Shown here piece after piece: positions 1 through 64,000 of a DNA stretch of 64,000 nucleotides. A program made the position numbers and the translations under genes. This stretch comes from Thermococcus guaymasensis DSM 11113 (GTDB lineage: Archaea > Methanobacteriota_B > Thermococci > Thermococcales > Thermococcaceae), in the NCBI RefSeq assembly GCF_000816105.1, contig NZ_CP007140.1, positions 868,001-932,000 on the forward strand, given 5' to 3'. Within the stretch, counting starts at the first letter, position 1; each line of letters starts with the position of its first letter. The notes beneath the pieces are model-generated. The model ran no database searches. It saw only the letters and a program-made list of their open reading frames with translations, and was not told where the DNA came from.

Positions 1-243
1 AGGACAAGGATTTACCTCAAGAAGGGCGACGAGCTGATGCTTCTTCCCGTTGAAGGCTTCACGAAGACATTGATAGCGAACGTCGGGAACAGGGTGAGGA
101 CGGGCGATGCCTTCGCGGCGGTAACGACAAGAAAAGGAGAAGTCCACTACCTGAAGCCGCCGAGGAACGGGACGGTGGTCTTCATAGACGAGATAACCAA
201 CAGGCCCCACTACGTCTACTACATCCTCCCGGAGGAGTACTGA
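1..243 (+). CDS. C-terminal part of a lipoyl/biotinyl-like domain protein (DUF2118-like), 5' end outside window
   Basis: The frame is open from base 1 and ends at TGA 241-243, so only about 80 C-terminal residues are seen and the start lies upstream. The visible part (KKGDELMLLPVEGFTK, then VRTGDAFAAVTTRKGEV and PPRNGTVVFID) has the paired beta-hairpin pattern of biotinyl/lipoyl-like domains, but the modifiable lysine motif (MKM) is absent. Archaeal DUF2118 proteins end this way. Function is unknown. It is convergent with the TnpB element, whose stop is 22 bp away. Confidence 0.6.
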   Translation, partial: RTRIYLKKGDELMLLPVEGFTKTLIANVGNRVRTGDAFAAVTTRKGEVHYLKPPRNGTVVFIDEITNRPHYVYYILPEEY

Positions 244-264
244 CCTCCTCCCCACCTTGGAAGG

Positions 265-1578
265 CTAACCCCTCGCCAACGGCAGGGAGGTTTGAGGGGT
301 TCTCATTAAGGAACCCGTTAAAACGGGTTCTTCGAACCCCTCTGGCCCGGCCTCAGGCCAGTTACCCCTACCCGCCGTTAAACCCGGCAGGCTCGGGGTT
401 ATCGTTCTAACAACCTTCTTCAAAATATTAAACGCTCCAACCAAGTCAGCATTCATTACAACGCCCTCTCTACGGCACTTAAACAAACCCCTAAAAATAC
501 GCCCATCAGGATGACGTTGGCCGCAGAGAGGGCAGGCTTGAGAGGTGAAAGCCTCATCAACCAAGACGATACGAATGCCATACTCCTCAGCAACTTCCTT
601 CAAGCGTTTGATAACGTAGTTAAAACGCCAGACGTGAGAGAGGATGAAGTTCTGCCTCCTGCTCTTGTCAGAATTTCTTGCGATTTCCTTTGGATAGCCA
701 ACGACAATTCTTGAGACTCCCAACTGGTAGAGTCTTTCAACGGTTTGCCTGACTGCGGTATTAATGTAGTGTTTAGCCTGAAGTTTCGCCTTCTCGTGCA
801 TTCTCCTGAGTTTCCGGCACGTTTTAGCACCAGATTTATTGAGTTTTGACTGGTAGTCGGCAATCTTCTTCCTCCAGTAGAAGTCAATGCTTTTCAGCGG
901 TCTTCCGTTTACAAGGAAGCTTTCACCGTTTTCCACGTAAACGGCCATTAAATTGTTCACTCCAAGGTCAATTCCTGCAGAGAGGTTCCCTCTCGGAGTT
1001 CTTGGGAGTGAAACCCAAGAAGTACCTTCCAGCTTCTCTTCGACGGTGTAGCTAATGTGAGCGTACCACTTGCGTTTAACTTCGTCGTAAACAATCTCTA
1101 AACGCCCCTGCTTGCCCTTCAGGTGTATTCTCCCCTTGAACTGGACTTTTAATCGTCCAAACTTTCCGAGGCGTCTCAACTCGATTGTGTTACTCCCAAT
1201 CCTGTACTGGTCGTTCCTCAATGGTATGATAAAGAGTTTTCTCCCGTGCTTTTCCCTGACAAACTTTGGGGGTCTTGGTTTAAACCAAGAGGGGAGTTCT
1301 CCAGACTTTTTCTTCTTTATGAGGGTGAAGAAGCTCCTCCAAGCTTCGGCGTTTTTCCTCGCTAACTGTTGGACTGTTGAGCCTCCAATCCAGTTCTTGA
1401 AAGTGTAGTAGGCTTCTTTCTCTGTTGTTGCGAAGTCTATTTTCCCGAATTCTTTGAGTTGTTTTAATCGCTCGTAGTTGATTTTGTTCCATATTATTGC
1501 CGTGGCTTGGGCTAACTCGAAGAGGATTTTCTCTTGTTCTTTTGAGGGCTGGAGTTTGAGGGTTACTGCCCTCTTCAT
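265..1578 (-). CDS. tnpB: TnpB, RNA-guided nuclease of IS200/IS605-type elements
   Basis: 437 residues, full length for TnpB. The N-terminal OrfB helix-turn-helix-like region (about 1-60) is followed by a RuvC-like nuclease. All three acidic catalytic positions are visible: D204 in GIDLGVNN, E342 in VDEAFTSQ and D378 in NADLVGAFNI. The zinc-ribbon insert has C349, C352 and C368, but the usual fourth ligand is replaced (CRREG, with Glu at 371). TnpB proteins use an RNA from the element's right end to cut DNA next to a short element-specific motif, which helps keep the element. The last 45 residues are low-complexity and lie over the predicted guide-RNA scaffold. Its ATG overlaps the stop of the 51-residue gene upstream, so the two are probably co-translated. 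Confidence 0.9.
   Translation of the reverse strand: MKRAVTLKLQPSKEQEKILFELAQATAIIWNKINYERLKQLKEFGKIDFATTEKEAYYTFKNWIGGSTVQQLARKNAEAWRSFFTLIKKKKSGELPSWFKPRPPKFVREKHGRKLFIIPLRNDQYRIGSNTIELRRLGKFGRLKVQFKGRIHLKGKQGRLEIVYDEVKRKWYAHISYTVEEKLEGTSWVSLPRTPRGNLSAGIDLGVNNLMAVYVENGESFLVNGRPLKSIDFYWRKKIADYQSKLNKSGAKTCRKLRRMHEKAKLQAKHYINTAVRQTVERLYQLGVSRIVVGYPKEIARNSDKSRRQNFILSHVWRFNYVIKRLKEVAEEYGIRIVLVDEAFTSQACPLCGQRHPDGRIFRGLFKCRREGVVMNADLVGAFNILKKVVRTITPSLPGLTAGRGNWPEAGPEGFEEPVLTGSLMRTPQTSLPLARG
294..342 (-). ncRNA. Nested hairpin over the tnpB 3' end, candidate omega-RNA scaffold
   Basis: An inner hairpin (arms GAACCCG/CGGGTTC, 311-330) sits inside an outer stem (GAGGGGTTC 294-302 with GAACCCCTC 334-342). 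A third segment, AACCCCTC at 267-274, could pair with 294-301 as an alternative fold. TnpB guide RNAs are known to come from this part of such elements, overlapping the 3' end of the gene, with the guide continuing past the right end. That this hairpin is part of such an RNA is inference; only the base pairing is seen. Confidence 0.45.
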
Positions 1579-1730
1579 TCTCCCTCTTCCTCGACTTTTT
1601 TGATCCAGAGTTTCATTGCTTCGGTTATGGCTACGCCCAGGGCTCCTCTGATTTTGCCGTATTTTTTCTGCACGAGTTCTCTGAACTTTTTCTCGACTTC
1701 ATCATCAACGGATGTTGTTATGACGCCCAT
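1575..1730 (-). CDS. 51-residue protein co-encoded with TnpB
   Basis: ATG at 1730 opens a 51-codon frame (MGVITTSVDDEVEKKFRELV...) ending in TGA at 1577-1575, which overlaps the tnpB ATG as ATGA. The protein is charged. It begins with a short beta-like stretch (GVITTSVDDEV) followed by two helices (EKKFRELVQKKYG and ALGVAITEAMKLWIKK), the layout of small ribbon-helix-helix DNA-binding proteins. The coupling to tnpB argues that it is a real gene. It occupies the place where TnpA would be in a complete element. A role as repressor of tnpB or as a TnpB cofactor is inference. Confidence 0.7.
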   Translation of the reverse strand: MGVITTSVDDEVEKKFRELVQKKYGKIRGALGVAITEAMKLWIKKVEEEGE

Positions 1731-1816
1731 ATCCCCACCAATTAAACATTAATAAACACAAGTATTTAAACATTCCTCTGCTTTCCTCAATACCCGCTAA
1801 TCTTTTGAAGACTGTA

Positions 1817-1836
1817 CCCCGCCCTAAAGGGCGAGG
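1817..1836 (-). repeat. Left-end hairpin of the TnpB element
   Basis: CGCCC at 1820-1824 pairs with GGGCG at 1829-1833 across a TAAA loop, and the stem continues after one mismatch. GC-rich hairpins of this kind mark the ends of IS200/IS605 elements and are bound by TnpA. It lies about 85 bp upstream of the 51-codon gene. Confidence 0.55.
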
Positions 1837-1854
1837 CTTGAAAAAAGAAGAAAG

Positions 1855-2163
1855 TCACTCACCTTTTATCCCTTTTATCATCGCGTCGATGCTCGACCTC
1901 AACGCGAGGTTTATGGCGTCGAGCCTTTCCATTCCCTTTATCGTGCGCGTGTTGTGGGGGCTCGTTATGATCAGCGACCACTTGTAGATTTCGTCCTTAA
2001 CTGGAATGCTCTGGAACATCGCTATGAACTTCTCACCACCGGAGCTCACTTCGACTATCTCAACATCGGTGTCCCCGAGCTTCGAAGAGTAGACCTCACG
2101 AACCTCAAGGTTACCGTACTCGTCCCGAAGGACGTCAGAAAGGTATCCCATATCAATCACCAT
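1855..2163 (-). CDS. Conserved-looking hypothetical protein, 102 residues
   Basis: A small acidic protein with no recognisable catalytic motif. It has a beta-rich first half (VREVYSSKLGDTDVEIVEVSSG, in parts), an FIAMFQSIPVKDEIYKWSLIITSP segment, and a C-terminal helix (LDAINLALRSSIDAMIKGI). I do not recognise the family. The longest frame would start at 2178, but the TATA-like box at 2183-2194 places the transcript start near 2161, so the ATG at 2163 is preferred and the message is probably leaderless. A third ATG lies four codons inside. Confidence 0.65.
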   Translation of the reverse strand: MVIDMGYLSDVLRDEYGNLEVREVYSSKLGDTDVEIVEVSSGGEKFIAMFQSIPVKDEIYKWSLIITSPHNTRTIKGMERLDAINLALRSSIDAMIKGIKGE

Positions 2164-2182
2164 GTTAACATTGAGCAAAGGT

Positions 2183-2194
2183 ACTTATATACTT
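2183..2194 (-). promoter_or_regulatory. TATA box for the 102-residue gene
   Basis: On the minus strand this reads AAGTATATAAGT, about 22-30 bp upstream of the ATG at 2163, the spacing expected for a leaderless archaeal message. The core is nearly palindromic. The divergent FKBP gene probably uses its own TATA-like GTTATAAG at 2222-2229. Confidence 0.55.
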
Positions 2195-2273
2195 ACCGCA
2201 TAAAAGAGCGAGACCAAAAGGGTTATAAGGGGTCGAAGTAAGTCTCGGTGAAGCAATTTTGGAGTTGAAGGAA

Positions 2274-2744
2274 ATGAAGGTTGAAAGTGGTGATTTTGTT
2301 CTGTTCAATTACACCGGCAGGTACGAGGACGGTGAAGTTTTCGACACATCCTACGAGGACATTGCCAAGGAGCACGGCATATTCGTTGAAGACCGGGAGT
2401 ACGCTCCTATAGGGGTTACCATTGGCGCCGGCGAGATAATTCCCGGCATAGAAGAGGCCCTCATTGGAATGGAAGTTGGTGAAAAGAAAGAGGTCGTCGT
2501 TCCTCCGGAGAAGGGCTATGGAATGCCGAGGGAGGATCTGATAGTTCCCGTTCCAATCGAGCAGTTCACTTCCGCGGGTCTTGAGCCAATTGAAGGAATG
2601 TACGTTATGACCGATGCGGGTATCGCCAAGATCCTTGAGATCGGGGAAAAGACCGTTAAGCTTGACTTCAACCATCCCCTTGCCGGAAAGACTGCAGTTT
2701 TCGAGATTGAGGTTGTTGAAATAAAGAAGGCCGGTGAGGCCTGA
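2274..2744 (+). CDS. FKBP-type peptidyl-prolyl cis-trans isomerase, SlyD-like
   Basis: 156 residues. The FKBP fold is split as in SlyD: an N-terminal part (VLFNYTGRYEDGEVFDTS, then GAGEIIPGIEEALIGMEVGEKK), the insert-in-flap chaperone domain (roughly residues 80-130), and the closing strand motif DFNHPLAGKTAVFEIEV. Archaeal 17-18 kDa FKBPs catalyse proline isomerisation and act as folding chaperones in the cytoplasm. A TTG at 2259 would add five residues, but GGAG at 2261-2264 lies nine bases before the ATG at 2274, and known archaeal homologues begin at this MKVE-like position. It is followed by a T-run terminator and is convergent with the secretion operon. Confidence 0.92.
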   Translation: MKVESGDFVLFNYTGRYEDGEVFDTSYEDIAKEHGIFVEDREYAPIGVTIGAGEIIPGIEEALIGMEVGEKKEVVVPPEKGYGMPREDLIVPVPIEQFTSAGLEPIEGMYVMTDAGIAKILEIGEKTVKLDFNHPLAGKTAVFEIEVVEIKKAGEA

Positions 2745-2753
2745 TTTTTTTAT
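2745..2753 (+). terminator. T-run terminator after the FKBP gene
   Basis: A run of seven T follows the stop codon directly, in the 16 bp between the FKBP gene and the convergent operon. Archaeal RNA polymerase stops at such oligo-T tracts without a hairpin. Confidence 0.45.
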
Positions 2754-2760
2754 CCTACTT

Positions 2761-3675
2761 TCAAAAGCTTAGGTTCACGTACTTCATCCCCTGAAAGACG
2801 AGGGCACCCATCATTGCCAGCAGTATGCTGTACTTTATCCCTGCCGAGAATTTGCCTTCCCTGATGACTCCTATTCCGAGCCCGGACACTGCCGCCTGAA
2901 TTATGACGAATCCGAGCAGTATGTTCAGAACGGTAGGGATCTGGGCCACTGCTGGCCCCTGGATCATTAAGCTCATGAGCTTTCCAACTATCCCTATGAT
3001 GGCAGGGCCCACAAACCCACTGGTTATTATGAAAAACATCATCTGCATTCCCGTTGATGCCTTTCTCTCCTGCTTTATTCTCAGGATCTCTCTTACGTCG
3101 TTGGCAACGTAGACTAAAACGTCGCTCATCGGTGCACCCCTTTCTAGGGCCTCTATGATTATCATTAGGGATCTGTATATTATGGGGGACTTCCTGTTTC
3201 TCACTGCCATTACCCTCAAGGCCTCAACGGTCGAACGGCCCTTTTTGACCTCGCTGACAACCCTCTTGAACTCCTCCGTAAGCGCACCAAACTTTGCCGT
3301 CGTTAGGTCTTCAAGGGCCTCTGAGAATGAAATTCCAGCCCTGAGAGAGCTGGCGAGGTAAAAGAACGCGTCCGGCAGGTGCTTTTCCATCTCCTCTATT
3401 CTCTTTGATATCCTCCAGTACGGGTAGGCAAAGGCCATCCCGATGAAGACTGCCACTAGTGTTAGTAGGCTGTAACGCAGATTTGGAACCACTATAAAGA
3501 CAGCGGCGGCGAAGATAATCGAGAGGAGCATGGAGATTATGAGGTACTCTATCGCCAGGAACTCTATTCCCGCGGAGTATATGAACAGCTCGTACCGCTT
3601 CACCCACTTTGGTGGCAGGATTCTCTCCAGGGCCTTAGTCAGCAGGGGTGCTATTCCTCTGGATTCCTTCGGCAT
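2761..3675 (-). CDS. TadC-like type II/IV secretion membrane platform protein (T2SSF family)
   Basis: 304 residues. A charged cytoplasmic start is followed by two membrane helices around 45-95 and a cytoplasmic four-helix T2SSF domain (LPDAFFYLASSLRAG, FSEALEDLTTAKFG, EEFKRVVSEVKKG). Two or three more helices lie at the C-terminus. Proteins of this family form the inner-membrane platform on which the ATPase drives pilus or secretion-filament assembly. It is the last gene of the operon, 5 bp after the TadB-like gene, with a GGTGAGAT ribosome site. Paired TadB/TadC-like genes behind one ATPase are the norm for Tad-type and archaeal type IV pilus loci. Confidence 0.82.
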   Translation of the reverse strand: MPKESRGIAPLLTKALERILPPKWVKRYELFIYSAGIEFLAIEYLIISMLLSIIFAAAVFIVVPNLRYSLLTLVAVFIGMAFAYPYWRISKRIEEMEKHLPDAFFYLASSLRAGISFSEALEDLTTAKFGALTEEFKRVVSEVKKGRSTVEALRVMAVRNRKSPIIYRSLMIIIEALERGAPMSDVLVYVANDVREILRIKQERKASTGMQMMFFIITSGFVGPAIIGIVGKLMSLMIQGPAVAQIPTVLNILLGFVIIQAAVSGLGIGVIREGKFSAGIKYSILLAMMGALVFQGMKYVNLSF

Positions 3676-3680
3676 TTATC

Positions 3681-4757
3681 TCACCTCGGCTCCCCGCGCT
3701 TTATCATCGTGACTATTATCAGTGACAGCATTGGAAACGCAAAGAGCAGGATTACTGCCAAGGCTGAGGGTTGCAGTGCCAGGGCTCCTCCCCCACTTTG
3801 TGCGCTGAAGGCTGAACCTGCAAGTATAGCCACGATGAACATCGTTGGCATAACTATCGTCATAAACATGTAAATGAAGGCTATACCGTTCACTTTCTGC
3901 ACGTACTCAACGAGCTTCATCCTGTACTCGAAGGCAAAATCCTCGGCCATCTTGTAAAGAATCTCCGCGAGGTTTCCACCGAACTTTATGGCTCTGAGTA
4001 TCTGTTTTACGACCCTGCTAACGTTCTCGGAACCCATTTTTTCCTCAAATCTCTCAAGGGCTTCCTCAAACGATGCCCCCGCTCTCATATCCCTCACAAT
4101 AAGCTCAAACTCCTCAGAGGCAGCACCGTAGTCTGCTTTTGCTACGGAAACAAGTGCTTCAGCTATACCAACCCCTGCGCTCAGGAGAGACGCCATATGT
4201 CTAAGAACATAGGGAAGGGCTTTTTCAACCTCAGCGACCCTTCTTCTCCAAACCATTTTGGGATAGTTCCGCATATAGAGAAAACCGCCTATGAAACCAA
4301 GGAGTCCGATCAGCATAGAAGTGAAGAAGTCCATCTCAAGGAGTATACCAAAGAGGAATGAAAATAGTCCAGCAAAAATTGATGTTAGAATCATCAGGGC
4401 GACGTATTTTTCTTTCGACATCCTGATGTTTGCCCGGTAGAGGTCATAGTCGAGTCCCTTTATTGATTTTGTCATGGACTCAACGGGGCCCCTAAACCTC
4501 TTAAGAAATCCTTCCGCAAGTCTCTCTCCGAAGGATGTTGTTATTTCCTTTCTCCTCCATTCGAGGATCTCTTCAAGTTCCTTCTCTCTTTCACTTTCTT
4601 TGGTCTCTTCCGTCTCCTTCTGGAGCTCTTTCAATGCTCTAAGTCTCTCTTGGATTGTCCCCTGGCGGGGAAGCCTTCTTGTCGGTCTCTCTGCAACCTC
4701 AAGCGTCGTGCCTCCAAGCTTCTCAAGGAAGTTGAGGAAAGACTCGATGATACCCAT
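3681..4757 (-). CDS. TadB-like type II/IV secretion membrane platform protein (T2SSF family)
   Basis: 358 residues. A long cytoplasmic N-terminus rich in Glu, Lys and Arg (residues 20-75) is predicted to be helical. Two membrane helices follow (about 120-165), then a T2SSF domain (LPYVLRHMASLLSAGVG, FEEALERFEEKMG, GGNLAEILYKMAEDFA) and two C-terminal helices. It should form the platform together with the TadC-like protein directly downstream and work with the KlbA ATPase encoded 9 bp upstream. A GAGGTG ribosome site supports the ATG at 4757. Confidence 0.83.
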   Translation of the reverse strand: MGIIESFLNFLEKLGGTTLEVAERPTRRLPRQGTIQERLRALKELQKETEETKESEREKELEEILEWRRKEITTSFGERLAEGFLKRFRGPVESMTKSIKGLDYDLYRANIRMSKEKYVALMILTSIFAGLFSFLFGILLEMDFFTSMLIGLLGFIGGFLYMRNYPKMVWRRRVAEVEKALPYVLRHMASLLSAGVGIAEALVSVAKADYGAASEEFELIVRDMRAGASFEEALERFEEKMGSENVSRVVKQILRAIKFGGNLAEILYKMAEDFAFEYRMKLVEYVQKVNGIAFIYMFMTIVMPTMFIVAILAGSAFSAQSGGGALALQPSALAVILLFAFPMLSLIIVTMIKRGEPR

Positions 4758-4766
4758 ACGAACACC

Positions 4767-7700
4767 TCACGTTATGTTCTGGATCTGCTCCTGTATCTGG
4801 GCCGAGCTGTCCCGCTCTATTTTCTCTAGCAGGCTTTCTTCATCTATGTAAAACATCTTGATGTAGTGGCCGACGTCATCTATGCTTCTTATGCCCTTCT
4901 CGATCATCCACTCAAGGATTATCTTCCTCTTTTCCCTCTCAATCTCCAGTTCGCTTATGCTCATTCCGGTGTGTCTCGATAGCTCATTCATTATCCTGCT
5001 GGGGACTTCGGTAGGCAAAAGTTCATCCTTGGCGGGGTCGTACTTGTAGAGCTTGTTGAGCTGTATGCTCTCACCCTCTATTCCTGAAATCTCGGCTATC
5101 TCCACGACCCTTCTCACCGTTCCCTTTTTCCTGCTGTTGAACCTGACCTGCATCAGAATGATATCAAGGGCAGGGATCATTATCCTTGGAACGTTCATTG
5201 GCGGGCTCTCAAGCCTGACAATCGTTTCTCTGGCACTGTTTGCGTGGATGGTACCCATGCAGTTCGACACCAGGATTCCGTTGGCGACGTAGTTGTGGTC
5301 CTCCTCAACGGTCAGGTCGTAGAGGTACTCTATGCCAAGCTCTTTAGGTTCAACTTCCTCAACGCTTACAACTTCATCCCAGTAGACGTCGCCGTCGGCA
5401 ATAAGCTCAAGCCTCTTCGCCTGAACCCATGCGTCCTCGTCCTTTAGGTCATCTGCAACCTGCTGGAGGGCAAGGGCTATCCCCCTCAGTGCGGAACGCC
5501 TTATCTCCTTCATCCTGCCCTTCTCAACGTGCCTTATGAGGCTCTCCGATATTTTCTCGCCTGCATAGGTTGAGGCGAGCTTTGAAAGCTCTGAAACCGT
5601 GAGGTTGAGCCGTTTTCTGAGGGGTTCGAGCATCACCGGGGAAATCGGGACGCGATCAGTCCTCTTCCCACGGTACGTCCTGTATCTCCTTATGAGCTCC
5701 TCCAGCTTTGCTCTCTTCCGTGAGTGCCTGAGCGGGATGTGTCGGTGGAACTTAATGAGGTCATCAACGCCCCTGATGGTAACCCTGAAGATTATACCCT
5801 CCCTGTAGCCCCTATTCTTCACGCGGGAAACGGTACTTATTATCCCGAGCCTCTGGAGGGCGTACCAGACCTTTCTCGCGAGGTTCTCGCTTCTCGTGGT
5901 TAAGATTACTGCAGGACCCTTCTCATCGACATAGGCATCGGCATCGAACAGACCCGCTATGAAGTGCCTCAGCAGTTCGTCGTTTGACAGAACGAGGTCG
6001 GGGACGTCGAGGCTCTCTTTGCGCCCCTTGGGTATTCCGAAGGCCCTGTGGAGGAACTCGGCGAAGGGCCTTGAGCCGTAGGTTACCACTGTGTAAGCGG
6101 ATTCGCGCTTGACCTGCGGCCTGCTCTCAGGGAGGAACTCCGAGAGGAAGGAGGTGAAGGCTTCCATGTACGACTCATCATCGAATGTTGCTGAGATGTA
6201 GTAGCCATCGGAGGATATATAGCCGTCCCCGAGGAGGACTCCAACGGTATAGGAAAGTCTCTCGTCAACCTCACGGACTATCTTCACAGGCTTGGAGTTC
6301 ACCGAGAGCAGGTACTGGGCCGTCTCCGGGGGAATGCCGTCGTTCGGAACCTTTACGAGGCCATTTCCATTGGGAACGAGGTAGTAGTCGCTTATTCCGG
6401 AGTAAACACGAGGATCAACGATGGCCTTCTTCTGGGGCGGCTTTGGCGGTTTTCTCATCACCGCAACCCTGTCACCGGGCTTTAGTTTCTCCGCCTCTTT
6501 CCTAACAACGTCACCGTCCGAGAACACGAAGAATGGGTGAGTCTTTGTGAGTATCACCTCGTTGCCAGTCCTCGTTCTAACGCGGATGAGCTTCTCACCG
6601 GGCCTCACCTTTCTCCGCCAGACTCTCGAAACAATGTGCTTCCCCGCCTTTAAGTCGGGTCCGACGCTGACGACCTCAAACCTGTCCTCTTCATCGAGAA
6701 CCACGTACTCCAAGTCTTTGTAGGTCTCGATTCTGTCAGAGTACTTGGCAAAGAGCTCCTTGAGCAGGTCGCCGATGAGGACAAAACGCCCGTCGGAGAG
6801 CTGTATGACCGAGAAGTCGTAGAGGGCACCATTATGGCCCGTGTTCATAGCTGTGAACATCGTTCTTGCTTCTGGGCCACGAACCTCACCGACGATGATC
6901 CTGTCAGGCCTCATACGGAGGGTGTTCTTGACGAGGTCGTCCATCGTGACTTCTCCTTTACCCTCAATGTTGGGTGGCCTCGTCTCAAGTCTGACCCAGT
7001 GCTCCACCGGGAGCTGGAGCTCTGCGGTGTCCTCGATGCTGATAACACGTTCGCTGGGCGGGATAAACATCGCTAGGGCGTTTAGGGTTGTTGTCTTACC
7101 GGAACCCGTCCCACCGGCGACTAGGATGTTAGCGGGCTTTACACCCAGCCCGTCGACGAGGAGCCACAGGAACGCGGCTACATCACTGTTCATGGTTCCG
7201 TACTTTATGAGGTCTATTATCGTGAGCGGATCTTTCTTGAACTTACGGATTGTTATTGTGGGGCCGTCAAGGCTTATTGGGGGTAGTGTAGCGTTTACAC
7301 GGCTTCCGTCCGGCAGACGGGCATCTAAAAGAGGATTCTGCTGGTCTATTCTCCTGCCGACTTCTCTGGCTATCCTCTCGATGATGTTGAGTATATCTCT
7401 TTCCTCCTTGAAAACTATGTTAGTCTTACACATATAGAACCGTCTGTGCCACACGTAAACTGGTTTGTTCGTTCCAATGACCATGATTTCCTCCAGGTTG
7501 TCGTCCCTCACGAGGGGATCGAGCAGGCCGTACCCAAGCATGGTCTGTACTATGAGTTCCGCCAAGACTTCAATTCTTCCCTCCGAGAAGTTTGGGGCCG
7601 CTTCCTTGAGCATCCTCTTAACTTCTCGCAGGAATATCTTCCTCCTCTCCTCGTAGTTCGGGATTAGTGTTGGGTCTATCTGGATCTCCGTTATTGCCCT

Positions 7701-8396
7701 CTCCCTTACCTGCTTCAGGAGGGCCTCTTCTTCTTTTGACAGCTTTGGAAGCCTGAGCTCGTAGATGGGCACAGGTTCGCCCTTAACCCTGAGTATCCTG
7801 ACGTTTCCGTAGGCGTCGAGAACCTTCGCCCTTCCAGCGTAGGATATCTCTTCTGTTTTAGTTTCTCCGAGTATACTCTGGATCCCCAGAGAGGGTTTGG
7901 GTTTCGGAATGGGGAGGGGCTGGAGGGTTTTCTGCACCTGCGGTTTACTCGATTCTGGCTTGGCGCCCCCACCGAGTATCTGGCCGAGTAAGTCAACGCC
8001 AGTGGGGGTTTCCGGGTTTTCCGATCTGCTTTCTTCTTTTGTCGGCCTGGCCTCATCTGATTTAACTTTCGCCAGTATCTCACGGAGGGGAGGTGCAGGA
8101 GTCCTTTCTTTTTTGATCTCCTTCGGTTCCTCCTTCTGGGGTTCTTTGGAAGAGCTCAGTATTTCCTCCAATGGGTTCTTAGCTGGAGGTGAAGGGGGTC
8201 TTTCTTGTTCCTTCTTCGAACCTCCAAGGATCTCATCGAGGAGGGAGCCCTCCGAGGCGAAGGGCAGGGGAGGCTTTCTTTCGTCTTTTTTATCCTTCCC
8301 ATTACCCAGCACGCTTGCCAGGGGATCGCTCTTTCCTCCCAATATCTCATTTATCCATGAGTCGGAGAGTTCTTTCTTCTTTTTCTTCTCCACCAC
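4767..8396 (-). CDS. klbA: KlbA-family type II/IV secretion ATPase interrupted by an intein
   Basis: 1209 residues, of which 522 are an intein, leaving a host ATPase of 687. The first 190 residues are low-complexity (Pro, Lys, Glu, Ser). The GspE/CpaF-type ATPase core has a Walker A motif GGTGSGKTT near residue 427, an Asp-box-like [14 protein letters not shown], and the motif [15 protein letters not shown], which the intein splits. The protein should power pilin or substrate export through the two membrane proteins downstream. The longest frame begins at GTG 8429, but a GGGTGAG ribosome site just before GTG 8396, plus the stop of the previous gene at 8401, favour 8396. KlbA is the name used for homologues in Pyrococcus and Methanocaldococcus that carry the same intein. 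Confidence 0.9.
5262..6827 (-). mobile_element. KlbA intein with DOD (LAGLIDADG) homing endonuclease, Ala at position 1
   Basis: 522 codons in frame. It begins [13 protein letters not shown], directly after host NTGHNG, and ends [11 protein letters not shown] before Cys+1 of host CMGTIHANS. Splicing block B is T94-H97 in TKTHPFFVF, and the C-terminal block is [15 protein letters not shown]. Two dodecapeptide motifs of a homing endonuclease lie near 192-202 ([11 protein letters not shown]) and 288-298 ([11 protein letters not shown]), each with its acidic residue, so the endonuclease may be active. The first residue is Ala, not Cys or Ser. KlbA inteins are known for this and splice by direct attack of Cys+1 on the N-terminal junction. 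The penultimate residue is Ser where His is usual. Confidence 0.92.
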
Positions 8397-8400
8397 GCTC

Positions 8401-9444
8401 TCACCCGCGGTAATTATTCCATTTGACACGATAACTTATTTCAAGCGTGTTTACATCTTTGCCCATGTACACGACCCATATTGGGAAGTCAAGGGGTTCA
8501 ACGACGGGCTCCTTGATTTCTGGCTTTTTAATTGTCGCTCCAGAGATAAGATTGTTGGTGAGCTTGAAAAGCCCGTCTGATGGATCTTTTTGGGGTTCCT
8601 GGCTTGAATCCTTAGTACCCTTAGTAGCTTTGAGTCCTCTGTATCCGAGGATGAAATTCAGGTAGTCGCTGTACTTCATCGAGTAATTCGGCTGGAAGTC
8701 GCTCATCGTGGCGTTGTGAAATATTACTGGCTGAGACACGGCAAAAAACAGCGGAAACTCGACTTTGGAAGTACTGTTGTCGTCTGCACTGTCTGGCACG
8801 TCCGTTATCTTGAACTTAACGACCCCTTCATACTTAAGCATTTTTATGTACCCGTCCATTGAAGGTAGGACTTCGTTGAACCTGATGACCAATGGATAGT
8901 TCAGGAGCTGGGGGTATGCGACCCCGCAGATTGGCGAGTTGAGGTTTTCATAGGAGCCTATCCTTCCCCTGACTAAACTCCCGTTCTCATATTCGAGTAT
9001 ATATAGTCCAACGTCCTCTGGGCATGAATCTCTGTAATCTCTGAGGGGCAAGTAGTACTCGTGTTCTGAAGTTATCGAGAACTCGACCTTAACAGTCTCG
9101 TAGGGGTAAACCCAGAAGCCGAGGCGGTAGTTAAGTGTGCTGTTCATGGTTTTGGGGGAGGGAGTGTACACCATCCCACCAGATGTTTCCTCTCTGTGTC
9201 CGACGAGCCATTCTCCGTTGTCCTGGCGGTACACTTTGAAATCGTACAGAGGGTTGGCGACTATAAACTTGGGATAGGGGGCGAGGTTGATGAGGGTAAC
9301 GTTAACGCTCATTATTAACTGTCCTCTAAGCCCTATATTGTTGTAATTCTCTCCCGGGAGGGTATAAGTCTCGCTACTCACGAACACGGGGAAGGACAAG
9401 AACAACAATGAAAGAACCAAAATGGAGAGGAGCTTTGGTTTCAT
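8401..9444 (-). CDS. Exported protein of the KlbA operon, function unknown
   Basis: 347 residues. A clear signal peptide ([24 protein letters not shown]) precedes a beta-rich, Asn/Tyr/Pro-rich domain with many N-glycosylation sequons (NVT, NST, NGS, NAT). Two cysteines (in DSCPEDVG and SPICGVAY) could form a disulfide. Near residues 275-290 lies a Lys/Asp/Ser/Gln-rich linker. There is no C-terminal membrane helix. GGGTGAG four bases before ATG 9444 favours that start over GTG 9453. It lies 13 bp after the previous gene's stop, and klbA follows within 5 bp. A surface role in the pilus or secretion machine (minor pilin-like, tip or periplasmic component) is inferred from context only. Confidence 0.7.
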
Positions 9445-9457
9445 GTTCCTCACCCCG

Positions 9458-10918
9458 TCAGCTCTCCTCTATGACCTCCCCGATGTAAACTGTGTTAATG
9501 TGGGTGAGCACGTCCGGGGCGTAGACCGAGGGTACTTCAACTATGACGAGGAATGGGACATTGTTTGGAACGTTCTGGAGCTGGAGCCTCTTTTCGAGGG
9601 CGAGGAGATTGTCACCGTAGTTCTCAAGCTGTTCAATGGCCTCTTCCGAGCCCTGTATCTTGCCGGAGGAGATTGCCTTCATTATCTCACCGAGGTTGAC
9701 CGAGTAGTAGTACGAAGCCGAGGAGGAGTCCGAATAGCTCTGGCTTGAGCTGGAAGAGGTGCTGGAACTTCCTCCGGTTGAGACCGTTGTGTCGCCCGCG
9801 TTTGCGGAGCTCTGACTGCTGGATGAGCTCTGGCTGTTGGAGGTGCTGCTGCTTGAGGAGCTGCTTCCCTGTTGTTCGTTCAGGTTTATTATTCCCGCGT
9901 CCGCTGGGAGGAGGACAGTGTCCACGTAGCCGAGGTCCGCTATCTGGAAGTACTGTTTGGTGGTGCTATTCTGGGCAAAGATCATGATCTTTGAGCCAGG
10001 TTCAATGAACCCGCCCACGACTTTGTCCCTAGTTAGAAGAAGGGCCATCTTGACGAACTGAACCTCTTTGACATTGTACCCCATTAAAACCGTGTAATCT
10101 TGGATTCCGGAGAGCATTGCTTTGGCCTGCTCTTTGGTGTATATCTTCTTTTGACCGTTGAACTCAAGAACCACGTAGTCTCCCTGGATCGAGTCTACCC
10201 TGTATGTGTAATACTCACGCCAGAGCTGGAGGAGATAGGGAGTTGGGTCGGTAGAATTGACGACGGTTATGGAGCTCGCGTTCTCTACCTGTGCCAGAAG
10301 TTCATTCTCCACCTGCAGGGCATGGTCCCTTATCTGCTGTGGGAGTGGCTGTGCGAGTAATGGTTCGAACAGAAGCTTGATCTCCATTTTCTTTTCCTCT
10401 TTTGCCTGATTCAGGCGTTTGAGTTCCTCCTGTCTCTGCTTTTCTTCGAGCTCTGCCCGGTATTTCTGGTAGACTTGGAGATACGCGCTCTTTATGTCTA
10501 TTGCCTTAACCTCTTCAACGCTATTGGCGGCTTCAATCTGTGCTTTGAGCTCGTTGTATTTGGCTTGTCCGTAGCTTGTCTTTAGAAGATCCCCCTTGAA
10601 GTATGAGTTTAGCTCGGCCAGCTTTTTCTGCTTGGCATCTTTTAACTCCCTCTCTTTCTGACCTGAATACCACGAATAAGCGGCGAACGAGATGACCAAG
10701 ATCACGATTATAACAATTGAGGCGCCTATTAGTATCCTTTTCTTTTTCTCCCTCTCCCTAATGCTACTTAAGCGCCTTATGCGACGGGGAGGTTTTGGTT
10801 TGGATGGGGGTTTTGAAACTGGTGTTGGGGGCGTCTCGGGCTCGGCGCTCGCCTTGCCCAGCTCTCTCAACCTTCTAATTTTGGCTTCTATATCCTCGGC
10901 CACCGTGAACACCACCAT
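9458..10918 (-). CDS. Membrane-anchored coiled-coil protein with Ser-rich linker, first gene of the KlbA operon
   Basis: 486 residues. A cytoplasmic, Pro/Lys/Arg-rich N-terminus (residues 20-60) leads to one membrane helix (ILIGASIVIIVILVISFAAY, about 62-81). An external Lys/Glu-rich helical region follows (about 85-200; RAELEEKQRQEELKRLNQAKE), then a mixed alpha/beta domain (EYYTYRVDSIQGDYVVLEF...), a tract of about 70 residues that is mostly Ser/Thr/Gln/Asn (360-425), and a final domain with PFLVIVEVPSVYAPDVL. I recognise no family. The type II topology and position suggest a structural part of the envelope-spanning assembly, comparable in layout to GspC- or PilO-like proteins; this is inference. 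GTG 10903 with an upstream GGTGGTG is an alternative start. Confidence 0.65.
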   Translation of the reverse strand: MVVFTVAEDIEAKIRRLRELGKASAEPETPPTPVSKPPSKPKPPRRIRRLSSIREREKKKRILIGASIVIIVILVISFAAYSWYSGQKERELKDAKQKKLAELNSYFKGDLLKTSYGQAKYNELKAQIEAANSVEEVKAIDIKSAYLQVYQKYRAELEEKQRQEELKRLNQAKEEKKMEIKLLFEPLLAQPLPQQIRDHALQVENELLAQVENASSITVVNSTDPTPYLLQLWREYYTYRVDSIQGDYVVLEFNGQKKIYTKEQAKAMLSGIQDYTVLMGYNVKEVQFVKMALLLTRDKVVGGFIEPGSKIMIFAQNSTTKQYFQIADLGYVDTVLLPADAGIINLNEQQGSSSSSSSTSNSQSSSSSQSSANAGDTTVSTGGSSSTSSSSSQSYSDSSSASYYYSVNLGEIMKAISSGKIQGSEEAIEQLENYGDNLLALEKRLQLQNVPNNVPFLVIVEVPSVYAPDVLTHINTVYIGEVIEES

Positions 10919-11285
10919 AAGGGTTATCGTAATACCCTTTTGTTAAGTCAGTTAGTTTTTTGAACTCCAAGCTTTATTTAGGTTTCGGTGGGGGAGATGG
11001 AGAGATTAGAGGCCCGTGTGGTGGAAATAAAGGGCAAATGTCCCGTGTTTAAGCTGGGCGACAGGATAGTTGTTGAGGGGCCAGAAATAAAGCTCGACGA
11101 GACCGATGCGGTATGCACCCATGCATTTGCATCGCTACTGCCGTACATAGTTGCACTGCGAAAGGGTATTAAACCGAGCGAGTTAGGCCTCGGGAGGGGA
11201 GACAGGGCATACGTCCAGTGTCTCGACCCCGGGCCGCCTTACACGGACGGGGGCACTGTAATCTTTGAGATAACGGTGATTAGAG

Positions 11286-13462
<2,177 letters not shown>

Positions 13463-13485
13463 CCAAAGAGAAGAAAGGAGAGGGC

Positions 13486-13998
13486 TCAGACCTTCAGAGC
13501 CCTAACCGCGCTGAGGGTCTCCTTGAGGTCTTCGTAGCCGTAGCGGAGGTACTTCCTTCCCTCTTCTTCGTAGCCGTCTGCGAAGGCGCTCCAGGCCCTG
13601 TTGAGGGCCCTCTCGCCCCTGCTGAAGATGCTCATGATGTTTCCGTAGGTCATGAGGCCCTCTATCCTGAGGGGCTGGGCCTTCTCGGCGAACTCCTCGA
13701 GCTCCTCAAGGACTTTGGTGAGCTCCCCGACGACTTCCTCGCGCGGGGCGTCCATTATCTTCTCAATCCTGCTGATGGCATCGGTGAGGAGGGCGTCGAG
13801 CTCCTTGACGCCACCGGTTCCGCTCTCTGCCGCCCTGTGGAGCTCCTCCTTCTCACCCTGGCGCCTGAGGAAGATACCAACGCCCATTATGGCCAGGGAA
13901 ACGGCCACACCGCTCCACATGGGCGGTATCCTCGCGGCGGTTATTGCGCCGACGATGAGGCCCGCTGTGAGCAGGACGTTTCCGACGAGCTTCTTCAT
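13486..13998 (-). CDS. Membrane-anchored hypothetical protein following the OPT transporter
   Basis: 170 residues. Two closely spaced N-terminal membrane helices (LVGNVLLTAGLIVGAITAA and WSGVAVSLAIMGVGIFL) precede a helical, acidic cytoplasmic part (DALLTDAISRIEKIMDAP, EVVGELTKVLEELEEFAEKA). No enzymatic motif is visible. GGTGAT before ATG 13998 decides the start; GTG 14007 and ATG 14004 are alternatives. It follows the OPT transporter by 10 bp, so it may be an accessory of that transporter (inference). Confidence 0.7.
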   Translation of the reverse strand: MKKLVGNVLLTAGLIVGAITAARIPPMWSGVAVSLAIMGVGIFLRRQGEKEELHRAAESGTGGVKELDALLTDAISRIEKIMDAPREEVVGELTKVLEELEEFAEKAQPLRIEGLMTYGNIMSIFSRGERALNRAWSAFADGYEEEGRKYLRYGYEDLKETLSAVRALKV

Positions 13999-14008
13999 TT
14001 CCATCACC

Positions 14009-15727
14009 TCACGGGTGGAGCACTCCCATGACTGTGAGGACGGCGAACAGGAGCGTCATTGCCGCCTCTCCGACCATAAGCCCTGCCGCGACCGGGAGCA
14101 CCTTCTCAGTTATGAACTCGTGGCCCCTCTTCCTCTTGAGGACGTCATGGACGACACAGCCAAGTCCGTAGGGCAGGATGTAGAGCATCGGCAGGTACAT
14201 TGAGAGACCCACGAGGACTCCAAGTCCGGGTATGCCGCTCATTGAGAGCGCAAAGCCGAGGATTCCTCCAGCTAAGAACTTGTCCACCGGGACGTTGCCG
14301 CCGAGGATAGCATCGACCATGGACTTGAGGGCCATTGCCTGCGGGGCAGGAACGGTCTCGTTTCCGATGCCGTAGGCCCTCCAGATGAGGTCAACGACGG
14401 TGAGGGCTATTATCGGGCCTATCCAGGCGGTGAGGAGCTCGACCTTCTGCTGCCTAGAGGGAATTCCACCGACGAGGTGGCCGGTCTTGAGGTCCTGCAT
14501 CATGTCGGCGGCGCCGGAGATGGCGACACCGACGGTGGCTCCGAGGAGTATGGTGAGCGGAACCTGCTTGTTGGTGAGGTAGAGGAGTATCATGACCGAC
14601 ACGAGGGAGAGACCTGAAACCGGGCTCCAGTCGGTCATTCCAGTGGCCATGGCGACGAGCAGTGAGGCGACGAATATCCAAGCGACACCGACGAGCGCAG
14701 TGAGCAGGCTCCTGCCGAGGCTGAGACCGCCAATCTGGTAGGTGATGATCAGCAACAGGGCGAACGCAAGGGCTATTCCGGCGTAGAGGTACTTTATCGG
14801 GAGCTCCTCGTTCCTGCCGGTTCCCAGCTTGCTCGCGCTGGCTATGCTCCTGAGGGCCACGACGATGACTGGCATCGAGAGTATGAGGCCCGCTATCGAG
14901 CCGCCGAGGAGCATTCCGATACCGAGCGGCCTGGTCATGTTGGAGTAAACGAAGCCGCTGACCGCCGCGCCGGTGACGTCGCTCGGGAGCCAGCCGAGGG
15001 CCTTGACTATTGGCGTGATGATGTAGTATGAGAGTATTCCGCCGGCGAGAACTATGAGACCGTTCCTTCCGGTGATGAGACCCATTCCGAAGACCATCAG
15101 AGAGAGGGCCATGCTGAAGTCAATCCACTCCGGGAGGTGGAGCACTGCACCGAGGTCAACGTACTCGGGGATTATCTCCGGAAGGCCGAGCACCGGGAAC
15201 TGCTGGACGAGGTAGATGAGTGCGCTGACGGCCATACCGATAAAGAGGAGCCTGGCCTTCTCGATTCCGCTTCCCGGGGTCTTGAGGACGGTCGCAACGG
15301 CGGTTCCGGTCGGGAAGCGGAGCCTGTCAATCTCAATCATCTGCTTCCTCAGCGGGATTATGAAGGTGATTCCGAGTATCGCTCCCGCCGCGGTGGCGAG
15401 GAAGAAGTACAGCATGTTTATCTCTTTGTGGAGCCCCATGATGTAGAGCGCCGGGATGGTGAAGATGACTCCCGACACCGAGATGTTGACCGCAGAGGCT
15501 ATGGTCTGGACGATGTTGTTCTCAACGATGGTGCCCTTCTTGAGGATTCCCCTGAGGACTCCCCAGCCGACGATGGCAGCGATTGCCGAACCGCCGGAGG
15601 TGAAGCCCATTATCATTCCCGCGTAGGTGAAGCTGGCAGCCATGAAGGCGCCCCAGAGGACACCAAGAACTATCGCCGCGGGAGTTATCTCACGGTAAGT
15701 CCCCTTCCTCGAACCGGCTTCTACCAT
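14009..15727 (-). CDS. OPT family oligopeptide/metal-chelate transporter
   Basis: 572 residues, almost entirely hydrophobic with about 14 membrane helices. It has OPT-type segments: the N-terminal ITPAAIVLGVLWGAFMAASFTYAGM, in parts, a cytoplasmic loop RKQMIEIDRLRFPTGTAVA, and DLKTGHLVGGIPSRQQ, both characteristic of the family. OPT proteins take up short peptides or metal-siderophore complexes with protons; the substrate here cannot be told. The gene heads a two-gene operon and has a long upstream region. Confidence 0.9.
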   Translation of the reverse strand: MVEAGSRKGTYREITPAAIVLGVLWGAFMAASFTYAGMIMGFTSGGSAIAAIVGWGVLRGILKKGTIVENNIVQTIASAVNISVSGVIFTIPALYIMGLHKEINMLYFFLATAAGAILGITFIIPLRKQMIEIDRLRFPTGTAVATVLKTPGSGIEKARLLFIGMAVSALIYLVQQFPVLGLPEIIPEYVDLGAVLHLPEWIDFSMALSLMVFGMGLITGRNGLIVLAGGILSYYIITPIVKALGWLPSDVTGAAVSGFVYSNMTRPLGIGMLLGGSIAGLILSMPVIVVALRSIASASKLGTGRNEELPIKYLYAGIALAFALLLIITYQIGGLSLGRSLLTALVGVAWIFVASLLVAMATGMTDWSPVSGLSLVSVMILLYLTNKQVPLTILLGATVGVAISGAADMMQDLKTGHLVGGIPSRQQKVELLTAWIGPIIALTVVDLIWRAYGIGNETVPAPQAMALKSMVDAILGGNVPVDKFLAGGILGFALSMSGIPGLGVLVGLSMYLPMLYILPYGLGCVVHDVLKRKRGHEFITEKVLPVAAGLMVGEAAMTLLFAVLTVMGVLHP

Positions 15728-16167
15728 CTCTCAACCCCCTGTATAATTTTGTGCACCCATGTCCATGTAAGGGACGAATGTGCAAACCGATAATGTTGTC
15801 CCGTTACGAAATTTAAAGTTTTTTAGACCCGTAAAAGTCAAGAAAGCCATCATAACACCTTTAATGGGGCAAAAGAGGCCTTTTTGCCTTTTTAAGTCCC
15901 AGCATGGATAAAAACACATCAACAGAATGAACAAATGAACACCAGCGCACATTACGACACCAATCCCTCGAAAAAATTTGGAAAAGTAGTAAAGGGGTGT
16001 GAACAATTACCCATAACATCAGCAGTTTCAAAAGAAGTTGAGGAGAACAAACCAAAGGGCCGAACAAAGCTCAACACCCCAAGGACAGTTGTGAAGACAA
16101 CCAACGCCAAGACCCCAGTAAACAAAACTTATAAGCATTATATCATTATACTCTCATAGGTGGTCAT
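15728..16167. other. Intergenic region of 440 bp, divergent promoters, possible small gene remnant
   Basis: The region separates the OPT operon (minus) from a small membrane protein gene (plus) and is more AT-rich than its neighbours. An A/T tract near 15809-15822 (minus: AAACTTTAAATTT) is a candidate OPT promoter. CTTATAAG at 16128-16135 is a perfect palindrome and the likely TATA box for the gene at 16168. On the minus strand, 16125-15952 reads as a hydrophobic stretch (GVLALVVFTTVLGVLSFV) followed by a polar tail, but with only a TTG start and no promoter or ribosome site. It could be the remnant of a membrane-protein gene or chance. Confidence 0.4.
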
Positions 16168-16554
16168 ATGAAGAAGGCCTCTATAGTCCTGCTGGCACTG
16201 ATACTGGCGGCAGCGATAAGTGTCGGGGTGTACTACGCCATAACCCACTACGGCACTATTACCTATCAGTGGAAGACCAACCTTAGGGACTACCGAGAGT
16301 ACAGGCTCGTGGGGGACTCAACCTTAAACGGCTACGTGAGGGCAGACGGCGATATAAGCGTCTACATCCTCACGAAGGAAGAGCTCAAAAAGCTCAAGGA
16401 CGGCGAGCCCTTCAACTACTATAAGGCTTGGGAGCACGTGAAGAGCGTCGAGCTTAATGACATCAAAATTCCTGAGGGAGACTACGTCCTCGTCGTCAAA
16501 AACGAAGAGAAGGGCATGCAGTGGATTTCGGTGAAGCTGGTGGACAAAAAGTGA
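16168..16554 (+). CDS. Small membrane-anchored hypothetical protein
   Basis: 128 residues. One N-terminal helix (ASIVLLALILAAAISVGVYYA) acts as signal or anchor. The beta-rich outside domain (YRLVGDSTLNGYVRADGDISVYILT, in parts, then IPEGDYVLVVKNEEKGMQWISVKL) ends in basic residues. The layout closely resembles the protein at 32109-32492 (anchor, then strands, then GKYKI/GDYVL-type segments); both look like archaeal proteins with an emp24/GOLD-like or pre-peptidase-like sandwich. No function is known. AGGTGG precedes the ATG, and TATA is at 16128. Confidence 0.7.
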   Translation: MKKASIVLLALILAAAISVGVYYAITHYGTITYQWKTNLRDYREYRLVGDSTLNGYVRADGDISVYILTKEELKKLKDGEPFNYYKAWEHVKSVELNDIKIPEGDYVLVVKNEEKGMQWISVKLVDKK

Positions 16555-16563
16555 AATTGCGAA

Positions 16564-17241
16564 TCAACACAGTATCGAGTCCTCAGCAAGAACGTCGAAC
16601 TCGACCTTTCCAATGCCCTCTATCCACGCCTCTATTTTGTCCCCGTGCCTCAGCGGGCCAACGCCGGCCGGAGTACCCGTCGCTATGATGTCGCCGGGCT
16701 CAAGCGTCATAGTCGAGCTTATGTACTCTATCAGCTCCGGAACCTTGAAGACCATCTCGCTCGTCCGCCCGAGCTGTCTAACCTCTCCGTTAACCTTGAG
16801 GCCGATTTCGAGGTCGTCTATCTTCAGCTCGCGCCTGTCCACAATCCTCGGCCCGACTGGTGCAAAAGTGTCAAAGCCCTTCGCCACCGTCCAGGGGAGG
16901 CCTTTTTTCTTTGCCTCTGCTTGAAGGTCTCTGGCAGTTATGTCGAGCAGAATTGTGTAGCCCATCACATAGTCCATTGCCTTTTCGGCCGGCACGCGCC
17001 TGGCGCGCTTTCCTATTATGACGGCCAGCTCGACCTCGTGGTCAACGCGTCTGCTCATCCTCGGCAGGATTATCGGTTCTCCAGGACCGATTAGAGCACT
17101 CGGCGGTTTGAGGAAGAAAACCGGCCTCTCGGGAACGTCACTCTCCATCTCCTTTGCGTGCTCGGCGTAGTTCTTTGCCAGAGCAACAATCTTGCTCGGG
17201 CGCAGCTCGTAGAAGCCGTCCATGTAGGGGAGCCTGACCAT
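16564..17241 (-). CDS. Fumarylacetoacetate hydrolase (FAH) family protein
   Basis: 225 residues, the length of single-domain FAH members. Visible signatures are VALAKNYAEHAKEM, FFLKPPSALIGPGEPI, the metal-binding DHEVELAVIIGKRA, YTILLDITARDLQ, and FDTFAPVGPRI near residue 130. The C-terminal GDIIATGTPAGVGPL is also typical. The acidic residues that hold Mg2+ are present. Family members hydrolyse or decarboxylate beta-diketo acids (acylpyruvase, oxaloacetate decarboxylase, hydroxyhepta-dienedioate isomerase). The substrate is unknown, and oxaloacetate or acylpyruvate repair is the usual proposal for such lone genes. Confidence 0.9.
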   Translation of the reverse strand: MVRLPYMDGFYELRPSKIVALAKNYAEHAKEMESDVPERPVFFLKPPSALIGPGEPIILPRMSRRVDHEVELAVIIGKRARRVPAEKAMDYVMGYTILLDITARDLQAEAKKKGLPWTVAKGFDTFAPVGPRIVDRRELKIDDLEIGLKVNGEVRQLGRTSEMVFKVPELIEYISSTMTLEPGDIIATGTPAGVGPLRHGDKIEAWIEGIGKVEFDVLAEDSILC

Positions 17242-17344
17242 GCTATCACCGCTTCAGGTTTTTGGGAAGGGGAATTAAGCTTTGTCATACGCGGGGCAAA
17301 AGTAATAAGGAATAACATCCGACTCCATAGAGGGTGGTGATAAT

Positions 17345-18280
17345 ATGAAAAAAGTCCTCGTGAAGGAGAATCCAGTGGGGGTTATGGTGATTGGTGTCGC
17401 TTTTGCGCTGGTCTTTATCTTCCTATCAATGTCAATCATTGGTTCGTTTGGCTCTTTTGTGCCGACGGGCTTTGCGGCGGCTTTCCTCTTGATCCCTCTG
17501 CTCTTCGTCGTGATTTTGATCCTCATGGGGTCAATATCAATCGCTGGAGGAAAAAAGGCCTCGTCTCTCTTCAATGCAGCTACTCTCTCTGAGACCTCGA
17601 TAAACTTCCCTGAGGAGCTTGAATACGCCGTTGGAAGGATCTTCCTTGAAGGATACTGGACTTACAGCAGTACGAGCACCGGCACCGGAACGGGCAGCAG
17701 CAGAACATACCGGACGAGGAGGACGTTCAGGCCCTCCTGGAGGGGCCGTGGGCTGGAGGTCGAGCTCCCGAGGGAACCTTTCAGGATCGAGCTTAGGGCA
17801 GATGGCACGGGGATCGTTGACGCGCCTGCCATAAGAGTCCTCAGCGGGCCTTACAAAGATGCCGTCGTGATTTTTCTGACGGACGAGGGCGTTGTTGAGG
17901 GTGAGGGAAACCTTGATCTCAGCAGGGAGAACGACATGGCTCAGGTTACGTTTAGAGGGCAAGGGCGGGAGCTCAGGGGAAGCGTCTGGGCAGAGCTCTC
18001 CAAGGCTAGGGGAGTCCGTATTGAGTACGGCTCCGGAGACCTGTGGAAAACAGTTGCCAAAGGCAAGGGGAGCTTTGAGTTTTCATTCTCACCTCTCCCA
18101 GAGGAGAAGATCGTCATATTCTCCCACTATAGCACCGTTACTCCGCGCTCCATCCTCCAGAAGCTGTGGAGCGGCCCTGTGATCATGGGTCATGGAACCT
18201 TTGAGCTCAAGGCAGTTCTCGACGTTCCGTTAGGAAAGGATGTGGTTGAGACTGCGATATTCAACGTGGAGCTTAAATAG
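17345..18280 (+). CDS. Membrane protein with beta-rich C-terminal domain, unknown function
   Basis: 311 residues. Two N-terminal membrane helices (GVMVIGVAFALVFIFLSMSII and FAAAFLLIPLLFVVILILMGSI, in parts) precede a soluble, strand-rich region. A Thr/Gly/Ser patch (YSSTSTGTGTGSSRTYRTRRT, in parts) lies near residue 110. No lipobox or active-site motif is seen. GGTGGTGATA in front of ATG 17345 is a strong ribosome site. I do not recognise the family. It is divergent from the FAH gene with about 100 bp between. Confidence 0.65.
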   Translation: MKKVLVKENPVGVMVIGVAFALVFIFLSMSIIGSFGSFVPTGFAAAFLLIPLLFVVILILMGSISIAGGKKASSLFNAATLSETSINFPEELEYAVGRIFLEGYWTYSSTSTGTGTGSSRTYRTRRTFRPSWRGRGLEVELPREPFRIELRADGTGIVDAPAIRVLSGPYKDAVVIFLTDEGVVEGEGNLDLSRENDMAQVTFRGQGRELRGSVWAELSKARGVRIEYGSGDLWKTVAKGKGSFEFSFSPLPEEKIVIFSHYSTVTPRSILQKLWSGPVIMGHGTFELKAVLDVPLGKDVVETAIFNVELK

Positions 18281-18437
18281 CCTCCTGAGGGCTTCTTAAC
18301 TTCTTTTTCGACCTCTTTTTCTCTGTTTTGAAATGGTCAACCCTTGTGATGAGCTGCCACGAAAAAGTCAAAAGTCTCCCTCCTCCAGTGGAAATTGAAC
18401 TCAAAATTGTCCAGCAATGCAGGGACATAGACCAAAA

Positions 18438-18447
18438 CTTTTTAAAG
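18438..18447 (+). promoter_or_regulatory. TATA box of the tRNA-Ala gene
   Basis: CTTTTTAAAG preceded by A-rich sequence lies about 33 bp before the first base of the tRNA, the normal archaeal spacing for a stable-RNA promoter. Confidence 0.6.
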
Positions 18448-18475
18448 TCCAGTGTCCCCCAGTATAACCGGAAGT

Positions 18476-18553
18476 GGGCCGGTAGCTCAGCCTGGTACGA
18501 GCGCCGCCCTCGCAAGGCGGAGGCCGCGGGTTCAAATCCCGCCCGGTCCACCA
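18476..18553 (+). tRNA. tRNA-Ala (anticodon CGC)
   Basis: The cloverleaf folds fully: acceptor GGGCCGG with CCGGTCC, including a G3-U70 pair (the alanine identity element). The anticodon stem CCGCC/GGCGG carries loop CTCGCAA, giving anticodon CGC for codon GCG. The T arm is GCGGG/CCCGC with loop TTCAAAT. Discriminator A is followed by encoded CCA, as usual in Thermococcales. There is no intron. Confidence 0.96.
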
Positions 18554-19453
18554 CATTTCTGCTTTCTCCTGAGGTTTTGCTATTTGGTTTTGTGAAGATT
18601 TATCTCACATAACACAAAAGAAAACCCTGAATCCTGGGCTTTCAAAAAGCTACCAACTTTGGTAAAACTTTAGCCAGAAAAGCAACCTTTTGGAAAGAGC
18701 TTGACAATAGAGTTCCCTTCTGTAAGTTCGGTCGGGTAAAAAGCGCGCGCTGCTGAAACCTCATTATTAGATGGGTTTAACTCCAGAACTGGTTGGTTAG
18801 AGAAGTTTCAAACTTATTCTGGCGTCCGGAGGACGCCTTGTGGAAGTGAACCACTCACCGAGCAAGCTTTTTCCAAAAGCTTGACTAAAAGGGTTAAACC
18901 CTCAGAAAGAGCCACAGGAGAGTTGCATGCCGTTCAGACAGTCCGTTGGAATGGGGTTTGCTTCCATGCCGGCTTGAGAAAGGTGTTTAACTTGGAACGC
19001 GCCCGAAGGGCGCTAAGGAGAGAAACACGCTTAAAACTGGCAAGTTTAGAAGTAAACCACTTATGAGAATCGGCCATTTCAAAAAGCATGCCCCTTTTGA
19101 TGAAACTTTTCCCTAGAAAAGTTTCTCCGCCAGCGCTTGCGCAGGAAGCTTTTGGAAAAAGCTTCACCAAAAGCTTGTAGCTCTTTGCATTGTGGCGTTT
19201 GGAAAAGTTTGGTTTTCTTTCTTTTGAGAACCTGTTTTTAATGAGAACAATGAACAAAATCCGAGCTTATTAAGGGGGTTTACTTTCCTCCGACGCCCGA
19301 AGGGCGTCTTTTTAGAGTTAAACCCGATTACAATGAGTCCCTAAAGGAGTTCTCACTCAAAGCCGCTTATTTCAAGTAGAAAACCTCCCGAGAACTTGCA
19401 CTTCAAGAAGGAGCTACGAACCTTGATCAAACTTCGCCTGCGCGAAGTTTGAA
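18554..19453. repeat. Gene-free 0.9 kb between two facing tRNA genes, packed with perfect short hairpins
   Basis: No credible gene is seen. Perfect stems with 3-4 base loops occur at 18821-18837 (7 bp arms), 18863-18883 (9), 18999-19013 (6), 19102-19125 (10), 19145-19165 (9), 19292-19308 (7) and 19427-19452 (11). Two share the core AAGCTTTT/AAAAGCTT (18863 and 19145), and a diverged copy of the same unit lies at about 18683-18702. Two others share the form GCCC-GAA-GGGC. GGGTTTAACTC at 18773-18783 is matched by its inverse at 19315-19325. Fragmented small reading frames on both strands do not look coding. Confidence 0.6.
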
Positions 19454-19530
19454 TGGTGGGCCCGCGGGGATTCGAACCCCGGACCTCCACCTTGTAAGGG
19501 TGGCGTCATAACCGTCTAGACCACGGGCCC
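19454..19530 (-). tRNA. tRNA-Val (anticodon TAC)
   Basis: On the minus strand the acceptor GGGCCCG pairs with CGGGCCC. The anticodon stem CCACC/GGTGG holds loop CTTACAA, giving anticodon TAC for valine codons GTA/GTG. The T arm is CGGGG/CCCCG with loop TTCGAAT. Discriminator A and an encoded CCA follow. The D arm has the GTCTAGACGGTTATGAC form. The TATA box lies at 19557-19565. Confidence 0.96.
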
Positions 19531-19556
19531 GCCCCGAAAGTGAAAAATTGCGGTGG

Positions 19557-19565
19557 GATATAAAG
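19557..19565 (-). promoter_or_regulatory. TATA box of the tRNA-Val gene
   Basis: On the minus strand CTTTATATC lies about 30 bp before the tRNA 5' end. The dphB stop on the same strand is just upstream, so the tRNA has its own promoter. Confidence 0.6.
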
Positions 19566-19571
19566 CTTTCG

Positions 19572-20366
19572 CTAGACTTCCTCAAGGATCTCTTCAGGTG
19601 CACCCGCGAACTCTACTAGGTACTCGGCCTCGACGATGTGGAGCCTGCCGGGCACGATGAGGACGTGCGGCTGCCTCCCGAAGTCTTCCTCAATAAGATC
19701 TTTCACGTAACCAGCTCTTATCGTCGGGTTCAGCGAGCCTGCCCTTGCGAGAACCACAACAAGGGTCTCGGGCGTGAAAACCTCCTCTTTTTTCATCTCC
19801 TCGACCTTCAGGAGTATTTCCATCGCCTCGTTCGCCGTCATGTAGCGGTTCTGCTCGGCCTTTATGTCAAGGAAAAGGAGCGTGTGGAGACCCCTTTCTT
19901 TGTTCTCCCTGATCACGTCGTAGTGGCTCGTGGGGAACCAGTTTTTCTCCGGATATGCGACGGTGGCGCTCTTTCCGAACTTATATATCTGAAGTCCCGT
20001 CACTGCCACAGCCGAGTATATGCTGGGGGCGTGGATCACGTAGCTCTCAACGCCGGCTTTCTTTGCCCGGATTCTCAAGTCTGAATGGGTAGTAGCCACC
20101 ATTGGATCGCCCGCCGTGAGAAAGGCAACGTCTTTCTCCTTGGCCTCAGGCAGAACAATTTTTTCGAAGTTCAGCTCGACGTCTTCCCGGCTCAGCCGGA
20201 TTATCGGCTTTCCTATAAGCTCTTCAACGCGGTCTATGGCCGTCCCGGCAAGGAGAGAGGTGTAGAACTCGGCGAAGATTTTATCGCATTTTCTCGCCGT
20301 TTCGAGCCCCTTGAGGGTTATGTCCTTCTCGTCGTAGAGTCCAAGGCCTATAAAGTAGAGCGCCAT
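19572..20366 (-). CDS. dphB: Diphthine synthase
   Basis: 264 residues, the normal length. DphB methylates the modified histidine of elongation factor 2 with S-adenosylmethionine, an early step of diphthamide synthesis in the cytoplasm. The tetrapyrrole-methylase fold is plain: start MALYFIGLGLYDEKDITLKG, VAFLTAGDPMVATTHSDLR near residue 80, the SYVIHAPSIYSAVAVTGLQIYKFG segment, in parts, and TLVVVLARAGS. GTG 20375 would add three residues, but the ribosome site GGTGGTAGT in front favours ATG 20366. Confidence 0.95.
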   Translation of the reverse strand: MALYFIGLGLYDEKDITLKGLETARKCDKIFAEFYTSLLAGTAIDRVEELIGKPIIRLSREDVELNFEKIVLPEAKEKDVAFLTAGDPMVATTHSDLRIRAKKAGVESYVIHAPSIYSAVAVTGLQIYKFGKSATVAYPEKNWFPTSHYDVIRENKERGLHTLLFLDIKAEQNRYMTANEAMEILLKVEEMKKEEVFTPETLVVVLARAGSLNPTIRAGYVKDLIEEDFGRQPHVLIVPGRLHIVEAEYLVEFAGAPEEILEEV

Positions 20367-20420
20367 TACTACCACCTGTCCAGGAAGAAGAAAGGGGGAC
20401 TTAAAAAGGAAACGTCCGGC

Positions 20421-21128
<708 letters not shown>

Positions 21129-21146
21129 TCAGCTTAAACGTCTTTC

Positions 21147-21205
21147 CCCGATGATCACTACCAAGCATCGTAGTGACCTACACAAAAGAGTTAAGTATCA
21201 TCGGG
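21147..21205. promoter_or_regulatory. Two inverted repeats between tpiA and the divergent gene
   Basis: TCACTAC (21155-21161) and GTAGTGA (21170-21176) flank an 8-base spacer. Around them CCCGATGAT (21147-21155) is matched by its exact inverse ATCATCGGG (21197-21205). These lie in the 127 bp between two divergent starts, where a regulator could control one or both genes. A TATA-like GTTAAGTAT overlaps the outer repeat. An operator role is inference. Confidence 0.4.
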
Positions 21206-21228
21206 CGAAGTACAAATCGGGGATGCTC

Positions 21229-21678
21229 ATGAACAAAGCTCTGTTAGTGATGGCCATAGTGACGCTGGCCCTCTTTGGGTACGCGGTCAAGACGGCTCAC
21301 TTGCCCCCGGCTAGCGTTTCATACCAGGAAGTTTTCTACAAGGACAATGAAACAGTGGTGTTCGTGGAGAGGGACGGATGGGGCCTGTTCGAGATGAACA
21401 TCGATCCAAAAGTCAAGGGCTTTGAGTTGAGCATCACTTTTCCAGAGGGCACGGAATATCTAGTAGAGTACAATGGCAAAGAGTACAAGGGAACCAACAA
21501 ATTCAAACTTGAAATCTCCGAAGGTGGCACAATGTACGTGCACTTTGGGATACCTCAGGAACTCGCGGACTCGATTTACCACGAAAACGCGAAGGCAGAG
21601 ATAAAAATCCACATGGAGAAAATGCCGTTCTGGCGGGACGACTACACGCTACACCTAATCCCGAGGGAGAACGACTGA
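21229..21678 (+). CDS. Small membrane-anchored or exported hypothetical protein
   Basis: 149 residues: an N-terminal helix (NKALLVMAIVTLALFGYAV) and a beta-rich domain (FVERDGWGLFEMNIDPKVKGFELSITF, in parts, then YVHFGIPQELADSIY, and a closing YTLHLIP). No known motif. ATG 21223 is two codons upstream, but the GGGGAT site fits 21229. The longer frame that opens at 20725 is antisense to tpiA and not used. The gene end overlaps the convergent gene by 24 bp. Confidence 0.65.
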   Translation: MNKALLVMAIVTLALFGYAVKTAHLPPASVSYQEVFYKDNETVVFVERDGWGLFEMNIDPKVKGFELSITFPEGTEYLVEYNGKEYKGTNKFKLEISEGGTMYVHFGIPQELADSIYHENAKAEIKIHMEKMPFWRDDYTLHLIPREND

Positions 21679-22038
21679 TCCTCTACCAAACTTTTCAAGT
21701 TCTTCAAGGATTTCTTTTTCATTAACCAGCCTCACTAAAAGTCCTATCTCCTCCGCGTAGTTCAAGACCCATCCTGGACTTGTTTTGAAGGGCGTTACAA
21801 TCCACAACTCAGGAAAACCGGCGCGGTGTGCCTTAACTACATCGTAGAGAACCCGCTGGGGAAACCACTTGAAGGAGGCCTCAAGCTCTATTGCGAGGAG
21901 CCTCTGCTCGCCCCTCAGAACCGCAACGTCTATCCTTGTGCCGTCCGGCGTCCTATACTCCGGGACGGCGTTGAGGCCGAGCCCTTCCGCGAGTGCAACG
22001 ATTTGACGGGTTAGTGTTTTGACCTTGATGAAAATCAC
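21655..22038 (-). CDS. Small PD-(D/E)xK-like protein, unknown function
   Basis: 127 residues, starting at GTG 22038 after an AGGTTAGGAGA site. The segment RTPDGTRIDVAVLRG, then LLAIELEASFKW, has the spacing of a PD-(D/E)xK nuclease core (Asp in RIDVAV, Glu in AIELEAS, Lys following). After it come helix QRVLYDVVKAHRAG and strand PELWIVTPF, as in restriction-like folds. Whether it cuts DNA is unknown. It is convergent with, and overlaps, the preceding plus-strand gene. Confidence 0.6.
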   Translation of the reverse strand: MIFIKVKTLTRQIVALAEGLGLNAVPEYRTPDGTRIDVAVLRGEQRLLAIELEASFKWFPQRVLYDVVKAHRAGFPELWIVTPFKTSPGWVLNYAEEIGLLVRLVNEKEILEELEKFGRGSVVLPRD

Positions 22039-22071
22039 TCTCCTAACCTGAATAATGAAAAAGAAACGGGC

Positions 22072-24813
22072 TCAACCGAGCCTCTTCTTGACTTCCTCTA
22101 TCGCCTCTTCCGCCTTCAACGGGTTCTTGATCCTTCCCTGGGCGAGCTCCTTCCTTCCGCCACCGCCTCCGCCGGCAACGCTCGTTATAACCTTAGCCAG
22201 CTCTCCCGCCGTAATGTCGAGGCCGTCTCCAACGGCAACGACGAAGTGGCCCTCCCTGGTGATTAGCACTACAACGCGCTTCTCCTTCCTGAGCCTGTTC
22301 GCTGCTTCGCGGAGGTCGTCCATCGCCCCCTCGACAACGGCGCCGATGAACTCGACGTCGCCAACCTTCTCGACCCTGTCTTCAAGCTCGTAGACGAGGA
22401 GCTTGGCGAGCTCCTTCCTGAGCTTCTCGACCTCCTTCCTGGCCTCCTTCCACTCGTTGAAGAACCTCTCGGCCGTTTCGGGCACCTTCTCAACTGGGAC
22501 GCGGAAGATTTCGGCCGTTCTCTTGAGGAGCTTCTCAGTCTCCTGCATCCAGTCTATAGCGGCCTCTCCAGCGGCGAATATTATCCTCTCAACGCCGTCC
22601 TGTATGCGCTCCGTTCTGAGAATCTTAATCGGGCCGATTAAACCTGTGTTCGGCAGGTGGGTTCCACCACAGGCCTGGACGTCCCAGTCCTCTATTTTAA
22701 CGACCCTTATCGTTCTTCCGGGAACGACGCCACCCTGGTAAAGGCGGAAGCCGTACTTCATCTCGGCCTCCGTCCTCGGAAGCCACTCCCAGGTAACCTT
22801 CCTGTTCTCCATGACGATTCTGTTGGCGAGGCGCTCGATTTCCCTGAGTTCCTCCTCGGTTATGCGCTTGTAGTGGGAAATGTCCAACCTCGCCCAGTCC
22901 CTGTGGAGCTGTGAACCGGCCTGCCAGACGTGCTTTCCAAGAACCCTGACGAGCGCCCCCATGAGGACGTGCGTTCCCGTGTGGTGGCGCATGTGCTGTA
23001 TTCTCCTGTCCCAGTCGAGCTTTCCGCGAACCTTCGCTCCGGGCTTGAAGAGCTCCGGCCTCTCGACCCTGTGGAGTATGACCTTCCCGACCTTCTGGAC
23101 GTTGGTAACCTTGACTTCCTCGCCGTTAACCTCAAGGACTCCGGTATCGTAGGGCTGGCCACCACCCTCCGGGTAGAAGGCGGTCTGGTCGAGGACGACC
23201 CAGTCGTCTATGACCTTGAGGACTTCCGCATCGAACTCCTCCATGAACGGGTCTTCGTAGTAGAGGGTTCTCGTGTCGGGGAGGTCTTTGACAAGCTCGA
23301 AGTCAACGACGTATTCAGCGGCGGCCTTCTTCTCGGTCTTCTCTGCCTGTTTAGCCACGAGCGTGTAGAAGTTGTCCGGAATCTCGACCTTTATGCCCTC
23401 CTTCTGCGCTACTTCCGCCACTATCTCAGGGGTAAGGCCGTGGCTCTCGTAGAACAGTATCAGCTTCTCAAGCGGAAGCTCGTTTATGCCCTTCTTCTTA
23501 AGCTTAGCTATCTCGCGCCTCACGAGGTCGCTTCCCCTCTTGAGGGTTTCCTGATAGCGCTTCTCCTCGACGTTGATTATGTCGAGTATGACGTCCTCCA
23601 TCTCCTTGAACTCGGGGAACGTCGGCGAGAGTTCCTTGATGTGCATCGCGACGATTTCGGCGAGCGGAACCTCGAGGCCGAGCTCGCGGAGGTGCCTTAT
23701 GCTCTTTCTAATGAGGAGCCTCGCGAGGTAGCCGGCCTTGACGTTGGACGGGATTACGCCATCTGCCAGCATGAAGGTTAAAGCTTTCGTGTGGTCGGCT
23801 ATCGCGTAGATGAGCTCGTAGGGCCTGACCGCCTTTTCAAGCTCTTCGACGCTTATCCCGACGCGCTTAGCGACCTGCTCGCGGAGGTATCTTAAATCGC
23901 CCATGTCCTCGATGTCGAACATTCCGGCCAATCTGGAGTTCTCCATCAAAATGCACTCGTCTATCTTCTCAACTCCCGCCATCTTCTTGAGCGGTTCGAT
24001 GACGTAGCCGAGGACGGCATCGTAGGCCGTCGGCGTCCCGTGACTCATCCAGACGAGCCTCTCAAGGCCGTAGCCTGTATCAACAACCCTCGTCTCCATC
24101 GGGACGTAGAAGTCGCCCTTTATCTCGACAACCTGGTTTGGGTCGGCGTTTTCTGGGGCCTTCTTGTACTGCATGAAGACGAGCGTTGCCACTTCCAGAC
24201 CGCGATAGAGCACCTCAAAGGCCGGCCCGGCGTTTCCTCCGCCTGCCCAGGGATTCTCCTTGAAGGTTATGTCTTCAGGCTTCATACCGAGCTCTTTTGT
24301 GAAGAACTCGAAAGCTAACTCGACAGTCTCGTCCATCCAGTAAATCGGCTTGCCCGGGTAGTTGAAGGCGTGGTGGGCCATCATCTCGAAAATCGTGAAG
24401 TGTCTGCCCGTGATTCCAACGTTGTCTATATCGGTGAAGCGAATCGAGGGCTGGCTTATTGTGAGCGGGTTCGCGGGCGGATCGGCCTCACCGCTGATGA
24501 CCCAGGGCTGGAAGTCCATGATTGAAGCGCCAACCAAAAGCACATCGTCCCTCCAGCGCGGCAGAACTGGGTAGCGCTTGACCCTTCCGTGGCCGTGCCT
24601 CTCGAAGAAGCTCAGGAACTTCTCGCGCATCTCGTCGAGGGTGTACTTCTTCGGTATGCCGGGCTTTCCTATGAACTGGTACTCATCACAGGGAGGGTCG
24701 CCGCAGGTCTCCCTGTCGGGGTCGAGCGTCCAGAAGTATTTGCCACATTTGGAGCACTTCTTCCTTATCCATCCTTCCTCTTTGAACATGCGGGTGGTCA
24801 TGTCCATGCTCAT
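22072..24813 (-). CDS. alaS: Alanyl-tRNA synthetase, archaeal type
   Basis: 913 residues. It charges tRNA-Ala and clears misacylated Ser/Gly. The archaeal N-terminal extension carries a Cys zinc knuckle (KCSKCGKYF ... CGDPPC). The catalytic core has class II motifs ([30 protein letters not shown], in parts). The editing domain has [13 protein letters not shown] and the distal [10 protein letters not shown]. The C-terminal domain ends with the glycine-rich [20 protein letters not shown] ribosome site decides ATG 24813; GTG 24822 is the longest alternative. A broken alaX editing gene lies elsewhere in the window (47377). Confidence 0.97.
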
Positions 24814-24870
24814 TAGCATCACCTCTTTAAGCTGACCTAAGAAGAGGGGCGCTCCTAATTAAGGTTTCCC

Positions 24871-25167
24871 TCACTCCTTCGAATCTGGGGAGAGATCAAC
24901 GTCCACGTCCTCGAACTGCTCCTCGTCTATGTACACAAGCGGGATCTTGAGCTTTTTGAGGAGCTCAACCAGCTGTCTTTCGCGCCTTTCCATCATCTCT
25001 ATCTTGTGCCTAAGACTCGTGTTTTCGATGCTCAGGCTCGTAACTTCTTCGGTCTTCTTCCTGAGCTGCATCCTGAGCTCTATTATCTCCTCCTCCAGCT
25101 CGCGGATCGAGCGCTCAAGCCTCTCAATCTCCTCGATGTATTCACGGCAGATTTTCTCCCTGATCAT
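24871..25167 (-). CDS. Small coiled-coil protein
   Basis: 98 residues. Residues 8-75 form one uninterrupted heptad pattern (YIEEIERLERSIRELEEEI, LRMQLRKKTEEVTSLSIEN), followed by a short IPLVYIDEEQ strand and an acidic tail. No other domain. It could be a dimeric adaptor or a cell-structure protein. It lies 57 bp after the start region of alaS on the same strand, but has its own upstream region. Confidence 0.6.
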   Translation of the reverse strand: MIREKICREYIEEIERLERSIRELEEEIIELRMQLRKKTEEVTSLSIENTSLRHKIEMMERRERQLVELLKKLKIPLVYIDEEQFEDVDVDLSPDSKE

Positions 25168-25278
25168 TTCGGTCAGCCCCGCGAAACCTCCTCACCGATC
25201 AGGGGGCTCCAGATTCATCATCCCTACTGCACAAATGGGTTTAACTTCGTCTCCTTATAAACTTCTGGTGGTTAAGGG

Positions 25279-25395
25279 ATGGACTTCCTGAGGAAAGCAT
25301 TCCGCATGTGGCGCTCCCACCCTCCCTTCGTGAAAAAGTTCGGGGGGAGGATGAAAAGAGAGGTGTGGGAGTTCAAGGTCGAGAGGAAAAAGTAA
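25279..25395 (+). CDS. 38-residue basic protein
   Basis: ATG 25279 opens MDFLRKAFRMWRSHPPFVKK..., ending in TAA 25393-25395. The sequence is rich in Lys/Arg and aromatic residues, and codon choice matches neighbouring genes. A TATA-like CTTATAAAC (about 25253-25261) and a GGTGG site (25267-25271) precede it, and it ends 2 bp before the convergent hisS stop. A small nucleic-acid-binding or ribosome-associated protein is possible, but nothing proves translation. Confidence 0.5.
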   Translation: MDFLRKAFRMWRSHPPFVKKFGGRMKREVWEFKVERKK

Positions 25396-25397
25396 GT

Positions 25398-26705
25398 TCA
25401 AGGGCCTAAGAGGGTCAAGATTTCCTCGACAACACCCTCCTTCTTCACGACCCTCTGTTCGCCCGTTTCCATGTCCCTTACCGTGACCCTACCCTCGGCG
25501 AGGTCTCTCTTTCCGATGAGGACGACGTAGGGGACACCGAGCTTTCCCGCATAGTCAAGGGCCTTCCTAAGCTTTCTGCCAGTCAGTTCGACGTCGGCCC
25601 TGACGCCGGCCCTTCTGAGCGCCGAAACCACCCCGACGGCCGTCTTCTTGAGCTCGGCTTCGTTTCCAATGGGAATCACGTAGACGTCGGGCCTCAGCTT
25701 CGGTTCCGGAATCAGCCCCTTCCACTCTAGGATCGGGATTAGCCTCTCTATGCCTATTGCGAAACCCGTCGCTGGTGTCGGTTTTCCGCCAAAGACCTCG
25801 ATGAGGTTGTCGTACCTTCCACCGCCGCCTATCGAGCCGATTCCGAGGTCGTTCGGCGCTATCGCCTCAAAGACGACGCTCGTGTAGTAGTCGAAGCCCC
25901 TCGCGATTCCGAGGTCAATCCTAATCCACTTCGAGACTCCGTAGGCGTCGAGCAGGTCAACAAGCTCGTATAGGCGCTTTATTTCATCCTTAGCTTTCTC
26001 GCTCGTAAAGAGCTCCTCCGCCTTCGGTAGAACCTCGCTCGGCTCGCCCTTTATCTCAATCAGCGAGAGGACTTTTTCAACCCCTTCCTCGCCCAGCCCA
26101 AAGTCCCTCAGGGCCTTGACGAACTCCTCCCTGCTAAGCTTGTCCTTCTTGTCTATGAGCCTCATCAGGCCTATGTCGTCCTCAACTCCAAGCATCTTGG
26201 CGAACTCGTCGAGCAAAATTCTGTCGCCGATGTTGACGGTGAAGTCCTCAAGGCCAGTGGCGAGGTAGCTCTCGGTGAAGAGCGCTATCACCTCGGCATC
26301 GGCCTCAACCCTGTCGCTCCCTATAAGCTCAACTCCAGCCTGCCAGAACTCGCGGTAGCGGCCGCTCTGCGGTTCCTCATAGCGGAACATGTTGGCGATG
26401 TAGTACCACTTGATGGGCTTCGGAGCCGTCTGGAAGGCCGACACGTAGAGCCTCGCAACGCTCGAAGTCATGTCGGGCCTGAGGGAGATGTCCCTGCCCC
26501 CCTTGTCGAGGAAGGCGTAGAGCTGTTTAACGACTTCTTCACCGCTCCTTAGCCTGAAGAGATCGGTGTACTCGAAAGTGGGCGTTAAGACCTCGTGAAA
26601 GTTATACCTCTCAAAGGTTTCGCGGATTCTTTCGAGGACCCATCTCCTCTTCGCCATCTCCTCGGGCAGGAAATCTCTCGTCCCCTTAACGCGCTCAACT
26701 TTCAT
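25398..26705 (-). CDS. hisS: Histidyl-tRNA synthetase
   Basis: 435 residues, class II. It activates His and charges tRNA-His. Visible: VKGTRDFLPEEM at the start, the motif 2 region FRYEEPQSGRYREFWQAGVE, in parts, the histidine-A signature RGFDYYTSVVFE, motif 3 GFAIGIERL, and the anticodon-binding domain VYVIPIGNEAELKK ... VPYVVLIGKRDLAEG. GTG 26714 would add three residues, but GGTGGG spacing supports ATG 26705. The stop lies 2 bp from the convergent 38-residue gene. Confidence 0.97.
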   Translation of the reverse strand: MKVERVKGTRDFLPEEMAKRRWVLERIRETFERYNFHEVLTPTFEYTDLFRLRSGEEVVKQLYAFLDKGGRDISLRPDMTSSVARLYVSAFQTAPKPIKWYYIANMFRYEEPQSGRYREFWQAGVELIGSDRVEADAEVIALFTESYLATGLEDFTVNIGDRILLDEFAKMLGVEDDIGLMRLIDKKDKLSREEFVKALRDFGLGEEGVEKVLSLIEIKGEPSEVLPKAEELFTSEKAKDEIKRLYELVDLLDAYGVSKWIRIDLGIARGFDYYTSVVFEAIAPNDLGIGSIGGGGRYDNLIEVFGGKPTPATGFAIGIERLIPILEWKGLIPEPKLRPDVYVIPIGNEAELKKTAVGVVSALRRAGVRADVELTGRKLRKALDYAGKLGVPYVVLIGKRDLAEGRVTVRDMETGEQRVVKKEGVVEEILTLLGP

Positions 26706-26765
26706 TTTTCCCACCTTTTCAGAAGAGGAGGGGGAGAAGTTAAAAGGTTATCCGAAAGCAGACGC

Positions 26766-27380
26766 TCATCCTGCTGAGGTCATGAGGAGGTATATCCCGA
26801 CGACGCCCTCGACCATCATCTGGGCTCCGATGGCCATTATGAAGAGACCGATTATCCTTATCGTGACGCTCAGGAAGGTTTTGTTGACGGACTTCATCAT
26901 GTAGAGAGCTATAAACATCGAGAGGGCAACTATAGCTATCGCTATGGCAGTTGCAGAGAGCGAGACGAGGTAGCCGTACTCGGCGGTTAGGGTTATCACT
27001 GCCGTTATAGAAGCTGGGCCAGCTATGAGGGGCATCGCAACGGGGACGGCGGCCAGAGCGAGTATGTCGCGCTCCCTCTTCAGCGTGAACATCCCACCGC
27101 CTTCCAGCGCTTCCAGACCTATCTTGAAGAGGACGAAGCCTCCGGCAACCTTCAGGGCGTTTAAGTCAATGTGAAAGACCTCCTGGAGGATTATCTGACC
27201 GGCAACGGCGAAGCTCGCGAGGAGGATGAAGCCTATGAGGTTGGCCCTTATGATGAGGGCTTTAATGTCCTCTATGTGGAAGTCCTCGCGGAGGAAGGTA
27301 ACGAGGAGTATCTTGTCGCTCGGGTCGATCATGATGAGCATCAGCAGCGCCGAGCTGAGTATCGTTGAGAGCTCGCTCAT
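26766..27380 (-). CDS. MarC family (UPF0056) integral membrane protein
   Basis: 204 residues with six membrane helices. Family features: [14 protein letters not shown] in helix 1, [13 protein letters not shown], and [20 protein letters not shown], the most conserved part. MarC proteins are a transporter-like group whose substrate is unknown; the original link to multiple antibiotic resistance is not supported for most members. It stands alone between hisS and the antiporter operon. Confidence 0.9.
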
Positions 27381-27482
27381 ACTGGAAGCTGGGGAAAGCG
27401 ATTTAAAAACCTACCCCAAATTGGAGCAAGCGATGACGAGACCGGCACTGGCTGAGTCGTGATGAACGCTCGGTTGGCCGAG

Positions 27483-28607
27483 CTACCTTGAGTAGAGCCA
27501 CTTGAGCAGGGGCGGCGTTATCACCGTCGTAACGAACACCATGAGGATCGCCACCGTCAGGGCGTCTGGCCCTATTATCCCGCTCTCCATAGCAACCGCG
27601 AGCATTGCCAGCTCAACACCCATCCTCGGAATCATTCCGATGCCTATCCTGAGGGAGGAGCCCCAGTCGAAGCCAGCCAGCCTGGCGCCGAGGCCACAGC
27701 CGACTATTTTGCTCACTATGGCAGCAATGGTGTAGAGAACCGCGAAGAGGCCCGCGTGGAGGATGTAACTCAGCTCTATCCTCATCCCGACCTCGACGAA
27801 GAAGAGCGGGATGAAGAGGGAGTAGCCAAGGACGTTCATGTGGTCCATTATCGACTTCTTCTTGGAGCTCTGGCCGAGGGCGAGGCCCGTCAGGTAGGCG
27901 CCGAGAATCGAGGCGAGGTTCAGGTGCTCGGCGAGGAAGGCGAAGACTATGAGGAAAACGAGCGCAAAGGCCGTCTCGCTCTCGGGCAGGTCAATCCTTG
28001 AGAGAAGGCGAAAGACCCTGTCCGCGAGGCCCGGCCCGAAGTAGAGGAAGAAGAAGAGGAGGAGAGAGACCGAGAGAACGACCTCGGCGAGGCTCGCGTA
28101 GTTGACCTCCCCGCCCTTTATCATCGAAATCGCCACCGTGAGAACGAGGATTCCGAGGACGTCGTCGACAACGGCAGCTGCCAGAATAGTGGTTCCCTCG
28201 CGCGTGTTGAGCTTTCTCATCTCCATGAGCACCTTCACCGTTATGCTCACGCTCGTCGGGGTCATCATCGCACCGTAGAGGATTGCCTCGTGGAAGGGAA
28301 CGAAGAGGTAAGCCACAGCAAAGCCGAAGAGGAAAGCGACCAGAACACCGAGGCCAGCCACAACGACGCTCTGCTTTCCGACGCGCTTGAACTCCTCCAG
28401 CTCGCTCTCAAGACCGGCCATGAAGAGGAGGAGAAGAACGCCCAGGTTGGCGAACTGGCTTATCACGGGATTCGTTTCGAAGAAAATGCCAATCAGCAGG
28501 CCCCCGAATATCTGGCCGAGGACAACGGGCTGACCCAGTCTTTCGAAGAGATACCCCATCAGCTTCGCCGTCGCGAGCATTATCGCTATCAGGAGGAGTA
28601 TCTCCAT
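27483..28607 (-). CDS. CPA2-type cation:proton antiporter (NapA/Kef-like), third gene of operon
   Basis: 374 residues, 11-13 membrane helices. The ion-binding pair of acidic residues typical of electrogenic CPA2 antiporters is in ILAAAVVDDVLGIL near residue 147. MTPTSVSITVKVLMEM before it and GIGMIPRMGVELAMLAVA later are also conserved. It lacks an RCK/TrkA domain. Likely exchange is Na+ (or K+) for H+ across the membrane. It follows the paralogous antiporter by 10 bp, and a CBS-domain gene opens the operon. Confidence 0.9.
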   Translation of the reverse strand: MEILLLIAIMLATAKLMGYLFERLGQPVVLGQIFGGLLIGIFFETNPVISQFANLGVLLLLFMAGLESELEEFKRVGKQSVVVAGLGVLVAFLFGFAVAYLFVPFHEAILYGAMMTPTSVSITVKVLMEMRKLNTREGTTILAAAVVDDVLGILVLTVAISMIKGGEVNYASLAEVVLSVSLLLFFFLYFGPGLADRVFRLLSRIDLPESETAFALVFLIVFAFLAEHLNLASILGAYLTGLALGQSSKKKSIMDHMNVLGYSLFIPLFFVEVGMRIELSYILHAGLFAVLYTIAAIVSKIVGCGLGARLAGFDWGSSLRIGIGMIPRMGVELAMLAVAMESGIIGPDALTVAILMVFVTTVITPPLLKWLYSR

Positions 28608-28617
28608 GCTATCGCCC

Positions 28618-29760
28618 CTATTCCTTTGAAAAGGCCCACTTCAGGAGGAACGGCGTCACTATCGTCGTCACCAGAACCATCGTGACCGGTATGGAAAACG
28701 TCCCGCTGTCGAAGACGCCCTCGTTTAGACCAACGTTGGCCATAATGAGGGCCACCTCCATACGGGGTATCATGCCAACGCCCACCTGAAGGGACTCAAT
28801 CGGCCTGAACTTCGAGACGAAGGCGCCGAAGCCGCAGCCGACTATCTTACCCACTATCGCGAGGATGGCGTAGATTATGGCAAAGGTTCCAGCATGAGCT
28901 AAAACCCTCACGTCGCTCTCTATGCCGATGCTCACGAGGAACACTGGAATGAAGAGGGAGTAGCCTATCGTCTTGAACTTCCTGTCGACTTCCCTCGCCT
29001 CATCGGTGCTCGCCACGAGGAGACCTGCCAAATAGGCGCCAGTTATGCCCGCTAACTGGAACTGCTCTGCGAGATAGGCGAAGATGAGCATTATCGCTAT
29101 GGCAAAGGCGGTAACCGTCTCAGGCAGGGTTATTCTCTCCGAGAGCTTCAGTGTCTCCTTGACGGCGGGATGGCCTGCGAGCAGACCGATGGCAAAGTAA
29201 GCGACGACCTCACCTAGGATTATGAGGAGGTCTTTGAAGTAAACGCTTCCCCTGGTGTTTATTCCAACGAGTATCGTGAGCACGATGATGCCGAGGACGT
29301 CATCAACGACGGCAGCCGCTAAAATCGTCGTTCCAACCCTCGTGCGGAGCTTCTTCATCTCCATCAAAATGCTCGTGGTTAGGCCAACACTTGTAGCAGT
29401 CAAAATTCCGCCGAGGAACAGCGCCTCGATGTTCGAGTATCCCCAGGCCAAAGCACTAACGTAGCCGAGGATGAAGGGTATGAGAACGCCGAGGGACGCT
29501 ATTATGAAGGCGGGAACTCCAACGTGCTTGAACTCCTCAACGTCGGTCTCAAGGCCCGCCAGAAAGAGCAGCATGACGACGCCGAGCTCGGCCAGAAGCT
29601 TCACGGCCTCGTCGAAGCCGACCACTCCCAGAATGGACGGCCCGATTAGAATCCCGCCAATCAGCTGGCCGAGGGCCGCTGGAAAGCCGAGGCGAACGGC
29701 GAGGTAGCCGAAGAGCTTCGCAACGATTAGTATCAGCGCCAGCTCCAGGAACACGTCCAT
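28618..29760 (-). CDS. CPA2-type cation:proton antiporter (NapA/Kef-like), second gene of operon
   Basis: 380 residues, a clear paralogue of the next gene, with the same ILAAAVVDDVLGII motif, LTATSVGLTTSILMEM, and VGVGMIPRMEVALIMANVG near the end. The paired genes may form two pumps of different ion affinity or a heterodimer. ATG 29760 is preferred over 29769 because GGGATGAT lies four bases before it. It is 28 bp after the CBS gene stop. Confidence 0.9.
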   Translation of the reverse strand: MDVFLELALILIVAKLFGYLAVRLGFPAALGQLIGGILIGPSILGVVGFDEAVKLLAELGVVMLLFLAGLETDVEEFKHVGVPAFIIASLGVLIPFILGYVSALAWGYSNIEALFLGGILTATSVGLTTSILMEMKKLRTRVGTTILAAAVVDDVLGIIVLTILVGINTRGSVYFKDLLIILGEVVAYFAIGLLAGHPAVKETLKLSERITLPETVTAFAIAIMLIFAYLAEQFQLAGITGAYLAGLLVASTDEAREVDRKFKTIGYSLFIPVFLVSIGIESDVRVLAHAGTFAIIYAILAIVGKIVGCGFGAFVSKFRPIESLQVGVGMIPRMEVALIMANVGLNEGVFDSGTFSIPVTMVLVTTIVTPFLLKWAFSKE

Positions 29761-29788
29761 GATTATCATCCCGTTTGGTTTTAATGAG

Positions 29789-30349
29789 TCACGAGGAGAC
29801 TATGCGTATCAGACGGATTATGTCCTTGACTTCGAGGATGCCGTGAACGCGGTTTTTATCATCAACCACCGGGAGGTGGTGCTTTCCGGTTTCGAGCATT
29901 ATCCCTATCGCCCGCCCGAGGTTCTCATCGAGGTGAATCGTTATGGGCTTGCGGACCATTATGTCCTCCACGCGGGAGGCGTTGCTTATGGAGTACTTCT
30001 TGAGCAGGTTTATGCCCACTATGGAGTACCTCCTCGGGGGTTCGAAGAAGCGGAGGAGGTCTTTCATCGTGATGAAGCCGAGGAGATGGCCTTCCTCGTC
30101 AACAACCACCGCCGAGCTCTCCTCATCGCGGAGGCTCCCCACGAGCTTCGAGAGTGAATCCTCCGGGTGAAGCGTCAGGAACTCCCTGTCCATTACGAGC
30201 TTCACGGGGACTTTTGAGATGTAGCGGATGTTGTAGCTCAGCTCCTCTTTCCGCTTGAGCTGGAGCATCCTGCGCTTGGTGTGAATGAGAGAGAGCTTCT
30301 TCGCCTTGCTCCACTTTCCGGGGGGAACTTCCATAGGCATTTGCACCAT
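29789..30349 (-). CDS. CBS-domain pair protein, likely regulator of the antiporters
   Basis: 186 residues. A basic helical N-terminus (KWSKAKKLSLIHTKRRMLQLKRK) precedes two CBS domains: SKVPVKLVMDREFLTLHPEDSL ... GFITMKDLLRFF, in parts, and VEDIMVRKPITIHLDENLGRAIGIM ... HGILEVKDIIRLI. CBS pairs bind adenine nucleotides and often gate transporters. As first gene of the operon with two antiporters, it is a good candidate sensor (inference). Start uncertain: ATG 30349, 30340 or 30334. Confidence 0.85.
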   Translation of the reverse strand: MVQMPMEVPPGKWSKAKKLSLIHTKRRMLQLKRKEELSYNIRYISKVPVKLVMDREFLTLHPEDSLSKLVGSLRDEESSAVVVDEEGHLLGFITMKDLLRFFEPPRRYSIVGINLLKKYSISNASRVEDIMVRKPITIHLDENLGRAIGIMLETGKHHLPVVDDKNRVHGILEVKDIIRLIRIVSS

Positions 30350-30480
30350 ATTATTTTCTCATCTCAAAGCGTTTAAACCTTTCGAAGTTTCAGATGGTGT
30401 TTTGAGGGAGATAAACGGAATCAAACCCAAGCTGCCAATAAAATATCACAATTTTTGTACGTTCTAAGTGATTATGGTGG

Positions 30481-31077
30481 CTAAATCTCTTCCAGCAGCT
30501 TCTTTCTCTTTTCTTCGTACTCTTCCTGGGTTATCACGCCCATGTCGTAGAGCTCCTTAAGCTTCTTGAGCTTCTCCAGCGGATCTTCCTCTTTTTGAGT
30601 GGGGGCAGTTGAAGGGTGCTGGACTAAGGCCCCAGCAGGTGTGGTTCTTGTTATGAGCTCCTTGGGCTTCTTTAACACCCATGTTTCGCTCGTCAGCTTC
30701 TTTTGGACGTCTATTGAGACAGGTTCCACCGCTATCGTGTTCAGGGCATCTTTTATCGCGTTGATGGCCTTCCTTGCCTCCTCCTTGTTCATCCATCCCA
30801 GTTTGAGGTTTATGTTCTCCTCCCCCTCGATCGTGAACTCGGAGCTCATGACGCCAAGCTTGACCGTTACCTGCTCCAGTTTCTGATAGGGGATTGCTTT
30901 GAGGTCATACCTGCCGAGAACCTTTTCATCGAGGTATATTATCCTCCTGTCGGTGATGAGGAGCCACTTCGGCTTCTCAAGGCTTATCTTCTTCTTGATG
31001 GCAAACAGAACCTTTTCATTGGGCTCAAGGTGCCTCACTACAGATTTTGGAAGATCCGGGTTTTCCATAACGCCCAT
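30481..31077 (-). CDS. PH-like plus SHOCT domain protein
   Basis: 198 residues. Residues 10-110 show the bacterial PH-like pattern (EPNEKVLFAIKKKIS, KWLLITDRRIIYLDE, then ISYQKLEQV-type strand IPYQKLEQVTVKLG). A linker rich in Thr/Pro/Gln (150-163) leads to a C-terminal SHOCT motif: DPLEKLKKLKELYDMGVITQ followed by EEYEEKRKKLLEEI. Such proteins are membrane- or oligomer-associated adaptors of unknown role. It has a 105 bp shared region with the divergent BtpA-like gene. Confidence 0.85.
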   Translation of the reverse strand: MGVMENPDLPKSVVRHLEPNEKVLFAIKKKISLEKPKWLLITDRRIIYLDEKVLGRYDLKAIPYQKLEQVTVKLGVMSSEFTIEGEENINLKLGWMNKEEARKAINAIKDALNTIAVEPVSIDVQKKLTSETWVLKKPKELITRTTPAGALVQHPSTAPTQKEEDPLEKLKKLKELYDMGVITQEEYEEKRKKLLEEI

Positions 31078-31182
31078 GTCTTTACACCTTATCTATGTTT
31101 TTGGAGTTTATCATATATCACTCTTTCCCTGTCGATGCATAGGACTTATAACACCCCCTCACGATTTTTGAGTGGTGGTCTA

Positions 31183-31965
31183 ATGGACTTTGAAAGAAAG
31201 CCCCTAATCGGCATGGTTCACCTCAAACCCCTCCCCGGCTCATACCTCTACGACGGAGACTTTGACGAAGTTATCGAGTCAGCCGTCAGGGATGCCAGAA
31301 CACTGGAGAAAGCAGGCTTTGATGCCATCATGCTCGAAAACTTCGGTGACGTGCCCTTCCCGAAGTACGTGGGCAAGACGACCGTTGCCGCTTTCACAGT
31401 CGTTGCAAAAACAATCCGCGACGAGGTGAGTGTACCCCTCGGGATAAACGTTCTGCGGAACGACGGGATAGCGGCCTATTCAATAGCCTATGCCGTGGGA
31501 GCGGACTTCGTAAGGGTGAACGTGCTGAGTGGCCTTGCTTACACAGACCAGGGCATTATAGAGGGCATCGCCCACGAGCTTGCTAAGCTTAGAAAACTCC
31601 TTCCAAGCAAAATCAAGGTCTTCGCGGATGTCCACGTCAAGCACGCGGTGCACTTCTTCGACTTCGAAGACGCTGTACGAGATACGATTGAGCGCGGTCT
31701 GGCCGATGCAATCGTTGTCAGCGGCAGGGCCACTGGAAGTCCCGTGGACGTTGAGAAGCTCGCCCTCGCAAAGAAAATCTCACCCGTCCCTGTTATGGTC
31801 GGCTCCGGAGCCACCCACGAAAACCTGCCCGAGCTCTGGGAGCACGCCGACGGCTTCATTGTCGGCACGTGGATAAAGCGTGATGGTAAGGTTGAAAACG
31901 AGGTCTCACTGGAGAGGGCTAGGAAGCTCGTGGAGCTGGCGAACAAGCTCCGAAAAAGCCTTTAA
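31183..31965 (+). CDS. BtpA/SgcQ family TIM-barrel protein
   Basis: 260 residues. The BtpA family signature is complete: KPLIGMVHLKPLPGS at the N-terminus, GFDAIMLENFGDVPF, IRDEVSVPLGINVLRNDG, FVRVNVLSG, KVFADVHVKHAVHF, DAIVVSGRATGSPVD, and GSGATHENLPE near the end. The fold is a phosphate-binding barrel. BtpA is linked to photosystem I stability in cyanobacteria, which cannot be its role here. A sugar-phosphate or nucleotide enzyme is likely, but the reaction is unknown. TATA-like ACTTATAAC (31144-31152) precedes it; a longer in-frame start upstream has no support. Confidence 0.88.
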   Translation: MDFERKPLIGMVHLKPLPGSYLYDGDFDEVIESAVRDARTLEKAGFDAIMLENFGDVPFPKYVGKTTVAAFTVVAKTIRDEVSVPLGINVLRNDGIAAYSIAYAVGADFVRVNVLSGLAYTDQGIIEGIAHELAKLRKLLPSKIKVFADVHVKHAVHFFDFEDAVRDTIERGLADAIVVSGRATGSPVDVEKLALAKKISPVPVMVGSGATHENLPELWEHADGFIVGTWIKRDGKVENEVSLERARKLVELANKLRKSL

Positions 31966-32108
31966 TGGTGTTCTCTTTTTCGAATTTTCTTCTCCGAAAG
32001 CCTTATTACCTGTGAGTGTGTAATTTGTAGAAATGATCCTGTCCCGCTTTTCTCTTCCGCGAGATAGGTTTAGCGCATAGTAGTCAATAACTGTTGGAGG
32101 TGAGAAAA

Positions 32109-32492
32109 ATGGGTATCCTAAAAAAGCTCGTCATTGGCTTTTTCCTGCTCCTCTTCATCGGGGTCGCGGCAATCTTCGGAATGCAGTACTACTACGAGAC
32201 GGCCTACGATAAGGTTCCGGTCGAGGTCAAGAGCGAGACCGTGAGCGGCGACGTCTTCTACCTCAGCCACGTGCTTGAGCCTGGAAAGTACAAGATAACC
32301 GCAGACAGCGAGGGAACCGTGGAAAAAATAACCATCCTAGACGAGAGCGGAAACGTGCTGACCGAATCGGAGACCGATAATATGGTATACGGCTCGAGTC
32401 AGCCCTTCCAGGTGCGGGTTGACTACAAAGCTCCGGTTAACGTTGATAGCTACACCGTTTCCGTTGGAATCTACCGCCTCGTCAAGAAGTGA
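32109..32492 (+). CDS. Small membrane-anchored hypothetical protein
   Basis: 127 residues: an N-terminal helix (LKKLVIGFFLLLFIGVAAIFG, in parts) and an external beta-sandwich-like part with FYLSHVLEPGKYKITADSEG and YTVSVGIYRL. The layout matches the protein at 16168-16554. GGAGGTGAG five bases before ATG 32109 is an almost perfect ribosome site. No known family. Confidence 0.7.
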   Translation: MGILKKLVIGFFLLLFIGVAAIFGMQYYYETAYDKVPVEVKSETVSGDVFYLSHVLEPGKYKITADSEGTVEKITILDESGNVLTESETDNMVYGSSQPFQVRVDYKAPVNVDSYTVSVGIYRLVKK

Positions 32493-32561
32493 CGAAAGCG
32501 TTATATTCTTCCCTTTTTACTTCCCCACATCCATACATCAGATTTTAAGCTGGTGGTGCCC

Positions 32562-33911
32562 ATGGGAAAGTACTTTGGAACCAGCGGGATTCGAGAGGTC
32601 GTCAATGAGAAGCTGACGCCTGAGCTTGCCCTCAAAGTCGGAAAGGCGCTTGGAACTTACCTCGGCGGAGGTACGGTGGTCATTGGTAAGGACACGAGGA
32701 CGAGCGGCGAGATGCTCAAGCAGGCTGTAATAAGCGGGCTATTAAGCACGGGCGTTGACGTCATAGACATCGGCCTTGCGCCGACCCCGCTCACAGGCTT
32801 TGCAATAAAGCGCTACGGTGCCGATGCGGGCGTTACAATCACCGCTTCCCACAACCCTCCCGAGTACAACGGAATAAAGGTGTGGCAGAGCAACGGAATG
32901 GCCTACACTCCCGACATGGAGGCCGAGCTTGAGAGAATCCTTGAATCCGGAAACTTCAAGAAGGCCCCCTGGAATGAGATTGGAACTCTCAGAAGGGCCG
33001 ACCCTAAAGGGGAGTACATAAAGAAAGCCCTTGAGATGGTGCAGCTCGATAATTCTTACACCGTCGTCGTCGATTCCGGCAATGGCGCCGGCTCAATTCT
33101 CAGTCCCTACCTCCAGCGCGAGCTGGGTAACAGGGTTATTTCGCTCAACTCCCACCCGAGCGGCTTCTTCATCCGCGAGCTTGAGCCGAACGCTAAGAGC
33201 CTCTCCGCGCTGGCAAAGACGGTCAAGGCCATGAAGGCCGACGTCGGAATAGCGCACGACGGCGACGCCGACAGGATTGGAGTCGTGGACGACCAGGGCA
33301 ACTTCGTCGAGTACGAGGTCATGCTCTCGCTCATGGCCGGCTACATGCTGAGGAAGTTCGGGAAGGGCAAAATCGTGACCACGGTAGATGCCGGCTTCGC
33401 CCTGGACGACTACGTCAAGCCCCTCGGTGGAGAGGTTATAAGGACGCGTGTCGGAGACGTTGCCGTCGCGGACGAGCTGGCCAGGCACGGCGGAGTCTTC
33501 GGCGGCGAACCGAGCGGAACGTGGATAATCCCCCAGTGGAACCTCACCCCGGACGGCATCTTCGCCGGGGCTCTGGTTCTTGAGATGATCGACAAACTCG
33601 GCCCGCTGAGCGAGCTGGCAAAGGAAGTCCCGCGCTACGTTACGCTGAGGGCGAAGATATCCTGCCCCAACGAGAAGAAGGCTGAGGCGATGGAGATTAT
33701 AGCGCGCGAAGCCCTCAAGAGCTTCGACTACGAGAGGCTCATAGACATAGACGGGATAAGGATTGAAAGCGAGGACTGGTGGATTCTGTTCAGGCCGAGC
33801 GGAACCGAACCGATAATGCGCATAACGCTTGAGGCACACACGGAGGAGAAGGCGAGAGCACTAATGGAGAAGGCAAGAGTGCTCGTGGAGAGGGCCATCG
33901 GGGAGGCCTGA
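32562..33911 (+). CDS. Phosphohexomutase (phosphoglucosamine/phosphomannomutase family)
   Basis: 449 residues with the four-domain alpha-D-phosphohexomutase pattern: [19 protein letters not shown] at the start, the phosphoserine loop [11 protein letters not shown] (about 95), the Mg2+ loop DGDADRIG (about 238), the sugar loop GGEPSGTW (about 318), and the phosphate-binding [12 protein letters not shown] (about 412). It moves a phosphate between C1 and C6 of glucosamine, mannose or glucose; archaeal members are often broad. ATG 32562 follows a GGTGG site. The next gene starts 2 bp downstream. Confidence 0.93.
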
Positions 33912-33913
33912 AT

Positions 33914-34270
33914 GTGAAGGCCCAACCATACCTGTTATACGCCCTCTTCTCCGCTTTCTTTGCCCTCCTCGTCCCCATTTTCGGAAAACTCGGCCTGAAA
34001 GACGTTGATTCAACCGTCGCGACGACGGTAAGGGCCGTTATTATGGCGGTCTTTCTCGTTGGGGTTGCCCTCGTGAGCGGGGTAACGCGGGAACCGCTGA
34101 ATGGAAAAGCGTTGCTCTTCATAGCCCTCTCGGGAATAGCAGGCGCGCTCTCATGGCTCTTCTACTTCATGGCGGTCAAGGGAGGTCGCGTTCCGGCTGT
34201 GGTTGTGATAGACAAGACGAGCGTCGCCCTGGCGACCTTCTTCGTGTTCCCGTGGTGGACGGAGACGTAA
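33914..34270 (+). CDS. EamA/DMT-type half transporter, C-terminally shortened
   Basis: 118 residues from GTG 33914, 2 bp after the phosphohexomutase stop. It is the N-terminal part of a single EamA repeat: helices YLLYALFSAFFALLVPIFG, TVRAVIMAVFLVGVALVSG, ALLFIALSGIAGALSWLFYF and VPAVVVIDKTSVALATFF. Half-size EamA proteins normally have a fifth helix and about 137 residues. Here the frame ends in FPWWTET, so the last helix is missing. It may be a broken gene. Substrate unknown. Confidence 0.7.
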   Translation: MKAQPYLLYALFSAFFALLVPIFGKLGLKDVDSTVATTVRAVIMAVFLVGVALVSGVTREPLNGKALLFIALSGIAGALSWLFYFMAVKGGRVPAVVVIDKTSVALATFFVFPWWTET

Positions 34271-34419
34271 AGGATTAGGGCCTTCATATCTCACACCTAC
34301 TATGCCTATGCCATCTGTTCCTTATTTTTCCTTTGCTTTCTTGGGGAACCTTTTGCGGGTTTCGTGTACCGTTTTGCCCTCTTCGGAAGTTTTTTAACTG
34401 AAAACTGCGAGCTTTATGC

Positions 34420-35175
34420 ATGATTGCTATGAAAAAGTACGAATGGGAAGAATTTTTTGATAGGGAAGCTGACTATTACCTGCAGGAGCCGTTTACCAAG
34501 TACACAAAGGAGGAGGTCGAGTTTCTCCTGAACGAGTTCAAGCTCCCGAAGGGCGCAAAAATACTGGACGTTGGCTGCGGTGTCGGAAGACACTCCATAG
34601 AGCTTGCGAAGAGAGGCTACCGCGTCACGGGTGTTGACATTTCCCGGAAGATGATTGAAAAGGCGGAGGAACGGGCCCAGAAGGAGGGCGTTGAAGTGGA
34701 ATTTATAAAAGCAGACGCGACCAAGTTTGCGAGAGATGAAGCGTTTGACGCCGCGATATGTCTATGCGAGGGAGCATTCTCGCTGCTTGGCCTGTCCGAC
34801 GACCCGATAGAGCACGACCTCGCCATCCTGAGGAACGTGTACAGGTCGCTGAAGCCTGGGGGCAAGTTCATCCTCACGGCCCTGAGCGCGCTCTCAAGGG
34901 TCAAGAAGGCCACGAACGAGGACATTGCCAAGGGACTTTTTGACCCGAACACCATGACGTTCTATGAGGAGATTGAGGCCCCCGATGGCACGAAAGTTCC
35001 GATACGGGAGCGGGTCTACGTCCCGACCGAGCTCTACCTGATGTTTAAAATGGTCGGGTTTGAAGTGAAGGCCATCTGGGGCGGGACCGCCGGAAGGTGG
35101 GGGAAGCGGAAGGTGGACATGGACGACATTGAAATAATGATAGTTGCCGAGAAGCCCCTAAAAGACTCCCCTTAG
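34420..35175 (+). CDS. Class I SAM-dependent methyltransferase
   Basis: 251 residues. Methyltransferase_11/25-type core: ILDVGCGVGRHSIELAKRGY (motif I, about 50), VTGVDISRKMIEKA (motif II), IKADATKF and FDAAICLCEGAFSLL (motif IV). Unlike DNA or N6-A enzymes there is no (D/N)PPY. The target is probably a small molecule. A TATA-like TTTTTTAACT about 27 bp before ATG 34420 suggests a leaderless message; ATG 34429 is a close alternative. It overlaps the convergent TudS-like gene by 4 bp. Confidence 0.87.
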   Translation: MIAMKKYEWEEFFDREADYYLQEPFTKYTKEEVEFLLNEFKLPKGAKILDVGCGVGRHSIELAKRGYRVTGVDISRKMIEKAEERAQKEGVEVEFIKADATKFARDEAFDAAICLCEGAFSLLGLSDDPIEHDLAILRNVYRSLKPGGKFILTALSALSRVKKATNEDIAKGLFDPNTMTFYEEIEAPDGTKVPIRERVYVPTELYLMFKMVGFEVKAIWGGTAGRWGKRKVDMDDIEIMIVAEKPLKDSP

Positions 35176-35747
35176 TGTCCCAGGTGTTCTTTGAGCCTTT
35201 CTAGGCTCTCTTCAATGTTATCTTTATCGAACTCGATGTAGGTTCCCTCCGGAAACCGCGCCATCAGGATTTCAAACAGTACCCCCGGCATCTCCACGAG
35301 CTTGAAGCCCTGCTCCTTGACGAGCTCCTTCGAGCGCTTTATCCTTTCCTCCTTGCTCAGGTAGAAGAACTCCTGCATGGCCGAGTAGGGATAGCTTTCC
35401 GGGTCGCTTGAACTCGTGTGGAAGACCCCGCAGGTCGGGGAGCCTTTGACCCCAACGAAGACGACCTTCTCGGGCCTTTCCTCCGTCAGAACCCTTCCGA
35501 TGAAGTCCGCTATCACCTTCGCCCTCTCGCGCATGCCCAGCCTCTCGTAAACTTCCCTGCTCGCCGGGGCGCGGGGCCAGCCGATTAGGGCGTATTCGGG
35601 GCATGGATAGGCTAAGACCTGCCAGTCCTCGTCGAGTTCTCCAATCAGTTCCGTCAGGAGCTTCGCCGTCTCGTACTCCTTCTCCTTCGGCCCACGGTAG
35701 ACGTAGAACGGGCTTAGGAGGCAGGGGGCAATGATGAGGAGCTTCAT
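35172..35747 (-). CDS. TudS/DUF523-like protein with three conserved cysteines
   Basis: 191 residues. IIAPCLLSPFYVYRG at the start, YPCPEYALIGWPRAPASREVY near residue 50, in parts, and VKGSPTCGVFHTSS near 105 are the three Cys segments of the DUF523/TudS group. In TudS these bind a [4Fe-4S] cluster and remove sulfur from 2-thiouracil. A thiouracil or other thio-base desulfurase role is therefore likely but unproven; the family is diverse. ATG 35753 overlaps the PIN gene's stop as ATGA, and ATG 35747 is slightly better placed. Confidence 0.75.
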   Translation of the reverse strand: MKLLIIAPCLLSPFYVYRGPKEKEYETAKLLTELIGELDEDWQVLAYPCPEYALIGWPRAPASREVYERLGMRERAKVIADFIGRVLTEERPEKVVFVGVKGSPTCGVFHTSSSDPESYPYSAMQEFFYLSKEERIKRSKELVKEQGFKLVEMPGVLFEILMARFPEGTYIEFDKDNIEESLERLKEHLGH

Positions 35748-35749
35748 GG

Positions 35750-36211
35750 TCATCCCTCAAAGGTTTTGAGGAAAGGAACCCTCTCAAAATCAGAGTCAAA
35801 AGTCATGATTAGCTCAATCCCGTGCTCTTTGCACGTCGCGGCGATTAGGGAGTCGTTTGGGAGAAGCCCATAGTCGTTCCCAATCTGGGCCGCGAGTTTT
35901 ATCATGTTTTCGCTTATCGGAAGGATTTTCAGGAACCCTGCCTCGCTGAGTTCCTCAAGGGCTTTTTCAACACGTTCATACACGAAGGTGTAGTCTTTTA
36001 AGTGCTTTTTGAGGTCATAGACCCCTTTAAGACCGTCTTGGATGGCGAGCGTAAACATGACCTTGTAAGCTGTCTCCGAAAACACCATAGGGTTTGTGAT
36101 TAAGGTGTATCCTTTTTCTATGGCCCTCTTGATGAGTTCCTTAGCCTTAGGGTCTCCCAAGTGCAGACCAACGAAAACCGATGAATCCACAAAGACCTCA
36201 GAACGACTCAT
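35750..36211 (-). CDS. VapC-like PIN-domain ribonuclease toxin
   Basis: 153 residues. Acidic PIN residues: D9 in VFVDSSVFVG, E46 in NPMVFSETAY, D119 in LLPNDSLIAAT, and a terminal MTFDSDFERV. VapC toxins cut tRNA, rRNA or mRNA when freed from antitoxin. It overlaps its AF2212-type antitoxin gene upstream by 14 bp. Longer than the usual 130 residues because of a helical insert at 60-90. Confidence 0.9.
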   Translation of the reverse strand: MSRSEVFVDSSVFVGLHLGDPKAKELIKRAIEKGYTLITNPMVFSETAYKVMFTLAIQDGLKGVYDLKKHLKDYTFVYERVEKALEELSEAGFLKILPISENMIKLAAQIGNDYGLLPNDSLIAATCKEHGIELIMTFDSDFERVPFLKTFEG

Positions 36212-36395
36212 AGTAGGCCTCCTTCAGGCGCTTGTAGTCGATCTTTTCAACCTTTCTGATGACCATGGAGTCGAGGAGCTCGTCTACGTCTCTCCCGATA
36301 ATCTTTATCTTCACCCTCTCATGCTCGCGCAAGTGGGGCCTTTTCAGGGGCTTCAGGACGCCGTCCTCGTACACGGCCTCTATAATCTCCTCCAT
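36198..36395 (-). CDS. AF2212-like (DUF104) antitoxin
   Basis: 65 residues. The start IIEAVYEDGVLKPLKRPHL, with HERVKIKII, is the DUF104 beta-barrel that binds DNA; the C-terminal IDYKRLKEAYYESF should thread into the PIN toxin. GGTGGA precedes ATG 36395. It forms an operon with the toxin downstream, and autoregulation is expected. Confidence 0.88.
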   Translation of the reverse strand: MEEIIEAVYEDGVLKPLKRPHLREHERVKIKIIGRDVDELLDSMVIRKVEKIDYKRLKEAYYESF

Positions 36396-36428
36396 GCTTC
36401 CACCCAATATTCCTTGGTGTAACTCCCT

Positions 36429-37007
36429 TTAAACATTCCCCGTGATCTCCTCAATTATCCTCTCGACTTTCTCCCTCAGCTCGTCCAGCGTCCCCTCGTT
36501 GACTATCACGTAGTCAGCTAAGCCCTTAAGCTCGCTCGTGTGGTATAACCTCTCCTCGGCGTCGTCTATTTTTTTGAAGTCCTCGAAGCTTTTTATCTCC
36601 TTGTCCTTGCTGGCCTTCCTCTTCATCAGGCGTTCAAACCGTACCTCCGGCCTCGCCTCGACGTAGATGACCTTTCCGCCGAGCTTTTTGATTGTCTCGA
36701 TTTCTTCCTTGGAGCGGACGCCGTCTATGATTATATTCTTGCAGTGCCTCTTCTTGTCCACGGCGAGGCGGATGAGTATGTCGCCGCCGTACTTGTCCTT
36801 GAGGTACTTCCCGAACTCTATGAGCCTGTCCCTTGTCGGCTCGGTCTTCTCTGGCAGCTCTGGGACCCACGAGTAGTCCGAGACGTTGTGGGTGAGGAGG
36901 TCTATGAGCGGGTCGCTGCACGAGACCCTGCAGAACCCCTTCTCCTCAAAGAACTTTGCAACCGTCGTCTTTCCCGCGGCTATCTTTCCGACGACCCCGA
37001 TTATCAT
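36429..37007 (-). CDS. P-loop kinase-like ATPase (dephospho-CoA kinase/AAA_18-like)
   Basis: 192 residues. Walker A GVVGKIAAGKTTVAKFFEEKG, in parts, at the very N-terminus, a LID-like KRKASKDKEIKSFEDF near 130, and IIIDGVRSKEEIETIKKLGG as the Walker B region (DGVR). The fold resembles nucleoside or dephospho-CoA kinases and the UPF0200 group, and no substrate can be assigned. Its ATG overlaps the stop of the 268-residue gene (ATGA), so they share an operon. Confidence 0.8.
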   Translation of the reverse strand: MIIGVVGKIAAGKTTVAKFFEEKGFCRVSCSDPLIDLLTHNVSDYSWVPELPEKTEPTRDRLIEFGKYLKDKYGGDILIRLAVDKKRHCKNIIIDGVRSKEEIETIKKLGGKVIYVEARPEVRFERLMKRKASKDKEIKSFEDFKKIDDAEERLYHTSELKGLADYVIVNEGTLDELREKVERIIEEITGNV

Positions 37008-37810
37008 TTTCTCCACATCCTCCAGATTATGTTTGCCCCATCGGTGGACTCCATGAGACCCTCGTAGGTCAGGCTTACCACGAAGTCCACGAGGGCCTTT
37101 TTGTCGTAGATTACAGGCCTCTCAAACCCGAAGAGGTACTTCAGCTCGAAGAACCCTATGTGGAGCAACCTGAAGGGATTGAGGAGCACAACTCCATCTT
37201 TAAACTTCAGGCCGAATGGAAAGTCGGCCAGGACGAGCCTCGTCCCCCGCTCCTTTGCAATCCTGAGGAGCTTCTCCTCGTTTGGGAAGAAAATCTCCCT
37301 TGGCTCCGCTTCCACGGGCTCATACTCCAGCTTTGGGAATGCGTAGCGGATTCCGACGGCCTCGTATGGCAGGTTCAGCCTATCTGCAAATCCAAGGAGG
37401 GCCTTCGCGTTGAAGCTTAAGAAGATGAGCGTTTTGACGTCCCCCTTAACGTCGGGCCACTTCCGCGGGGGAAACTTCTTCTCGGCCTCTATTATTGGGA
37501 GAAGAAACTCAAGCTCCGTGCCGGAGATTAGCTTTTTGGCCTCCTCAAGCTTCCTCCGTTTTATCTCCAGGTCGAGGTTCGAGTAGACGGTGACCTGCCT
37601 GACTCCAAGCCTCTTCCGGAGCTTCCCGATAACGAGGCTGTTCCCGATGATAACACTCTTGTCCGTTCTGTCATGCGCTATTATGAAGAGCTTGTCGCCT
37701 TCTTTATCATAGCGGACTTCATCTATCCTGAACGGGCTCTCTGGGAGACCGTATTCCCTTCTTATCTCCTGTACAAGCTTTGATATGTCCTTGGTTGTTA
37801 GAGAAATCAT
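37004..37810 (-). CDS. Conserved-looking hypothetical protein, 268 residues
   Basis: I do not recognise this protein. The N-terminal half has alternating strands and helices (KLFIIAHDRTDKSVIIGNS, LGVRQVTVYSNLDLEIKRRK), then FLSFNAKALLGFADRLNLPYEAV. The C-terminal half includes RGTRLVLADFPFGLKFKDGV, LLNPFRLLHIGFFELKYL and a basic end. The many alternating alpha/beta elements suggest a nucleotide- or sugar-binding fold. It is translationally coupled to the P-loop ATPase gene, which suggests a joint function. Confidence 0.7.
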   Translation of the reverse strand: MISLTTKDISKLVQEIRREYGLPESPFRIDEVRYDKEGDKLFIIAHDRTDKSVIIGNSLVIGKLRKRLGVRQVTVYSNLDLEIKRRKLEEAKKLISGTELEFLLPIIEAEKKFPPRKWPDVKGDVKTLIFLSFNAKALLGFADRLNLPYEAVGIRYAFPKLEYEPVEAEPREIFFPNEEKLLRIAKERGTRLVLADFPFGLKFKDGVVLLNPFRLLHIGFFELKYLFGFERPVIYDKKALVDFVVSLTYEGLMESTDGANIIWRMWRK

Positions 37811-37842
37811 ACAAAATGGATAACGATATCGGAGTTAAAAAG

Positions 37843-38298
37843 CTAAAGGTTCCGGAGTATCTCCTCTTCTTCCATCGTCCTCTCGCAGTAGTGGCAGCGC
37901 ACCTTGAGGGGCTCCCTTGAGACGACGTAGAACTTTGAAACGGTGTACTCGTGGTTGCTGACGCAGTTTGGATTGGCACAGCGGAGGATTCCGGTTATCT
38001 CATCGGGAATCTCGACCTTGAACTTCTCCGCCACCTTGTAGTCCCGCACTATGTTGACGGTAGCGGTCGGGGCGATGAGGGCTATCTTGTTGACCTCCTC
38101 CTCGCTCAGGAACTTGCCCTCTATCTTGACGATGTCCTTCCTTCCGAGCTTCCCGCTGTGGACGTTCGAGGCGAGAAGGAGAACGCCTCCGTTCGGCCTG
38201 TTGAGGCGGAGTATCTCGATGACCTTCAGCCCCTTTCCGGCCGGGATGTGGTCTATGACGGTTCCCTCTCTGATGGCGGTAACCTTGAGCTCGGCCAT
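37843..38298 (-). CDS. pyrI: Aspartate carbamoyltransferase regulatory subunit
   Basis: 151 residues. The nucleotide-binding domain (GTVIDHIPAGKGLKVIEIL, in parts, NVHSGKLGRKDIVKIEGK) is followed by a zinc domain with four cysteines: CANPNCVSNHE and RCHYCERTM. It binds ATP/CTP effectors and holds catalytic trimers together. The ATG directly follows the pyrB stop (TGAATG), as in other archaeal pyrBI operons. Confidence 0.97.
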   Translation of the reverse strand: MAELKVTAIREGTVIDHIPAGKGLKVIEILRLNRPNGGVLLLASNVHSGKLGRKDIVKIEGKFLSEEEVNKIALIAPTATVNIVRDYKVAEKFKVEIPDEITGILRCANPNCVSNHEYTVSKFYVVSREPLKVRCHYCERTMEEEEILRNL

Positions 38299-39273
<975 letters not shown>

Positions 39274-39304
39274 GTTTTTTAACATAAACTTGTCGACGGT
39301 AACC

Positions 39305-39312
39305 CTTTAAAG
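39305..39312 (+). promoter_or_regulatory. TATA box of the ThiR-like gene
   Basis: CTTTAAAG lies 42 bp before the ATG at 39354, with GGTGGT at 39345-39350 as ribosome site. An imperfect GGTAACC-centred symmetry just upstream (39298-39304) could bind a regulator; this is weak. Confidence 0.4.
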
Positions 39313-39353
39313 CCGGGTTCAAAATTTCCATAACCTGGTTTTAGGGTGGTAGC

Positions 39354-40244
39354 ATGAGGACGCCCAGCGTGTACGTAGCCGAGGAGCTGATGCCTTTTCT
39401 GAGGGCTAAAATAGCTGAGAGACTATACCGTGAGGGCATAAGACAGTCGCAGATTGCGGTTTATCTTGGCATAACCCAGGCGATGGTGAGCAAGTACCTG
39501 GCCGGGAAGTACAAGGTGCCTCCAACGGAGGTTGCCGAGAGACTTGAGGACCTGGCCAATGAAGTTGCCTCTTTCATACTCTTTGGAGGGAGCAGGGAGG
39601 AAGCCATCCTCCTCGTGACGAGGCGCTTGATGGAGCTCTTCCAGAACGGTTTCCTGTGCAGGTTCTACGCCGAGTACGCGGGGGTGAGTGAAGAGGCTTG
39701 CCGCTCGCTGTTCTCTATGGTTCCGAGCAGAGGAGAGGTTCTTGAGGTTCTGAACACCGCCCTGAACGAGCTCCTCAGGGAAGAAAAGTTCCCATCTCTG
39801 ATCCCGGAGGTAAGGAGCAACTTCGCCTACTCCCTCCCGTCTCCGAAGAGTCCCGAGGACGTCGCGGCGATTCCGGGGAGGATAACCTCCGTCAAGGGAA
39901 AGGCCTTCGCACTGCCCCCTGAGTTCGGTGCGAGTCGCTTTGTTGCGGGGATACTCGTTGGATTGGCCGAGATAAGGCCTGAAATCAGGAGCGTCCTGAA
40001 CATAAGGTACGGCGAGGACGTTGAGGAGGCCCTCAAAAAGGCCGGCCTTAAAGTTGCGAGGGTTAAAACCGGCGGGCTGGGCGAGGACGAGGCCATTGAG
40101 AGGATAGTGAAGGTCTTCGAGGACAATGTTTACAACGCCGTCATTGACGAGGGCGGCCTCGGTGTTGAGCCCCTCGTCTACATCTTCGGCAAAGACCCGG
40201 TTGAGGTCGTTGAGAAGCTCAAACGTCTGGTGAGGCACCTTTGA
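39354..40244 (+). CDS. thiR: HTH-ThiN transcriptional regulator, ThiR-like
   Basis: 296 residues. An N-terminal helix-turn-helix (RQSQIAVYLGITQAMVSKYL, about 29-48) is followed by a helical linker and a ThiN domain (about 130-296: SNFAYSLPSPKSPEDVAAIPGRI, in parts, MNIRYGED-like LNIRYGEDVEEALKKAGLKV, VIDEGGLGVEPLVYIFG). ThiN domains make or bind thiamine phosphate, and archaeal HTH-ThiN fusions are described as repressors of thiamine genes that sense thiamine phosphates. Two genes downstream lies YjbQ, which is linked to thiamine phosphate synthase activity, supporting this role. Confidence 0.85.
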   Translation: MRTPSVYVAEELMPFLRAKIAERLYREGIRQSQIAVYLGITQAMVSKYLAGKYKVPPTEVAERLEDLANEVASFILFGGSREEAILLVTRRLMELFQNGFLCRFYAEYAGVSEEACRSLFSMVPSRGEVLEVLNTALNELLREEKFPSLIPEVRSNFAYSLPSPKSPEDVAAIPGRITSVKGKAFALPPEFGASRFVAGILVGLAEIRPEIRSVLNIRYGEDVEEALKKAGLKVARVKTGGLGEDEAIERIVKVFEDNVYNAVIDEGGLGVEPLVYIFGKDPVEVVEKLKRLVRHL

Positions 40245-40564
40245 AGGGCATTCTTCTCCTTTACGTGCTCCTCCTTCTTCTTTTTCTGAACGTGATGCCC
40301 GCTGTTTCGTCTTCCCCCGTGCCGAACGGGGACAAGCTGGTTCATCTGTTAGAATTCTCTGCCCTGGGCATCCTTGGATGGCGTTGGTGGGCCTACCTGC
40401 TGCTCCTGCCGTTCCTTCTGGAGTCCCTCCAGCTCTTCGTTCCCGGCAGGACTTTCTCTTTCGTGGACATGGGCACAAACCTAATAGGCTTCGCGCTCGG
40501 AGTCCTCCTTGGGTGGTGGTATGAAGGTCGTAACGAAGGAGCTCCACTTCTCAACGAGGGGTGA
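40241..40564 (+). CDS. VanZ-like membrane protein
   Basis: 107 residues from TTG 40241, overlapping the regulator's stop by 4 bp. Four helices with the VanZ pattern: an N-terminal helix, GDKLVHLLEFSALGILGWRWW, in parts (the conserved DKxxH), LLPFLLESLQLFVPGRTFSFVD, in parts, and NLIGFALGVLLGW. VanZ relatives are small envelope proteins of unknown activity. It overlaps yjbQ by 44 bp. Confidence 0.8.
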   Translation: MKGILLLYVLLLLLFLNVMPAVSSSPVPNGDKLVHLLEFSALGILGWRWWAYLLLLPFLLESLQLFVPGRTFSFVDMGTNLIGFALGVLLGWWYEGRNEGAPLLNEG

Positions 40565-40934
40565 GATTGACCTCGTTGACATAACCCGCGACGTCGAAAG
40601 GATTGTGGAAGAGTCCGGAATAGAGAACGGCCAGGTTCTCGTCTTTGTCCCGGGTGCAACGGGTGCGATAGTAACCATAGAGCACGAGTCCGGCCTTCTG
40701 GAAGACTTCAAGCGGGCCTTGAAGGAGCTGATTCCGAAGGGGAAGGGCTACCTCCACGACAGGATAGACGACAACGCCCACAGCCACCTCCGTGCCACCC
40801 TGCTGGGCGCGAGCGAGTGCTTTCCCGTCGTTGACGGCAGGCTCCTCAGGGGCACCTGGCAGCAGATTTTCTTCGTCGAGCTGGACGTCAGGCCGAGGCA
40901 CAGGAGGGTAATAGTGCAGGTCGTTGGGGAGTGA
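40521..40934 (+). CDS. yjbQ: YjbQ (UPF0047) family protein
   Basis: 137 residues, full length. Family segments: FSTRGEIDLVDITRDVERIV, in parts, VLVFVPGATGAIVTIEHESGLL, in parts, NAHSHLRATLLGAS and GTWQQIFFVELDVRPRHRRVIVQ, in parts. YjbQ proteins show weak thiamine phosphate synthase activity, but their main role is unknown. GGTGGT precedes ATG 40521. The ThiR-like gene two positions upstream in the same run of overlapping genes ties it to thiamine. Confidence 0.92.
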   Translation: MKVVTKELHFSTRGEIDLVDITRDVERIVEESGIENGQVLVFVPGATGAIVTIEHESGLLEDFKRALKELIPKGKGYLHDRIDDNAHSHLRATLLGASECFPVVDGRLLRGTWQQIFFVELDVRPRHRRVIVQVVGE

Positions 40935-40975
40935 GATTTACCTTTCTTTTGAAATTGGGGGGACTGCGGGCGAAG

Positions 40976-40988
40976 GGTTAATATATCG
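40976..40988 (+). promoter_or_regulatory. TATA region of the AF2212/VapC operon at 41 kb
   Basis: GGTTAATATATCG lies about 40 bp before ATG 41023, with a GGTGAGG ribosome site at 41012-41018 and a run of nine A between them. Confidence 0.5.
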
Positions 40989-41022
40989 GCGCTGTAAAAA
41001 AAAACACGATTGGTGAGGGGGT

Positions 41023-41196
41023 ATGGGCATCGTCGTTGAGGCTGTCTATGAGAATGGCGTTTTCAAGCCCCTCAAGAAGGTTAACATTCCCGAGCGGGCG
41101 AAGGTTAGGATTAGGGTCGAGATTTTCGGCCTGCTGAAGGACTGGAGTGTGGACGCCCAGGAGCTAAAGGATGAGCTGAGGGAAGTTCATGGCTGA
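41023..41196 (+). CDS. AF2212-like (DUF104) antitoxin, 57 residues
   Basis: ATG 41023 to TGA 41194-41196. MGIVVEAVYENGVFKPLKKV is the DUF104 start; RAKVRIRVEIFGLLKDW continues the barrel; QELKDELREVHG is the toxin-binding tail. It overlaps the PIN gene by 8 bp. It is a paralogue of the antitoxin at 36198. Confidence 0.88.
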   Translation: MGIVVEAVYENGVFKPLKKVNIPERAKVRIRVEIFGLLKDWSVDAQELKDELREVHG

Positions 41197-41566
41197 GTAC
41201 TTCGCCGACACCTATGCTCTTGTTGAGATCCTGAAGGGAAATCCAAACTATGGGAAGTACTCTTCGGCGGAGCTTTACACGACGGAGTTCAATCTCTTGG
41301 AGCTACCCTATGCCCTCGTTAGGGACTTTGGGGTGGAGAAAGCTGAGGGAATACTGGAAATAGTTAAAAGCTCGGTTACAGTCGTTGTTCCCGAGGTTCA
41401 CCACTACGTTCTCGCCTCTGAAATACGAATCCAGGAGAGGAAGAACGAGAAAAAGCTGTCTCTCATAGACTGCCTGGGCTATGTGATAGCCAAGAGTTTG
41501 GGCATGAGGTTCCTGACTGGGGACCGGGAATTTGAGGGAATGGCGAACGTCGAGTTTGTGAAGTAG
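41189..41566 (+). CDS. VapC-like PIN-domain toxin
   Basis: 125 residues. PIN acids: D7 in YFADTYALVEIL, E38 in TTEFNLLELPYAL, D95 in SLIDCLGYVIAKSLG and D107 in LTGDREFEG. Its antitoxin lies directly upstream with overlapping ends. Expected to be an endoribonuclease held inactive in a VapBC complex. Confidence 0.9.
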   Translation: MAEYFADTYALVEILKGNPNYGKYSSAELYTTEFNLLELPYALVRDFGVEKAEGILEIVKSSVTVVVPEVHHYVLASEIRIQERKNEKKLSLIDCLGYVIAKSLGMRFLTGDREFEGMANVEFVK

Positions 41567-41596
41567 TGGAGCTTTAGAGTGAAAATTGAATAAGGA

Positions 41597-42179
41597 CTAA
41601 ATCTTGATCGAGATTTCGGCCTTATCGCTCTTTTTGAGCTGGATGGCGAAGAGTTCTTTGTCATATTCTTTGTGCTTTAAGTATGTGAATATCATGAGCA
41701 CGAAGAGGACAAAGCCCAAGTAACGGGCCACTTACAACTGCTAGCTTGGTTATCGTCGAGTCGTATGGCAGTGCTCCCTCCATGATGGCATACCAGAGGG
41801 CGGCGTTTCCAACACCGACGATTATCCAGCCGATTAAGAAGGCTTTGAAAGCCTCGTAGGCTCTTCCAGAGGCAAGGGAATAAGCCTTTTCAAGCTTCTC
41901 TATCTCCGGGAGCTTTGAGAACTCCTCCCACTTTCCTTCTCCCCGGTTGATGCAGTTCAATATGTCGCGGGGATTCATAGCCGAGAGGTTTCCATAATAT
42001 GCCTGAAAGAGTATCAGGGCCGAGCCAATCAAGAGTGTGAATGAAAGAACCTCCATAAAAGGGACTTTTTTGAGATCTACCCAGCTATTAATAAAATAAC
42101 ACCCGTAGCAATAAAGCCCAAAAAGGGATTCTCCAATATTAATATCCAGAACATAAGGGCTGTCACATGGATCAGCCAT
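41597..42179 (-). pseudogene. Frameshifted membrane protein, paralogue of 43017-43580
   Basis: From ATG 42179 the frame encodes about 155 residues with three membrane helices (FTLLIGSALILFQAYYG, FKAFLIGWIIVGVGNAALWY, LAVVSGPLLGL), then runs into LCPLRAHD. One base earlier or later near 41715-41725, the other frame continues FVLFVLMIFTYLKHKEYDKE and ends LFAIQLKKSDKAEISIKI, which is identical to the C-terminal 18 residues of the intact paralogue. A single-base indel is the simplest explanation. The longer frame to 42290 is not coding. Confidence 0.75.
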
Positions 42180-42320
42180 TTCCCTCCTCCCGGAGGGTAT
42201 AATACTGGGAAGTGAAGATCGTCTTGGCACTGATACCCCCAAGTACTTCGGGGATAGTCCCCCTTTCGTCGAGTGGTAGAGAATAAACAAAAAAAGAGGG
42301 GGCTTATTCTGTTTGACCGT

Positions 42321-42330
42321 TTTATTTAAA
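42321..42330 (+). promoter_or_regulatory. TATA box of the RelE gene
   Basis: TTTATTTAAA lies 31-41 bp before ATG 42362, and GGGGAGG at 42354-42360 is the ribosome site. Confidence 0.5.
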
Positions 42331-42361
42331 TTTCAAATTCCGTACTTCTCAAAGGGGAGGC

Positions 42362-42652
42362 ATGGTGTTTAAGGTTGACGTCGATGATAGGGTATTCGCT
42401 GAAGCCAAGAAGTGGTTAATGCCGGCTCACATTAGAAAGCTAAGCGAGTTTATTTTGGCCTTATGCGAGGATCCCGACTCGCCCGTTCCCAAAGAATTTG
42501 ACGTAAGGAAGGTCAAAGGGAAGACGATTAAGGGTTTTCCGGCTTATGCCTTGAGACTTGGAGGATATAGAGTGTTCTACGGTGTGGACTGGGAGAATAA
42601 GGTTATCTATGTAGCTAAAATAGAACCGAGAGGCAGGGCCTATAAGCGTTAG
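42362..42652 (+). CDS. RelE/ParE-family toxin
   Basis: 96 residues: FKVDVDDRVFAEAKKWL, then VRKVKGKTIKGFPAYALRLGGYRVFYGVDWENKVIYVAKIEPRGRAYKR in parts, the typical RelE strand pattern with basic residues (R, K, R) at the positions that cut mRNA on the ribosome. RelE genes usually follow relB on the same strand. Here the only small partner gene is convergent and overlaps the last 4 bp. Confidence 0.85.
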   Translation: MVFKVDVDDRVFAEAKKWLMPAHIRKLSEFILALCEDPDSPVPKEFDVRKVKGKTIKGFPAYALRLGGYRVFYGVDWENKVIYVAKIEPRGRAYKR

Positions 42653-42888
42653 TCCTCCAGCATTTGGGTAAGTATCCTAACGGCCTCTTTCCCGCTAACT
42701 ACTTTCGCTTTCCTGCTCTTGTACTCTTCGAACCTCTTTTCAAGGTCCTTGAGAGTCTCTTCGTCAACTTCTTCAACGGGGAGGTTTTCAGCTCTCATTT
42801 TTAGAACCTCAAGCCTGAGCTTCTCTAATTCTCTCTCCATTTGGTCTATTCTCTGGAGAAGCACTTTAGGGTTAATAGCCTCGCTCAT
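42649..42888 (-). CDS. Small helical protein convergent with RelE, possible antitoxin
   Basis: 79 residues from ATG 42888. A coiled-coil (LLQRIDQMERELEKLRLEVLKM, in parts) is followed by an acidic linker (LPVEEVDEETLKDLEKRFEEY) and a basic AKVVSGKEAVRILTQMLED end. It resembles the coiled-coil RelB/DUF-type antitoxins of Thermococcales, but the orientation is unusual. Start 42903 has no better site. Confidence 0.65.
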   Translation of the reverse strand: MSEAINPKVLLQRIDQMERELEKLRLEVLKMRAENLPVEEVDEETLKDLEKRFEEYKSRKAKVVSGKEAVRILTQMLED

Positions 42889-43016
42889 TCTCCCACCATT
42901 CATGGCTTGTCCTAATGGGTTAAATATGTTTTTATTGTCGAGGAATTTTGGGCTGTGAAGGATGATGCATTAGCTTGAACGGAATCGTGCAAAAATACTG
43001 GAAAGCGCTGGAGAGC

Positions 43017-43580
43017 TTAAATCTTGATGGATATCTCTGCCTTGTCGCTCTTCTTGAGCTGGATGGCGAAGAGAGCCTTTTCGATGGAGCGCTTGCGGAG
43101 GTAGGAGATTATCATGAGAACAAAGCTCACCGTGCCTGAAATCGAGACAATGATGAGGGTTATTAAAATTGGAGCTACCCATAGGAGCCATCCTTTCCAC
43201 AAGGCCACCTCGGCGAACGCCAAGGCAAGACCGGAAAGAATCCACCCACTCAGAGAGCTTTTGAATGCCTCCTCTGAGTACTCCAGCGCTTTTTTGTGGA
43301 CGATTTCAAGCTTTTCAAGCTCCGTTTCAGCTTTTACTCTCCACTTTTCAAGACAGGGCATGAGCAATTGGGGGTTTGATATAGTCAGATAATCATAAGC
43401 ATCCAATGGCGCTCCTACCAAAATCACAGCAAAAGAAAATAGCATCGTAACTAAAGCTGCTAAATCATCAGTTCCTTTGCCTACAGCTGAATTTGTCCAA
43501 CCTACAAACAAAACAGCCAAACCCATTAAACCCAAACCTATCCAATCACCACCCTCCGATGGGTTACACCGGTTTCCCAT
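43017..43580 (-). CDS. Four-helix membrane protein, intact copy of a duplicated gene
   Basis: 187 residues. Helices: WIGLGLMGLAVLFVGWTNSA, LVTMLFSFAVILVGAPLDAY, a charged middle (LEKWRVKAETELEKLEIVHK), SSLSGWILSGLALAFAEVAL and WVAPILITLIIVSISGTVSFVLMIISYL, in parts, and the tail FAIQLKKSDKAEISIKI shared with the frameshifted gene at 41597. I do not recognise the family. It could work with the RelE or the ATPase genes around it, but nothing shows this. Confidence 0.75.
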   Translation of the reverse strand: MGNRCNPSEGGDWIGLGLMGLAVLFVGWTNSAVGKGTDDLAALVTMLFSFAVILVGAPLDAYDYLTISNPQLLMPCLEKWRVKAETELEKLEIVHKKALEYSEEAFKSSLSGWILSGLALAFAEVALWKGWLLWVAPILITLIIVSISGTVSFVLMIISYLRKRSIEKALFAIQLKKSDKAEISIKI

Positions 43581-43640
43581 TTCTCTCCTCCCTCCGGGTA
43601 TTTATAGATTTCTCTCCTCCCGGAGGGTATAATATCTGGG
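43581..43640 (-). repeat. Duplicated promoter/start module of the membrane protein genes
   Basis: Just before ATG 43580 (minus) and again about 25 bp upstream (43603-43635) occurs a module with CTCCTCCCGGAGG or a variant, then a TATA-like GTATAAT. The same module precedes the paralogue at 42180-42204. In the distal copy the start triplet is changed (GAT on the plus strand where CAT would encode ATG). This looks like the residue of repeated tandem duplication. Confidence 0.55.
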
Positions 43641-43665
43641 GGCGGAGGTAAAGTTCTCAGCCTTC

Positions 43666-44835
43666 TCAAATCTCCAGCAGGAAGAAGGGCACGTCCTCCC
43701 TTTCCAGCACGATAACGTCTCTTGGATATCTCCTATGGGCCTTCCCTGCCTTCACCTCAACCTTCAAATCACCTGCTATCGCATCAACCTCGTAGGAGTT
43801 CCTGTAATAGTAGACTTCCCCGAACTTTCTGTACAGGTGCTCCTGAACGAGCCACTCATAGAGCGCTTCCTCCCTAAGCTCCGCCCCGCTCCACGCTGAG
43901 AAGAGCCTCGCCAGAAGCGGGTCTCTAAAGAAGAACTTCTTCTCCCGCTTGTAGAGCACCTGTTCTCCCTGCCTGAGGTACGCTATTCCGAGCACATACA
44001 GCTCCCTAAAGAACTCGATGTAGTCCTGCACCACCTTGTAGGAGTAGCCTGAGGTCATCCCAGCCAGTGCTCTAAAGCTCGTGGCCGAAGGAGCACTTCG
44101 GATTACTGCCGCCATGGTTTCTCTTGCTATTTCAAGGCTTTTCCCAAAACGAACGAATTCCCCTATGTAAGCCCCGAGAAGATCGTCCATGGGGAGGCCG
44201 TTGATCGATCCCGGGAAGCCGCCAGTTTTGAGGTACTCCTCAAAAAGCTCAAGCGTTTTTTCCCTATGAAGTTCCGGTTTTTTCAGGCCCATGACCTCAA
44301 CGTATTCTCCGAAAGAGAGCGGCATGACTTCGAGGGTTGTTCCCTTTCCCCTCCTGCCCGGAAACAGTTCGATATCGCGCTTTACCCGTAAGGAGCTTGA
44401 GCCGGTAACCGTGACAACGTCGTTCTCCAAAAGACCGGCGTCGATAAGCGGTTTAACCCCTCTCCACCACCCTTCGAGTGATGAGGCTTCGTCCAGGAAG
44501 ATGTAGCCGGTTTTGATGTTCTCCCTTTCTTTGAGATTCTGGAACTCTCTCAGCAAAGCTGAAAGCTCCCTGTAGTCTGGGAGGATTTCAACGTTGATAT
44601 AAAGGATGGACTCCGGCGGACTATCTTCCAAAAGCTTCTGGATTAGGAGTTTTATTCCCGTTGTCTTTCCGACCTGTCTAGGTCCGAGAACGAAGTTAAG
44701 CGAAAAAGGTTCGAGTGAGAGCTCGTCAATCCACCTCGGCCACCAACGAATCTTCTGCTCTTTCCAACGCCTTGCGTGGTAGTCTTCTTTCCCCTCCCAC
44801 CATGGGTTCATGTAGGTTAACTCCCCCAACCTCAT
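43666..44835 (-). CDS. Archaeal AAA ATPase with DUF4143-type C-terminus
   Basis: 389 residues. Walker A GPRQVGKTTGIKLLIQ near 55, Walker B GYIFLDEASSLEGWW near 115, sensor VTVTGSSSL, then helices and a C-terminal restriction-like part: YYYRNSYEVDAIAGDLKVEVKAG, in parts (D and ExK of a PD-(D/E)xK fold). These stand-alone ATPases are common in archaeal accessory regions and often tied to mobile DNA; their function is unknown. Two palindromes flank its TATA box. Confidence 0.87.
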   Translation of the reverse strand: MRLGELTYMNPWWEGKEDYHARRWKEQKIRWWPRWIDELSLEPFSLNFVLGPRQVGKTTGIKLLIQKLLEDSPPESILYINVEILPDYRELSALLREFQNLKERENIKTGYIFLDEASSLEGWWRGVKPLIDAGLLENDVVTVTGSSSLRVKRDIELFPGRRGKGTTLEVMPLSFGEYVEVMGLKKPELHREKTLELFEEYLKTGGFPGSINGLPMDDLLGAYIGEFVRFGKSLEIARETMAAVIRSAPSATSFRALAGMTSGYSYKVVQDYIEFFRELYVLGIAYLRQGEQVLYKREKKFFFRDPLLARLFSAWSGAELREEALYEWLVQEHLYRKFGEVYYYRNSYEVDAIAGDLKVEVKAGKAHRRYPRDVIVLEREDVPFFLLEI

Positions 44836-44844
44836 AACAACACC

Positions 44845-44919
44845 TGAGAAGTTGTAGTTCTCAAGGGTTTATAAAGGTTGAGAAGTGTAAGTTCTCAGAC
44901 TTTGTGGGTACCCTGAGAA
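44845..44919 (-). promoter_or_regulatory. Palindromic operators flanking the ATPase promoter
   Basis: TGAGAA-N7-TTCTCA occurs at 44845-44863 and 44879-44897, with centres 34 bp apart. A half site TGAGAA lies at 44914-44919. The minus-strand TATA box (CCTTTATAAAC, 44867-44877) is between the two full sites. This arrangement is that of a repressor-binding region, probably autoregulatory. Confidence 0.7.
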
Positions 44920-45058
44920 GTTTCGTTTGGTACTCTAACACTCCAGAAACGCTGTAAGTGTCATGAAAGGGGGTAATAACCCGCCCGAGTTCATTGACTC
45001 CGCCCTCGGCGGTGCTCCCCGGGCAGTTTAGGTTAGGCGCTCATCAATAAAAGGCTTT

Positions 45059-45304
45059 CTACCACACCCTAACACCTTCGCTCCCCTCAAGTTCAACTTC
45101 CTTGTACTTCCCACTCAGTTTAATTGGGAGCGCATAGACAATGGCGACAAACGAGCCGAACAGAAACGCCATGAAAATCCAGATGAGCCTCTCTGACTCG
45201 GGCATAAGCTTCTGCTTCTTGATGACGTCGTAGGTGACCCACGCAAAGCCCGCGATGTTGAGAACCCAAATCAGACACCAGATTCCAATGACCACGTCGA
45301 ACAT
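45059..45304 (-). CDS. Small two-helix membrane protein, PLDc_N-like
   Basis: 81 residues. Helix 1 VVIGIWCLIWVLNIAGFAWV is followed by a loop DVIKKQKLMPESERLIW and helix 2 IFMAFLFGSFVAIVYALPI, in the pattern of the phospholipase D N-terminal (PLDc_N) membrane domain, here alone. Function unknown. It lies 30 bp before the cDPG synthetase stop, same strand. Confidence 0.7.
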   Translation of the reverse strand: MFDVVIGIWCLIWVLNIAGFAWVTYDVIKKQKLMPESERLIWIFMAFLFGSFVAIVYALPIKLSGKYKEVELEGSEGVRVW

Positions 45305-45334
45305 GAAGAAAAATTAAGAGGGGGGTTAAAAACC

Positions 45335-46684
45335 TCATTCCTTCTTGAGCTTCTCGCAGTTCTTGACCCAGTTCTCGAGGATGTCCTTGAGCTTGGGCTG
45401 GCCGATCTCCTCGAGCTCGTAGCGGACGCGAACTGCGGGCTTGTTGAGGTTCATGAAGCGTCTGAGGTCGACCGGGGTACCCATGATGACGACGTCAGCG
45501 TCTGCCCTGTTGATTGTCTCCTCAAGCTCCTTAATCTGCTTCTTGCCGTAGCCCATAGCCGGAAGGATGACGTCGAGGTGCGGGTACTTCTTGTAGGTCT
45601 CGACGATTGAGCCGACAGCGTAGGGTCTTGGGTCAATGATTTCCTTGGCGCCGAACTTCTTGGCGGCGACGTAGCCCGCTCCGTACTTCATGCCGCCGTG
45701 GGTGAGTGTCGGGCCGTCCTCAACGACGAGAACGCGCTTGCCCTTGATGAGCTCGGGGTTGTCCACGAATATCGGCGAGGCCGCCTCGATGACGGTGGCG
45801 TTCGGGTTGACTTTCTCGATGCTCTCCCTGACCTTCTGGATGTCGTCCCTGTTGGCGGTGTCGATCTTATTGATGATTATGACGTCAGCTGACCTGAAGT
45901 TGGTCTCACCGGGGTGGTACTTGAGCTCGTGGCCAGGCCTGTGCGGGTCGGTGACGACTATCCAGAGGTCGGGCTCGTAGAACGGGAAGTCGTTGTTTCC
46001 TCCGTCCCAGAGGATGATGTCGGCCTCTTTCTCGGCCTCGCGGAGGATCTTCTCGTAGTCAACGCCCGCGTAGACGACCATGCCCCTGTCGATGTAGGGT
46101 TCGTACTCCTCGCGCTCCTCGATGGTGCACTCGTGCTTGTCGAGGTCCTCGTAGGTGGCGAAGCGCTGGATGACCTGCTTCCTTAGGTCACCGTAGGGCA
46201 TCGGGTGCCTGATGGCGACGACCTTGTAGCCCATCTCCTGGAGGAGCTGGGCAACCTTTCTGCTGGTCTGGCTCTTTCCACAGCCGGTTCTGACGGCGGT
46301 GACTGCAACGACGGGCTTGCTGGACTTGAGCATGGTGCTCTTCGGGCCGAGGAGCCAGAAGTCGGCACCGGCTGAGTGGGCCCTGCTGGCGAGGTGCATG
46401 ACGTGCTCGTGGGGAACGTCGGAGTAAGCGAAAACGACTATGTCAATGTTGTGCTCCTTGATTATCTTCTCCATATCGTCCTCGCTCCAGATCGGAATAC
46501 CGTTCGGGTAGAGCTCTCCGGCGAGCTCGGGCGGGTAGAGCCTGCCCTCGATGTCCGGAATCTGAGTGGCGGTGAAGGCAACGACCTCGTACTCGGGGTT
46601 GTCCCTGAAGAACGTGTTGAAGTTGTGGAAATCCCTTCCGGCCGCTCCGAGAATCAGAACCCTCTTCTTTTTCTTCTCAGCCAT
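45335..46684 (-). CDS. Cyclic 2,3-diphosphoglycerate synthetase
   Basis: 449 residues. It closes 2,3-diphosphoglycerate with ATP to form cDPG, a thermoprotectant of hyperthermophilic archaea. N-terminal ILGAAGRDFHNFNTFFRDNP, in parts, a P-loop-like VTAVRTGCGKSQTSRKVAQLL (about 130), DIILWDGGNNDFPFYEPDLW, in parts, and ADVIIINKIDTANRDD all match that family. GGTGGTC before ATG 46684 decides the start over 46699. Some family members in Thermococcales are annotated only as GTPases. Confidence 0.88.
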   Translation of the reverse strand: MAEKKKKRVLILGAAGRDFHNFNTFFRDNPEYEVVAFTATQIPDIEGRLYPPELAGELYPNGIPIWSEDDMEKIIKEHNIDIVVFAYSDVPHEHVMHLASRAHSAGADFWLLGPKSTMLKSSKPVVAVTAVRTGCGKSQTSRKVAQLLQEMGYKVVAIRHPMPYGDLRKQVIQRFATYEDLDKHECTIEEREEYEPYIDRGMVVYAGVDYEKILREAEKEADIILWDGGNNDFPFYEPDLWIVVTDPHRPGHELKYHPGETNFRSADVIIINKIDTANRDDIQKVRESIEKVNPNATVIEAASPIFVDNPELIKGKRVLVVEDGPTLTHGGMKYGAGYVAAKKFGAKEIIDPRPYAVGSIVETYKKYPHLDVILPAMGYGKKQIKELEETINRADADVVIMGTPVDLRRFMNLNKPAVRVRYELEEIGQPKLKDILENWVKNCEKLKKE

Positions 46685-46878
46685 GTCTGACCACCTCAAA
46701 AGTTTTTAATTCGGCACTAATGCATTGTTTTTGGCATTTATAATGGTTTTTGTTTAATGATGCAAGTTTCTTGTGTGGACCCTTCGGTAAGAGCTACAGA
46801 AAACTGAAAAGTTTTCAAGAAAAGCTGGATAATAACCATTTGAATTTACCCGGGGAATTGATAACATCTCTCCGGAGC

Positions 46879-47316
46879 TCATTCACTCACATCGAGGATT
46901 TCTGCGTTCTGATACTCTACTATCTTCTCCGGCCGTATCCTCAGAAGCCTCTCTGTTGTTCCCCCACCGCCGATAACGTACTCGTTCTCCAGAACCTTGG
47001 GGTCGATTACCGTCTTGAGCGGCACGCCAACTGGTGGAACGCCACCGACTTCATAGCCAGTAAGTTCCTTGACCTCCTTTGGCTTTGCGAACCTGCACTT
47101 CCCGAACTTTTTCTCAAGCTTTGACATGCTGACCCTCGACTCACCATCCACTATGACGAGGAGGGGCCCGCTCTCGCTTACGATAACGAGGGACTTTATG
47201 ACCTGCTTTTTGGAAACACCGGTCTCTCTCGTGGCCTGCTCGACGGTCTTAACGGGCCTTCCGATTTCGAGAATCTCGGCTCCAAGCTCTTTGGCGATTT
47301 CTTCGAGCTTTTTCAT
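46879..47316 (-). CDS. YbaK/EbsC-type aminoacyl-tRNA deacylase
   Basis: 145 residues. KVFSMKKLEEIAKELGAEIL leads to VEQATRETGVSKKQVIKSLVI, in parts, LLVIVDGESRVSMSKLEKKFG, in parts, FAKPKEVKELTGYEVGGVPPVG and NEYVIGGGGTTERLLRI, the complete YbaK fold with the conserved lysine and GGVPPxG loop. Such proteins hydrolyse mischarged tRNA in trans. AAGGTG ahead of ATG 47316 sets the start, and the frame extending to 47499 is unsupported. A broken alaX editing gene lies divergently next to it. Confidence 0.9.
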   Translation of the reverse strand: MKKLEEIAKELGAEILEIGRPVKTVEQATRETGVSKKQVIKSLVIVSESGPLLVIVDGESRVSMSKLEKKFGKCRFAKPKEVKELTGYEVGGVPPVGVPLKTVIDPKVLENEYVIGGGGTTERLLRIRPEKIVEYQNAEILDVSE

Positions 47317-47376
47317 GGAGAACACCTTAATCCGATATGACAAAATTGTTAATAAGCCTTCTGAGAATACTGAACG

Positions 47377-47838
47377 ATGCCTATATCCTCGGTTGAAGTT
47401 AGAACCCATACCGCTCTTCATGTAGTCAAGGGCGCCGTCGTCAAGGTTCTGGGTGAAAACGCCAAGTGGACGGCGAGCGTTTACGTGGACGGAAACCACG
47501 GAAGGCTGGCCGTCAAGTTCGACAGGAAGCCAACGCCCGAGGAGGTTGCAGAAATAGAGTGCCTTGCCAAAATGAGAAAGTAAGGGAAAATGTCCCGTTC
47601 TGGTTTACGAGCTTCCGCGAGAGGAGGCCGAGGAGCGCTTCGGCGAGGAGGTGTACGACCTGTTTCCCGTCCCAGAGGAGGTTAAAACCCTTAAAGTGGT
47701 CGTCATTGGAGGCTGAACATCAACGCGTGCAGCAAAGGACACACAAAAACAACGGGCGAAATAGGGGAGATAAGAATCAGAAAGGCTCGCTTCAGGAGGA
47801 ACAAGGGACTGCTTGAGGTGAGCTTTGAGGTGCTGTAG
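47377..47838 (+). pseudogene. Broken AlaX-type alanyl-tRNA editing protein
   Basis: From ATG 47377, [21 protein letters not shown] has the zinc-binding HxxxH of AlaRS editing domains, and [22 protein letters not shown] follows. The frame ends at 47581, but shifting near 47570 gives NEKVRENVP. Another shift near 47600 gives [21 protein letters not shown], in parts, and a third near 47714 gives the second zinc site [16 protein letters not shown], then [17 protein letters not shown] and TAG 47836-47838. Together they make one AlaX-S protein of about 150 residues. Three indels in 460 bp point to decay or a local sequence problem. Confidence 0.8.
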
Positions 47839-47840
47839 GC

Positions 47841-48268
47841 TCAGGGAACCATAACGAAGCCGTGAACCGCGAAGTCGCTGTCAAAGGTGAAGGCCTTCCT
47901 GATTCCGAGCCTCTCCATTATCGCAAAGGCAAGACTGTCGAATAGGTCTATCCCCCGCTGGTCGCGGTACTTGAAGAAAAGCTCCCATGCCCTCTCCCAG
48001 TCCGCTTCGGTTTCCTTCTCGGTGAATACGAATCTGCTCGCGGTGTAGAGGCGTACTGCTCCTCGGCAACGTCTTTTCCAACGTGCTTTGCAACGCCGTT
48101 CAGGAACTCCATCAGCGTGGGCCTTCCGATTACGAAAACCGACCCCTCCCTAACGGCGTCCCTAAAGAAGCTCAAGGCTCTCTCGTGCTCTGGGTCGTCC
48201 CTGACAAGGAGGGCTATCATGGCGCTCGTGTCCATATAGAACAGCTCTGGCCTCAGTGGCTTCGCCAT
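47841..48268 (-). pseudogene. VapC-like PIN toxin with one frameshift
   Basis: From ATG 48268: FYMDTSAMIALLVRDDPEHERAL (D12), GRPTLMEFLNGVAKHVGKDVAEEQ. The frame then leaves the family near 48050-48060. The next frame restores RLYTASRFVFTEKETEADWE, DQRGIDLFDSLAFAIMERLG (the second acidic site) and FTFDSDFAVHGF, ending at TGA 47843-47841. One base insertion or deletion explains it. The antitoxin upstream is intact. Confidence 0.8.
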
Positions 48269-48513
48269 TCGACCACTCCCCAGTCCTCATCGTGGCTCGT
48301 TTTCTTGCCCCTAAGCTCTACCACGCCGAAGGCCTTCCAGATAGGGTCTTTTTCAACTTCCTCCTCGGTTATTTCCGCGTTTCTCTTGAGGTATTCCTCT
48401 ATGGCCTCCCGGAGTATCTCCTTTATGGGCTTCCCTTCCCTGAGAGACAGAGCCTTGAGCATGGAGTAAAGGCTTTCATCAATCTCGGTCTGCACATGTT
48501 TTGTAGATGACAT
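48253..48513 (-). CDS. CopG/VapB-type antitoxin
   Basis: 86 residues. VQTEIDESLYSMLKALSLREGKPIKEILREAIEEYLKR, in parts, is a ribbon-helix-helix. The acidic tail with DPIWKAFGVVELRGKK is the PIN-binding part, and the DPxWK motif is common in archaeal VapB. It overlaps the toxin by 16 bp. Confidence 0.85.
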   Translation of the reverse strand: MSSTKHVQTEIDESLYSMLKALSLREGKPIKEILREAIEEYLKRNAEITEEEVEKDPIWKAFGVVELRGKKTSHDEDWGVVEWRSH

Positions 48514-48556
48514 GAAACCACCATAAGCATGAAGAAAAAGAAGAACATTTAAACCT

Positions 48557-49345
48557 TCACTTTCTCACCCACAGCGCCCCGGCCATTCCGAAGTACGTCG
48601 GGCAGGCGTACGCCGAAGCTTTCAGCTCGAACTCAGCTTTCCTCATCGTCCCGAGCATTATCAGCATTTGCCAGTAGCTGTCCACCAAGGCCTTTTTTAC
48701 GAGGTCCTCGGGAACCTCTGGGAGCTCCTCAAGGCGGTTTTCGTTTATCAGCTCCATTATCAGCCTGTCGTAGATTTCGCTCTCCTTGACCTTTCCATAG
48801 GGGCCGTTTTCGTCGTGCCCGTGCCCGTGGTCGGCGCTGATTATCAGAGCGATTTTCTTGGCGTCTTTTTCGAGGACTTCACCGAGGACTTCACCGAACC
48901 TTATTAGGGTTTCCCTGCTCACTCCCCTCGACGGCGTTATCAGGACGAGCGGTTTCTTTTCAAGGAACTGCAGTGGTATGAGCTCTCCCCAGCTCAGCGG
49001 CCAGCGCGAGTATTCTCCCCTCAGAGAGGCGAAGTTCAGGTCAACTACGGGCATTCTAGCATCTTTTTCCGTGCGGTATATTTCCTCAGCCAGCTCTCTG
49101 TCGGTCTCCCACTCGCCGGGCAGTTCCTTCCCCTCGAAGCCGAGCCACGAGACGAGGTGCTCCGCCATTACCACGCCTAGGTGGTCGCTCATCCTTACGT
49201 TGTGCGGGCTTATGAGGACGTAGGAGTCGGCTTTCCTGAACTCCTCGCCGATTCTCCTTAGTACCTCTGCAAGCCTCTCCGTTTCCTCGTCTGGAGGTTC
49301 TAAGACGGGGTTGCCGTGTGGCATCAGGCCTATTCCGACAAACAT
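48557..49345 (-). CDS. LigB-type extradiol dioxygenase family protein (MEMO-like group)
   Basis: 262 residues. GIGLMPHGNPVLEPP, VLISPHNVRMSDHLGVV, ISADHGHGHDENGPYG and ACPTYFGMAG are the class III extradiol dioxygenase pattern, with histidines for one metal ion (H of MPHG, H of SPHN, H of ADHGHGH). Related archaeal genes often sit beside AMMECR1, which is not in view here. The substrate is unknown. GGTGG before ATG 49345 sets the start. Confidence 0.85.
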   Translation of the reverse strand: MFVGIGLMPHGNPVLEPPDEETERLAEVLRRIGEEFRKADSYVLISPHNVRMSDHLGVVMAEHLVSWLGFEGKELPGEWETDRELAEEIYRTEKDARMPVVDLNFASLRGEYSRWPLSWGELIPLQFLEKKPLVLITPSRGVSRETLIRFGEVLGEVLEKDAKKIALIISADHGHGHDENGPYGKVKESEIYDRLIMELINENRLEELPEVPEDLVKKALVDSYWQMLIMLGTMRKAEFELKASAYACPTYFGMAGALWVRK

Positions 49346-49389
49346 AGTGGCCACCGAAAAAGGTGAGAAAAGCGAAATAAAAAGTTCTC

Positions 49390-50619
49390 TCATTCCTTAT
49401 CAGATGCCTTGAGGGGTTGGGGCATTGAATCGTCGGCTGGACCCCATTTCAGGTAGATCTCGTAGTAGTTTCTTCCGTTTCTATCTTTGTAGGCGTAGTA
49501 GAGCCGTGAGTGATAGCCCCAGCTGTTTATGGTGACGTGGTAGTGGGGCCTGTAACCAGTGGCGCTTTCGCGGTATGTGTCCACGTTTCCCGTGAAGCAC
49601 ACCTGAATGCCAGCTCCCCCGCAGACCTGCGTTGAGATCGTGGTCGTGAGGTAAACTCCCCCGTTGTCGGAGGAGCCATCGAACAGTATGTTGAAGGAGT
49701 TAAGGTGATCCTCCTTATCCCGATAATCAACTTCCATCCCCGGAGGTATGTCCCCATTGTACGTGGAAAGTGGCTTTCCGTGGAAGTTCTCTATTCGTAT
49801 CGGAACGAGGCTCCAGATGTCCCGGCACCAGAGCCATGTGCAGACCTCGGTTTCTGTTATCCTGTAAACGACATCAGACGTAACGAGAAGCGTTTCTCCA
49901 TCGGAGACAGTGATCTCTCCCGAAATGGCTTTGTTAGTGACCAACGTTGGCCCTGTGGATCTCCATTCATCGCTCCATGATTTTGAAAAGCTCTCGTAGG
50001 CTATCGCGTCGTCCCTGCCGACAACCCAGCTGACGGTGGTCCCGGGTATGCTCCTTACTATGGCCGTTTTTATGCCCCTGATGGTCATTGTCCCGTGGTC
50101 TTTGGTCCATATGCTCTCAACGTGGATGCCGCTTCTCCCGGCCTTTTCCCTGTGGAGTGGTATCTTTAAGTTTAGGGTTGTCATGGGTTTGCTCGGCTCG
50201 AAGGTTATAGTCTTCACGCCCCAGTAGTTCTCGTTTGCGACTATTATGAGCAGTGTGACGGGCTTAAATCTGATCCGCTCTACGGTTTCCACCTTGCCGT
50301 TGATAAGCTTGGTTTCAATGAACTTGCCCATGGGCTTCCTCTCTATCTTGACAGTGGGTGTGTAGAGGTCTCCGGAGTAGAGCTGGCGCGGCTTCTGGGA
50401 GGTAAGGTCAACCACAACTATCTTGGCCCCGTTCAGCTTTTCGGGAGTTTGGATGTTGATCTTTGCGAGTCCCACGGGTTTTCCCCGAAGCCAGTCGAGG
50501 TATGTAGAGTAAAGGGTTCCCGCGTTGTCGGGCTGGACTCCGTACACGGCTGGGATCATTAGGATCACTGCCACCAGAAGTAGTGCTGTCGCTGCTATCT
50601 TTGTTCTACTTCTTTTCAA
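49390..50619 (-). CDS. Exported protein of unknown function
   Basis: 409 residues. Signal peptide KRSRTKIAATALLLVAVILMIPAVYG, in parts. The mature part is beta-rich with TKDHGTMTIRGIKTAIV, repeated aromatic strands, cysteines CTWLWC and CGGAGIQVC that may form disulfides, and HYHVTINSWGYHSRLYYAY near the end. I do not recognise it. GAGGTGG five bases before TTG 50619 suggests that start; GTG 50628 would add three residues. It ends 4 bp past the convergent-looking ATG region of the LigB gene's longest frame but does not overlap its chosen start. Confidence 0.7.
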   Translation of the reverse strand: MKRSRTKIAATALLLVAVILMIPAVYGVQPDNAGTLYSTYLDWLRGKPVGLAKINIQTPEKLNGAKIVVVDLTSQKPRQLYSGDLYTPTVKIERKPMGKFIETKLINGKVETVERIRFKPVTLLIIVANENYWGVKTITFEPSKPMTTLNLKIPLHREKAGRSGIHVESIWTKDHGTMTIRGIKTAIVRSIPGTTVSWVVGRDDAIAYESFSKSWSDEWRSTGPTLVTNKAISGEITVSDGETLLVTSDVVYRITETEVCTWLWCRDIWSLVPIRIENFHGKPLSTYNGDIPPGMEVDYRDKEDHLNSFNILFDGSSDNGGVYLTTTISTQVCGGAGIQVCFTGNVDTYRESATGYRPHYHVTINSWGYHSRLYYAYKDRNGRNYYEIYLKWGPADDSMPQPLKASDKE

Positions 50620-50719
50620 TGGAGCCACCTCGTGACTCGCAATAGTTTAACTTTTAATATATTAAGTATTCCGTGGCTCGATGTATACACTTGCCTGAGT
50701 AAAACAGAGATTCAAAAGA

Positions 50720-51859
50720 CTAAAAACACTCGGCCAGACGTTCAAGCGAACACTCCTTTATGTCTTCCTTAGGTACGTCGCTTAGGGTCTTCAACCCAGA
50801 ACCTGTGAGTATCGAGACGACCTTTGCCCCCTCTGGGAGGTCGAGCCTCTCCAGCGCCGCTATGCCTGTCGCACTCGCCGGCTGGACGAAGAGGCCTTCG
50901 CCGGCGAGCTTCCTTTGAGCTTTCCTGATTTCATCGTCGGAAACTGCAACGCACTCCCAGTCGAACTCCCTGAGGAGTTTTAGAACCGCGTTTCCGCTCG
51001 GCGGGTAGGGGTTGGCAATGGCCTTTGCTATCGTCTTCGGGTTCTCAAAGCGTTCGACCTTTTCTTTTTCCTCGTGGAACGCCCTGCATATCGGTGAACA
51101 GCCCTCCGCCTGAACCGCAATCAGCCTTGGCAGGCCCTCAATCAGCCCGCTCTCGTGGAGCTCTATGAACCCTTTTGCGATCCCCCGGAAGAGCCCGCCC
51201 GAGCTGGTCGGAATCAGGACGTAGTCCGGGCTTACCTCTTCCGCTATCTCGAAGGCGATGCCCTTGTAGCCCTCGATTCTGAAAGGATTGTCAGAGTTGA
51301 TGAAATAGACGCCAAGCCTCTCTCCTAGCTTCAGGCTCTCGAAGTAGAGCTTTCCGTAGTCCCCGCGAACCCTGATGACGTCCCCGCCGTAGACGCTGAC
51401 AGCCTTCAGCTTCTCGTCGCTCGCGCTCTCGGAGACGAGGATCTTTGCCTTCAGCCCGAAGCGGGTGGCGTAGGCCGAGACGCTCGCCGCCATGTTCCCA
51501 GTAGAGACCGTCCCGACGGCCTTGTAGCCCGCTTTCAGGGCGTAGCTCATAGCCAGGAAGGTGCCCCTGTCCTTGAAGCTCCACGTTGGGTTCACGGTCT
51601 CGTTTTTGAGGTAGAGCTTTATCCCGAACTCGTCGCCGAGCCTTGACTTGACCAGTGGAGTGTCTCCCTCACCGAGGGAAAAGTCAAGCGCGGGCTCAAC
51701 CGGCCAGAAGTCCCAGAAGCGTTCCCATACGCTCTTTCCAATGTACGGTTCCCCCTCAAAGGGTTCGAACTCGAGGGGCTCGCCGCACTCGCATCTTTGG
51801 ACTGGGTTATCATAGGTCTTTCCACAGATTGAGCACTTTAACTTCCGCTTTACTTTCAT
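50720..51859 (-). CDS. thrC: Threonine synthase
   Basis: 379 residues. It converts O-phosphohomoserine to threonine with PLP. An N-terminal zinc ribbon (CSICGKTYDNPVQRCECG) precedes the fold II core: LKNETVNPTWSFKDRGT with the PLP lysine (about 110), TVSTGNMAASVSAYATRFGL, in parts, LIPTSSGGLFRGIAKG (about 230), and SGNAVLKLL, ILTGSGLKTLSD at the end. GGAGGGG before ATG 51859 sets the start; it overlaps the metallopeptidase gene by 50 bp. Confidence 0.95.
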   Translation of the reverse strand: MKVKRKLKCSICGKTYDNPVQRCECGEPLEFEPFEGEPYIGKSVWERFWDFWPVEPALDFSLGEGDTPLVKSRLGDEFGIKLYLKNETVNPTWSFKDRGTFLAMSYALKAGYKAVGTVSTGNMAASVSAYATRFGLKAKILVSESASDEKLKAVSVYGGDVIRVRGDYGKLYFESLKLGERLGVYFINSDNPFRIEGYKGIAFEIAEEVSPDYVLIPTSSGGLFRGIAKGFIELHESGLIEGLPRLIAVQAEGCSPICRAFHEEKEKVERFENPKTIAKAIANPYPPSGNAVLKLLREFDWECVAVSDDEIRKAQRKLAGEGLFVQPASATGIAALERLDLPEGAKVVSILTGSGLKTLSDVPKEDIKECSLERLAECF

Positions 51860-52988
51860 TAGTTTTCCCCTCCGATGGGATCTTTTTGGCCAGGAGTATA
51901 ACCCTCCGTCCGCTGGTTTTAACTGTGAAGTTGGCGTAGTCGCTGTTTTTTGCAATCTTCTCAAGAAAGTTTCCAAAGGACGCCGCATGCTCTGGGGTGT
52001 CAAAGAGAACCTCCCACACGAGAAACCGCTCAGCACCTGAAGTGCCGTTGACGTCCCCCACGATCAGCCAGTCCCCTTCCCATGCCTTAGCCATCTCCAT
52101 TCCTTCCTCCCTTGTGGCGTTGTGTCCCCAGTAGATCAGGAAAACGTAGTAAGCCCCCATCCTGTCGGAATACCTGATGGTTGCGTTTTTGGGTATTATG
52201 GCCTCTACGTCGCCCCTAACGTTCGTAGGAGTCCAGTTCTGGAGGTAGAGCTCGGGGAACATCACCACTTTGGTTGTGTTTGGTAGGTGGTTGTACATCT
52301 CGTTAACGAGCCGCCATCCCCCGATGCGATAGAGGTACGCAACGAACCTGTCCCCGAAGACGTAGGGGAAGATGCCCAGTGCCGTTACGGGGTCTCTGGT
52401 GTAGAGGTCGGTTATCTTGTGGATCGGAATTCCCGTTTCGTTGCAGTAGATATCCGCGACGAGGTCGGCATCGCCCTCTATCGCCGCCTGGATCGCTTTT
52501 GTGGTGTCGAGGGTCGGCCCACCGTATGGTGCGTTGAACCACTGCTTCTGGAGAACGTGAACGGATTCATGGGCTATTACCCTCTTGGCAGTGTCCGGAT
52601 CGGAGAGGAAGTTCTCCTCTATGATGTATATCGTGTTTCCGACAGTTGCCGCTATCCATCCCACGCTCTGTTCGACCTTCTCGTGGACGTAAGGGTAATC
52701 AGGGGGTAGAAGAAGGCTCATCTTGTAGACGTCCTCCTCAAGTCTCATCCGCTCTATGTCAGGCTTTCCAGGCTTGAATCTTTCTCTGGCTTCTTCTCTT
52801 GTAAGGACGACTATTGCGGGAGGTTCTTTGAAGGTGAGCCCCCTTATCTCCTCGACCTTCTTTAGGATGGGGTCCACTTGGGAGAGAACGTCGTTGTTTG
52901 TGATCCTGCTTGCAACGGCTAGGCTCACGAGGATTACCATAATGAGCACCAGTGAAGCAAGGACTTTTTTGAGGTCTTTCCTCTTCAT
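51810..52988 (-). CDS. Membrane-anchored putative zinc metallopeptidase
   Basis: 392 residues. One N-terminal helix (VLASLVLIMVILVSLAVAS), then a domain with H140-E141-x2-H144 in VIAHESVHVLQKQW and E171 in AIEGDADLVADIY, the gluzincin layout (HExxH with a downstream Glu zinc ligand). The rest is beta-rich with glycosylation sequons. It should act outside the cell. Substrate unknown. The 3' end runs 50 bp into thrC; coding continuity is good, so the overlap seems real. ATG 52988 is preferred over 53000. Confidence 0.75.
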   Translation of the reverse strand: MKRKDLKKVLASLVLIMVILVSLAVASRITNNDVLSQVDPILKKVEEIRGLTFKEPPAIVVLTREEARERFKPGKPDIERMRLEEDVYKMSLLLPPDYPYVHEKVEQSVGWIAATVGNTIYIIEENFLSDPDTAKRVIAHESVHVLQKQWFNAPYGGPTLDTTKAIQAAIEGDADLVADIYCNETGIPIHKITDLYTRDPVTALGIFPYVFGDRFVAYLYRIGGWRLVNEMYNHLPNTTKVVMFPELYLQNWTPTNVRGDVEAIIPKNATIRYSDRMGAYYVFLIYWGHNATREEGMEMAKAWEGDWLIVGDVNGTSGAERFLVWEVLFDTPEHAASFGNFLEKIAKNSDYANFTVKTSGRRVILLAKKIPSEGKTNESKAEVKVLNLWKDL

Positions 52989-53084
52989 TCCAACCTCCAA
53001 CCCTTATTTTCAATGGAACCTTAAACGCTTTTCTTGGGAAACGTTTAAGTTCTCACTCTCCAACTCACTTACCGGTGAGACGTG

Positions 53085-53720
53085 ATGAGGATCATATGGT
53101 ACGGTCATGCCTGCTTTTGGATCGAGACGAAGGGGGTCAAGATACTGATAGATCCGTATCCGGACGTGGACGATGATCAGATCGGAGAGGTTGATTACAT
53201 ACTGATAACGCACGAGCACACCGACCACTACGGCAAAGTTGAGCTCCTCTCCCGCCTCAGGGACGCAACCGTGATAGGTCCAAAGCCCGTTTACCTCATG
53301 GCGGTCGCCGACGGCGTTACAAAGGTTAGGGAAATCTCCGAGGGTGAGGCAATAGAGCTCGGTAATGGGGTCAGGGTTACCGCCTTCTATATGGAGCACC
53401 CCTCAAGCCAGTACCCCCTCGGCTACCTCATTGAAGGTGATAAGAGGGTCTTCCACACTGGCGACACTTATTCGTTCCCCGCGCTCCAGAGGTTGAGAGG
53501 CAAGGTCGACGTTCTTCTCGTGCCCATCAGCGGGCGCTCAACAGCCAACGAACGCGAGGCGGCCCATATAATTGAGGACATAAGGCCAAGGATCGTTATT
53601 CCGATGCATTATGGAACATACGGAGACGGTGACCCCGAGAAGCTCATGAACGAGCTCAGGAAAAACAGGATATTCGCCTTCGTTAAGGTTCTTAAACCCG
53701 GTGAAGAGCTCGTCCTATGA
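53085..53720 (+). CDS. Metallo-beta-lactamase fold hydrolase (UPF0173)
   Basis: 211 residues. [21 protein letters not shown], in parts, [11 protein letters not shown] (HxHxDH metal site, about 55), [23 protein letters not shown], and [13 protein letters not shown] give a complete MBL hydrolase. UPF0173 enzymes have no confirmed substrate. GGTGAG precedes ATG 53085; GTG 53082 would add one residue. RadB follows in 9 bp. Confidence 0.93.
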
Positions 53721-53729
53721 GGGAAGCCC

Positions 53730-54395
53730 ATGCTCAGCACCGGGGTAAAATCGCTTGACGAACTGCTCGGCGGCGGTTTCGGCGAGGGCGTCCTGACTCA
53801 GATTTACGGCCCCTATGCCACGGGTAAGACGACCCTCGCCGTCCAAGCCGGCCTTCTAAGTGGAGGAAAGGTTGCCTACGTTGACACGGAGGGCGGCTTT
53901 TCTCCTGAAAGGCTGTCCCAGATGGCCATTGCTAGGGGCCTTGACCCAAAGGAGGCCCTTTCACGCTTCATTCTCTTCACACCCGGCGACATCAGGGAGC
54001 AGAGGAGAACCATAGGCTCGCTCAAAAAGCTGATCACGCCCGATTTCAGCCTCGTAGTTGTTGATTCAATAACCGCTCACTATCGGGCCGAGGATGACTG
54101 GCGCTCCCTCACCTCCGAGCTCGGTAAACAGCTCCAGGTTCTCCTCTGGATAGCGAGGAAGCACCGAATTCCCGTTCTCGTGATCAACCAGGTGCACTTC
54201 GATGCACGGGCGGAGAGAACGAGGCCGGTCGCCGAGCAGACCCTTGGCTACCGCTGCAAGGACATCCTCCGCCTTGATAAGCTCCCAACTCCTGGGAAGA
54301 GGGTAGCAATTCTCGAAAGGCACCGCTTCAGGCCGGAGGGTGGCATGGTTTACTTCCGGATCACAGAGAGAGGGATAGAGGACGTTGTTGAATAA
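53730..54395 (+). CDS. radB: DNA repair protein RadB
   Basis: 221 residues, a short RecA-family ATPase without the N-terminal DNA-binding domain of RadA. LLGGGFGEGVLTQIYGPYATGKTTLAVQ, in parts, is the Walker A region, LVVVDSITAHYRAED is Walker B, VLVINQVHFD and EQTLGYRCKDILRLDKL follow. RadB is a RadA paralogue that assists recombination and replication restart in euryarchaea. Operon with the MBL hydrolase. Confidence 0.95.
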   Translation: MLSTGVKSLDELLGGGFGEGVLTQIYGPYATGKTTLAVQAGLLSGGKVAYVDTEGGFSPERLSQMAIARGLDPKEALSRFILFTPGDIREQRRTIGSLKKLITPDFSLVVVDSITAHYRAEDDWRSLTSELGKQLQVLLWIARKHRIPVLVINQVHFDARAERTRPVAEQTLGYRCKDILRLDKLPTPGKRVAILERHRFRPEGGMVYFRITERGIEDVVE

Positions 54396-55770
54396 TATCA
54401 ATGAGATCAAAGGCCAGAAAGCCCTCTTTCCTCAGCTCCTCTTTTCCTTCAAGCCCTCTCGCTATAATCCCGAAGCGATAGTTTCCTCTTAGTGGAAGGA
54501 GCTTTGCCTTCTTTTCAAGAGCCTTTAAGACTTTTCTGGAGTCTCGCAAGCTTAAGTCACTCCACTTGACCTCGAAGAGGGCAACATTGTCTCTGTCGTA
54601 CGCCACCACGTCTATTTCTTCCTTCTTGTGCCACCAGCGGCCAACGCGTTCGGGCTTGAAGCCGAGGCGGAGGTGTCTCACAAACCCCAGCGCTATTCTC
54701 TCATAAGTTTTTCCTACGAATGCAGGGAACTCCGCTTTAAAGCGCTCGAAGACCCTCTCCGGATCCTCTTCGAGGGCGGTGTAGTTGTGATAAACAAACC
54801 GGAACCAGAAGCTGAAGAACTCGTCGCTTATCCGATACGCCACTTTTCTCGTTTTCAACGGGTTTTCGGTAACGGGTACTTCCCTCGTCAGGTACTCGTA
54901 GTGGTTAGTCAGCTCGCTGAGGTACTTGCCGACGGTAAGGAGCTTCATGCCAGTTTTATCGCTGATTTCCTTGGGAGTGACGTGGCCGAGACTGACCGCT
55001 TCGAGGATCGAGAAATGGGCACGGTAAAACCGGCCAAACTCCAGTTTGAGGATGTTCAAGCCTTCCTCCCTTAGCGGGGCGAACTCGTCGAAAAAGAGGG
55101 CCTTTAGGGTTTCAATAGAGTTTCCTTTGTAGTAGCGAGGAATGTAGAGGAGGTACCTCGGCATTCCGCCTAACGCTGAATACAGCTCAACGAAGTCCCT
55201 AGGCGGGATATCAACAAGAGAGCGCACGAAGGTGAATGAAGTCCAGAAGTCAAAGGGCCTGAGCTTCATCCACTCATCCACTCTACCGAAGAGGGACTCT
55301 TTGCTGTCCATGAAGAGGCGCTTAATCATGCCAACGTACGAACCAACGGCAATGAGCATGAGGTTTGAGGTATCCTTTTTCTCGTCCCAGAGCTTCTGGA
55401 GCGAGGAAAAGAACGAGGGCTTAACCGCTCTGAAGTTTTGAAACTCGTCGAAGACAACCACGAGCTTTCTCTCGCGCGAGAAGTCGAGCAAAAACTCCAC
55501 GAGCTCCTCAAGGGAGCCGAACTTGGGCTTCAAGTAGGAGGGGAGATACTCAGAAAGTCTTTCCTCGATTTCTCGCGAATACTCATCGAGGAGCAGAGCC
55601 TCGTCCTTCTCACTGACGAAGAAGTAAAGGCCCGGTTTGTCCTTCAAAAATTCCCTGACGAGAGTTGTCTTTCCAACCCTCCTCCTGCCGTAGAGCACTA
55701 AAAAGCTCGAACCCGGAAACGAGTAAACTTCCTCCAGCTTTTCAAGCTCGCGCTCCCTGTCGTAAAACAT
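54361..55770 (-). CDS. Archaeal AAA ATPase with DUF234-type C-terminus
   Basis: 469 residues. FYDREREL(E) start, Walker A VLYGRRRVGKTTLVREFLK, Walker B KLVVVFDEFQNF, sensor MLIAVGSYVGMI, then a winged helix (ISDKTGMKLLTVGKYLSEL), and a C-terminal DUF234 region with EEIDVVAYDRDNVALFEVKWS (D and ExK of a nuclease-like fold). These MNS-type ATPases are frequent in hyperthermophile accessory DNA. Convergent with radB, overlapping 35 bp. Start MFYDRERE at 55770 is usual for the family. Confidence 0.9.
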   Translation of the reverse strand: MFYDRERELEKLEEVYSFPGSSFLVLYGRRRVGKTTLVREFLKDKPGLYFFVSEKDEALLLDEYSREIEERLSEYLPSYLKPKFGSLEELVEFLLDFSRERKLVVVFDEFQNFRAVKPSFFSSLQKLWDEKKDTSNLMLIAVGSYVGMIKRLFMDSKESLFGRVDEWMKLRPFDFWTSFTFVRSLVDIPPRDFVELYSALGGMPRYLLYIPRYYKGNSIETLKALFFDEFAPLREEGLNILKLEFGRFYRAHFSILEAVSLGHVTPKEISDKTGMKLLTVGKYLSELTNHYEYLTREVPVTENPLKTRKVAYRISDEFFSFWFRFVYHNYTALEEDPERVFERFKAEFPAFVGKTYERIALGFVRHLRLGFKPERVGRWWHKKEEIDVVAYDRDNVALFEVKWSDLSLRDSRKVLKALEKKAKLLPLRGNYRFGIIARGLEGKEELRKEGFLAFDLIDIIQQRPLSLSL

Positions 55771-55842
55771 ATTACTCACCAAGTATATTACCGATTTAGT
55801 AATATTTAAAGATTGCGGGCAAAGGAAATCAAAACTTCGGCT

Positions 55843-55968
55843 CTATTTTCTCAGCCCCTTCACGAGCTCGATCGTCCGCCTGAGGATTTCCCCCACCTTA
55901 TAAACGTGCTCAAGCTCTTCGAGGCTCAGCTTTCTTTCTTGTCCTTGAGATACTAGGGGATTTTCCAA
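55843..55968 (-). pseudogene. Possible remnant of a small helical protein gene
   Basis: On the minus strand, 42 codons from TTG 55968 read ENPLVSQGQERKLSLEELEH, then VYKVGEILRRTIELVKGLRK to TAG 55843. The composition is typical of archaeal helical proteins and differs from intergenic sequence, but there is no good start, ribosome site or promoter. Probably the 3' end of a lost gene or an unusually small gene. Confidence 0.35.
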
Positions 55969-56009
55969 AAATTTTTTAGCTTTACAAGCCTACTAATTAC
56001 GGTGAGACT

Positions 56010-56234
56010 ATGAGCCTGACAAAGGTAACTAGGAACTATCAGATTACTATACCAAGCGACATTAGGAAAAAGCTCGGGATTAAGGTTGGGGATGTACTCG
56101 TAGTTGATGTGGAGGATGGGAAGATAGTCATCAAAAAGAGCGATCTTGAGCTCCCACTGCTTCCCGGGGGAAAGGGGCTAACCGTTGAAGAAATCGAGAA
56201 GAAGGTTCTCAAGGGCATTGGTGAAGAAGAATGA
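56010..56234 (+). CDS. AbrB/MazE-type (SpoVT-AbrB) antitoxin
   Basis: 74 residues. VTRNYQITIPSDIRKKLGIKVGDVLVVDVEDGKIVIKK, in parts, is the swapped-hairpin AbrB DNA-binding domain. The tail LLPGGKGLTVEEIEKKVLKG binds the toxin. GGTGAG precedes the ATG. It overlaps the PIN gene by 4 bp. The operon likely represses itself. Confidence 0.92.
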   Translation: MSLTKVTRNYQITIPSDIRKKLGIKVGDVLVVDVEDGKIVIKKSDLELPLLPGGKGLTVEEIEKKVLKGIGEEE

Positions 56235-56617
56235 CCGTCATAGACACCAACGTCCTCGTCTATGCCGTACTGAGGGATTCTGAGTTTAACGAAGGGGCGA
56301 GGAGACTGCTAGCGTCCTTGGAGCGGTGGGTCGTGCCGAGCATAGTCCTCTATGAACTCTACTGGTTTTTCAGGGAGGAGGGCTACGGAGGGGAGGAAAT
56401 AAACGCCGTAATATCCTCAATCTTGAGGAGCCCAAGAACGAAGGTAGTGGGCGACGGTGGGAAGTACACAAAACGCGCGCTCGAACTGACCAAAAATCCC
56501 AAACGCTTTAACGACATGGTAATACTCGCAACCGCCCAGGACTTCGGTAGGCTCGCCACGTACGATAAAAAGTTAAGAAGGGATGCGGAGAGACTCGGGA
56601 TAGACCTGCTGCCCTAA
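56231..56617 (+). CDS. VapC-like PIN-domain toxin
   Basis: 128 residues. D5 in [12 protein letters not shown]43 in [10 protein letters not shown]96 in [13 protein letters not shown] and D114 in [10 protein letters not shown] form the PIN acidic cluster. Partner antitoxin directly upstream. The stop overlaps the convergent FAU-1 gene by 4 bp. Confidence 0.92.
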
Positions 56618-58035
56618 ATCCTCTCGTAAACTTCCTGAGTGATCCTCAGAACAGCCTTGTATAGCTTCTCGCCGATAATCCCGTCCTCGTAGTGTTCCCT
56701 GAGCTTGTCTTTATCTATTATCTCCTTCTCCCCGTCTGGCCACTTAACGATGTCAACCTCAAGGTCTATGTAGCGGGCCCTGTCTGGGTAGATCTCCACC
56801 GGTGTGTTGATGTTGTAGTACTCGCCCTTCAGGTTGCCGTTCCTGTCGTAGTAGCGGTGAACGAACCACCACTTGCCGGCCTCGATCTCAGTTATGGCGT
56901 AGTCTCCGAACTCTATCGGGAGGTCGAGGCCGTCGTAGAACTTGCCGGGTTTGAGGTTTCTCCTTAGGGTTATCCTGAGGGGGTTGAACGTTACCTCAAC
57001 TATCTCCCCCGGTCCGAGTTTGTACCTCTGGCCGTCCGGCTTGTTGTGTTCGAGGAAGAAGAGCCATCCCTTCTTTGGCCCCTTTGAGTCGAGCAAAGCC
57101 TCCCAGAAGCCCTGATTGACCTTAATTCTCTGGCCGGGCACCTTCGCGAGGATCCCTTCGGCTATCTCAACGGCAAAGCTGAACTCCACGTCGTAGGCCT
57201 TGAGCATGTGGTGCCCGTCGATCGTCGGGATCACTTTGTTCCTGATCTCATCGAGCTTCCTCTTTGCTCCCCCTCCTAATTCAACCTCGTATATGTTCCT
57301 ACCCTCCACGATCTGCTCCGGAGCGGATTTTTTCTCGGCCTCCTTGAGCCTGTCGGCGATCTTGGAGAGGCGTATTATTTCGTCCCTTAGGGTGTTCCAG
57401 TCCTTGTAAGCGGCGGCAGTCCTCCAGAGGATTCCCCACTCACCCATGTCTATGCTCAGGCCGAGTATTCTGAGCCTTTCCCTTTCAGAGCTGTCCCGTA
57501 TCTTCCGGGAAATCTTGACGTGCCTCTGAACGCCGACGGGTTTCGGTATTAGCACAGCGTAATCACCGGGGATCGTCAGCATCGTGCTCAGATGGGGAAG
57601 GAGGTTGTGCTTCTTGACCTGGACTAGAACCTCGTCGCCCTCGTGAAGGTTTCTCCCCTCCTCCACGGGAATCGTGCCTATCGCGTTCCCTATATCGACG
57701 TAGACGTAGCGTTCGTCCCTCTTTATAACAAGCCCCTTGTAAATGCCGTAGAGCTGATACGGAAGCTTCCGGAAGAGGACGTCTATAAACTCCTCCTCAA
57801 AAACTTCCTTAACTTTCTCAACCTCGTTACCGACGAGAATCACCCCATGGTGATCCCTCTTGTCGTAGATGTCCACGTCGAACTCGTCGTAGGTCTTCTC
57901 GATCCCGAGCCTTTCGGCTATCTTCTGGCTGGGCTGGCTGATCCTAAACCCCCTGTCGAGGAAGAGTTTCGTCAGGGCCGTGCTGTATATCCCCCTAACC
58001 CGAACTGAAACTCCTGTGTCTGTAGACACTTTCAC
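56614..58035 (-). CDS. Ribonuclease FAU-1 (S1/DUF402 domains, RNase E/G-like)
   Basis: 473 residues, matching the Pyrococcus FAU-1 size. N-terminal [22 protein letters not shown], in parts, [13 protein letters not shown], an S1-type domain ([21 protein letters not shown], in parts), and the C-terminal DUF402 ([20 protein letters not shown], in parts, then [15 protein letters not shown]). FAU-1 binds AU-rich RNA and cuts 5S rRNA precursors. Start: GTG 58035 (MKVSTD), or GTG 58029 behind GGGTGA. It overlaps the upstream gene by 41 bp. Confidence 0.93.
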
Positions 58036-58750
58036 CCCCCCGTTCCTTCCTTTCCACTACTCCAATGAGCGTGAGCCCCTCAAGGATCTCGCCGGCGTTT
58101 CTGACGCCACTGAGCTTCTCAACATTTCTCGCCTCAACCCACAGCAGTCCCATGGTGTGCCATCTGATTAGAGCCTCCTCGACCCGGTACACGTCCCCGG
58201 GATGGAGGTATAACCTCCTCATGAAAGTTAAAGACTTCTCAAGGGTTTTTTCCATTTCATCTATTTTTTTCAGTTTCTCAACTATACCCATCGGGGCCTT
58301 TTTCTGGTTTTCGCTTCCACCAACCCGTTCGAGGAACTCTATGCTCTCGACCTCCTTCCCAATTTCCTGGAGTGCCTTCCTCATGGTGTAGTCGTATATG
58401 CGGTGGAAGTGCACGAGCCTGTCGAGTGAGGCCTTCAGTCTGGTTCTTTCGGAATAATTGTCGGGTTTTGAGAGAATGCCAAGGAGCTCCTCAAGGCGGA
58501 ACTTCATCTGGTGCTCACTCTTTTGAACCTCCCTCAGAACTGCCTCAGCCTCTCCGCTGATGGGGGCCATCTCACGGTATAGCTCGCTGATGAGGTCCAT
58601 CTTATCCACTGACAGTGAGTGGAGAGATTTAACGGTGCGATAGAGTCCTTCAGGGTCCTCATCTTCGTAAAGGAGGGGGAACTTTGATTCAGACTCTCTG
58701 TGAAGGGCTTCTATCCTCTTGAGGATCTCCCGTACCCTTTCGGTCCTCAT
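57995..58750 (-). CDS. Coiled-coil protein with C-terminal winged-helix-like region
   Basis: 251 residues. Long helices ([54 protein letters not shown]) fill residues 1-180. The end, [20 protein letters not shown], then [23 protein letters not shown] and YRHRSF, resembles a winged helix with its wing. A DNA-associated role is possible. It is in an operon with FAU-1 downstream. Confidence 0.65.
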
Positions 58751-58876
58751 TTTTTCACCCCAGGTTTTACTTTCGTTCCCGTCCTACTTTACCTTTTCTC
58801 TTGTTCCTAGGTTAAGTACTTTCGTTTAACCAAAAGGTTTTTTTAAGCCAGAAGGCTAAACCAATTTGGTGTTGCT

Positions 58877-59803
58877 ATGACTCTCTACGACCGCTTCGGC
58901 AGGCCAGTGACCAACCTCAGGATCTCGCTCACACAGAAGTGCAACTTCCGCTGTTTCTTCTGCCACCGCGAGGGCCAGCGGTTTTTAGCCAAAAACGAGA
59001 TGACGCCCGAGGAGATAGAGAGAATCGTTAGAATAGCCTCTCGCCTTGGAATAAGGAAGGTCAAGCTGACGGGTGGTGAGCCAACGGTCAGAGAGGACAT
59101 CCTCGAAATCGTCCGCAGAATAAAGCCCTACGTGATTGACCTGAGCATGACGACCAACGGAAGCCGCTTGAAGGAGCTTGCAAAGCCCCTCGCAAAAGCC
59201 GGCCTCGACAGGGTGAACGTCTCTCTCCACAGCCTCAACCCAGAGGTTTACCGCAGGATTACCGGCGTTGACATGCTGGAAATCGTTCTGGAGGGCATAG
59301 AGGAGGCCGTGAAATACCTCAGCCCGGTCAAGCTCAACATGACCGTTATGAGGGGCCTCAACGACGGTGAGATATGGGACATGGTCGAGTTTGCCGCCAA
59401 GACTGGAACGATACTCCAGCTCATCGAGCTCGAAGCGCCGAGGGAGATGACCGAGACGGGCTTCTTCAGAAAATACTTCTACCCGCTCAAGCCCATCGAG
59501 GGGGAGCTCGAAAAGCGCGCCGTTGAGATCCGCGAAAGGCGCATGCACAGGCGGAAGAAGTACTTCGTCCCCACCGACTACGGCACTGCAGAGGTGGAAG
59601 TGGTACGGGCGATGCACAACACGGTCTTCTGCGCCAACTGCACCCGCCTGAGGGTCACATCAGACGGCAAGTTTAAGACCTGCTTACTGAGGAATGATGA
59701 TTTGATAGACTTCCTCACGGCCATGCGGAACGGTGCAAGCGATGAAGAAATCGCGGAGATACTTCACAAAGCCGTCCTGATGAGGGAGCCTTACTGGAAG
59801 TGA
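58877..59803 (+). CDS. moaA: GTP 3',8-cyclase MoaA
   Basis: 308 residues. Radical SAM cluster CNFRCFFC (C20-C27 region), [12 protein letters not shown] (SAM-binding GGEP), [28 protein letters not shown], in parts, and the second cluster [20 protein letters not shown], in parts. It starts molybdopterin (tungstopterin in Thermococcales) synthesis from GTP. The GG C-terminus of bacterial MoaA is absent, as in most archaeal forms. A T-rich promoter region precedes it. Confidence 0.93.
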
Positions 59804-60853
<1,050 letters not shown>

Positions 60854-60993
60854 AGCCCCTAAAACTTTTATGTTGCACCACAATACGACTTCCTTACTCG
60901 GATTTCTTTTGTCTGGTTCTAAGCGGAAAGCTCGTATTGGGATAAATTTATACTTAGAAAAAATGGAAAATCACTTATTCTAAATAGACGAAA

Positions 60994-61005
60994 AGCTTAT
61001 AAATG
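60994..61005 (+). promoter_or_regulatory. TATA box before the broken exported-protein gene
   Basis: AGCTTATAAATG lies 46-57 bp before ATG 61051, and GGAGGTGA at 61039-61046 is an almost perfect ribosome site, so this gene is still equipped for expression. Confidence 0.6.
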
Positions 61006-61050
61006 TTAGTTGTACATCTAATACTGCAAAAACCTTCCGGAGGTGACCTC

Positions 61051-62025
61051 ATGCGGTGGAAGCCACTGTTCGCAGTCCTGCTGGGACTGCTGATGATTGG
61101 AGTGACGGTGGGAGCGCAAGTGCCCAAGTGTTCCCCACCAACATCCAAACTTCTAACGTTAGGAGTTATCCCAAGACGATTTCACTCTCAGCCACTAACC
61201 TCTATCAATTCCGCCCACTACCTCCAATAAAACCGGAAGTGTTCCTAGATAAGGATCAGGTTGATTTAAGGTTCTCGAAATACAGCTCGTACGTCCAGTA
61301 TGGGGGCAGAATATACCTTGCATTCGGCTGGATTCTAGACACACTTGGTGTCCCCAATGCAGGAAGTCCTGATAGAGTTTCGTTACTAATCCCGTGGGAA
61401 ATAAAAACTCCCTCTCAGGAGATCCACCTCTTTGAGGAAGACAACCCTGACGTCTACGTCAAGGTCTACATGGGAGATGACGGAGCCATCAAGATAATAA
61501 AAGACGGCGATGGATTTCCTCTCATAGAGAAAAAGATTAAAGACAAGAAAACGGGAAGAGCCATCATCGTTCTATTTAAACGCGTTCAGATATCTGTTCC
61601 CGAGAATGATGTCACCTCCGCAGAGATTTACATTGGAATGACACCCAAACCAAAATTCGTGAATGCAACCATTCCAATAGTCATGGGGGTACACTCATAC
61701 ATGGGATTGGGGTCTTTTTGTGTCTGTACTAACCGGCATTGTGGCAGAGGGCATTGCATCACTAATTTTGGGACCGGAAGCAGGTGCACTGGCAAAAATA
61801 GGATTCAGTGCTTTCACCTCTATCACAGCATATGAGCTCGCCGGACTTTTGCCCAAAGAGTCATGGACCATTGGGAAAATCTTCAACATTAAGCTCGATT
61901 ATAATGAGTATCCGTTGCACGGGGCCCATCGCCAATGCCATGCTCCAAGGAATGGTGCGCCATTTACATCCCCCCTGCGAAAGGAACGAGTTAACGAGGG
62001 AAACTTTTTATTTTTTATTTTCTAA
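61051..62025 (+). pseudogene. Frameshifted exported protein with C-terminal membrane region
   Basis: ATG 61051 gives a signal peptide (MRWKPLFAVLLGLLMIGVTVG). One base off, near 61110, the frame continues SAQVFPTNIQTSNVRSYPK and runs to about 61705 (FSKYSSYVQYGGRIYLAFG, AEIYIGMTPKPKFVNATIPI). A second shift near 61710 restores a membrane segment (GIVAEGIASLILGPEAGALA, SAFTSITAYELAGLLP) to KLDYNEYPLHG; beyond about 61915 the right frame is unclear. Together a protein of about 300 residues, unrecognised. Promoter and ribosome site are intact. Confidence 0.65.
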
Positions 62026-62045
62026 ACCTATTGGGGGTGTGAGAA

Positions 62046-62555
62046 ATGAACCGTGAAACACCGCCGGAGAAACTCATCTTTGTTGATAACTTTGTGAAAG
62101 GATTTTTAAGCTTTGGCTTACTTGGCTCGTTTTTTGGAATTCTCATTTATTCAATCTCTAAATCCTTCTGGGTCACTGCAAAGTTCAACCTTCTTCTCTG
62201 GATTATAACATCTCTTTTGGCATACTTCAGGGGCTACGCATCCGCATTGAAGTGTGTAGCAGAAGAACCGGGAAAGCCATGCGCGGAGGCGGAGAGGGAA
62301 GCTGGGAGTATCGCTAAGACCTTTGCCCTTGAGTGGGCAGTTTTACTCCCACTATCAAGCGTGTTTGGGGCGGTTTTGTTCTCAATAACCTATCCAAACA
62401 TCTTACTTGGGATTCTGCTCGCGATTGCAAGCTCAACAACATGGGGTTACATCCACGCAAAAATTTTCACACCGGCTTACATCCCAATAGCAAATCAAAA
62501 GAAAGTGCTCTGGATTTCAAAAATCGTTTACCAAAAGGGGTATGGTAGAGGATAG
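62046..62555 (+). CDS. Four-helix membrane protein
   Basis: 169 residues. Helices FLSFGLLGSFFGILIYSIS, FNLLLWIITSLLAYFRGYA, LEWAVLLPLSSVFGAVLFSI and ILLGILLAIASSTTWGYIHA. A short loop LKCVAEEPGKPCAEAE has two cysteines. No family recognised. It follows the broken exported gene by about 20 bp and probably belonged to the same operon. Confidence 0.6.
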   Translation: MNRETPPEKLIFVDNFVKGFLSFGLLGSFFGILIYSISKSFWVTAKFNLLLWIITSLLAYFRGYASALKCVAEEPGKPCAEAEREAGSIAKTFALEWAVLLPLSSVFGAVLFSITYPNILLGILLAIASSTTWGYIHAKIFTPAYIPIANQKKVLWISKIVYQKGYGRG

Positions 62556-62649
62556 GGTCATGAAAATGGCCGCAACTGGATAAACCCCTATGGTGCGGGA
62601 GCAAAGGCGGCATGAAGTTTAGAGATTATCAAGAAACCGGGAGAAGGTG

Positions 62650-63021
62650 ATGAGCGTGCCAAGCAAGTGCTCGCTGGCAATTTTTCTCCTCCTTTCCTTA
62701 TTTTTTCATAGGTGCCAGCGTCCAAATGTGTGAACACTACAAAGATGTCGCTGAGGAAGCCCAGAAAAATGGCGACATACGCACAGCCACCAGGGCCTAA
62801 TACTGATCCACGATTTTGCCGATCAGTGGATAATCGGCGATGCTAATTTCTCAGCCTCTGAAAAGAACTCTACACACGTTCATCATTTCGCCAACAGGTG
62901 GGTCTTTTCCTCCCTCGTTAGCAGAGCATTCCTTCAGGCGAACGGAAGGCTTGAAGAGAAATGTGAGCTCCTCACCCACAGAATTGATGGAAGTCGGGAT
63001 GATACAGACTACTCCAAGTAG
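62650..63021 (+). pseudogene. Frameshifted small exported protein
   Basis: ATG 62650 after GAGAAGGTG gives a signal-like MSVPSKCSLAIFLLLSLFF. Shifting near 62710 gives GASVQMCEHYKDVAEEAQKN to a stop at 62800; another shift gives LIHDFADQWIIGDANFSASE, THVHHFANRWVFSSLVSRAF and CELLTHRIDGSRDDTDYSK to TAG 63019. The three pieces read as one helical exported protein of about 120 residues. The 94 bp before it hold nothing I can identify. Confidence 0.55.
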
Positions 63022-63094
63022 GCACTCATTTTCCCCTCAAGCATGTTCCGCGGAATATAAAACGATAAAAATCTGTAGAATACAAAATTGAAAC

Positions 63095-64000
63095 TCACTT
63101 CTTCAGAAAATCAAACAGCGTCGCCTGCTTGCCCTTCTTCTTTTCGGCCTTCTTCTCCTTTTTTCCTACGGGCTCTATTTCCCTCTCGGCCTCCTCAAGC
63201 TCCTCTTCGCTGAGCTCCTCTCCTTCTTCGGGTTCTTCAACTTCTTCCTCCTCTTTCTCTGGTTCTTCAAGCTCCTCTTCTTCGAGTTCTTCTTTCTCCT
63301 TTGCCTTTCTCAAGCCCTCGCGGACCCTCTCCTCAAGCTCGCCGCGCTCCTTGAGCTTCTTCTCGATGTTCATGGCCTTGCCCCATATTGTCTTGGCCTT
63401 CTCCGAGTCTCCAGCTATGAACTCGACCTCCTTGAGGTCGAGGTCGAGGTAGACGGTGAAGTGCGCCGCGAGGTCGAGGTTGTTCTCGAAGATTGTCCTG
63501 AGGTAGTGAAGGGTCTCCAGGGCTTCGAGCCTGGCCATGTGCATCTCCTTCATGACCTTCTTGACTATCGAGTCTCTTAGCGTTCTCTCGGTCTTGCTTT
63601 CAGTGAGGAGCTTTATCGTCTTCGGCGGGTAAATCCTCACGAAGCCCTTCTTCTTGACTCCCGCAACCGCCACTCCCGCGGTCATCATGTCCGTTGCATA
63701 CTTCCAGAGCGAGTAGTTGCCCGTCCTCTTCGCCCTGCCGAGATAAATGTCGGCCCTGCTCAGGGCTTCGTAGGCCCTTGCTATGTCCTCGGGCTTGTAG
63801 TAGACGTAGGGAACGTTCTCGTCAATCCAGAGGAGGAGCTCGTCGGGGAACATGTCCACGCCGAGCGTCGCCATCTTTGCCCTTTTGGCGTTGTCGGTCG
63901 CGAAAATTTGAGCCAGAGCCTGAAAGATGCTCTTTTCAACGTCGCGGTAAGCCAGAATCTCCTTCGCGTCCTCAACGCCACCCGTGACTACGGTCTGAAG
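63095..64000 (-). CDS. rfcL: Replication factor C large subunit, C-terminal part (5' end outside window)
   Basis: The minus frame is open from the window edge (42 codons before Met 63874) to the stop at 63095; about 301 residues are seen. [20 protein letters not shown] and [20 protein letters not shown], in parts, continue into [19 protein letters not shown] and [19 protein letters not shown], in parts, the helical RFC collar domain. A long Glu/Lys-rich linker (about 70 residues) precedes a basic stretch and the PCNA-binding [10 protein letters not shown] end. RfcL with RfcS loads PCNA at primer ends; the ATPase domain lies outside. Confidence 0.93.

Follow-up and report, generated by a model that had tools for sequence, protein, structure and literature searches.

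What could place seven perfect hairpins in 900 bp between two tRNA genes that face each other? The question was raised by a sequence-only reading of the window, a stretch of 64,000 nucleotides from the genome of Thermococcus guaymasensis. The exact count of seven was confirmed (stem of at least 6 bp, loop of 3–4 nt; starts at 18821, 18863, 18999, 19102, 19145, 19292 and 19427), as was the flanking of the block by tRNA-Ala(CGC) on the plus strand and tRNA-Val(TAC) on the minus strand, and the densest 900-bp stretch elsewhere in the window contains three hairpins. The density was said to exceed chance, and the shuffle test proposed for this claim bears it out: none of 500 dinucleotide-preserving shuffles of the block reached seven (mean 0.89, maximum 5). 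Chance clustering of hairpins could be favoured by the setting, an intergenic region with a somewhat higher A+T content, but this explanation is refuted by the shuffles, the same hairpins recur in register throughout the genus, and we give it practically no weight. As had been claimed, no gene accounts for the hairpins, since neither of the two ORFs inside the block has a Pfam match above the cut-off and an Rfam search of the block returned nothing beyond the tRNAs. The only further Rfam match in the window is a C/D box small RNA, sR23 (RF01138, 75 bits), at 25171–25223 on the minus strand.

The block is an array of non-coding palindromic modules of about 200–300 bp, and the initial observation is real and larger than first stated. 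Across loci the modules follow one scheme: a boundary hairpin (consensus [GC]AA[AG]CTTT...AAAG[CT]TT[GC]), an AYCAAR motif, a box that differs between classes, an arm (for example GGGTTTA), a central hairpin with a GC-type stem and a 3-nt loop, and then approximately the mirror image. Five classes were recognised by their inverted boxes, with hairpin ends common to all:

Class A: boxes GTAGCTC/GAGCTAC, central hairpin GACGCCC.
Class B: boxes GTGATTC/GAATCAC, central hairpin GCGCTCC.
Class C: GCATGC boxes, central hairpin AGCGCCC.
Class D: GTGCA-type boxes, central hairpin GGCGTCC or GGCGCCC.
Class E: boxes GAATGTCC/GGACATTC, central hairpin AACGCCC.

On the tRNA side, C and D modules often end in a further small hairpin, element S (ACAGCCC...GCGCTGGCGGA). 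Further small repeated hairpins are present in the islands, often at junctions (CGTCGAGCTCTGCTCGACG; GTTGAAGC..GCTTCAAC; GTGGGGCGAAGCCCCAC with TTTGAGAGTACAG; CAGCCTTT..AAAGGCTG; loci L027, L028, L134, L245, L253 and others), and module kinds thus exceed A–E and S. The central hairpins of classes A, B, C and E have a 3-nt loop that reads GAA or its reverse complement TTC (also GTA/TAC) on stems that are the same in all other positions; the orientation of the module, or inversion of the loop, may be the cause. Read outward from tRNA-Val, the array in the window consists of A, an S remnant, C, a truncated D and then decayed pieces, with the following features (strands are given for the tRNA genes):

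19454–19530, minus strand: tRNA-Val(TAC), whose 3' CCA end at 19454 is the apparent anchor of the array, with a hairpin 1 nt beyond the tRNA end.
19145–19452: complete class A module, with a boundary hairpin at both ends, GTAGCTC/GAGCTAC boxes, GGGTTTAC/GTTAAACCC arms and a central hairpin.
19427–19452: tRNA-proximal boundary hairpin of module A, 11-bp stem, loop of 4.
19292–19308: central hairpin of module A, GACGCCC-GAA-GGGCGTC.
19145–19165: distal boundary hairpin of module A, GAAGCTTTT-GGA-AAAAGCTTC.
19126–19144: remnant of element S between modules A and C, its tRNA-facing arm missing.
18863–19125: class C module, with boundary hairpins at 18863–18883 and 19102–19125 and a central hairpin at 18999–19013.
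18683–18862: truncated class D module, with a central hairpin at 18821–18837 (GGCGTCC-GGA-GGACGCC) and a decayed end hairpin at 18683–18703.
18648–18682: older class A-type module, of which a decayed end survives (AGCTACCAACTTTGGTAAAACTTT...; repeat families D5 and D8), assigned by inspection.
18476–18553, plus strand: tRNA-Ala(CGC), facing the array, its 3' end without a boundary hairpin.

The S remnant was recognised on the basis of other genomes, in which a complete S sits between the tRNA and C modules, and the C–D junction of this array recurs in loci L027, L139 and L208. Over 19 nt (18864–18882 and 19146–19164), one AAGCTTTT hairpin is the exact reverse complement of the other, and the two CGCCC-GAA-GGGCG cores are identical, so the pairing of hairpins by common cores stands. 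Their recurrence also stands, although the spacing is better given as about 100–150 bp than as 100 bp, with boundary and central hairpins alternating. The 11-base inverted repeat at 18773/19315 exists (16 nt at 88%), but it had been thought to frame most of the block, and one arm is an inner box of the D module and the other an inner box of the A module; it therefore does not frame a single unit.

The modules form a genus-wide family. The proposed BLASTN search of the block against 61 Thermococcus genomes matched 59 of them, with match ends that coincide with hairpins, and partial copies were found elsewhere in the T. guaymasensis genome, several lying behind a tRNA gene or between two. This genome contains the end motif AAGYTTSAYCAAR 13 times, against none for the reversed control; the motif occurs 6 to 76 times in each of 58 of the 61 Thermococcus genomes (control at most 3); it is rarer in sister genera of the family (0–23), and its count is zero in three members of the genus, G022, G033 and G060. 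G011 has 69 end motifs and 12 recognised class E copies, most of them directly behind tRNAs. The central-hairpin pattern alone proved too unspecific as a search probe (54 matches, control 24). No real match to the modules was obtained in the plasmid and phage records searched; exact 17-mer matches in viral contigs never extended beyond about 32 bp of a single hairpin and were put down to chance. Module A is 87–89% identical to copies in several other species, and the relatives of the class C module in the genus comparison are 74–79% identical.

The position of the modules relative to tRNA genes is precise. Among loci partly picked by similarity, 49 boundary hairpins lay within 60 nt of a tRNA end on the 3' side and one on the 5' side, most of them starting 0–6 nt past the encoded CCA. 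Loci taken from the end-motif lists, scored by reading, lay on the 3' side of a tRNA in about 6 of 8 islands in T. guaymasensis and about 16 of 20 in G011; some islands have no tRNA. The existence of the family and its targeting of tRNAs are well supported. Of the earlier suggestion of a chromosome-organising locus at a tRNA boundary, the boundary does matter, as the insertion target. In this model genus of hyperthermophiles the family is found at tRNA 3' ends throughout, and its modules would confound studies of tRNA trailers, terminators or chromatin at such loci.

The content of these sites turns over. At the orthologous tRNA-Val beside dph5, relatives hold class A, B+D+C, C, a decayed D or nothing. 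At one tRNA-Met, the flanks of G012 and G031 are alike (96% and 91%) and the module content between them has been exchanged (A, an S remnant and part of D in G012, S-C in G031); G009, at this tRNA, has S-D and then a broken A. Three C-S units of G020 share 95–98% identity, two at tRNA-Gly genes and the third at a different tRNA; their left flanks beyond the outer hairpin are largely unrelated and identity ends at that hairpin. At the other end, the identity of the third unit stops at the tRNA, and the homology of the tRNA-Gly pair naturally continues into the tRNA. Nearest neighbours lay within the same genome for 9 of 40 class A copies (1.35 with shuffled labels) and 9 of 23 class C copies (1.66); for class B this signal was weak, with no excess over shuffled labels. 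No clean target-site duplication was established: the 26-bp near-repeat at L016/L017 is the boundary hairpin itself, and other cases show DNA replaced.

These data lead us to regard the modules as non-autonomous mobile elements that target tRNA 3' ends and have accreted at the 3' end of tRNA-Val, a reading to which we assign a probability of roughly 0.7. Of the four candidates initially put forward, MITE-like insertions fit best, given the dispersed copies, amplification within genomes, turnover and sharp boundaries. The description of these insertions as decayed does not extend to the two modules nearest tRNA-Val, which have perfect ends; modules are more intact nearer this tRNA, and decay rises with distance.

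Spread solely by homologous recombination or gene conversion between similar islands and tRNA genes, with no dedicated mobilisation, was considered as another source of dispersed copies. Module A is 96% identical over 193 bp to positions 1135582–1135774 of its own genome and less so beyond, and such a difference between module halves would suit recombination. Published inversion breakpoints in Thermococcus, which fall in tRNA pairs of opposite orientation (PMC5495485), the setting of the array in the window, also speak for it. However, copies at different tRNAs have unrelated outer flanks with a sharp limit at the outer hairpin, and chance homology would not put ends 0–6 nt past the CCA, which makes recombination as the sole process quite unlikely. 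The 96% stretch (19133–19325 in the window) covers only part of module A, the rest being less similar, and its counterpart lies behind a tRNA-Arg; an exchange of module halves near the central hairpin is possible from this pattern. Arrays at facing tRNA pairs could also supply repeated sequence that feeds rearrangement.

Several points count against the mobile reading: no transposase or integrase could be tied to the modules, no autonomous version was found in the gaps inspected, no clean target duplication was established, some islands have no tRNA, and class B shows no excess of neighbours within genomes. In addition, the boxes are kept across species beyond the need of a purely selfish repeat, although mobility itself could demand such conservation. 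The modules might instead be binding arrays that the host maintains to organise its chromosome, perhaps as sites near tRNA genes at which TrmBL2 or SMC complexes load or stall, with dedicated proteins recognising boxes and hairpins and selection keeping the copies. The conserved boxes among variable spacers would fit such arrays, as would inner dyads that resemble inverted copies of a consensus site more than two pairing arms, and so would the tens of loci in each genome. In T. kodakarensis, TrmBL2 was reported in 2025 to stall SMC at tens of loci, related to DNA structure. The turnover of orthologous loci and the lack of copies in G022, G033 and G060 argue against an essential common function, and we consider binding arrays an unlikely explanation.

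The pairing within modules bears on a further candidate, a structured RNA, in which the module would be transcribed as a long tRNA 3' trailer folding into an extended rod. The arms of the boundary hairpins covary, being paired in 269 and 265 of 282 ends against about 137 and 142 when permuted (outer pair G-C in 136 and C-G in 133; fourth pair A-T in 160 and G-C in 105), with the qualification that the ends are related by descent and were selected at no more than 3 mismatches, so that these figures count sequences and not independent events. On this comparison of sequences, the boundary hairpins are units of pairing. Complementarity between the long-range arms of a module did not significantly exceed that with the arms of other copies, and RNA-like folding of the whole module is therefore not claimed; the inner dyad may consist of protein sites in inverted orientation. 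The location of modules just downstream of tRNAs and the folding of module A beyond shuffles (z of −3.1 with RNA parameters) would suit a trailer RNA, but DNA parameters gave equal or stronger values (−3.8 and −5.0), the long-range arms do not covary within copies, no Rfam covariance model matched the modules, and modules are also found away from tRNAs. Nothing positive beyond foldability thus remains for the RNA candidate, which we judge very improbable.

Returning to the mobile reading, chained modules provide evidence of how arrays would grow. We scored 31 junctions at which a module with an incomplete end abuts the complete hairpin of its neighbour. The tRNA 3' end was on the side of the complete neighbour only in 27, on the opposite side only in none, on both sides in one and on neither in three; at all 27 one-sided junctions the broken hairpin faces the tRNA, beside the intact module. 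The lost part is the outer arm; the sequence retained begins either at the loop or farther inside the hairpin. Most simply, each newcomer would have inserted between the tRNA and the module already present and replaced the DNA as far as that module's hairpin. The polarity is strongly supported and suggests growth from the tRNA end, although broken hairpins by themselves do not strictly prove which module came first: one that joined an older neighbour could have shed its outer arm in doing so, but the tRNA-Met comparison favours entry on the tRNA side. Strict insertion into the loop, with a constant outer arm kept at the tRNA, was rejected because 11 of 14 new hairpins differ in type from the old arm; a further 11 newcomers have S at their start. 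In the mechanism we envisage, a new module would insert directly behind the tRNA 3' end, ahead of the module that had been first, and would replace DNA up to the loop or inner arm of the hairpin of the latter, such that module order would record age; a trans-acting enzyme would recognise the terminal hairpins, probably as single-stranded or extruded DNA.

Mobilisation by IS200/605 (REP/RAYT) is unlikely because a Y1 (HUH) transposase is missing from the T. guaymasensis genome and most relatives (present in 7 of 41), and IS110/IS1111 is unlikely because a DEDD transposase was found in none of the 61 genomes. Cas1 is missing from the element-rich complete genomes G001, G014 and G059 and present in the element-free G022 and G060; this mismatched distribution makes Cas1 or a casposase an unlikely mover, though past action is possible. 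A tyrosine recombinase of about 280–300 aa is encoded in all well-assembled genomes, element-free ones included (one, of about 299 aa, in T. guaymasensis), and is a possible but unsupported candidate. The integration of CTX phage as a folded hairpin through XerC (PMC5495485, introduction) offers a precedent only. No autonomous parent element was found in two gaps between distant end motifs, which by inspection contained no recognised mobile gene, nor in the plasmid and phage records. Tentatively, and with considerable doubt, we propose a new mobile system in which palindromic cassettes, capped by hairpins and devoid of genes, would be integrated one after another behind tRNA CCA ends by an enzyme of the host; the resulting arrays would be polarised and would preserve the sequence of acquisitions. 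Provided that the polarity holds, insertions can be read off from the arrays as from a record, and the enzyme that moves the modules could be found in organisms with genetics.

We found no description of such modules in the open-access literature searched; a prior description in subscription papers or preprints is possible. MITEs and bacterial ERIC- and Correia-type repeats are short, non-coding, palindromic, intergenic and multi-copy, and spread within and between genomes. The modules resemble them in all these respects and, like MITEs, have inverted ends; they differ in having five classes with a common hairpin end, precise placement at tRNA 3' ends, polarised chains and no parent transposase found, and the ends shared with an autonomous parent that mark a MITE were absent from the gaps and records searched. 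REP/BIME sequences, moved by RAYT (Y1 TnpA-REP), are likewise clustered hairpin-based repeats, but the modules are much longer, are anchored at tRNAs and occur in a genome that lacks Y1. Integrative elements that enter tRNA 3' ends by tyrosine integrases, and casposons, also target this site, and their serial newcomers land beside the tRNA; in contrast, the modules are gene-less, the 3' part of the tRNA was not seen re-created, and the junction lies just after the CCA. Integron cassette arrays (attI/attC) grow from a fixed end and are polarised, as the modules are (27 to 0), and use folded single-strand hairpins as recombination sites, which would be a further likeness. However, the modules contain no cassette genes, are anchored at any of many tRNA genes and have no constant outer arm; no integron integrase was identified, the tyrosine recombinase of about 299 aa being one of a kind present throughout the genus. 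CRISPR arrays and integrons both record the order of their acquisitions, and the modules would do so without genes or spacers.
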